Assembly: GCA_947624775.1 (NCBI GenBank)
Contig: CANQLT010000017.1
Span: forward strand, 1-37,215
Source of the DNA: an uncultured Monoglobus sp.
GTDB lineage: Bacteria; Bacillota; Clostridia; Monoglobales; Monoglobaceae
Reading direction: 5' to 3'
DNA length: 37,215 nucleotides
Part shown: positions 1-37,215 of the stretch, one piece after another
How the letters are laid out: each line of letters begins with the position of its first letter
Position numbering within the stretch: position 1 is the first letter of the stretch
The notes under the pieces: model-generated
Told to the model about the DNA's origin: nothing
The model's database searches: none
Seen by the model: only the letters and a program-made list of their open reading frames with translations
Position numbers and translations under genes: made by a program

Positions 1-107
1 CTCATTTTAACACGCTCCTTGATTTAATTATATCATTCTCTTTTTTGCGTGTCCACTTTTATTATACAACTTTCGCCAAGTCCCTATTTTCTAGTCTCTA
101 CGTTGGC

Positions 108-157
108 GGCTCTCTCCCTTAAAAGGAGGAGAGCCGGGACGCCGAGGGCGGCGTCCC
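108..157. repeat. Intergenic double hairpin, dispersed-repeat-like
   Basis: GGGACGCCG-AGGG-CGGCGTCCC is a perfect 9-bp inverted repeat (136-157), preceded by GGCTCTC...GAGAGCC (108-135). No convincing ORF. Confidence 0.4.
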
Positions 158-291
158 CCACTCACCTTGCATGTTGCCGAACAGATATACCTTGTCGCAG
201 TTATAGCTTTTATTGAAAATACAACAAGACATACTGTTTTATATACGCTTGTCAAAGCCGACATTAAAGGTCAATGCGGAATTGAAAAATA

Positions 292-323
292 TAAAAAAAC
301 AGAGGCACGGCCGTACCTCTGTT
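292..323 (-). terminator. Rho-independent terminator of hicAB
   Basis: Minus strand AACAGAGGTACGG/CCGTGCCTCTGTT stem followed by TTTTTTA, just downstream of the HicB stop. Confidence 0.75.
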
Positions 324-343
324 AAATCAAATTTTGTTGTTTT

Positions 344-730
344 TCAAGCGCGGTGTGAAAGGCGTTCTTTTAGCGCTTCCTGCAAAACCGCGGAGAAGTT
401 GATGCCTTCAAGTTCCGCCCTTGTGTTAAGCCAGCTGGGCAGAGACAGCGTCTTTTTCACGGCGCGGCTGTCGGTCTTTTTTCTGTAAGCTTCCGTGTCT
501 ATGTCTATAAGGCTGACTATTCCGCTGTCCGACTTCAAATTGATCGAAGGCGTCGGGATCTTTTCTTTGTTGTCCTCGGCTATACAAAGCCACATTGCCA
601 TTGCGTCGCGCGCCATTTCGATCGCGTCCGACAAATCATCACCGAATGTGTGACAGCCAGACAGGTCGGGCACAGACACCAAATATTTGTTGTCCTCTTG
701 AGTGAATATAACAGGATATACATATTTCAT
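344..730 (-). CDS. hicB: HicB-type antitoxin with C-terminal ribbon-helix-helix
   Basis: 128 aa; N-terminus MKYVYPVIFTQEDNKYLVSVPDLSGCHTFGDDLSDAIEMARDAM matches the HicB fold; C-terminus resembles RHH (KTLSLPSWLNTRAELEGINFSAVLQEAL). Adjacent to a HicA ORF. Confidence 0.88.
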   Translation of the reverse strand: MKYVYPVIFTQEDNKYLVSVPDLSGCHTFGDDLSDAIEMARDAMAMWLCIAEDNKEKIPTPSINLKSDSGIVSLIDIDTEAYRKKTDSRAVKKTLSLPSWLNTRAELEGINFSAVLQEALKERLSHRA

Positions 731-745
731 AAAATCACCTCAAAA

Positions 746-925
746 TTATTTTAAACCTGCGTCCTTTAAAATATTATTGGCCGTTTCGACAGGAATATCA
801 CCTTTATGTCTCGGAATCGGAATTTTTGTGCTTGTTCCGGGTTTTACCGCCATGTCATGGTTAGCGCCGCTGATAATTTGCCAACCCGCCTTTTTTAAAA
901 TACGTTCAAGTTCACGTTTGGTCAT
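746..925 (-). CDS. hicA: HicA-type mRNA interferase toxin (59 aa, below the ORF-track cutoff)
   Basis: Hand translation: MTKRELERILKKAGWQIISGANHDMAVKPGTSTKIPIPRHKGDIPVETANNILKDAGLK*. Shows the HicA dsRBD-like pattern with a conserved G-x-x-H and the IPRHKG-D-I motif. Confidence 0.88.
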   Translation of the reverse strand: MTKRELERILKKAGWQIISGANHDMAVKPGTSTKIPIPRHKGDIPVETANNILKDAGLK

Positions 926-942
926 ATTCCCACCTCGAATTT

Positions 943-971
943 ATTTTAACACGTAATATTACGTATGTCAA
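943..971 (-). promoter_or_regulatory. hicAB promoter with embedded palindromic operator candidate
   Basis: Minus strand TTGACA (966-971), 17-bp spacer, TAAAAT (943-948). The spacer contains the perfect palindrome ACGTAATATTACGT (951-964). Confidence 0.7.
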
Positions 972-1001
972 GAAATAAATATTATATTCCAAAACAAAAA
1001 G

Positions 1002-1030
1002 CGCGGGAATAGGCTTTGGCTATTCCCGCG
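1002..1030 (-). terminator. Rho-independent terminator of the ABC transporter operon
   Basis: CGCGGGAATAG/CTATTCCCGCG perfect 11-bp stem followed on the minus strand by CTTTTTGTTTT. Confidence 0.8.
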
Positions 1031-1036
1031 GGGTGT

Positions 1037-1831
1037 TTAGTTTAAAAGCGCTCTGTCGTTGGCGAATTCCTCGCCGCTGATGTCGGCGAATTTTTTTAGC
1101 AGGTCGTCGACCGTGAGCGACTTTTTCTCGTCGCCTTCGGCGCTGTAAATTATCCTGCCTTCGTGCATCATGATAAGCTTGTTGCCGTGGGTTATGGCGT
1201 CCTTCATGTTGTGGGTTATCATCATCGCGGTCAGGTCTTCCTCGCGGATAAACTTGTCCGAAAGCTCCAGCACGGTCGCCGCGGTCTTGGGATCGAGGGC
1301 CGCCGTGTGCTCGTCGAGCAGCAGCAGCTTGGGCTTCTGCATTACCGCCATCAGAAGCGTCAGCGCCTGGCGCTGGCCGCCCGACAGCAGTCCGACCTTG
1401 GTGGACAGCCTGTACTCAAGGCCGAGGCCCAGGTGGGACAGCATCTCTTTGTATACCTTGCGCTCCTTGTTGGTTATCGCCCATTTAAGGCCGTGGGATT
1501 TTCCTCTGCGATAGGCGATCGACATGTTTTCCTCGATCCACATGTCCGCGGCGGTGCCCATCATCGGGTCCTGGAACACGCGGCCGAGGTACTTGGCGCG
1601 CTTGTGCTCCGGCAGGCGCGTCACGTCTGCTCCGTCGATAACGATGCTGCCGCGGTCCACGCGGAACACGCCGCAAATGCTGTTGAGCAGCGTGGATTTT
1701 CCTGCGCCGTTGCCGCCGATTATCGTCACGAAGTCGCCTTCGTTAAGTGTCAGGTCAACGCCGCGCAAAGCCTGTTTCTCGTTGACGGTGCCCTTGTTGA
1801 ACGTCTTGTGGATATTTGTTACTTTAAGCAT
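1037..1831 (-). CDS. ABC transporter ATP-binding protein (TrpXYZ-like)
   Basis: Walker A GGNGAGKST, signature LSGGQRQ, Walker B LLLLDEH; operon with a permease and a substrate-binding protein. Confidence 0.92.
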   Translation of the reverse strand: MLKVTNIHKTFNKGTVNEKQALRGVDLTLNEGDFVTIIGGNGAGKSTLLNSICGVFRVDRGSIVIDGADVTRLPEHKRAKYLGRVFQDPMMGTAADMWIEENMSIAYRRGKSHGLKWAITNKERKVYKEMLSHLGLGLEYRLSTKVGLLSGGQRQALTLLMAVMQKPKLLLLDEHTAALDPKTAATVLELSDKFIREEDLTAMMITHNMKDAITHGNKLIMMHEGRIIYSAEGDEKKSLTVDDLLKKFADISGEEFANDRALLN

Positions 1832-2729
1832 CCTGCGCCGCCTCCTTATCCGTTTTTCTTTCGGCTATTTTGCGTTTCCAATACGGCACGCCCAGGAATA
1901 CCGCGACAACCAGAGCCGACAGCATCTTCAGGTCGTTGGCGTCAAGACCCGTTTGGAGAATAAGGGTGATAACCATATAATATATTATGCCGCCGATGAC
2001 CGCCGCCAGAAGCTTCAGCGCGAAGTTCTTGAATATCCGGCTCAGCAGCACCTCGCCGATAATGACCGCCGCAAGGCCGATAACGATCGCGCCGCGGCCC
2101 ATGTTGATGTCGGCGAAGCCCTGATACTGCGCCAGCAGCGCGCCCGACAGAGCGACCAGGCCGTTTGACAGCACAAGGCCGATTATCTTGTTGGTCTCGG
2201 TGTTGATTCCGTTGGCTCTCGCCATTTTCTGGTTGCAGCCCGTGGCGCGCAGCGAGTGGCCCAGCTCGGTGCCGAAGAACCAGTACATGACCGCGATGAT
2301 AACGACAACGAATATTGCGCCCGTGAGTATCGCGCCGGAAATGTTGCGCAGAGAGATCATGAGGTCATACTTTTCGACTGAGAGCGGCAGGTTCGCCTTC
2401 TGGGACATGATGCGCAGGTTTACCGAGTACAGAATAAACTGGGTCAGAATACCCGCGAGTATGGCCGGTATGCCGAACTTGGTGTGGAAAATTCCGGTTA
2501 TCAGACCCGCCAGACAGCCCGCGATAAAGGCGATAAGCAGAGCGAGCCACACGTTCATGCCTCCGGTCACGCAGACAACCAGCGTCGCGCCGCCCGTGGC
2601 CATGGTGCCGTCGACCGTAAGGTCGGCGACATCCAGTATCCTGAACGTTATGTAAACGCCCATCGCCATAATGCCCCAGATTATGCCCTGCGCTATCGCG
2701 CCCGGCATGGGGGCAAAAATACTTAGCAT
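1824..2729 (-). CDS. ABC transporter permease (branched-chain/TrpXYZ-like family)
   Basis: Multi-TM protein; MAMGVYITFRILDVADLTVDGTMATGGA is typical of these permeases; overlaps the ATPase gene start. Confidence 0.9.
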   Translation of the reverse strand: MLSIFAPMPGAIAQGIIWGIMAMGVYITFRILDVADLTVDGTMATGGATLVVCVTGGMNVWLALLIAFIAGCLAGLITGIFHTKFGIPAILAGILTQFILYSVNLRIMSQKANLPLSVEKYDLMISLRNISGAILTGAIFVVVIIAVMYWFFGTELGHSLRATGCNQKMARANGINTETNKIIGLVLSNGLVALSGALLAQYQGFADINMGRGAIVIGLAAVIIGEVLLSRIFKNFALKLLAAVIGGIIYYMVITLILQTGLDANDLKMLSALVVAVFLGVPYWKRKIAERKTDKEAAQDA

Positions 2730-2818
2730 TTATATCATCCTTCCGTTTGTGTTTAGCAAAGAAATTTGCAATGAGGCGGTTCCGCCCCATTGCAAATCCG
2801 TATTCGGTTTGATTTTGA

Positions 2819-3850
2819 TTATTCGGCGGCTTCCTCGGCCAGAGCCTCGTAATCATCGGGGATCGTGATTCCCAGCGCCTCGGCGCGCTCGGGTGAATAC
2901 ATCTTTGTGAGATCCTCGGCGTATCTGATCTCCATCTCGGCGGGATCCTTGCCGTTTACAAGTATGTCATAAGCCATCTCGCCCGCGGCCTGACCAAGGT
3001 TGTAGTAAGAGATAGAGAGAGTGGCGATGCCGCAGGCTCTGCAGATGCCCTCCTCACCGGCGATAACCGGAATGTTTGCGGGAACCGCGATGTTAGCGAC
3101 GATCTCGCCGTTGGCCGCAACCGTGTTGTCTGTGGGGATATAGAGCGCGTCCGCGCTGCCGCATGCCGTTGTGGTTACCGCCGCGATGTCATTGGAGTCC
3201 GCGAAAGGATACTCGGTCGTGGTGTAGCCCAGCTTTGCGAGCTCAGCCGCGACGATGTCGATCTGATACTTCGAGTTGGCCTCGTTTGAGCAGTAGAGCA
3301 GACCGATGTTTTTCGCGTCGGGCAAAAGCTCTTTGAACATAGCCGCCTGTTCCTCCAGAGGCGCCAGATCGGCTGTGCCCGTGATATTTCTGCCGGTCGT
3401 GCCCGTCCAGTCGTCGATATCGAGAGCCGTGGCGTAGTCTGTGATGGATGTGCCCACGATCGGGATCGAGTCTGTGGCGGCCGCCGCTGCCTGAAGCGCG
3501 GGAGTCGCGTTGGCAAAGATCAGGTCAACGTTTGAGGAAACCTGCTGATTGGCGATAGTGGCGCATGTCGCGCTGTCGCCGGCCGCGTTCTGAAGATCGA
3601 ACTCAACCTTGTCGCCCAGCTTGTCCTTAAGAGTGTCCATAAATCCCTCGGTCGCCTTGTCGAGAGCCTCGTGCTGGACCAGCTGAATGAGACCGATGCT
3701 GTAGCTCTCGGCGGAATCGGCCTTGGATTCGGCGCTGTCGCCCGATGTGCCGCTTGTGGTTCCTCCGGTGGTGCCGCCGCAGCCCGCCAGAGACATAACC
3801 GTGAGAGCGGAAGCGGCCAGAATTGCCAGTAACTTTTTCATTTTTTTCAT
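2819..3850 (-). CDS. ABC transporter substrate-binding lipoprotein (ABC_sub_bind family)
   Basis: Lipobox LAGC (VMSLAGCGG); YSIGLIQLVQHEALDKATEGFMDTLKD motif. Confidence 0.92.
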   Translation of the reverse strand: MKKMKKLLAILAASALTVMSLAGCGGTTGGTTSGTSGDSAESKADSAESYSIGLIQLVQHEALDKATEGFMDTLKDKLGDKVEFDLQNAAGDSATCATIANQQVSSNVDLIFANATPALQAAAAATDSIPIVGTSITDYATALDIDDWTGTTGRNITGTADLAPLEEQAAMFKELLPDAKNIGLLYCSNEANSKYQIDIVAAELAKLGYTTTEYPFADSNDIAAVTTTACGSADALYIPTDNTVAANGEIVANIAVPANIPVIAGEEGICRACGIATLSISYYNLGQAAGEMAYDILVNGKDPAEMEIRYAEDLTKMYSPERAEALGITIPDDYEALAEEAAE

Positions 3851-3901
3851 AAAACATAAGCTCCTTTTGGAAAAATTTTTATTTAATTTCGCCTAAAATT
3901 T

Positions 3902-3930
3902 ATTTTACCATTTTATTGAAACATTGTCAA
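3902..3930 (-). promoter_or_regulatory. Sigma-A-like promoter for the ABC transporter operon
   Basis: Minus strand TTGACA (3925-3930), 17-bp spacer, TAAAAT (3902-3907). Confidence 0.65.
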
Positions 3931-4090
3931 GAAAAACTACCAAATAAGACCAATTTTCTGTCTTAAAATTATTCCTAATATTAAAATATCGCCAATTGAT
4001 TGTTATGAAGTATTTACATTATGTATATGAATTAGTAAATCATATATAAAACAAAATATGAATTGTACAATGTAATAGGGTGAAATAATT

Positions 4091-4426
4091 ATGAACAGAA
4101 AAAAGTTTGATTTTAAACCGATCGGAAAAGCGATAAAAGCGGCGAGATGTGATCGGGGTCTGTCCAGAAACGGATTGGCGGATCTGGTATATATTTCGCC
4201 GAGATACATCGCGTCGATCGAAAACAACGGTCAGCACCCGAGTCTGCAAATTTTTTATGATATTATAACCGAACTGAATTTATCGGTGGACAAGTATTTT
4301 TATCCTGAGGCGCAGGATAACAAATCGGAACTGCGAGACAGGGTGGACGCGGTTCTTGACACATTGGATGATAAAGATTTAAGCGTGATCATGGCAACAG
4401 CCAAGGCTTTGCAATACAAAAAATAA
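4091..4426 (+). CDS. XRE-family helix-turn-helix regulator
   Basis: IGKAIKAARCDRGLSRNGLADLVYISPRYIASIENNGQHPSLQIFYDII is a canonical HTH_XRE pattern. Confidence 0.85.
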   Translation: MNRKKFDFKPIGKAIKAARCDRGLSRNGLADLVYISPRYIASIENNGQHPSLQIFYDIITELNLSVDKYFYPEAQDNKSELRDRVDAVLDTLDDKDLSVIMATAKALQYKK

Positions 4427-4443
4427 TTAAGCGAGGTGCGGTT

Positions 4444-4626
4444 ATGTTTAAAATAGATAACGAATTTCAAAATGCCAATATCTCAAGGACGATAAGATTT
4501 ACCGAAAAGCTTTTTGACGAGCTCAGCATGTACGCGGCAAAAAATAATATATCGTTTAATTATCTTGTGTTGCAGTGCTGCAAATACGCGCTGGATAATC
4601 TTGACGAGTCCTCAAAGACCGAATAA
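4444..4626 (+). CDS. Small ribbon-helix-helix-like protein
   Basis: 60 aa; ISRTIRFTEKLFDELSMYAAKNNISFNYLVLQCCKYAL resembles RHH folds; 17 nt after the XRE gene. Confidence 0.6.
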   Translation: MFKIDNEFQNANISRTIRFTEKLFDELSMYAAKNNISFNYLVLQCCKYALDNLDESSKTE

Positions 4627-4656
4627 GGCGGTACTATATTATAAAGTAAAGGCGGG

Positions 4657-6297
4657 ATGGAGATGTTTGGGCGCGGGGTGCGGTTTTTCAGATACCGCTA
4701 TCTGGTCGCTTTTGTGACGCTTTTTATTGTCGGCGATTCTCTGGCGGTGTTCGGCGGGCTCGCAAGCGGCGGGCCGCGCTTTTTTGCGTGTTTTTTGGTC
4801 GGCGGAGCGGCGTGTCTCATCGTCGCCTTTGTTTTCGCGCTGAGAAAAACGCCCCGGTTCGGAGCGGCGGCGCTGTGCGCCGTATACTTTGCGGCTCTGC
4901 TGCTGGGGCTGGGCACCGCGTCGGGATATTACGGGGCCAAAATGAAAACCGCAAAAGAATTAGACGGCAAAACCGCCGAGGTTTATTGCTGCATTGTCTC
5001 GGAGCCGACGCCGAGCCGATCGGGCAAGACCCTTACCGCCGAGGTCAGACCCGCGTCGATAACGGCGGACAGCGCTGAAATTAAAACAAGCGGCAAAATT
5101 TTTGTGTCGATGCCGCTTGGAACCGAGGCGGAGCGTGGCGACGGGTTTTACCTTAAAGGAAAACTGACGGTCCCGACCGATGATCTGGACGGTTTCGATT
5201 ACCGCCGCTACCGCCTGAGCCGCGGCAGCTGCTTGAATATGTTCGCGGCCGAGGCGGAGGAGACGGAGCTGCGCATGACGGCTTATGACAGATTTTTGGG
5301 CGCTGCCGCTGCCGTGCGGAAAAAGATCTTTGATTACTGCGATACGGTCTTTCCCGAGGCCGACGCCGCGGCGCTGATGAAAGGCATTTTGACCGGCAGC
5401 CGCGAGGATTTTTCCGATGAGTTTTACGGGCTCATGTCGGGCTCTGGCTTTATGCACATCGCGGCGGTGTCGGGCCTGCATATAGGCTTTCTGTGCGGTT
5501 TTGTGTTTTTTATGCTGAGAGTTTTCGGGCGAAAGACAAGGGCGCTTTTCGCCGCGCCTATCTTGATTTTTTATATGGCGGTCGCGGATTTTTCGCCGTC
5601 GGTCGTCCGCGCAGTTATTATGACGTGCATCGTTCTGGCGTCGTGGCTGTTTGAGAAAACCCCCGATCTGCCCACCTCTCTTTTTGCCTCGGCACTTATC
5701 CAGTGTCTGATAAATCCTTTTGTGACCGCAAGCGTCAGCTTTATGATGTCATACATGGCAACGTTGGCGCTGATCCTGTTTATGCCGCCGCTTGAACCGC
5801 TGATTCGGCGACTTGGCGCGGGAGCGGCGCGGCTTTTGGGGAAACACAAATTATTTTCGTCCGAGAGAGCGGGCAACATCATATACGGCGCGTGCCTCGC
5901 GGTTTTGACTTCCGCGGCCGTGTCGCTGGCGTGCCAGTTAGGAATAACGCCGATAATCCTTCACTATTTCGGGCGCGCGTCCCTGCTGTCGTTTGTCGGC
6001 AACATTGGTGTAGTTCCATGCACTATGGTCGTGTTTGTGGCGGGGCTGATCTGCGCCGCTGTTTACTGCGCGAGCCCGAATATTTCTGCGATGCTCAGTT
6101 TTGTCGCGGTCTATCCGTTCCTTAAAATTATTATCGCCTTGGCGAACGTCTTTTCGAAATTTTCATACGAGACGATGTATACTCCCGGATTTTTCGCGTC
6201 GATCCTTTATTATTTCCTCGCTCTGATATTGCTGAATTTTCTGACCAATATTTCCGAAAAATACGGCTCAGGTCCCGCAAGTGCCGAAAATCCGTGA
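4657..6297 (+). CDS. ComEC/Rec2-like competence membrane protein lacking a C-terminal metallo-beta-lactamase domain
   Basis: DUF4131-like region then Competence domain (LMKGILTGSREDFSDEFYGLMSGSGFMHIAAVSGLHIGFLCGF...SPSVVRAVIM); ends after the TM region without an HxHxDH motif. Confidence 0.82.
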   Translation: MEMFGRGVRFFRYRYLVAFVTLFIVGDSLAVFGGLASGGPRFFACFLVGGAACLIVAFVFALRKTPRFGAAALCAVYFAALLLGLGTASGYYGAKMKTAKELDGKTAEVYCCIVSEPTPSRSGKTLTAEVRPASITADSAEIKTSGKIFVSMPLGTEAERGDGFYLKGKLTVPTDDLDGFDYRRYRLSRGSCLNMFAAEAEETELRMTAYDRFLGAAAAVRKKIFDYCDTVFPEADAAALMKGILTGSREDFSDEFYGLMSGSGFMHIAAVSGLHIGFLCGFVFFMLRVFGRKTRALFAAPILIFYMAVADFSPSVVRAVIMTCIVLASWLFEKTPDLPTSLFASALIQCLINPFVTASVSFMMSYMATLALILFMPPLEPLIRRLGAGAARLLGKHKLFSSERAGNIIYGACLAVLTSAAVSLACQLGITPIILHYFGRASLLSFVGNIGVVPCTMVVFVAGLICAAVYCASPNISAMLSFVAVYPFLKIIIALANVFSKFSYETMYTPGFFASILYYFLALILLNFLTNISEKYGSGPASAENP

Positions 6298-6340
6298 TTT
6301 TCTCGAATAAAAAATTTTTTGACTTTTTTTGAAAAAACTA

Positions 6341-6400
6341 TTGACAAATAAAAAAATCGTGCTATAATAGGGTTGTAAGTCAAAGAAAGTCAAAGTCAAA
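6341..6400 (+). promoter_or_regulatory. ctsR operon promoter with CtsR operator
   Basis: TTGACA (6341-6346), 16-bp spacer, TATAAT (6363-6368). Then AGTCAAA-GAA-AGTCAAA (6378-6394), matching the known CtsR heptad direct repeat, plus an extra GTCAAA (6395-6400). Confidence 0.88.
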
Positions 6401-6433
6401 TTTGATAATAATATGTCGGGAAGTGATTAAAAA

Positions 6434-6886
6434 GTGAAACTCAGCAATGTTATAGAGGATTTTATCAACGACATGCTGAAGCAGGCGGAGGCGGGTGAGA
6501 TCGAGCTTCGGCGCAAGGAGCTGGCGGACAGGTTCAGCTGCGTGCCGTCTCAGATCAACTATGTCATATCCACTCGGTTTTCTCCCGAAAAGGGTTACCT
6601 TGTGGAGAGCCGCAGGGGCGGCGGAGGATATATCCGCATAAGCCGCGTAGCGTACGACAGCAGCGGAGCCAAGCTGATGCACGTGATAAATTCCGTGGGA
6701 AACAGCATAGGCGCGGGCAGCGCGGAGGCGATCGTCAAAAATTGTTATGACTACGGTTTGATCAGCGAGAGAGAGGCAAAGATAATAATGAGCGTCATAA
6801 GCGAAAAGGCGCTGCCTCTCAAGCAGCCCGAGCAGGATCAAGTGCGAGCGCGGATCCTTAAAAACGCGCTCGTGAGCGTCGCTTAA
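6434..6886 (+). CDS. ctsR: Transcriptional repressor CtsR
   Basis: LSNVIEDFINDMLKQAEAGEIELRRKELADRFSCVPSQINYVISTRFSPEKGYLVESRRGGGGYIRI is a CtsR signature. Confidence 0.95.
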   Translation: MKLSNVIEDFINDMLKQAEAGEIELRRKELADRFSCVPSQINYVISTRFSPEKGYLVESRRGGGGYIRISRVAYDSSGAKLMHVINSVGNSIGAGSAEAIVKNCYDYGLISEREAKIIMSVISEKALPLKQPEQDQVRARILKNALVSVA

Positions 6887-6893
6887 CAAGCAT

Positions 6894-6992
6894 AGGGATC
6901 CCAAAAAGCGTAAACGCTTTTTGGGAAAGAGGAGCAAACCCGGAGCGGGAGAGCGGTGTCGCTTGCGGCAGCGCGAACAAGCGGAGGGATTT
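6894..6992. repeat. Copy 1 of a 99-bp intergenic direct repeat
   Basis: Identical to 7013-7111 apart from one substitution found by eye (T6959/C7078). Contains CCCAAAAAGCG-TAAA-CGCTTTTTGGG. Confidence 0.9.
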
Positions 6993-7012
6993 TGAAAGGT
7001 GCCGAAAGGCAC

Positions 7013-7111
7013 AGGGATCCCAAAAAGCGTAAACGCTTTTTGGGAAAGAGGAGCAAACCCGGAGCGGGAGAGCGGTGCCGCTTGCGGCAGCGCGAACAAG
7101 CGGAGGGATTT
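7013..7111. repeat. Copy 2 of a 99-bp intergenic direct repeat
   Basis: Offset 119 bp from copy 1; same hairpin and CCGCTTG...CAAGCGG inverted repeat. Confidence 0.9.
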
Positions 7112-7133
7112 GCGACGAAGGAGGTTGATTTTT

Positions 7134-7664
7134 ATGAAATGTCAGATTTGCGGCAAGAACGAGGCCGTTGAAGAAATGCATCTTAATATTAACGGAAAGA
7201 TGAGCATGATGTGGGTTTGCCCCGAGTGCGCCAATAAGGTGGCGGGCAGTCTGTTTAAAACCGGCGGCTCGATTTACGAGAGCGCGGGGCTGGGCAATCT
7301 GGCGTCGGCTCTCTACGGTCTGGCCGGAGCGCCGTCTCAGAGCTCGGCAGGCCCCGAGATACTGAAGGCGGTGAGCAAGTGCCCGCTTTGCGGGATGACC
7401 TACGACGAGTTCGTATCAAAGGGCAAGCTGGGCTGCGGCGAGTGCTACTCCGCGTTCCACGATCGGCTGCTGCGGCCGCTAAAGCAGATACACGGGACCT
7501 ACGAGCATGTGGGCAAGATCCCCGAGCGGGGCGGCGGCGAGCTCAAAAACTCGCGCAGACTCGACAAGCTTAAGATGAGGCTCGACAAGGCGGTGCGCGA
7601 GCAGGAGTTTGAAAAAGCGGCGGAGATCCGCGACGAGATCAAGGCGATAAAGGGGGAGAAATAG
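7134..7664 (+). CDS. mcsA: McsA, protein arginine kinase activator
   Basis: MKCQICGKNEAVEEMHLNINGK, CxxC pairs and a C-terminal UVR motif (LDKAVREQEFEKAAEIRDEIKAI). Start reassigned to 7134, after AAGGAGG, instead of the ORF-track start in the repeat. Confidence 0.92.
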   Translation: MKCQICGKNEAVEEMHLNINGKMSMMWVCPECANKVAGSLFKTGGSIYESAGLGNLASALYGLAGAPSQSSAGPEILKAVSKCPLCGMTYDEFVSKGKLGCGECYSAFHDRLLRPLKQIHGTYEHVGKIPERGGGELKNSRRLDKLKMRLDKAVREQEFEKAAEIRDEIKAIKGEK

Positions 7665-7665
7665 T

Positions 7666-8700
7666 ATGTGGTATTACGATTACGGCAAGGACGGCGACGT
7701 GGTGCTCTCGTCGAGAGTGCGCCTCGCCAGGAACATAAAAGGCCTGCCTTTCCCCGCCGCCGCAGATAAAAAGGGCCGTGATGAGATAATCGAAAAATGC
7801 GTCTCGGCGCTGACGAACCGCGAGGACGGAGAGAGAGCCGAAAAGGTCAAGGACATGAAGCTCAAGTTTATCGACATGGCGAACATGAGCGATGTTGAAA
7901 AACAGGCGATATCGGAGTGCCATCTGATAAGCCCGCAGCTCATCGACGGAAGCATGCGGCGCGGACTGATACTCAGCTCCGACAGCCGCGTCAGCATTAT
8001 GATAAACGAGGAGGACCATCTCAGGATACAGTGCATGGAGGCGGGATTTGAGATAGACAAGTGCTACGCCGCCGCCGACCTGATAGACGACTTCGCCGAG
8101 GAAAAGTTGGACTACGCGTTTGACAAGGACTTCGGCTATCTGACCTGCTGCCCTACCAACGCGGGCACGGGCCTCAGGGCGTCCGTTATGGTCCACCTGC
8201 CCGGCTATGTGCTGACAGGAAAGTTCGGCGAGCTGTCGGGCACGCTGTCTCAGCTGGGCCTCACGGTCCGCGGCATATACGGCGAGGGCAGCAAGGGCCT
8301 CGGCAACATATTCCAGATATCCAACCAGCTGACGCTGGGCATGACCGAGCAGGACATAATCGACAGGCTGAAGCAGATAGTGTCCGAGGTGGTCGCGAAC
8401 GAGAGACAGCTCAGGAATTTGCTCTACAAAAACGACAAGTTCCGTCTGGAGGATAGGGTCATGCGCTCGCTGGGAACCCTTGAGCGGGCGGTGCTGATGA
8501 CGACCGACGAGGCGATGAAGCGCCTGTCCGACCTGCGTCTCGGCATAGCGCTGGGCATAATCGAAGGCGTTAAGCCCGAGACGGTCAACGAGATCACATA
8601 TTCGATACTGCCGGCGAATATTGTGAAAAACCACAACACGGCAAACGAGTTCTCCCGCGACCTAAAGCGCGGCGAGATAATCAAAAGCTACTTAAAATAA
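7666..8700 (+). CDS. mcsB: McsB, protein arginine kinase
   Basis: DVVLSSRVRLARNIKGLPFP and CCPTNAGTGLRASVMVHLP are ATP:guanido phosphotransferase motifs. Confidence 0.95.
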   Translation: MWYYDYGKDGDVVLSSRVRLARNIKGLPFPAAADKKGRDEIIEKCVSALTNREDGERAEKVKDMKLKFIDMANMSDVEKQAISECHLISPQLIDGSMRRGLILSSDSRVSIMINEEDHLRIQCMEAGFEIDKCYAAADLIDDFAEEKLDYAFDKDFGYLTCCPTNAGTGLRASVMVHLPGYVLTGKFGELSGTLSQLGLTVRGIYGEGSKGLGNIFQISNQLTLGMTEQDIIDRLKQIVSEVVANERQLRNLLYKNDKFRLEDRVMRSLGTLERAVLMTTDEAMKRLSDLRLGIALGIIEGVKPETVNEITYSILPANIVKNHNTANEFSRDLKRGEIIKSYLK

Positions 8701-8739
8701 AAAGGATTATATGAAACAGTTTGAAAGGATGTGTTCACT

Positions 8740-11211
8740 ATGTATGAAAACAGATTTACGGAAAGCGCCCAAAAGGCGATAAATTTGGCGGCCGAGAGCG
8801 CTATGGAGTTGGGCCACAACTATGTGGGAACAGAGCATATGCTGCTGGGTCTCATCAAAGAGGGCGAGGGCGTCGCGGCGAAGATCCTTGAGTCCAACGA
8901 CATCACCGAGGAGAGCGTTGACGGCGTTATCCATGAGATACTGAATATCGGCCATCCGCTCAGTGAGCTGCCCGCCAGCTTCACCCCTCGGACCAAGTAT
9001 GTGATCGAGCGCAGCGCCGCTGAGGCCGCGAGGCTCGGCCACAACTATGTGGGAACCGAGCACCTGCTCATTGCTCTGCTCCGCGAGAGCAGCAGCATTG
9101 CGGCGAAGATACTGATCACGCTGAACGCCAACCCCCAGAAGCTCTATAACGACATTCTGAATATGCTCAGTGACAGCGACGAGGCGGAGCCCTCTCCGTC
9201 CTACGGCGGATATTCGCAGGGCGGCAGACCGGGCAGAGGCAGAGGCGGAAAGGACGACTGCCCGACCCTGATGAAGTTCGGCAAGGACCTTACGCAGATG
9301 GCAAAGGAGGGCAAGCTGGACCCGGTCATCGGCCGCGACAGCGCGATAGAGCGCGTGATACAAGTGCTGAGCCGCCGCTCGAAAAACAATCCCTGCCTTA
9401 TCGGCGAGCCCGGCGTGGGCAAGACCGCCGTGGCCGAGGGCCTTGCGCAGAAGATCGCCTCGGGACAGGTGCCCGAGATACTCAGAAATAAGAGGATCGT
9501 CACCCTCGAGATGTCCTCAATGCTGGCGGGCGCCAAGTACCGCGGCGAGTTTGAGGAGCGCCTCAAAAAGGCGATGGACGAGGTGCGCAAGTCGGGCAGG
9601 GTCATCCTGTTCATCGACGAGATCCACACGATAATCGGCGCGGGCGCCGCAGAGGGTGCCATTGACGCGGCGAATATCCTAAAGCCCGCTCTTTCAAGAG
9701 GCGAGATACAGATAGTGGGTGCCACAACTCTGGGCGAATACAGAAAGCACATCGAAAAGGACGCGGCGCTCGAGCGCAGGTTCCAGCCCATCACGCTGGA
9801 CGAGCCCACTCAGGAGGAAACTCTGGAGATACTAAAGGGCATACGCGACAAGTACGAGGCGCATCACCGCGTGAAGATATCCGACAAGGCGCTGGAGGCG
9901 GCCGTGTCGCTGTCGTCCAGATATATTTCCGACAGGTTCCAGCCCGACAAGTCGATCGACCTGGTCGACGAGGCGGCGTCCCGCCTAAAGCTCAAAAACA
10001 TGACTGCGCCGCCCGACGTGCGCAGTCTTGAGGAGCAGATCGAGTCGGTCAAGACTGAGAAGGAATCCGCCATCACCACTCAGGAATACGAAAAAGCCGC
10101 GAAGCTGCGCGACAAAGAGCGCGAACTGCGCGAAAAGCTGCGCGAGACCAAGGAAAGCTGGACGCAGGGAAGCTCGGGCGATCAGGCGGTCGTTAGCGAG
10201 AACGAGATAGCCGAGATTGTGTCACTCTGGACGGGTATCCCAGTAAAGACCCTGGAGGAGACCGAGAGCGAGCGTCTGCTCAAACTCGAGGAAATACTGC
10301 ACAAGAGAGTTGTGGGTCAGGACGAGGCTGTAACGGCGGTCGCAAAGGCCATCCGCCGCGGCAGAGTGGGCCTCAAAGACCCCAAGCGCCCCATAGGCTC
10401 GTTCATATTCCTGGGCCCCACAGGCGTCGGCAAGACCGAGCTTTCCAAGGCGCTGGCCGAGGCCATGTTCGGCGATGAGGACGCGGTTATCCGCGTTGAT
10501 ATGTCGGAATATATGGAAAAGCACTCGGTGTCCAGACTGGTCGGCTCGCCTCCGGGATATATCGGCTACGACGAGGGCGGCCAGCTGACAGATAAAGTCA
10601 GGACCAAGCCCTATTCGGTTATCCTGTTCGACGAGATCGAAAAGGCGCATCCCGACGTGTTCAACATCATGCTCCAGATACTGGAGGACGGAATACTGAC
10701 CGACAGCCAGGGCAGACGGGTCGATTTCCGCAATACTATCATAATCATGACCTCGAATCTGGGCGCGCGGCTCATAACCGGCGGAACCAAGTCTCTGGGC
10801 TTTTCGGCGGCCGATGAGAGTGCAGAGGAGGACAAGGACTACGACAAGATCAAGGAGAGCGTTCTCGGCGAGCTCAAGCAGGCGTTCAGGCCCGAGTTCT
10901 TAAACAGGATCGACGAGATAATCGTGTTCCGCAAGCTCAGCCGCGACGATATAAAAAAGATCGCGGGCATGATGCTGGGAACGCTGGCCGCGAGACTTGA
11001 GGAAAACGGCATAAAGGCCGAGTTCACCGACGCGGCGATTGACAAGATCTCCGAAAACGGATTCGACGCGACATATGGCGCGCGTCCGCTCAGAAGAGCG
11101 ATACAATCCGGCATCGAGGACATGATCGCCGAAAAGATGCTCGAAGGCAAGATAAAGCCCGGCGAGACCGCTATAGTGGACGCCTCCGAAAACGGCTTCG
11201 ACATAAAATAA
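8740..11211 (+). CDS. clpC: ATP-dependent Clp protease ATP-binding subunit ClpC
   Basis: [17 protein letters not shown]; Clp_N repeats; two AAA+ domains ([16 protein letters not shown]); UVR motif. ATG at 8740 has GAAAGGA upstream; the track start at 8731 is GTG. Confidence 0.95.
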
Positions 11212-11217
11212 AACACA

Positions 11218-11253
11218 GGCGGCACAGCTTTAGCTGCGCCGCCCGATTTTTTA
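11218..11253 (+). terminator. Rho-independent terminator after clpC
   Basis: GGCGGCACAGCT...AGCTGCGCCGCC stem followed by CGATTTTTTATT. Confidence 0.8.
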
Positions 11254-11388
11254 TTGTACTTTGAAAAACATTCCGATTTTTAAGCCGCGCTCAAATAAAT
11301 CTTGATTTACGGAGCAGAATGTGATAAAATATAAACGGATCAACCGACAAGGCACTGTATATGCAATTTTTATGAAAGGGAAAATATA

Positions 11389-11655
11389 ATGCCGGAATTA
11401 AGCAGATTTTATAATATAATAATAAAGATGATTTTTAATGATAACCTGCGTCATCACAAACCGCATGTGCATGTATATTATAATGAATATACAGCGGCGA
11501 TAGGCATAGATGGTGAATTGCTTGCGGGGAGTATACCGGTGAAGCAGCTGCGTTTAGTGGAGGCCTGGCTTACAATACATGAAAATGAATTATATGCCGC
11601 TTGGAATAACGCTGTTCGCGGTATTCCGTTTGGGAAAATTGAGCCTTTAAGATAG
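11389..11655 (+). CDS. DUF4160 family protein
   Basis: MIFNDNLRHHKPHVHVYYNEYTAAIGIDGELLAGSIPVKQLRLVEAWLTIHENELYAAWNNAVRG matches the DUF4160 pattern; paired with DUF2442. Confidence 0.85.
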   Translation: MPELSRFYNIIIKMIFNDNLRHHKPHVHVYYNEYTAAIGIDGELLAGSIPVKQLRLVEAWLTIHENELYAAWNNAVRGIPFGKIEPLR

Positions 11656-11666
11656 GAGGGAATATA

Positions 11667-11966
11667 ATGTATATTGTAGACGGAATAGCATACGCGGGAG
11701 ACAGGAAGCCTGTGTTAAGGGTTACGGGTGTTCGGCCTCTTAATGATTTTCGGCTCTGGACACGTTTTAACAACGGTGAGGCAAGAGTTTTTGATTTCAA
11801 ACCGCTGCTCAAAATGCCGGGATATGCCCCTCTTTCGAATATTGATACGTTCAAAGATGTTTATATTGATTACGGCGTGCCGGTATGGAACAACGGCGAT
11901 ATAGACATAGCGCCCGAATATCTGTATGAAAACGGTGTTTCCGATTTGGAGACAAAAATAGGATAA
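11667..11966 (+). CDS. DUF2442 family protein
   Basis: VTGVRPLNDFRLWTRFNNGEARVFDFKPLL...DYGVPVWNNGDIDIAPEYLYENG matches the DUF2442 pattern. Confidence 0.85.
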   Translation: MYIVDGIAYAGDRKPVLRVTGVRPLNDFRLWTRFNNGEARVFDFKPLLKMPGYAPLSNIDTFKDVYIDYGVPVWNNGDIDIAPEYLYENGVSDLETKIG

Positions 11967-11971
11967 ATAAA

Positions 11972-12002
11972 AATCCCTCTTGACAAAAGAGGGATTCGTT
12001 TT
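11972..12002 (+). terminator. Rho-independent terminator after the DUF4160/DUF2442 pair
   Basis: AATCCCTCTT-GACAA-AAGAGGGATT followed by CGTTTT. Confidence 0.75.
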
Positions 12003-12092
12003 GTAATCAAAATACTAGACTTTGCCGATCGAGATCCTGAAAAGTTTAAATCTGTTTATGTTATAAATGCTTGAACATGTTTTAAAATGAGT

Positions 12093-13178
12093 TCAAAATA
12101 AAATATTTTTAAAACACATCAAGGGTTCATTTTTGTCGTAATCCCATGTATGGTATGAACCTCCGTTGCAGAAATCCTTGTCGGGACAATCGGCGCATTT
12201 TGGGGTTAAGTCGGATAAATTGCTTCTGTAAATCTCAAATTTATTGTTCCAGATTTCGGTAAAGTCATCTTTTAAGATATTACCGTACAGCAATTCTTTT
12301 CGCGGCTCTATATCGAGACATGCGCTGATGTCTCCGTTGGCGTGGATCGACGCCACATATATTCCCGCGCTGCATAAGAAATACCAATCTCTTACTTCGC
12401 GTTCATAATCAAGACCGAGATAGTGGCTGCATCCGTATGAAACGGGCAGACAAAATCGCCTTTTATCACGGATATAATCCAAGATATATCTATACTCATC
12501 CGCGTCAAGCAGCAGGTCTTTGTTTGATCTCGCTCTTCCGATGGGATCGATATTTATTATCCGCCATGAGTCTACGTTCAAATCTGTCATAAGCTCAAAA
12601 AGCTCATCGAGTTGATTTATATTGTTTTTGTGAACAACGGTAGTGACCTGAACATTTTCAAAGGAACCATTTTTAAGAAGGGCTTTTATGCCGGATATCG
12701 CTTTGTCAAATCCGCCGGGAGAACGTCTGAAATTGTCATGAGTCTCGCGCAGTCCGTCGATGCTGACCGATATGGTTTTCATGCCGCTTTTTTCCAAAAG
12801 CTCCGCCTTTTTATCGTCGATCAATGTGGCGTTGCTGGTCATGCCCCAAGAATAACCCAAGTCGTTTGCGTAATTCATTATTTCAAAAAAGTCATCTCGA
12901 AGCAGAGGCTCGCCTCCCGTTATGCAAAGCTGGATTTCGCTTATGTCAAAATCATTTTTAACCTTGTTCAAAAAGCTTTTGTATTGATCAAATGTTAACT
13001 CATCGGAAAATCTGTCGCCGCAGCTGCTTCCGCAGTGCAGACATTTTTGATTGCACCTCAAAGTCAGCTCCAAAAAGAGCTTTTTAAGCATGGGCTTTTT
13101 TTGCAGCTCGCGGCGGTATTCGGCAAGCTGTTTCATGTGTGTGGTTTTAATTTCTTGCAAATTCATTTTATTCATCAT
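12093..13178 (-). CDS. Radical SAM/SPASM protein, putative peptide maturase
   Basis: CNQKCLHC (CxxxCxxC cluster motif), TGGEPLLR, SVSIDG; C-terminal Cys-rich SPASM-like region (CSAGI...ACLDIEPRK...CADCPDKDFCNGG...MCF). Confidence 0.9.
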   Translation of the reverse strand: MMNKMNLQEIKTTHMKQLAEYRRELQKKPMLKKLFLELTLRCNQKCLHCGSSCGDRFSDELTFDQYKSFLNKVKNDFDISEIQLCITGGEPLLRDDFFEIMNYANDLGYSWGMTSNATLIDDKKAELLEKSGMKTISVSIDGLRETHDNFRRSPGGFDKAISGIKALLKNGSFENVQVTTVVHKNNINQLDELFELMTDLNVDSWRIINIDPIGRARSNKDLLLDADEYRYILDYIRDKRRFCLPVSYGCSHYLGLDYEREVRDWYFLCSAGIYVASIHANGDISACLDIEPRKELLYGNILKDDFTEIWNNKFEIYRSNLSDLTPKCADCPDKDFCNGGSYHTWDYDKNEPLMCFKNILF

Positions 13179-13212
13179 AATATAGATCAGGTGTAATTGC
13201 GCGGTAAACCGT

Positions 13213-13629
13213 TTAGTAGTTTTCCGTAACAGTGTTCGGATTGTACATGGGCGGCGGCGGTGGATGCGTCATTGCAGGCGGCCCGTATAAGGTTGTGGGA
13301 ATAGTTATTGCGGCAGTGAACAGCAGAGCGGCACCGCCGAGAATAATGGCGCATAATATAGCGATCAAAATATATTTTGCTTTGCTTTTCTTTTTGTTTT
13401 GCACATTACTCGGAGGCGGCGGTCCGTAGAGCGGGTTAAGCACATTATCTTCGGGATCAAAGTCCGAGGAGAATTTTTCATTACTTGATTGCGGCCCGTA
13501 AGGTTCGAGAGTTATAGTATCTTCGGGATCAAAGCCCGAGGGGAATTTTTCATCACTCGGAGGCGGCCCGTAAACCTCGTGGGGTATGTTATCTTCGGGA
13601 TCAAAGTCCGAGGGGAATTTTTCATTCAT
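13213..13629 (-). CDS. Tandem-repeat single-TM small protein, candidate substrate or precursor of the adjacent radical SAM enzyme
   Basis: 138 aa with three 24-aa repeats (NEKFPSDFDPEDNIPHEVYGPPP / SDEKFPSGFDPEDTITLEPYGPQS / SNEKFSSDFDPEDNVLNPLYGPPP), KKKSKAK, a hydrophobic helix, then LYGPPAMTHPPPPPMYNPNTVTENY. Upstream of the radical SAM gene with a 34-nt gap. Confidence 0.75.
   Translation of the reverse strand: MNEKFPSDFDPEDNIPHEVYGPPPSDEKFPSGFDPEDTITLEPYGPQSSNEKFSSDFDPEDNVLNPLYGPPPPSNVQNKKKSKAKYILIAILCAIILGGAALLFTAAITIPTTLYGPPAMTHPPPPPMYNPNTVTENY
13414..13629 (-). repeat. Three in-frame 72-bp coding repeats
   Basis: Units 13629-13558, 13557-13486 and 13485-13414 share GAAAAATTC(C/T)CCTCGG(A/G)CTTTGATCCCGAAGAT at exact 72-bp spacing. 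Confidence 0.9.
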
Positions 13630-13668
13630 AATAATTACTCCAATCTTTCATTCTTGATTGATAAAATA

Positions 13669-13697
13669 AATATATCATATATTCTGATGATATGCAA
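13669..13697 (-). promoter_or_regulatory. Candidate promoter for the repeat-peptide/radical SAM operon
   Basis: Minus strand TTGCAT (13692-13697), 17-bp spacer, TATATT (13669-13674). Confidence 0.45.
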
Positions 13698-13879
13698 CAT
13701 ATTTTTCGAACATTTTCGACGGTATTTTTATATCGGTATACGGATTTTTAATTTTCGGCACAGCAATTTTTGGCTTGTTTTGTGTTTGATATGACTTTAT
13801 TTGATCCGCGCAGAGTGTTAGAATTAGGGTATAAAATACGAACGGTATATTTTTAAATCATTTAAAGGAGGAATTTTTT

Positions 13880-16800
13880 ATGAAACACGGCAGGATTTTA
13901 GCTCTCGCGCTTGTATTTTTGATGGCGCTGACCTGCGTTTATGTCCCGGCGTTTGCCGCGGCGGACTACGGCACGGCGACGGAAGACAACACCGGCGCGG
14001 TCACGCTGAATTTCGGCAATGACTCGATCACAACGAGCGGAGGCGGCTCGATCATCACGGACTCCGCCAACGGAAACGTGAAACGGCCCGACAATCTTAA
14101 GACCAATAAGGACGGCGCCGCGGTGCTCACGCTCCCCGAGGTCGATCTGAGCGGCAAGGACTGGACAAAAGTTGACCTGTACGCCGCAAGCAAGAACGAC
14201 GCGGCGGTCGTTATCAAGGTCGGCGAGACCGAGGTCGCGAGCTTTGACAATGTGAACAACGGCTCGTGGGATTCGTACCGCGTGAACACCGCGGAGCTTA
14301 AATCAACGGACGCCAAGGGCGCGGTCACGCTCAACATCACGCGCGACAACGCTTACTGCGGCAATTATGTTTACGTTAAATTCTACAATCCCGACGCCAA
14401 GCCGGAGCTGCTTCCTTATCAGGACGAGAGCCTCTCGTTTGAGGAAAGAGCGGCCGATCTGGTATCGCGCATGACGCTTGATGAAAAGGTTTATCAGATG
14501 GGAATGATGGCTCCCGCCATCGACAGACTGGGCGTCGCGTCCTACAACTATTGGCGCGAGGGCCTTCACGGAGTCGCCCGTCAGGGCAAAGCCACATCTT
14601 TCCCCTCGCCTCTGTCTTTATCGAACACATGGAACAGAGCTTTGGCGTTCGATATGGGCGACGTTACCTCGACCGAGGCGAGAATAAAGAACTCAAGGAC
14701 CGATTTGTCATACTGGAGCCCGACTATCAACATGGCGCGCGATCCGCGTTGGGGCCGCAACGAGGAGAGCATGGGCGAGGACCCGTATCTCACCGGACAG
14801 CTTGCGGCTCAATTTGTTGACGGCATGCAGGGCGACGACGAGAAATATTTAAAGGTCATCGCGACGCTCAAGCATTACGCGGCCAACAACAACGAGAACA
14901 ACAGAGGCGGCGGCAGCTCGGTTATGACCGAGTTCAACATGAGGAATTATTATGCCAAGGTGTTCCGGAACGTTACCGAGCAGGTAATGCCCGCGTCGGT
15001 GATGGCGTCATATAACGGAACCACGGTATACAGAAACAACGAGCTTTTGTATAACTTTATTCCGTCTATGGCGAACAAATATTTATTAAATGACCTTTTG
15101 AGAAAAGACTGGGGCTTTGACGGCTATGTGACGACCGACTGCGGAGCCGGTGCGAACCTTGAGGGCAGCAGCCAGTTCAAACAGGGAATGCTGGGCGATT
15201 CCTCATATGACATGGAAAGATATATAGCCGAGGCTGTTAAAAACGGTCTTAACACCGAGTGCAACTTGGGCGACAGATCGGCCCCCTCAAACGACAACAG
15301 AACTCAGAGCTACGGCATTGCAGCGGTTGAAAACGGATATATTACCGAGAACGAGATCGAGAGGGCGGTGTATGAGCTGTTCCTCCAGAGATTCAGGACC
15401 GGAGAGTTTGACAGCGACGTTTCGTACAGAAACACAAACGCGGCGGACCTTGAGTCTGACGCGAATGTGGCAAAGGCCGAGGCGGCGGCAGAGGAATCGT
15501 GGGTGCTTTTGAAGAACGACGACAGTATTCTGCCTCTTAATTCAAACGACAAGAAAATTGTTGTGGCAGGTCCGAGAGCGGCCGAGGTAACGCTGGGCGA
15601 CTATTCCGGAACCCCCACCAAGAACGTTACTCCAATAGAGGGCATCACCGCGGAGGTTGCGGCGCAGTATCCGGGATCGACGGTGCAGCAGGTCGGAGTT
15701 GTCGAGAACACCACCGCGCTGATGAATATAAAGAGCATAACGCTAATTGACGAAAAGGGCGGCAAGACGCCTGTTGATCTTTCAAAGGCGGAGGTTATCG
15801 GCGGCGGCGCGGTGACAAACGGCGTGATTACGGGAATTACCCGCGTATCCAAGGTGCATATACCTCAGATCGATTTCGCGAAAGCGGCGACGATAACAAT
15901 GGAGATCTCGACCGGCAGCGCGCCGGGCGGAACAGTCGCGGTACACTATGGAGAGGGCGGCCCCGAGGGCGCGTATATCAAGTCGCAGGACACCGCGGGT
16001 CTTGACGCATACGCCGAGTGCTCGGGCGAGTACACCGGAGCCGACGGCGGCTACAGCGGCACCGAGCTTATGGAGCTGACCTTTGAGGCCAACACTCCCG
16101 AGATAACGGCCGAAAGATACAAGGCCGAGTTCGACGCCGCGGACGTTATCATCGCGTACGCCGGCACAAACACGGGCGACTCCTCCGAGAGCCACGACCG
16201 CGCGAATATCGACCTGCCCGCGTCGCAGGCGCATGTTCAGTCAATTTGCGACGCTTATCCCGACAAGACGGTCGTTGTTATGTCAACTGTCGGACAGATC
16301 AATGTCGAGCCGTTTATGGATAAGTGCAAGGCTATTCTGTGGACGGCTTACAACGGTCAGACCCAGGGCACCGCGCTGGGCAAGGTCCTGACCGGTCAGG
16401 TCAACCCCTCGGGAAAGCTGACGACCACATGGTATAAAAACGACGACGTAAAGAAAATGGAGCTCTACGGCGGAAACAAGAAGATAGGCGACATTACCGG
16501 AGGCTATACCGATTATAATATTCAGGCTGACGGCACCAATCCGGGCCACACATATCAGTATTACGGCGGAACGCCGATCTATCCGTTCGGCTACGGCCTG
16601 AGCTACACAAACTTTGAATATTCAAATATGAAGGTGAGCGGCGGCGCGCCCGTGGAGGACACGAACCCCTACACTATCACCGGAGCGGAATATTCGGGCG
16701 GAAAGCTGAACGTCACATATACCAAGAAGGACGGCGCCCCCGAGGCGACGCTCATAGCCGCGGCGTACTCGGATCAGGCCGAGACAAACATGGTTGAGAC

Positions 16801-19800
16801 CGAGAGCGTTAAGATAGACGGCAGCGGCAGCCAGAGCATAGAGATTGCCGAGCCGCAGGGCGGCAAGACAAAGGTTTATATCTGGGAGAACACCGATTCG
16901 ATAAGGCCTTTAAGCTATACCAAAACGGTAGGCGAGGCTGAGGCGGGCGCTCCCGCATCGGGAGCGGACGCAAACGGCGCGCTGACATTCTCGGTAGACG
17001 TTACCAACACCGGAAACACCGCGGGAAAAGAGGCTGTTCAGCTCTATGTCGCGCATCCGAACGCGGGCGAGGGAACAACTCCCGCAAAGCAGCTCAAGGG
17101 CTTTGAAAAGATCGAGCTTAAGCCCGGCGAGACCAAGACCGTTTCTATTGAGCTTAACATAAGAGATATGTACCTGTTTGACGAGGCGGCGCAGAAGGAT
17201 ATAGTTCCCGAGGGCACATACACGGCCTATATGGCTTCAAGCTCGGCCGACACAAAGAACTCGGCGCAGTTCGAGGTCACAGGAACGCTTGCCTCAACAT
17301 TAAAGACGGTAAGAGCGAATCCGGACGGCGTGACCGTTCTGGGCAGAGTTGACGAAAACGGCAACGGCCACGAGGCGGTGAACAGCGTTAATTCAAACAT
17401 CAGCATAGTTATGAGCGATGAGACCGTGGTTGACCCGAGCGAAGCCGATATAACCTACGCGAGCGCGGACAGCGAGATCGCGACCGTTAACTCAAGCGGA
17501 GTTGTTGAGTCGGGAACAAAGATCGGCGTTACAACTATCACGGCGACCGTTACATACGGCGGCGAGACCAAGACCGCGTCATTCCCGATAGTGAACGAGC
17601 TGCAGATCAAGGCGAGCGATGCCGACAAGACGGCGGCGATCGCGCAGCTGACCGAGGTTCGCGACTCGCTTCCCAAGACGGCGTATACGGCCGAGAGCTG
17701 GGCCGAGATCGAGAAGATCTATACGGACGGCGTAAAGGCGGTAAACGATGCCGTGACAAAGGTTGATATAGAGAATATTATTCCCGGCGTTATTTCGGGA
17801 ATGAAGAACATCACGATGGATAACCTGAGCGAGACCTACACGATCGAGTCGGTAAATCCGCAGTTCATAGTCGACGGCGTTATTGATTACCGCGAAGGCG
17901 GAATACCGATGTACGAAAACGGCACGGGAACAGTCAACGAGGCGAACCCATACACGGGAGAGCTTGTCGCTAAAGACGCTTCCGGAAACAAGGTTGACGC
18001 GTCAAAGCTCACGTGGCAGATCAAAAAGGTTGATCCTTCGTCGCGCAAGGTGGCGGATATAGATAACGACACCGGCGCTCTGACGGTATACGGCAACGGC
18101 ATTGTGCAGATAACCGCAGCGGATATCGCGGCGGGAACCTGCGGCAGACTTATCGTCAAAGTCGAAACTCAGATCGAGGCCGAGACCGCGGACGACGGCG
18201 GCAAGGCCAATCTCAGAGACGCTCAGAACGGAGCCAGCGGCGGATTTGACGCGGGCAGCACGGCAAACGAGTGGATGCTCTATAAGTCGGTGAACCTTGA
18301 ATATATCGACAGCTTTATTGCCAGAGTAGCGGGCAGAAACGCGGGTATGATCTATGTAAGCCTTGACAAGAACTCAAAGGCAGAAAATCTGATAGCCTCC
18401 GTTCAGGCGGACGCGACAGGCGGCTGGGCGGCATGGACCGAAGTATCGCTTGATATCAACCCGAGCGTTATTGACGCGGCGAAAGCATCGGGCAAGATAG
18501 ACAAGGACGGCAGAGGTGACATATACATTCAGACAAACGGAGTAAACCTTGACTATTTCAGAATAAATCATTACGTGCCCAACGACGACACCCCGTATAT
18601 CGTGGGCAGAGCGCTCAACAAGCAGGGCGGCGACATAAAAGTCATGCTGACATACCGTGGCAGCGCGGCTCCGACAGACGCAGTGCTTGTGGCCGAGGTA
18701 TACGGCGCGAACGGCGCTCTAAAATCGACAAACACAAGCACAACGGTCAAGGGCGGCGGCGATTATGACATAAACGGTCTTAAAGCATCCGACGGCGACA
18801 CTGTTAAGCTCTATGTGATAAACAACACATCGGAAAACAAGCATCTTTCAGAGACCGCGGAGCATACTTACGCGGAGCCTGTGCCCAGCGAGATCGAGGT
18901 TATCACGCTCAACAAGGCTTACACAAGCTTTGATTACAGCCAGCTCACGTCGGGCACCAATGCTGACAGCACGCCGCTGGATTCGACCGTAAACGGCGTG
19001 TCGGGCTTCGGCTCATGGAAAGTTGTTGATTCAACCGCGAAATACACTTATAAGGATATTAACGAGAGCGAGTATAACTACGAGTTCACTCAGGCATGGC
19101 AGGCGGGCGGAGGAAACACGACCAACAGAAACTTCTATTTCACGCCCAAAAAGGTGCCCTGCAAGGTTTCGGCGGTATTCCAAGGCAGCGAGGCGGCCAG
19201 AAGCATGAAGATCTGGCAGAGCGATGACGTTAACGCCGAGACGCCCGGCGGCACCGGAACCGCGGCGGCGAGCCTTGAGATAACCGAAAAGGCGCCGGTA
19301 TATGTCTACGGCGGCAGCTCCAACAAGCAGCTCTACGCGATCATTATCGAGTATTACGGCTCGGCGAAAGCGGCCGACGCGGCAGATGAGCAAGACGAGG
19401 AGCCGGAGGATTTTGACAGACCCGTGCAGTACGCGGCGTGGAACGGAAAGGACGTTACGCTAACGAAAAATGACAGAACCGGCGAATCTAAAGTCTGGGT
19501 GGAGCTCCCCGATGGTATGCGCCTTCAGCTTCAAACCGACACATTTTACGCCTCGGATGTTCCGCAGAGCTATGGCGACAAGTATAACATAAACGCCCTT
19601 GCCGAGTACAACGGCAGATTGTACGCGGCCTGCGACGGCGGACTGGTTATCATGTTCACCGACTGCGCGAAGTGTTATCAGCTCAAAAAGGCGGCGGATA
19701 TCGACTTAAAGTATATGACGATTGAGGGAGATATCATGCTCGCGGGCGACGGCGAAAGCGAGATAAATATCCCGATGAGCGATTTGGGCGGCAATTCGAT

Positions 19801-20068
19801 AGAGGCCGACGAGGCGGGCGTTCTCCTCGCGGGCGGAGCAAAGCTGATCGACGTGCGCACCGCTGAGGAATACGCCGAGGACCATGCCGAAGGTTCCGTT
19901 AATATCCCGATTGACAATCTGGAGAATGGGCTTGCGGCCTACGAAAATGGCGATACATTGATCTTCTGCTGCGCGAGCGGCGGCAGAGCGGCCAAGGCGG
20001 TCGAGACCGCAAAGTCTCTCGGATACGCGAACGTTTACAACCTCGGCAGCTACGCGAAGATCAAATAG
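13880..20068 (+). CDS. Secreted multidomain glycoside hydrolase family 3 protein with C-terminal rhodanese domain
   Basis: Signal peptide (MKHGRILALALVFLMALTCVYVPAFAA); GH3 (NYWREGLHGVARQG, DPRWGRNEESMGEDPYL, KHYAANNNENNR, VTTDCGAG); GH3_C; Fn3-like (KPGETKTVSIELNIRDM); Ig-like and FIVAR-like segments; a CBM6-like segment; C-terminal rhodanese (KLIDVRTAEEYAEDHAEGSVNIP...IFCCASGGRAAKAVE). Confidence 0.9.
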   Translation: MKHGRILALALVFLMALTCVYVPAFAAADYGTATEDNTGAVTLNFGNDSITTSGGGSIITDSANGNVKRPDNLKTNKDGAAVLTLPEVDLSGKDWTKVDLYAASKNDAAVVIKVGETEVASFDNVNNGSWDSYRVNTAELKSTDAKGAVTLNITRDNAYCGNYVYVKFYNPDAKPELLPYQDESLSFEERAADLVSRMTLDEKVYQMGMMAPAIDRLGVASYNYWREGLHGVARQGKATSFPSPLSLSNTWNRALAFDMGDVTSTEARIKNSRTDLSYWSPTINMARDPRWGRNEESMGEDPYLTGQLAAQFVDGMQGDDEKYLKVIATLKHYAANNNENNRGGGSSVMTEFNMRNYYAKVFRNVTEQVMPASVMASYNGTTVYRNNELLYNFIPSMANKYLLNDLLRKDWGFDGYVTTDCGAGANLEGSSQFKQGMLGDSSYDMERYIAEAVKNGLNTECNLGDRSAPSNDNRTQSYGIAAVENGYITENEIERAVYELFLQRFRTGEFDSDVSYRNTNAADLESDANVAKAEAAAEESWVLLKNDDSILPLNSNDKKIVVAGPRAAEVTLGDYSGTPTKNVTPIEGITAEVAAQYPGSTVQQVGVVENTTALMNIKSITLIDEKGGKTPVDLSKAEVIGGGAVTNGVITGITRVSKVHIPQIDFAKAATITMEISTGSAPGGTVAVHYGEGGPEGAYIKSQDTAGLDAYAECSGEYTGADGGYSGTELMELTFEANTPEITAERYKAEFDAADVIIAYAGTNTGDSSESHDRANIDLPASQAHVQSICDAYPDKTVVVMSTVGQINVEPFMDKCKAILWTAYNGQTQGTALGKVLTGQVNPSGKLTTTWYKNDDVKKMELYGGNKKIGDITGGYTDYNIQADGTNPGHTYQYYGGTPIYPFGYGLSYTNFEYSNMKVSGGAPVEDTNPYTITGAEYSGGKLNVTYTKKDGAPEATLIAAAYSDQAETNMVETESVKIDGSGSQSIEIAEPQGGKTKVYIWENTDSIRPLSYTKTVGEAEAGAPASGADANGALTFSVDVTNTGNTAGKEAVQLYVAHPNAGEGTTPAKQLKGFEKIELKPGETKTVSIELNIRDMYLFDEAAQKDIVPEGTYTAYMASSSADTKNSAQFEVTGTLASTLKTVRANPDGVTVLGRVDENGNGHEAVNSVNSNISIVMSDETVVDPSEADITYASADSEIATVNSSGVVESGTKIGVTTITATVTYGGETKTASFPIVNELQIKASDADKTAAIAQLTEVRDSLPKTAYTAESWAEIEKIYTDGVKAVNDAVTKVDIENIIPGVISGMKNITMDNLSETYTIESVNPQFIVDGVIDYREGGIPMYENGTGTVNEANPYTGELVAKDASGNKVDASKLTWQIKKVDPSSRKVADIDNDTGALTVYGNGIVQITAADIAAGTCGRLIVKVETQIEAETADDGGKANLRDAQNGASGGFDAGSTANEWMLYKSVNLEYIDSFIARVAGRNAGMIYVSLDKNSKAENLIASVQADATGGWAAWTEVSLDINPSVIDAAKASGKIDKDGRGDIYIQTNGVNLDYFRINHYVPNDDTPYIVGRALNKQGGDIKVMLTYRGSAAPTDAVLVAEVYGANGALKSTNTSTTVKGGGDYDINGLKASDGDTVKLYVINNTSENKHLSETAEHTYAEPVPSEIEVITLNKAYTSFDYSQLTSGTNADSTPLDSTVNGVSGFGSWKVVDSTAKYTYKDINESEYNYEFTQAWQAGGGNTTNRNFYFTPKKVPCKVSAVFQGSEAARSMKIWQSDDVNAETPGGTGTAAASLEITEKAPVYVYGGSSNKQLYAIIIEYYGSAKAADAADEQDEEPEDFDRPVQYAAWNGKDVTLTKNDRTGESKVWVELPDGMRLQLQTDTFYASDVPQSYGDKYNINALAEYNGRLYAACDGGLVIMFTDCAKCYQLKKAADIDLKYMTIEGDIMLAGDGESEINIPMSDLGGNSIEADEAGVLLAGGAKLIDVRTAEEYAEDHAEGSVNIPIDNLENGLAAYENGDTLIFCCASGGRAAKAVETAKSLGYANVYNLGSYAKIK

Positions 20069-20106
20069 CGCGAAAAATAAATAATCTTCCCAATAATTAA
20101 TCCAAA

Positions 20107-20152
20107 CAAGGGCCCGCGGAACACCCCGCGGGCCCTTGCAATTTTTTCTTTT
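20107..20152 (+). terminator. Rho-independent terminator after the GH3-rhodanese gene
   Basis: CAAGGGCCCGCGG...CCGCGGGCCCTTG followed by CAATTTTTTCTTTT. Confidence 0.85.
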
Positions 20153-20193
20153 ATGTGGTATGATGGATTTGGGATATATAGAGGAGGAATATT

Positions 20194-21471
20194 ATGACAA
20201 AAAGGATTTTATGTTTATTTTTGAGCTTAGCGCTGTGTCTGGGCGGCGCGGCGGTCTCGGCCTCGGAGCCGGGCGACGTTATCGGCGAGGCGGTTTACAC
20301 CGATATTGTGGCGTATATCAACGACCAGCCGATACCGTCATACAATGTGGACGGCTACACCGTGGTCATTGCCGAGGACTTGAGAAAATACGGCTTTGAC
20401 GTGATCTGGGACAACGGCACACGCTCCCTCTCGATAGCGCCAGCGGACGATCAGGCTTTCGCGGCGGGCACCGGAGTTGTGTATAAATACGACGGGACCG
20501 GCGTCAAGTTCGCGGACGTGATCTACACCGACATCACGACCTATCTTGAGGGCGAGCCGATCACGGCCTTCAGCATCGACGGCAGCACCATGATACCACT
20601 GAACACGCTCAAGGCCTGCGGCGAGGTGAGCTTCAGCCAGGAGCTGCGCCGGGCCGACGTGAAGATCTCGTGGATACCAATAAATAACAACCCGAATCCT
20701 ATTGAGCCCAAAAAGGTCTCGCGCGGAGTGATTGTGCTCGACCCGGGTCACGGCAGGCTTTCGGGAAACATGAGCGACGAGCAAAAGACAGCCGACGGCT
20801 GGATATATAATTCCTCAAAAGGCGGCTGGGGCGAATGGCGCCATTGGAAGAGCGGCACGACCTGGCAGGACTGCGGCGGATTTGGCTGTTCGGGCAGAGT
20901 CACCGAGGGCGGAAGCTGCTGGTATCCGATCGGCGCGGGCGACCGCGAGCTTGAGCCCGAGATAACCCTGCGCAACTGTATGTTCGCGAAAAAATATCTT
21001 GAGGAAATGGGCTACGAGGTGCGCATGACCAGAAACACAAACGACGAGAACCCTTCGATGACAAAGCGTCTCATATATTGCTATCCCAACAATGACACGT
21101 CCGCCGCGCCCGACGCTGATCTGTTTGTCTGCATACACTCAAATGCGGGTGGCGGCAGAGGCAGCGCCTATATCGAGCTGTCGGGCGTTTACGACCAGGC
21201 AGGTATCCCGTCAAACTACGCGGATATCGGCAACTACGCGGGCAGGCTGATAAACGATGAGATCACGTCCACAACAAGCCTCTCGGCGTATATGGGCGGA
21301 TGCTATCCATATATGCCTGAGCTTATCCTGTTCTGCAAGAGCCCGATCCCGATTGCCTATATCGAGTGCGGATTCTTTGACAATTCTTCGGACCGCGCAA
21401 TACTGAATTCCGAGTATGAGCAGATTGGAAAGGCAATCGCAAACGGCATTGACAAATATTTTAACAATTAA
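20194..21471 (+). CDS. Secreted N-acetylmuramoyl-L-alanine amidase (Amidase_3) with N-terminal copper-amine-oxidase-N-like repeats
   Basis: Signal peptide; two YTDIxxYLxxxPIxxxxxDGxxxV units; VIVLDPGHGR, ELEPEITLRN, VRMTRNTNDENPSMTKR, LFVCIHSNAG, IAYIECGFFDN motifs. Confidence 0.88.
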   Translation: MTKRILCLFLSLALCLGGAAVSASEPGDVIGEAVYTDIVAYINDQPIPSYNVDGYTVVIAEDLRKYGFDVIWDNGTRSLSIAPADDQAFAAGTGVVYKYDGTGVKFADVIYTDITTYLEGEPITAFSIDGSTMIPLNTLKACGEVSFSQELRRADVKISWIPINNNPNPIEPKKVSRGVIVLDPGHGRLSGNMSDEQKTADGWIYNSSKGGWGEWRHWKSGTTWQDCGGFGCSGRVTEGGSCWYPIGAGDRELEPEITLRNCMFAKKYLEEMGYEVRMTRNTNDENPSMTKRLIYCYPNNDTSAAPDADLFVCIHSNAGGGRGSAYIELSGVYDQAGIPSNYADIGNYAGRLINDEITSTTSLSAYMGGCYPYMPELILFCKSPIPIAYIECGFFDNSSDRAILNSEYEQIGKAIANGIDKYFNN

Positions 21472-21485
21472 GAAAGCGTGATAAT

Positions 21486-23789
21486 ATGACCGACGCTACG
21501 AAAAAAACTCTCGCCGCGGCGCACAGAGCCGCGATTGACGGCATAGTGATGCTTGAGAACAAAAACGGCGCGCTGCCGCTTAGGCGCGGCGAAAGGATCG
21601 CGGTGTTCGGACGCTCGCAGATAGACTATAACGCGGGCGGCACGGGCTCGGGCGGCAGCGTTAACACCGAGTACCAAACCGATATTTTGTCGTCTCTTGA
21701 AAAATCGGATGTCGAGGTGAACCGAACTCTCGCGCAGTTTTACAGAGATTGGGTCTCAAAAAATCCCGTATCGACCGGCGGTGGAATGTGGGCGTCGCGT
21801 CCGCTTTCCCAAAAGGAGCCGCAGATAGACAATTATCTCATGAAAAAAGTTTTGGCAGAGTCGGAGACCGCGATAGTTGTGATCGGACGCTCGGCCGGCG
21901 AGGAACAGGACAGCGTCAACGCTCCGGGCGGGTTCCTGCTGACAGAGGCCGAAACCGAGCTTTTAAAAACGGCGCGCGGGCGCTTTAAAAAGCTGATTGT
22001 TCTGCTCAACGTTCCGTCTGTTATTGACATGAGCTTTGTGGGCGAGATCGGGCCCGACGCCGTGCTGTATATCTGGCAGGGCGGACAGGAGGGCGGAGCC
22101 GCGGCGGCAGAAGTGCTTTGCGGAGCGTCGCCAAGCGGCAGACTGACCGACACGATCGCATTATCTTACGCCGATTATCCGTCATCCGAGGGCTTTGACG
22201 CAAAAGATAAGATATATTATAATGAAGATATTTTCGTGGGCTACAGGTATTTCGAAACGTTCTGTCCCGAAAATGTCTTGTACCCCTTCGGGTTCGGGCT
22301 GTCCTATACCGATTTTGAGCTCGCGTGCCGAGCGGCCGTTTTCGCGGACCAAAAGATCAGCCTGACCGTGGATGTGAAAAATATCGGCGGCGCGACGGGG
22401 CGCGAGATCGTTCAGGTCTACGCCGAGCCGCCGAAGTCAAATATGCCACGCCAGAAACGCAGTCTCGTTGAGTTTGCCAAAACAAAAACGCTGGCGCCGG
22501 GGGAAACGCAGACGCTCAGAATAAAATTTCCGCTGAGCAGACTGAAATATTACGACGATAAAAATTCCGAATGGCGCATCGACGGCGGGGAATACAGGCT
22601 GATAATCGCAAAAAACGTCCGAGACAAGAGCTGTTCGGTCAGGCTGAGATTGTCAAAGGATATTATTAAAAAATGTGATAGATTGGCGGCGCCCAAAGAG
22701 CTGTTCAAGCGGCTTATAGGTTTCGACGGCGGCCCGATATACGAGGACGCGCCGACGGCACAAAGCGGCAAAAGCGGCGGCACAGGCGGCAAAGCAAAAC
22801 GGAAAGCGTTTTCGGGTATCGCGAGGTCGCGAAAGTATAAATTCGAAGATGTGAAAAACGGCAGAATATCTTTGGATGAGTTTGTGAGCGCTATATCGGA
22901 AAAAGACCTGGCGCGCCTTTGCCGCGGCGAGGGCATGGGCAGCAAGCTGGTGCGCCCCGGAACCGGCGCGGCGTTCGGAGGAGTTTCAAAAGGGCTTAGA
23001 AAGCTCGGCATACCCTGCGCCGCCGCTACCGACGGTCCCTCGGGACTGCGGCTCGACAACGGCGACAAGGCGGCTCTTCTGCCGATTGGCACCATGCTGG
23101 CGTGCACATGGGACGTTGAGCTGATTGAGGAAGTTTATTCATGTATCGGCGGCGAAATGATCGAAAACGACATTGATCTGCTGCTGGGCCCGGGTTTCAA
23201 TATTCATCGGAATCCGCTCTGCGGCCGAAACTTTGAGTATTATTCCGAGGACCCGTACATAAGCGGCGCGGCCGCGGCGGCGGCACTGAGAGGCCTTGAG
23301 AGCCGCGGAGTATGCGGAACGCTCAAGCATATCGCGGCGAACAACCGCGAGGAGGGAAGAAAAGGTCTTGATACCGTTCTGTCCGAGCGGGCGCTCAGAG
23401 AGATATATCTGCGGCCGCTTGAATACGCGCTGGAGCTGTCGAATCCGAAAGCGATAATGACGGCCTACAACGGAATAAACGGAGAGATGTGCGGCTCAAA
23501 TTTCGAGCTGATATCCGGGATAATCCGCGGCGAGTTTGGATTTTCGGGCATGGTCATGACCGACTGGTGGGCGTCGCTGGGCTCCTGCTCCGCGCCCTCG
23601 CGGAGAAATTCGGCGGCCATGCTTCGCGCGGGCGGAGATATATACATGGTGGCGAAAAGCGCCGAGAAAAACAGCGGCGGCGACAACACCTTAAAAGAGC
23701 TTAAAAGCGCCAATCTGAGCGCCGATGAGCTGCGTCGCGCCGCGAAAAATATATTGAGCCTGATAATCAACGTAGTGATTAGTGATTAG
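21486..23789 (+). CDS. Glycoside hydrolase family 3 protein with permuted domain order (GH3_C, Fn3-like, GH3 catalytic)
   Basis: N-terminal GH3_C features (DGIVMLENKNGALPL, IVVIGRSAGEEQD, PFGFGLSYTDFEL); C-terminal TIM-barrel motifs (ATDGPSGLRL, GPGFNIHRNPLCGRNFEYYSEDPYISG, LKHIAANNRE, MTDWWA). Confidence 0.9.
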   Translation: MTDATKKTLAAAHRAAIDGIVMLENKNGALPLRRGERIAVFGRSQIDYNAGGTGSGGSVNTEYQTDILSSLEKSDVEVNRTLAQFYRDWVSKNPVSTGGGMWASRPLSQKEPQIDNYLMKKVLAESETAIVVIGRSAGEEQDSVNAPGGFLLTEAETELLKTARGRFKKLIVLLNVPSVIDMSFVGEIGPDAVLYIWQGGQEGGAAAAEVLCGASPSGRLTDTIALSYADYPSSEGFDAKDKIYYNEDIFVGYRYFETFCPENVLYPFGFGLSYTDFELACRAAVFADQKISLTVDVKNIGGATGREIVQVYAEPPKSNMPRQKRSLVEFAKTKTLAPGETQTLRIKFPLSRLKYYDDKNSEWRIDGGEYRLIIAKNVRDKSCSVRLRLSKDIIKKCDRLAAPKELFKRLIGFDGGPIYEDAPTAQSGKSGGTGGKAKRKAFSGIARSRKYKFEDVKNGRISLDEFVSAISEKDLARLCRGEGMGSKLVRPGTGAAFGGVSKGLRKLGIPCAAATDGPSGLRLDNGDKAALLPIGTMLACTWDVELIEEVYSCIGGEMIENDIDLLLGPGFNIHRNPLCGRNFEYYSEDPYISGAAAAAALRGLESRGVCGTLKHIAANNREEGRKGLDTVLSERALREIYLRPLEYALELSNPKAIMTAYNGINGEMCGSNFELISGIIRGEFGFSGMVMTDWWASLGSCSAPSRRNSAAMLRAGGDIYMVAKSAEKNSGGDNTLKELKSANLSADELRRAAKNILSLIINVVISD

Positions 23790-24010
23790 CGAATAGTGAT
23801 TAGGCCACCCCCTCAGTCGGCTCCGCCGACAGCACTAAGGAAGCTCTTGGTCAAAATTGCAAGCAATTTTGAAAGATAGCTTTGAACCCGCAAGCAAGCT
23901 TGCTGATTATCCCCTCCTAAAGGAAGGGGAGCCTAATATCTGCCTCCCCTGCGTAAGTGGGGGAGGGGGACCGCGTTAGCGGTGGAAGGGGCAACGTAGT
24001 GATTAGCGAT
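23790..24010. repeat. Mosaic of short hairpins, REP/dispersed-repeat-like
   Basis: TCAAAATTGC-AA-GCAATTTTGA (23851-23872), TCCCCTCC-TAAA-GGAAGGGGA, CTCCCCTGCGTAAGTGGGGGAG and CCGC-GTTA-GCGG in sequence; no ORF. Confidence 0.6.
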
Positions 24011-24039
24011 TCAAAACGCGAAAAATTTTCAAAAAAGGC

Positions 24040-24068
24040 TTGACATATGCGGATAAATCTGTTATACT
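24040..24068 (+). promoter_or_regulatory. rplU operon promoter
   Basis: TTGACA (24040-24045), 17-bp spacer, TATACT (24063-24068). Confidence 0.75.
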
Positions 24069-24074
24069 GTTTCG

Positions 24075-24150
24075 GTAACCGCGCAGAAGGGGCTTTTTTA
24101 AGACGCGCAGGCGCGCCCCAATGGCGAGTCTTGGGTAATAGGAGGTATAC
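24075..24150 (+). ncRNA. Ribosomal protein L21 leader (cis-regulatory RNA)
   Basis: Structured GC-rich leader AACCGCGCAGAAGGGGC...GACGCGCAGGCGCGCCCCAATGGCGAGTCTTGGGTAATAGGAGG between promoter and rplU; resembles the Firmicutes L21 leader. Boundaries approximate. Confidence 0.7.
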
Positions 24151-24156
24151 GACTTA

Positions 24157-24465
24157 ATGTACGCAGTTATTGAAACAGGCGGCAAGCAGTACAAGGTTGA
24201 GCAGGACGACGTTTTGTTCATCGAGAAGCTGGACGTTGAGGCCGGCGAGACTGTTACTTTTGACAAGGTCCTGGCTGTCGGCGGCGGCGAGCTGAAAATA
24301 GGCGCTCCTTATGTTGACGGAGCCACAGTTTCGGCCACGGTCGAGAAGAACGGCAAGTCCAAGAAGATCATTGTCTACAAGTACAAGCCTAAGAAGCATT
24401 ATCACAAGAAGCAGGGTCACAGACAGCCCTACACAAAGGTTAAGATTACAGCGATCAACGCGTAA
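24157..24465 (+). CDS. rplU: 50S ribosomal protein L21
   Basis: [25 protein letters not shown]...[19 protein letters not shown]. Confidence 0.97.
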
Positions 24466-24502
24466 GATTTTACATGATTTTGATAATAAGGAGTGATATT
24501 TA

Positions 24503-24763
24503 ATGGCTCATAAGAAAGGTATGGGAAGCACCAAAAACGGCAGAGACTCCGAGTCGAAACGTCTCGGCGTGAAGCTGGGTGACGGTCAGCCCTGTCTCGC
24601 GGGAAACATCATCGTAAGACAGAGAGGAACCAAAATCTATCCGGGACTTAACGTTAAAAAGGGTGGCGACGACACACTGTTCGCGCTTATCGACGGCAAG
24701 GTTAAGTTCGAGCGCAAGGGCAGAGACAAAAAGCAGGTTTCTGTGTACGAGATAGCTCAATAG
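24503..24763 (+). CDS. rpmA: 50S ribosomal protein L27
   Basis: [29 protein letters not shown]...[16 protein letters not shown]. Confidence 0.97.
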
Positions 24764-24776
24764 TTTTGGATTTTTT

Positions 24777-24803
24777 GGGGGCGGACGTTGTCCGTCCCTT
24801 TTT
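24777..24803 (+). terminator. Terminator between rpmA and obg
   Basis: GGGGCGGAC-GTT-GTCCGTCCC (one G-U) followed by TTTTT. Confidence 0.65.
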
Positions 24804-24832
24804 CGTAATTTGTGATTTGAAAGGAGCGGCTT

Positions 24833-26110
24833 ATGTTTTCTGACAGAGCGAGAGTTTTTATAAAGGGCGGCGACGGCGGTGATGGCGCGGTGACCTTCCA
24901 CCGCGAAAAATACGTGGCAGCGGGCGGTCCCGACGGCGGCGACGGCGGACGAGGCGGCAGCGTCATATTTGTCGCCGACAAAAACGTGAACACCCTGATC
25001 GACTTCCGCTACAGGCGCAAGTTCAAGGCGGAAAACGGCGGCCCCGGACGGGACGCCAACCGATACGGCAAAAACGGCGAGGATCTCCGCGTTCCCGTTC
25101 CTGTCGGCACGATCGTGCGCGACGAGGAGAGCGGTCTGGTTATCTGCGACCTCAAAGAGGAGGGCGAGGAATTTGTTGTCGCGAAGGGCGGCATAGGCGG
25201 CTGGGGCAACAAGAGATTCGCCACAGCCACCAGACAGGTACCGAGATTCGCCAAGCCGGGAAACCCCGGAGACGAGAGATACGTGACTCTTGAACTCAAG
25301 CTGATTGCCGACGTGGGTCTGCTGGGTTTCCCCAATGTGGGAAAATCGACGTTTTTGTCTATCGTCAGCGACGCGCGGCCAAAAATCGCGAACTATCATT
25401 TCACAACGCTTGAACCAAATTTGGGCGTTGTCAACATGGGCGACGGCTCTTTTGTCGTGGCCGACATACCCGGCATAATCGAGGGCGCCCACGAGGGAGT
25501 GGGCCTCGGACACGAGTTCCTTCGGCATGTGGAGCGGACGAAGCTGCTTCTGCATGTGGTGGACGTGTCGGGGATCGAGGGGCGCGACCCGATCGAGGAC
25601 TTCGACACGATAAACCGCGAGCTGGCTCTGCACAGCGAAAAGCTGGCGAAAAAGCGTCAGATCGTGCTCGCCAACAAGTGCGATATTCCGGGCTTTGACG
25701 AGAATTTTGAAATATTTAAACAGGAGATGGAGAGCCGCGGCCTCAAGGTGTTCAAAATTTCCGCGGCCACCAAGCGGGGCATAGACGAGGTTTTGAAATA
25801 CACCTACGAGGAATTATCAAAGATCCCGCCCGAGGAATTCGAGGAAGAGTATGAGATGTTTGATATGGAGGCGGAGCGCAAAGCCGACGAGACCATAACC
25901 GTCACCCGCGATGAGGACGGAGTTTATCATGTCGAGGGCCGCAAAGCCTTCCTGATAGTGGGCTCCACCAACCTTGATGACTACGAGTCGCTTCAATATT
26001 TCCAGCGCGCGCTGATAAAGAGCGGTATAATCGACAAGCTCAAAGAGGCAGGCGTTAAGAACGGCGACCCGGTAGAAATATACGACTGCGAATTCGACTA
26101 CGTGGAATAA
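24833..26110 (+). CDS. obgE: GTPase Obg/CgtA
   Basis: Gly-rich Obg domain (GGDGGDGAVTFHREKYVAAGGPDGGDGGRGG), G1 GFPNVGKST, DIPGIIEGA, NKCD; C-terminal OCT-like domain. Confidence 0.96.
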   Translation: MFSDRARVFIKGGDGGDGAVTFHREKYVAAGGPDGGDGGRGGSVIFVADKNVNTLIDFRYRRKFKAENGGPGRDANRYGKNGEDLRVPVPVGTIVRDEESGLVICDLKEEGEEFVVAKGGIGGWGNKRFATATRQVPRFAKPGNPGDERYVTLELKLIADVGLLGFPNVGKSTFLSIVSDARPKIANYHFTTLEPNLGVVNMGDGSFVVADIPGIIEGAHEGVGLGHEFLRHVERTKLLLHVVDVSGIEGRDPIEDFDTINRELALHSEKLAKKRQIVLANKCDIPGFDENFEIFKQEMESRGLKVFKISAATKRGIDEVLKYTYEELSKIPPEEFEEEYEMFDMEAERKADETITVTRDEDGVYHVEGRKAFLIVGSTNLDDYESLQYFQRALIKSGIIDKLKEAGVKNGDPVEIYDCEFDYVE

Positions 26111-26143
26111 CAGCGGCGGAAAACATTAAACGGCGAATGCAGC

Positions 26144-26172
26144 TTGACTTAATAAAAAATGTATATTATAAT
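26144..26172 (+). promoter_or_regulatory. Promoter upstream of the MNT gene
   Basis: TTGACT (26144-26149), 17-bp spacer, TATAAT (26167-26172). Confidence 0.65.
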
Positions 26173-26216
26173 GCGGATATGGCAAGTTATTATATGCGGA
26201 GAAGGAGGAGTACGAT

Positions 26217-26504
26217 ATGCTGACACTGAATCAAATCGCGGAAGCCGCAAGAACAGCAGCGGAGGAATATCCTGTAACGCGCATTGATCTTTTCGGCTCT
26301 TACGCAAACGGCACAAATACAAATGACAGTGATGTTGATTTGTTGGTTGAGTTTGAATCTCAGTACGTGTCGCTTCTGGTATTATCGGGCCTGAAGATAA
26401 GACTGGAAGAGCTTTTAAACACGCCTGTGGATATAGTGCATTATCCGGCTCCCGAGGGATCAGTTCTTGAAATTGAAAAGGTGGTGCCGCTTTATGCTGC
26501 ATAG
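26217..26504 (+). CDS. MNT-type minimal nucleotidyltransferase (MntA-like antitoxin)
   Basis: IDLFGSYANGTNTNDSDVDLLVEFES is the GSxxxG...DxD nucleotidyltransferase motif; 95 aa. Confidence 0.88.
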   Translation: MLTLNQIAEAARTAAEEYPVTRIDLFGSYANGTNTNDSDVDLLVEFESQYVSLLVLSGLKIRLEELLNTPVDIVHYPAPEGSVLEIEKVVPLYAA

Positions 26505-26520
26505 AGATATAATGATATAA
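26494..26520 (+). pseudogene. Truncated HEPN (HepT/DUF86-like) toxin remnant
   Basis: ATG overlaps the 3' end of the MNT gene, as in intact MNT-HEPN operons. Reads MLHRDIMI* and stops after 8 codons. Confidence 0.55.
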
Positions 26521-26617
26521 ATAAAATATTTTTTAAAATATGCGCGGAGATACAGCGGCATTTTTTGCCTAATGTATCCCCGCGTAATCGCTATTTACTA
26601 ATTACTAATTTACTATG

Positions 26618-26646
26618 TTGACTTTATTTTTATTTTGGTATATAAT
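26618..26646 (+). promoter_or_regulatory. Promoter for the murJ operon
   Basis: TTGACT (26618-26623), 17-bp spacer, TATAAT (26641-26646). Confidence 0.65.
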
Positions 26647-26688
26647 GTCTTTAAATGATTTCATGAATTTATAAACGGGAGAATTGAT

Positions 26689-28254
26689 ATGGCGGAGAAC
26701 AAGGGCGGAAAAGCGGTGCGGTCGATCGGCATAATGGCCGTTTTGATTATGCTCGCAAAGTTTATGGGTCTGCTGCGCGAAATGCTTATCGCCGGGATTT
26801 ACGGCCAGGGCTACGCCAGCGACGTCATCAACAGCGCCACGCAGATACCGCTGCTGTTTTTTGACATGGTGCTGGGCGTGGCTATCTTGTCCACGTTTGT
26901 GCCTATATACAATAAAAATTTAGAACAAAAGGGACAGGGCGCGGCGGACGCGTTCGCCAATAATTTTATCACGGTCGTCGGCTCGGTCTCGGTGCTGGCG
27001 GCTATACTCGGCGCCGTGTTCTCGGAGCCGATCGTGCGCCTGATGGTGCCCGGATACGCCGACGTGCCCGGAAAGGTCGAGGAAACCGCTCGGCTGCTTC
27101 GGATATTGTTCCCCTCGATCGCGTTCACAGCGATCGCCTATGTGGTTGTGGGCATACTCCAGTCCCACGGCCAGTTCACCGTTCCGTCGCTGATAAGCGT
27201 CGTGTCAAACGGCGTGATGATAGCCTATCTGATAATATTCGGCGACAAAATGGGTCTTTCCGGCGTGGCCGTCTCGATGCTTATAGCCTGGGCGCTGCAG
27301 CTGTTTTTTCAGCTCCCGTGGCTGATAAAGACCGGATACAGATACAGGCCTCGCATGAATTTCAGCGACGGCACCATGAAGGAGGTCGCGCTGCTGGCGC
27401 TGCCCGTGCTGATAAGCTCGTGGGTGCAGCCGCTCTGCAACGTGATAAACATGTCGTTCGGCTCGGGTCTGGGCGACGGCGCGGTGTCGGCGCTCAATTG
27501 GGCGAATAAGATATATATAATAATGGTGGGCGTTTTCGCCTACGCCATAACCAACTTTATTTTCCCGCGACTGTCTCGGCTCAGCGCCGGCGGCAGCGAC
27601 GAGAAATTCGCCGAGACCACGCGCACCTCGGTGGGCTGGATAATATTTATAATAACGATAATATCGGCGCTGTTTTTGGCGCTCAGCGACCCGATCGTCA
27701 GGGTCGTGTTCGAGCGCGGCGCGTTTACCGCCGAGAACACAAAGATCACGGCGTCGGCGCTGTTTTTCTACTCGTTCGGCATGGTGGGCTACTCGATCTG
27801 CGAGGTGCTCAACAAGAGCTTTTACGCCATACGCGACGGAAAGACGCCGATGTTCACCTCGATTTTCGGGGTCGTGGTAAATGTGGGCTGCGCGGCGCTG
27901 TTCGTGCTCGGGCTGGGTCTCGGCATAAACGGACTGGCGCTGGCGAGCGCGATCAGCTCCACCGCCATCGCGCTGGCGCTGCTTGTTATGATAAACCGCA
28001 GACGCGCGGGAGTGGTGACCCGCGAGTTTGTTTTGAACACGGTAAAGACGCTGATCTGCGGCGCTGCGGCGTTTGCCGCGGCAAAGCTTATATATATCCC
28101 CGCGGACATGCTGCCCGGCTCGGGCGTTGTGATGACGCTCGTTAAGCTCTGCATAGCGGCGGTTCCTGCGTGCGTCGTGTACGCGGCTTTGGCGTGGATA
28201 TTTAAGGTGAGCGAGTTTAAGACCGCTATAGGTTTTGTTATAAGAAAGGACTGA
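26689..28254 (+). CDS. murJ: MurJ/MviN-family lipid II flippase
   Basis: MOP-superfamily multi-TM; FMGLLREMLIAGIYGQGYASDVINSATQIP, FVPIYNKNLEQKG and VFERGAFT motifs. Confidence 0.93.
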   Translation: MAENKGGKAVRSIGIMAVLIMLAKFMGLLREMLIAGIYGQGYASDVINSATQIPLLFFDMVLGVAILSTFVPIYNKNLEQKGQGAADAFANNFITVVGSVSVLAAILGAVFSEPIVRLMVPGYADVPGKVEETARLLRILFPSIAFTAIAYVVVGILQSHGQFTVPSLISVVSNGVMIAYLIIFGDKMGLSGVAVSMLIAWALQLFFQLPWLIKTGYRYRPRMNFSDGTMKEVALLALPVLISSWVQPLCNVINMSFGSGLGDGAVSALNWANKIYIIMVGVFAYAITNFIFPRLSRLSAGGSDEKFAETTRTSVGWIIFIITIISALFLALSDPIVRVVFERGAFTAENTKITASALFFYSFGMVGYSICEVLNKSFYAIRDGKTPMFTSIFGVVVNVGCAALFVLGLGLGINGLALASAISSTAIALALLVMINRRRAGVVTREFVLNTVKTLICGAAAFAAAKLIYIPADMLPGSGVVMTLVKLCIAAVPACVVYAALAWIFKVSEFKTAIGFVIRKD

Positions 28255-28258
28255 ATTT

Positions 28259-30151
28259 ATGGGCGAAATGGGATATTTTGAGACCCTTTGGATGTACATA
28301 TGGGGTCTGATAAAACAGAGCTTTGTTTATAAGCTGCTGACAAAGATATACGGCGCGATTTCAGGCGCGTGGCAGCGCGGACTTATAACCAACTTTTTCC
28401 GGCGCGAGCATTTTTCCGCCGAGACGCTGAAAAACAGCCTGGCGGGAAGAGTTTTGGGCTGTCCGTTCACGTTCCTCTCGTGGCTGCAGAGAACGATAGG
28501 CGGCACGCTTTCGGAAAAAATCGCCACAAGCCGCGTTGTTCGGGCGGCGAATATTTATCTGCACAACCTGCTTGCCCTCAATACCCGCTTTATCGGTATG
28601 CTCACGCTGTTCACGGCGCTCGGAGCCTCCGCCGCGGGGATCGTGTCGGGCTCAAGCATAAGTGCGGTTCTGTGCGCGGCGGCCGTTGTCGGCGCTCTGT
28701 TTATGCTGATCGACGTCAATCTGACGTCTTATTTAAGCGGCTCATGGCTGGTTAAGGCGTTTTCGCACCTGACCGGCATTGATATGGATTTCAATAAGGT
28801 GTTCGCTCAGAGATATACAAAGCCCGCGACGCGGCTTTGGCTCGCGGGAATTCTGGGCGCGGCCGCCGGTCTTTCGGCGTTCGTGAGCCCGCTGCTGCCT
28901 CTGCTTGTTCTGGGCGGACTGTTCGGGCTGTTCGTCGTGCTCCGCGCGCCTTTGGCCGGAGTTTATTTCACGATATTTTTGGCGCCGCTGGCGCCCACCA
29001 TGGTTATGGTCGGACTGTCGCTTCTGAGCTTGTTATCGCTGCTTATCAAGGGCGTGTGCGACAGAAAATTCAGATGGAAGTTCGACGGCATGGGATTTTT
29101 GATCCTTGGGATGCTTATTATGTATCTCATCGCGAGCGTGTTCTCATTCGCGATGCTTAACAGTTTGAGCATATTTTTGGTGTATATGGCGTTTATGCTG
29201 TTCTACTTCGTTGTTATCAACACGGTAAAGACCCGCAAGCAGCTGTTCGACGCGCTGGCGCTGTTTGTGCTGTCGGGCGCGCTGGTCTGCCTCTACGGCG
29301 TGGCGCAGTACGTGTTCGGCTGGGACACCGCCTCGGCGTGGATGGATGAGGAGATGTTCACCGATATCAAGATGCGCGTATATTCAACTCTCGAAAATCC
29401 CAACGTTCTGGGCGAGTACATACTGCTTGTGGTTCCGGTCTGCGTCGGCCTTTTGTGGGAGCGCTCCAAAAAGCTTTCAAAGGCGATGTATCTGGTTCTG
29501 GCGGGTTTGATGTTCCTGACGCTTATACTCACGTTCTCCCGCGGCTGCTGGATAGGATTCATAATCGTCGCGGGTATCTATGTGACGTTTGTTTGCGGCA
29601 AGCTGTGGGGACTGGCGCTGATAGCGCTGCCGTTTGTGCCCATGGTTATTCCCGAGAGCATAATCAACAGATTTGTCAGCGTGGGCGATATGACAGACTC
29701 GTCCACGTCCTACAGAGTTTATATCTGGTTCGGCACCTTTGGAATGCTCAAGGACTTCTGGGCGTCGGGCATAGGCCCCGGAACAAAGGCGTTCCAGTCG
29801 GTTTACCCGTTCTATTCATACAGCGGAATAGTGGCGCCCCACTCGCACAACATGTTCCTTCAGATATTTGTGGAGTCGGGCATAGTGGGAATTTCAATAT
29901 TCCTGGTCCTGCTGTTTATGTTTTTCAAGAAAATGGTCGGCGGATATCAGGCTACCTCAAAAAAGGGCAGCAAGCTGGGCGCCATGATAGTGGCGATCGC
30001 CGCGGGCGTCGCGGGCTTCTGCGTGCAGGGTATGTTTGACAACTGCTTCTATAATTACAGAGTTTTCCTCATCTTCTGGTATGTGCTGGCGCTGGGAATG
30101 GCGGCGGTCAACCTTGCCAAGGCTGAGCAAAAGGCGGTGAAGAAAGCTTGA
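28259..30151 (+). CDS. O-antigen ligase/polymerase-like (Wzy_C) membrane protein
   Basis: Multi-TM; ENPNVLGEYILLVVPV, LTFSRGCWIGF and SGIVAPHSHNMFLQIFVESGIVG are Wzy_C/WaaL hallmarks. Confidence 0.88.
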   Translation: MGEMGYFETLWMYIWGLIKQSFVYKLLTKIYGAISGAWQRGLITNFFRREHFSAETLKNSLAGRVLGCPFTFLSWLQRTIGGTLSEKIATSRVVRAANIYLHNLLALNTRFIGMLTLFTALGASAAGIVSGSSISAVLCAAAVVGALFMLIDVNLTSYLSGSWLVKAFSHLTGIDMDFNKVFAQRYTKPATRLWLAGILGAAAGLSAFVSPLLPLLVLGGLFGLFVVLRAPLAGVYFTIFLAPLAPTMVMVGLSLLSLLSLLIKGVCDRKFRWKFDGMGFLILGMLIMYLIASVFSFAMLNSLSIFLVYMAFMLFYFVVINTVKTRKQLFDALALFVLSGALVCLYGVAQYVFGWDTASAWMDEEMFTDIKMRVYSTLENPNVLGEYILLVVPVCVGLLWERSKKLSKAMYLVLAGLMFLTLILTFSRGCWIGFIIVAGIYVTFVCGKLWGLALIALPFVPMVIPESIINRFVSVGDMTDSSTSYRVYIWFGTFGMLKDFWASGIGPGTKAFQSVYPFYSYSGIVAPHSHNMFLQIFVESGIVGISIFLVLLFMFFKKMVGGYQATSKKGSKLGAMIVAIAAGVAGFCVQGMFDNCFYNYRVFLIFWYVLALGMAAVNLAKAEQKAVKKA

Positions 30152-31260
30152 TAAAGGTTTTGGAGGTGTCGTCCGACTCGAATATCGGCGGCGCCGGAAA
30201 GTGCATCGTCACTTTTTTGAAGCATTACGACCGCGGTAAGTTCGACGTTGGCGCCGTGGTGCCGACCGGCTCAAAGCTGCTGCCCGAGATAGAGGCGCTC
30301 GGGGTCAAGACCTACGAGCTTGAACGTTTGGCGGAAAAATCGCTTGACGCGGGCGCGGTGAAGCTGCTCAAAAAGCTGTTTAAAGAGCTCAGGCCCGACA
30401 TAGTCCACACCCACGGCTGCATGTCGGCCAGGATAGCGGCCAAGCTTTGCGGTATAAAGGTCGTGTACACGAGGCACAGCGTGTTTGAGCCCTCGGCAAG
30501 GCTGTCGCGGGGCATAGGCAAGCTGATAAACGGCGCGGTCAACAGCCGGGCGGCCGATAGGATAATAGCAGTAGCCGAGGCGGCGAAGGATAACCTGACC
30601 GCCACCGGAGTGCCCGAAAAAAAGATAGACGTTATTTTAAACGGCGTGGAGCCGCTTCGGGAATATTCGCCCGAGGAGCGCGAAAAGGCGAGATCGGCTC
30701 TCGGCATTGCGCCCGACGAGAAGGCGGCGGCGATAATCGCCCGACTGACCGAGGTCAAGGGGCACAAATATTTTGTTGAGACCGCCAAGCTGCTTAAAGC
30801 GCGGGGCGTCAAGGCGAAGTTTTTGATTGCGGGCACGGGCGATATGGAGAGCGATATCAAGCGCCAAATCGAGGCCGAAGGTCTTGGCGATTACGTAAAA
30901 ACGCTCGGGTTCCTGACCGATGTGGAGCCGCTGATGAATGCGATGGACATTCAGGTTAACTGCTCGTTCGGCACCGAGGCCACAAGCCTCTCGCTGCTTC
31001 AGGGCATGAGCCTTAAAAAGCCCGCCGTTGTCACCGATTTCGGCGGAAACCCCGGGGTCATCAAAGATGGCGTAAACGGATTTCTGGTCCCGATAAAGGA
31101 GCCGAAGACAATGGCGGACAGGATCGAGCGCCTGATGACCGATGAAAATTTATACGAAAAAATGAGCCGCGCGAGCGGAGAGATATATAAGTCGGCCTTC
31201 ACCGCGGAGGTCAACACGAGAAAAATCGAAAACGTGTACCAATCGCTGATTGGAAAATAA
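30148..31260 (+). CDS. Family 4 (GT-B) glycosyltransferase
   Basis: LEVSSDSNIGGAGKCIVTFLKHY, DIVHTHG, VILNGVEP, ARLTEVKGHKYFVETAKLL. TTG start overlaps the upstream stop. Confidence 0.9.
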   Translation: MIKVLEVSSDSNIGGAGKCIVTFLKHYDRGKFDVGAVVPTGSKLLPEIEALGVKTYELERLAEKSLDAGAVKLLKKLFKELRPDIVHTHGCMSARIAAKLCGIKVVYTRHSVFEPSARLSRGIGKLINGAVNSRAADRIIAVAEAAKDNLTATGVPEKKIDVILNGVEPLREYSPEEREKARSALGIAPDEKAAAIIARLTEVKGHKYFVETAKLLKARGVKAKFLIAGTGDMESDIKRQIEAEGLGDYVKTLGFLTDVEPLMNAMDIQVNCSFGTEATSLSLLQGMSLKKPAVVTDFGGNPGVIKDGVNGFLVPIKEPKTMADRIERLMTDENLYEKMSRASGEIYKSAFTAEVNTRKIENVYQSLIGK

Positions 31261-31278
31261 CAGAAATGGAGTAATATT

Positions 31279-31764
31279 ATGAAAGCAAAATTTAACATTA
31301 TGGACTTTTTGATTATTCTGGCCGTTGTGCTTGTGGTAGCCGCGGCGGGGTACTTCTTTATCTCGTCAACGGCCGCCGACACCGATGCGGAAAAGGCCAG
31401 CGGACAGAGCGTTACAGCCACGGTCGAGGTCGAGTTTGCCCGAGAGGACAAGTTTTTGACCGAGCTGCCTCAGGTGGGCGACAACGTTACGATCGGCGTT
31501 AAGGAAAAAATGCCCGCCGTTGTGACAAATGTGAGATACGAGAATGCCAGAGTGACCGCGTATGATCTGGAGCAGGGCTCGGCGTCGGTTCAGGAGATCC
31601 CCGATCAGTATGACGTGTATGTCGAGATGGAGGCCGACGCGGTAGACGGCAAAGACGCGGTGACGATAAGCGACAGCCCGATACGCGTGGGCGACGCCAC
31701 GGCGGTGCGAACCAGAAACTGGGCCGGCTACGGCTACGTGACGCGGCTTGAGATAAGCGAATAA
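31279..31764 (+). CDS. DUF4330-like membrane-anchored protein
   Basis: MKAKFNIMDFLIILAVVLVVAAAGYFF TM anchor followed by a DUF4330-like beta-rich region. Confidence 0.7.
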   Translation: MKAKFNIMDFLIILAVVLVVAAAGYFFISSTAADTDAEKASGQSVTATVEVEFAREDKFLTELPQVGDNVTIGVKEKMPAVVTNVRYENARVTAYDLEQGSASVQEIPDQYDVYVEMEADAVDGKDAVTISDSPIRVGDATAVRTRNWAGYGYVTRLEISE

Positions 31765-31793
31765 TCACGGCGGCGCAGAAAGGAGACGATAAT

Positions 31794-32321
31794 ATGGCTA
31801 AGAATAACAATTCAAAATCCCAAAAAGGTAGCTTCAAAAAGACGGGCAAGCTGTTTGGGGTGATAAGCATAATAGATATTTTGGTTGTCCTGTGTATCGC
31901 CGCGCTCGCGTTTGGCATCTACGCCAGATACACCTCGGACAGTGACGCCAACACGGCGACCGAGCGTTCAAAGTTTCAGTATGTCTACAAGGTCGAGGGC
32001 GTGAGAGAATACACTCTCGAGGCTCTGCGCAAGGGCGGCCCGGTCTATGACAGAGAGACCAAGGAATATATTGGCGACGTTGTGAGCGTGTCGGCCGAGG
32101 ATGCGAAAATGGAGATAAGTAAAATAAGCGGTGAGTATGCCGTTGTGATCGTTCCCGAGAGATACGACGCCTACGTCACGATCGAGGTAGACGGCAAGTA
32201 CAACAGTCTCGGCCACTACACCGACGCCAACAGATACATAGGCGCCGGCCAGACCCTCAACGCACTCAGCAAGTTCTCCAACACCGAGGGCCAGATCATC
32301 GAAGTCAAAGACGTGGAGTAA
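31794..32321 (+). CDS. DUF4330-like membrane-anchored protein (paralogue of the previous gene)
   Basis: LFGVISIIDILVVLCIAALAFGIYARY anchor followed by YKVEGVREYTLEALRKGGPVYDRETKEYIGDVVSV; same architecture as the upstream gene. Confidence 0.75.
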   Translation: MAKNNNSKSQKGSFKKTGKLFGVISIIDILVVLCIAALAFGIYARYTSDSDANTATERSKFQYVYKVEGVREYTLEALRKGGPVYDRETKEYIGDVVSVSAEDAKMEISKISGEYAVVIVPERYDAYVTIEVDGKYNSLGHYTDANRYIGAGQTLNALSKFSNTEGQIIEVKDVE

Positions 32322-32375
32322 AACCACGCCTCCTACCGGGAGGATGCAAAGCGGAGAAATTAATTTAACATGAAA

Positions 32376-32507
32376 ATAGAGACGCGCGAGGCGTCTCTAC
32401 TTTCTTAGGTGAATGGATTATATGAAAAACTTTAATTGCTTTAAAGCAATTAACTAGGTTCAGATCTCCGCTTTGCGGAGACGCGGAATATACCTTCCGC
32501 TAAATTC
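32376..32507 (-). ncRNA. Candidate structured small RNA of unknown class
   Basis: Minus strand promoter-like TTGCTT (32537-32542), 17-bp spacer, TATAAT (32514-32519). Then hairpins GCGGAA...TTCCGC, TCTCCGC-AAA-GCGGAGA, TTAATTGCTTTAAAGCAATTAA and a terminator-like stem. Confidence 0.35.
32377..32400. terminator. Possible bidirectional terminator
   Basis: AGAGACGC-GCGAG-GCGTCTCT stem; weak T tracts on both sides. Confidence 0.55.
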
Positions 32508-32592
32508 AAATATATTATATCCTATGTTTTACAAAAAAGCAAGCCTTTTTTTGAAAAAAATTTAAATTTTTTTGATTTTTCCAAAAATGCCT

Positions 32593-33144
32593 TTATTTTT
32601 TGCCCCAAATAGGTGGAAGTGACGGCATCATTTTCGCTTTTGAGAGCGCCATTGCCACAATGTACGAAATTATGAAATCAACTACATGGTGCGCAAAGGT
32701 GCCCGCGACGGTTATCCACATCATGACCGAGGCGGAATAGGTATCACTCGTCGAAAGGCCGCCCGCGAAAAACAGCAGCACCACAATTCCCTCAAACACC
32801 GCGTGGACGATTCCGGTTGACAGGGCAGTCAGAATCAGGTTTATGTTTTTCTTTATCATATAGGCGCCGAGCAGGGCGAACAGGATATGAGACGCGGCTC
32901 TGACCGCGACCACGAGCGGGGCGGTGAAAAAGAAACCGATCGTTGTTCCCACCGCGGTGAACACCGCGGTCCAGGGCGAGATGAACATCGCCAGGATTAC
33001 GGGAACGTGGGCCATAAGCGTCGCCGAGTACGGGCCGACCACTATCCTAAAGGGCGGGCCGGTAAATATCATGGGGATCATGATCCCTATCGCTATGAGC
33101 AGAGCGGAGATCACGAGGTCTTTTGTTTTCAGCTTGCTGTTCAA
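32593..33144 (-). CDS. ECF transporter S component-like membrane protein
   Basis: 183 aa, about 6 TM; N-terminal TKDLVISALLIAIGIMIPMIF and an ECF S-component-like topology. Substrate not assignable. Confidence 0.75.
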   Translation of the reverse strand: MNSKLKTKDLVISALLIAIGIMIPMIFTGPPFRIVVGPYSATLMAHVPVILAMFISPWTAVFTAVGTTIGFFFTAPLVVAVRAASHILFALLGAYMIKKNINLILTALSTGIVHAVFEGIVVLLFFAGGLSTSDTYSASVMMWITVAGTFAHHVVDFIISYIVAMALSKAKMMPSLPPIWGKK

Positions 33145-33192
33145 AATATAACACTCCTTTTTTACAAAACCGCAATATATGTTTTATATTAA

Positions 33193-33221
33193 TACATAAG
33201 GCGTGTTATGTCAATTGTCAA
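33193..33221 (-). promoter_or_regulatory. Promoter of the ECF S-component-like gene
   Basis: Minus strand TTGACA (33216-33221), 17-bp spacer, TATGTA (33193-33198). Confidence 0.5.
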
Positions 33222-33281
33222 ATTAACAAAATAGGAGGGGAGCTTTGCCTAAATTTAATGTGATTTTTTGGTAAAAACCTC

Positions 33282-33310
33282 TTGATAAATTTTAAACAAT
33301 GGGGTAAAAT
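33282..33310 (+). promoter_or_regulatory. Promoter of the pgk-tpiA-gpmI operon
   Basis: TTGATA (33282-33287), 17-bp spacer, TAAAAT (33305-33310). Confidence 0.6.
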
Positions 33311-33394
33311 TAAGTTTGGAAGATCATTCTTCCTGTCCGATATAAATATATCAATTTAAAAATAATAATTTAACATATATTTGGAGGTATGATT

Positions 33395-34597
33395 ATGAAC
33401 AAAAAAACTGTTGACGACGTTAATCTGAAAGGCAAGAAAGTGTTGGTCCGCTGTGATTTCAACGTGCCGATCAAGGACGGCAAGATCACGGACGAGACCA
33501 GAATAAACGGCGCTATGCCCACTATCAAAAAGCTGGTGGGCGACGGCGCGAAGGTTATACTCTGCTCGCACATGGGCAAGCCCAAGGGACAGGTCGTTGA
33601 GTCGCTGTCGCTGGCTCCGGTCGCGGTTTCGCTTTCCGAAAAGCTCGGCAAGCCCGTTGTTTTCGCGAATGACGACAACGTTGTGGGCGAGAACGCCAAG
33701 GCCGCTGTCGCTGATATGAAGGACGGCGACGTGGTTCTGCTCCAGAACACCAGATTCAGAGCCGAGGAGACCAAGAACGAGGAGAATTTCAGCAAGGAAC
33801 TGGCGTCGCTGGCCGAGGCGTATGTTAACGACGCGTTCGGCAGCGCCCACAGAGCGCACTGCTCAACGGTCGGCGTGACCGAGTATCTGAGCCCATGCGT
33901 TTCGGGCTACCTCATGGCTAAGGAGATCGACTTTGTGGGCAACGCGATCGACAATCCCGTTCGTCCTCTGGTTGCTATTTTGGGCGGTGCCAAGGTTTCG
34001 GATAAGCTGAACGTTATTTCAACATTGCTTGAAAAATGCGACACGCTGATAATCGGCGGCGGCATGGCCTACACCTTCCTCAAGGCCAAGGGCTACGAGG
34101 TCGGCACATCGCTGGTCGATGAGGACAAGATCGGCTACTGCAAGGATATGATAGAGAAGGCCGAAAAGCTCGGCAAGACCTTGCAGCTGCCCATCGACAC
34201 GGTTATCACGTCCGACTTCCCGAATCCCATCGACGCTGAAATCGAGATCGAGACGGTTCCCTCCGACAAGATCCCGGCCGACAAGATGGGTCTGGATATA
34301 GGTGAAAAGACGCGCGCTCTGTTTGCCGACACGGTAAAGACCGCCAAGACGGTCGTATGGAACGGCCCCATGGGCGTGTTTGAGAACCCGATTTTGGCGG
34401 CGGGCACCGTGGCTGTGGCTCAGGCTCTGGCCGACACCGACGCCACGACCATCATCGGCGGCGGCGACAGCGCGGCGGCCATCAACACTCTGGGCTTCGG
34501 CGACAAGATGACACACATCTCAACGGGCGGCGGAGCCTCGATGGAACTGCTCGAGGGCAAGGTCCTGCCCGGCTGCGCGGCGCTGGACGACAAATAA
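33395..34597 (+). CDS. pgk: Phosphoglycerate kinase
   Basis: [48 protein letters not shown] at 33395 is better spaced from GGAGG than the track start at 33389. Confidence 0.96.
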
Positions 34598-34610
34598 GGA
34601 GGGGCGCAGC

Positions 34611-35363
34611 ATGAGAAAAAAGATTATTGCCGGAAACTGGAAAATGAACAAGACCCCGTCCGAGGCGGCGGAGCTGGCGGCGGCTGTCGTTAAGAATTCT
34701 GCGGGCGCGGGCTGTGACGTTGTGGTATGCCCCACGGCGGTATGCCTGCCCGGAGTCGCGGAAAAGACGAGCGGCAGCAATGTTGAGGTCGGAGCGCAGA
34801 ACGTTCACTTTATGGAGAACGGCGCGTACACCGGAGAGCTGGCGGCTAACATGCTGACCGATATCGGGGTCAAATACGTGATCATAGGCCACAGCGAGAG
34901 ACGCCAGTATTTCGGCGAGACCGACGAGACGGTCAACCTGAGAACAAAGGCCGCGCTGAGCGGCGGACTGCTGCCGATCGTGTGCGTGGGCGAGAGCCTT
35001 ACCGAGCGCGAAAACGGCGTGACGTCCGAGACGGTCTGCCGCCAGGTAAAGCTGGCTTTCCTGGGGATCGACAAGGCGGACGCGGAAAAGGTCGTTATAG
35101 CCTATGAGCCCGTATGGGCTATCGGCACCGGAAAGACCGCGACGGCCGAGCAGGCCGACGAGGTATGCGGAATCATCCGCGACACGATCGGCTCGCTCTA
35201 CGGCGGGGACGCGGCCGAGAAGATCAGGATCCAGTACGGCGGCAGCATGAACGCCGGAAACGCGGCAGAGCTGCTTTCCAAGCCGAATATAGACGGCGGC
35301 CTTATCGGAGGCGCGAGCCTCACGGCCGAGGACTTTGACGTTATCGTCAAAGCCGCCGAGTAG
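34611..35363 (+). CDS. tpiA: Triosephosphate isomerase
   Basis: [51 protein letters not shown]. Confidence 0.97.
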
Positions 35364-35398
35364 ATTTAATAAATAAAAAATTAATAGGAGACAAGATC

Positions 35399-36928
35399 AT
35401 GAGCAAAAAACCTTATGCTTTGATTATAATGGACGGTTTCGGCGTAAACAAGCGGCACGACGGCAACGCCATATACGCAGCGAACACGCCGAACCTTGAC
35501 AAGTACATGAGCGAGTGCCCCAACACCGTCATTCACGCGTCCGGCATGGACGTGGGTCTGCCCGACGGACAGATGGGTAACTCGGAGGTGGGTCACACCA
35601 ACATAGGCGCCGGCAGGATAGTGTATCAGGAGCTGACCCGCATCACCAAGGCGATCGAGGACAGCACGCTGTTTGAAAACGAGGCGCTTTTGGGCGCGAT
35701 GGAGAACTGCAAAAAGCACGGCTCGGCCCTGCACCTTATGGGACTGCTGTCCCCCGGCGGCGTTCACAGCCACCAGAATCATCTCTACGGCCTGCTCAAA
35801 ATGGCGAAGGAGCACGGCCTCGGCGACGTGCATGTTCACGGCTTTCTGGACGGGCGCGACGTTCCGCCGGCCTCGGCCGAGGAATACATAAAGGAGCTTA
35901 TCGCCAAGGAGCGCGAGATCGGCGTTGGCGACATCGCCACGATAAGCGGCAGATACTACGCCATGGACCGCGACAACCGCTGGGAGCGCGTCAGCAAGGC
36001 CTACGACGCGATAGTCAAGGGCGAGGGCAAGCTGTTTGACAGCGCGGTCACCGCGATAGAGGAGAGCTACAACGATAAGGTCACCGACGAGTTCGTTGTG
36101 CCCTCGGTCATCACAAAGGACGGCGAGCCCGTCGGCAGGCTCAAGGAGCACGATTCGGTTATCTTCTATAATTTCCGCCCCGACAGAGCCAGAGAGCTGA
36201 CAAGAACGATCGTCGATCCCGATTTTAGCGGTTTTGAGAGAAAATTCTTTGAAACATATTATGTGACCATGACCCAGTACGACGCGACCATGCCCAACGT
36301 GAATATCGCGTTTAAGCCCGAGAGCCTTACGAACACTTTCGGCGAGTATATGAGCAAGCTGGGCAAGACGCAGCTGAGAATAGCCGAGACCGAGAAATAC
36401 GCCCACGTCACGTTCTTCTTTAACGGCGGCGTCGAAGCGCCTTACGAGGGCGAGGACAGAGTTCTGATAAACTCGCCCAAGGTCGCGACCTACGACCTGC
36501 AGCCCGAGATGAGCGCCCCTGAGGTCACCGACGCGGTAGTGGAGCGGATAAAGAGCGGCAAGTACGATGCTGTTATCCTGAACTTCGCTAACTGCGACAT
36601 GGTGGGTCACACCGGAGTGTTTGACGCGGCCGTAAAGGCTGTCGAGACGGTCGACACCTGTGTCGGCAGAGTTGTGGACGCGCTGCTCGAGATGGGCGGC
36701 GAGGCGCTTATCACCGCCGACCATGGAAACGCCGACCAGATGATAGACTATGATACCGGCGAGCCGTTCACGGCGCACACCACCAACGTGGTGCCGCTGA
36801 TACTGATCGGCAGATCAGGCGTCAAGCTCAAGACCGGCCGCCTGGCCGACCTGACCCCCACCTTGCTTGACATGATGGGAATAGCTCAGCCCGAAGAAAT
36901 GACCGGCGAGAGCCTAATAGAAAAATAA
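35399..36928 (+). CDS. gpmI: 2,3-bisphosphoglycerate-independent phosphoglycerate mutase
   Basis: [65 protein letters not shown]. Confidence 0.97.
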
Positions 36929-36937
36929 AAAATTGAC

Positions 36938-36964
36938 GGCGCGGAACATAATCCGCGCCTTTTT
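36938..36964 (+). terminator. Rho-independent terminator after gpmI
   Basis: GGCGCGGA-ACATAA-TCCGCGCC followed by TTTTT. Confidence 0.85.
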
Positions 36965-37215
36965 GTATATCCGCTCCTGCGGCGGCGATGATATATCGAA
37001 TTGCTGTGAACACATGAATTCCCCCAATCCCGTAGGGGCGGACGTCCCGGCGTCCCGCGTAAAACCAATAAACTTATTAAAAACGGGCGGATAATATGTA
37101 TAGTGTAGTAACATAGTAAACAGGTAGTGTAAGGACATATGGATTAATGTCAATAAAGTAGACAGAAAAAAGCGAAGAAATTATACACACATAAACATCG
37201 CCTCTTTCTGATTTG

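Follow-up and report, generated by a model that had tools for sequence, protein, structure and literature searches.

A radical SAM/SPASM enzyme paired with an X-Tyr-Gly repeat membrane protein in an uncultured Monoglobus: a candidate splicease-type cassette

Introduction

The splicease PlpX, a member of IPR026482, acts with the RRE protein PlpY to cut tyramine from Xaa-Tyr-Gly, leaving an alpha-keto amide (PMC11002830). One precursor can undergo several splicing events (PMC10373908), and the spliced products are protease inhibitors (PMC10373908; PMC11117315). The known splicease requires PlpY and careful placement of the tag (PMC10533398), and its substrates are precursors of the Nif11/NHLP type. 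A second described system is the pair TIGR04133 (rSAM_w_lipo) and TIGR04134 (lipo_with_rSAM) of Bacteroidota and Treponema, which we found on record as a gene pairing only. The partners of TIGR04133 enzymes are lipoproteins with one site, X-Y-G-[STM]-P, at the lipobox Cys or immediately behind it. TIGR03913 GDL-motif maturases form a third system with DUF1843 peptides, which are small, soluble, arranged in arrays and have X-Y-[GAM] close to the N terminus, the Gly not being strict.

Here we describe a two-gene cassette within a 37,215-nt stretch of contig CANQLT010000017.1 from an uncultured Monoglobus sp. (the whole stretch is called the window below). Like the TIGR04133/TIGR04134 pair, it has an adjacent partner gene and an enzyme of a sister group with CGSxC and the same missing SPASM Cys. 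Unlike that pair, its partner is a transmembrane (TM) protein in which the unit is repeated and has an FxP-x8 anchor, and its enzyme scores 287 bits against the TIGR04133 cut-off of 425. The carboxypeptidase-regulatory-like domain of the Parabacteroides TIGR04133 partner is another feature that the window partner does not share. With PlpX/PlpY the cassette has in common a wider clade (through TIGR04103-type enzymes), an X-Tyr-Gly core and multiple sites per substrate; it differs in having no leader peptide, no PlpY or RRE and another class of substrate, and splicing chemistry in the window would be by analogy.

The first-pass annotation, made from the DNA letters, had put the pair forward as a candidate undescribed one. 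"Undescribed" was too strong, because the names of TIGR04133 and TIGR04134 already record such a pairing in other phyla. Our literature search returned nothing on YGPP together with radical SAM, on TIGR04133/04134, or on dockerin with radical SAM and R. flavefaciens; a survey of splicease distribution was outside its scope.

Organization of the cassette and its repeat protein

The cassette spans positions 11988 to 13744 (about 1.76 kb, taken without regard to strand), and both of its genes lie on the minus strand as intact ORFs. The upstream gene (13213-13629) encodes a 138-amino-acid putative substrate, and after 34 nt it is followed by the gene for a 361-amino-acid TIGR04133-like maturase (12093-13178) with Pfam Radical_SAM and SPASM domains. 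A GGAG sequence resembling a ribosome binding site lies directly 5' of the first ATG.

The 138-amino-acid protein begins with three repeats of exactly 24 residues each (residues 3-26, 27-50 and 51-74), in which FDPED and YGP enclose the centres NIPHEV, TITLEP and NVLNPL. Repeat 1, EKFPSDFDPEDNIPHEVYGPPPSD (13552-13623, minus strand), has VYG as its XYG at 13567-13575 and matched the motif profile in its own genome with an E value of 3.6e-7. Repeat 2, EKFPSGFDPEDTITLEPYGPQSSN (13480-13551, minus strand; PYG at 13495-13503), matched at 1.6e-4, and repeat 3, EKFSSDFDPEDNVLNPLYGPPPPS (13408-13479, minus strand; LYG at 13423-13431), at 1.1e-4. At the DNA level Tandem Repeats Finder reported a 72-bp period over 13446-13626 with 84% matches and a score of 257. 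The repeats are followed on the same strand by the basic stretch KKKSKAK (13375-13395), one TM helix (residues 87-110, 13300-13371; hydropathy maximum 2.96, from residue 87) and a Pro-rich tail. The fourth XYG, which lies in this tail at 13282-13290, is an LYG with PP after it and no FxP anchor. This layout is as the first-pass annotation had drawn it. By the positive-inside rule the N terminus with its repeats is predicted to be cytoplasmic and the tail external. Pfam found no domain in the protein, a lipobox is absent, and a motif and profile search of the window genome found no second protein bearing the unit.

The recognition unit and the proteins that carry it

To define what is fixed in the motif we used 128 substrate proteins from orthologous loci. 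YG occurred 467 times against 61 expected, an excess that is partly by construction because the 128 proteins were picked for YGP. The spacing from [FY]xP to YG was exactly 8 residues in 125 cases, while any other spacing from 3 to 15 occurred 0 to 10 times. When units were strictly anchored and YG was not required, 109 of 124 had YG, and none had PP without it. The recognition unit is thus [FY]xP-x8-X-Y-G. YGP had been put forward as constant, and its YG part stands as the fixed core, whereas the first P is absent in 15 of these 109 units: the invariant core is X-Tyr-Gly, and Pro-Pro is frequent yet dispensable. Residue X is most often V (264), then L (67) and A (42), with others making up the rest. 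The four sites of the window protein (VYG, PYG, LYG and LYG) all conform to the X-Tyr-Gly splice motif.

Simple patterns applied to the 128 proteins marked about 55 as having a lipobox and about 51 as dockerin-like, and showed a hydrophobic segment at the N terminus of most; Pfam confirmed Dockerin_1 in all three dockerin-like proteins tested. Since these units ride on secreted lipoproteins and dockerin proteins, the modified sites would usually reach the cell surface. In another genus of the window's family (G031) the partner is a 97-residue zinc-ribbon, tail-anchored protein with FRPHENFTPCVYGSPEWM. Other units are found in trans: a DUF805 membrane protein carries them in G554, and zinc-ribbon proteins do so in G259 and G526 (in the latter beside its enzyme). 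A DUF805 membrane protein with XYG units in its tail (L162, 1228-1989, minus strand) adjoins a trigger-factor-like gene, the radical SAM gene being on a different contig. In an enzyme-positive Ruminococcus genome, an ArgC-like semialdehyde dehydrogenase is joined in frame to a zinc ribbon that carries YEPYDDIMQCVYGPP in trans (L196, 1381-2655); here the unit's carrier is seemingly cytosolic.

Pairing of enzyme and motif across genomes

A scan of species genomes for the enzyme gave 80 loci, mostly from Ruminococcus and Oscillospiraceae and 56-64% identical; the enzyme ORF could be read in 79 of them, on which the adjacency counts are based. One or more YGP ORFs lie upstream of the enzyme at 75 of the 79 loci, mostly immediately upstream. 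At L033, L035 and L041 a YGP protein lies downstream; L041 counts towards the 75 solely because of a distant ORF. L058 stops at a contig end, and at L081 a YGP protein is absent beside the enzyme. When neighbouring ORFs of 86 loci were clustered, the one real family to recur next to the enzyme was that of the YGP proteins (79 of 86). The enzyme gene itself seems to account, through shadow ORFs, for the remaining large clusters; ordinary neighbours recurred in at most 15 loci, and no peptidase, transporter, leader or RRE gene recurred beside the pair.

Co-occurrence was counted in 150 genomes, one per genus, from the family of G259, with thresholds of E below 1e-60 for the enzyme and E up to 0.01 for the motif profile. 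The enzyme was present in 11 genomes and the motif in 7, that is, in 7 of 11 enzyme-positive and 0 of 139 enzyme-negative genomes (P = 1.1e-9). Two more of the 11 (G456 and G486) have adjacent VYGPP lipoproteins under the profile threshold; in the remaining two (G463 and G475) a YGP protein was not found beside the enzyme in the stretches read. A motif living mostly away from radical SAM genes, which the first-pass annotation had said would count against it, is not what we see, because all 7 motif genomes lie among the 11 enzyme genomes.

The pairing is not chance. Adjacency and co-occurrence support the proposal of an enzyme-substrate pair with repeated modification sites, and there is strong support for a cassette acting at X-Tyr-Gly, which we judge highly probable. 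The window membrane protein is very probably modified by the adjacent enzyme at its repeated Tyr-Gly sites. That a Pro-rich surface protein merely neighbours a radical SAM gene of other function might be argued from the two enzyme-positive genomes in which no YGP protein was seen beside the enzyme. This view is already disfavoured, and we consider it scarcely credible given the co-occurrence, the 78 of 79 loci at which the genes are adjacent or nearly so, and the joint gain or loss of the cassette in the window's genus (see below).

Family, motifs and predicted structure of the enzyme

The best NCBIfam family of the enzyme is TIGR04133, with the 287 bits given above (E 1.6e-85). Taking IPR026482 as TIGR04103, the score places it outside the PlpX family (108 bits, cut-off 725), and the model of the heme enzyme AhbD scored higher (171 bits). 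No Nif11 or nitrile-hydratase-type leader was matched by NCBIfam or Pfam at the pair, and TIGR04134 matched neither the window protein nor, above its cut-off, anything else in the genome. Identity as an anaerobic sulfatase maturase, a possibility that the first-pass annotation had wished to see checked, was rejected: the anSME model is absent among the best 25 NCBIfam matches, no sulfatase gene is among the neighbours read, and the tree described below puts the enzyme in a clade of XY(G) peptide maturases.

The SAM-cluster motif CX3CX2C with a fourth invariant Cys (CGSxC), CNQKCLHCGSSC, lies at 13020-13055 (minus strand), and the SPASM domain, with C269, C287, C328xxC331x5C337 and C355 as auxiliary Fe-S ligands, at 12114-12374 (minus strand). 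C42, C46, C49, C53, C250 and the six SPASM Cys are invariant among 39 aligned orthologues (numbers are those of the full protein, one higher than in that alignment). A motif alignment showed that the usual sixth Cys of SPASM domains (CX2CX5CX3C) is absent from the window enzyme, as it is from TIGR04133 members. The auxiliary-cluster chemistry may therefore differ from that of PlpX.

The structure model of the enzyme (pLDDT 85, pTM 0.87) has one helix ahead of the barrel and no fused RRE. With no conserved small neighbour gene either, a PlpY-like RRE partner was not found. The nearest solved folds are SkfB, SuiB, the CteB type and anSME.

Phylogeny and clade-mates

A maximum-likelihood tree was built without long-branch rows, with named relatives drawn from plasmid records; it holds three TIGR04133 members, one TIGR04103 member and no sactipeptide or epimerase families. 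The window family and the TIGR04133 members (from Parabacteroides, Phocaeicola and Treponema) are sister clades with support of 100/99. Together with TIGR04103 (PlpX-like), TIGR03913 and NHLP-type enzymes they form one clade (98/97), outside which fall the heme, TIGR04053, mycofactocin and ACGX enzymes. The SAM motif reads HCGS in 19 of 19 clade members and HCY, HCR or HCL in most outgroups.

The genes beside these enzymes encode XY(G)-bearing partners in every branch of the clade. Lipoproteins beside TIGR04133 enzymes carry CEYGSPHANF (Parabacteroides), CEYGTPSADY (Phocaeicola) and SCYGMPENYY (Treponema). A Nif11 peptide of Nostoc ending in IALYGLPPELF is followed by a TIGR04103 enzyme gene and a 71-residue gene, a layout like PlpA-PlpX-PlpY; it fits IPR026482 containing TIGR04103, as we presume it does. 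The Bacillota loci L102 and L104 have TIGR04103-like enzymes with the peptides TAYGIARP and LAYGVPIH; the NHLP leader model has a match in the peptide from L102. Azospirillum and Aureibacter have DUF1843 peptides (KPYGVAI, MLYGGAM, PMYMATM) with TIGR03913-type enzymes. In substrates of the TIGR03913 branch and at L103, Tyr is often followed by Ala or Met instead of Gly; the clade therefore shares Tyr and not strictly XYG.

At L103 a chagasin-family (I42) protease-inhibitor domain is fused to KYAAP-type repeats (2557-3507, minus strand); it adjoins a TIGR03913/TIGR04103-like radical SAM gene (1012-2541, minus strand) whose product has a long C-terminal extension, like the TPR-bearing L102 relative. 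This fusion is consistent with a role of the clade in making protease-inhibiting groups. On a Tropicibacter plasmid a TIGR03913-branch radical SAM gene (L225, 706-1677) adjoins genes for a phosphotransferase with the N terminus DFYGLPPG and a trypsin-like peptidase.

Proposed reaction and alternatives

We suggest that one gene of the cassette encodes a maturase dedicated to the protein encoded by the other. The enzyme would need neither leader peptide nor RRE partner to read a short portable unit, [FY]xP-x8-X-Tyr-Gly(-Pro-Pro), within the N-terminal repeats on the cytoplasmic side, and would excise tyramine at X-Tyr-Gly to leave an alpha-keto-beta-amino residue. The sites so modified would stay on the membrane protein rather than be released as free peptides, and ketoamides at the cell surface could inhibit proteases or react with nucleophiles. 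Because of the XYG core and the clade shared with PlpX-like enzymes, tyramine excision is the likeliest reaction here. By this analogy we think it reasonably probable that the enzyme is a splicease-type maturase, leaderless and RRE-less, which turns X-Tyr-Gly sites of envelope proteins into alpha-keto-beta-amino residues. Support for PlpX-type splicing is moderate, with the low TIGR04103 score (below that of AhbD), the lack of PlpY and leader, the loose Gly after Tyr in the TIGR03913 branch and at L103, and the missing SPASM Cys 6 as counterpoints. One of the three window repeats has Pro as X, and we found no record of PlpX accepting Pro there.

The same pair may carry out another Tyr-centred reaction, such as a cyclophane-like C-C or C-O crosslink, Tyr cleavage with no re-ligation afterwards, or epimerisation of X or of Tyr. 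The nearest solved folds are of diverse chemistry, and the missing Cys and the TIGR03913-branch substrates without strict Gly also speak for this. However, YG is fixed, no second conserved residue suited to a crosslink stands at a fixed spacing save the [FY]xP anchor, and the closest clade-mates of known chemistry are of the PlpX type (PMC11002830). We regard such a reaction as rather unlikely, if clearly the most serious rival. The first-pass annotation had foreseen Tyr/Pro/Asp chemistry and no thioethers. A Tyr-centred reaction is supported (thioether chemistry was rejected, Cys being absent from the window repeats). Crosslink, cyclophane and epimerisation, which that annotation had named, are made less likely than tyramine excision by the XYG core and the enzyme's kinship with PlpX. 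The annotation had also seen in the constant flanks and variable centres of the repeats a multi-core RiPP precursor, from which modified cores would be released and exported as small bioactive peptides. This is very improbable: no conserved leader, peptidase, transporter or RRE gene accompanies the pair, and in most relatives the protein is a lipoprotein or a dockerin protein and has a signal peptide of its own. With units on these and, partly in trans, on proteins of the DUF805 and zinc-ribbon kinds, the product would seem to be the protein itself.

Returning to tyramine excision, a more specific version is that [FY]xP-x8-X-Y-G is a leaderless 13-residue tag, acquired in evolution by lipoproteins and by dockerin, tail-anchored, DUF805 and even cytosolic zinc-ribbon proteins, which directs excision in situ by one stand-alone enzyme. 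We hold this version tentatively, at slightly worse than even chances. If it is true, the cassette is a protein-modification system producing reactive surface ketoamides and not a natural-product pathway. Common rumen and gut bacteria would then bear backbone-edited beta-amino residues on structural proteins of their surface, dockerin proteins of Ruminococcus flavefaciens among them; installing them would need neither leader peptide nor partner protein; and a short tag with a single enzyme would be attractive for site-specific protein labelling. The occurrence of the pairing in many gut bacteria may reflect a widespread, little-noticed chemical editing of bacterial surface proteins. The splicease reading also gives TIGR04133/TIGR04134 a testable chemistry.

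Presence, absence and genomic setting of the cassette

Among 12 genomes of the window's genus, the enzyme at TIGR04133 level occurs in G000 only. In blastn, the match of the congener G010 (L217) to the window runs from 11283 to 11987 (95.5%) and is taken up again at 13745; the two parts are 71 bp apart in G010, without the pair between them. G011 (L214) resumes at the identical right breakpoint, base 13745. G010 keeps both flanks, DUF4160/DUF2442 up to 11987 and GH3 from 13745, so the segment missing from its homologous site is the whole cassette. At a GC content of 0.41 the cassette is poorer in GC than the window as a whole (0.53). The radical SAM/repeat-protein pair is thus gained or lost as one unit.

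The DUF4160/DUF2442 gene pair (11389-11966) flanks the cassette, and a Roseburia plasmid (L156) has a similar pair next to an ACGX radical SAM peptide system. A functional tie was rejected and the link is probably coincidence, because the window's DUF4160/DUF2442 pair persists in G010 without the cassette. On the other side, positions 13880-20068 encode a secreted GH3 glycosidase of 2062 amino acids that also has CBM6 and Big_2 domains and, in an unusual fusion, ends in a rhodanese domain. Elsewhere in the window, a near-perfect 119-bp tandem duplication (98% matches) lies at 6890-7111.
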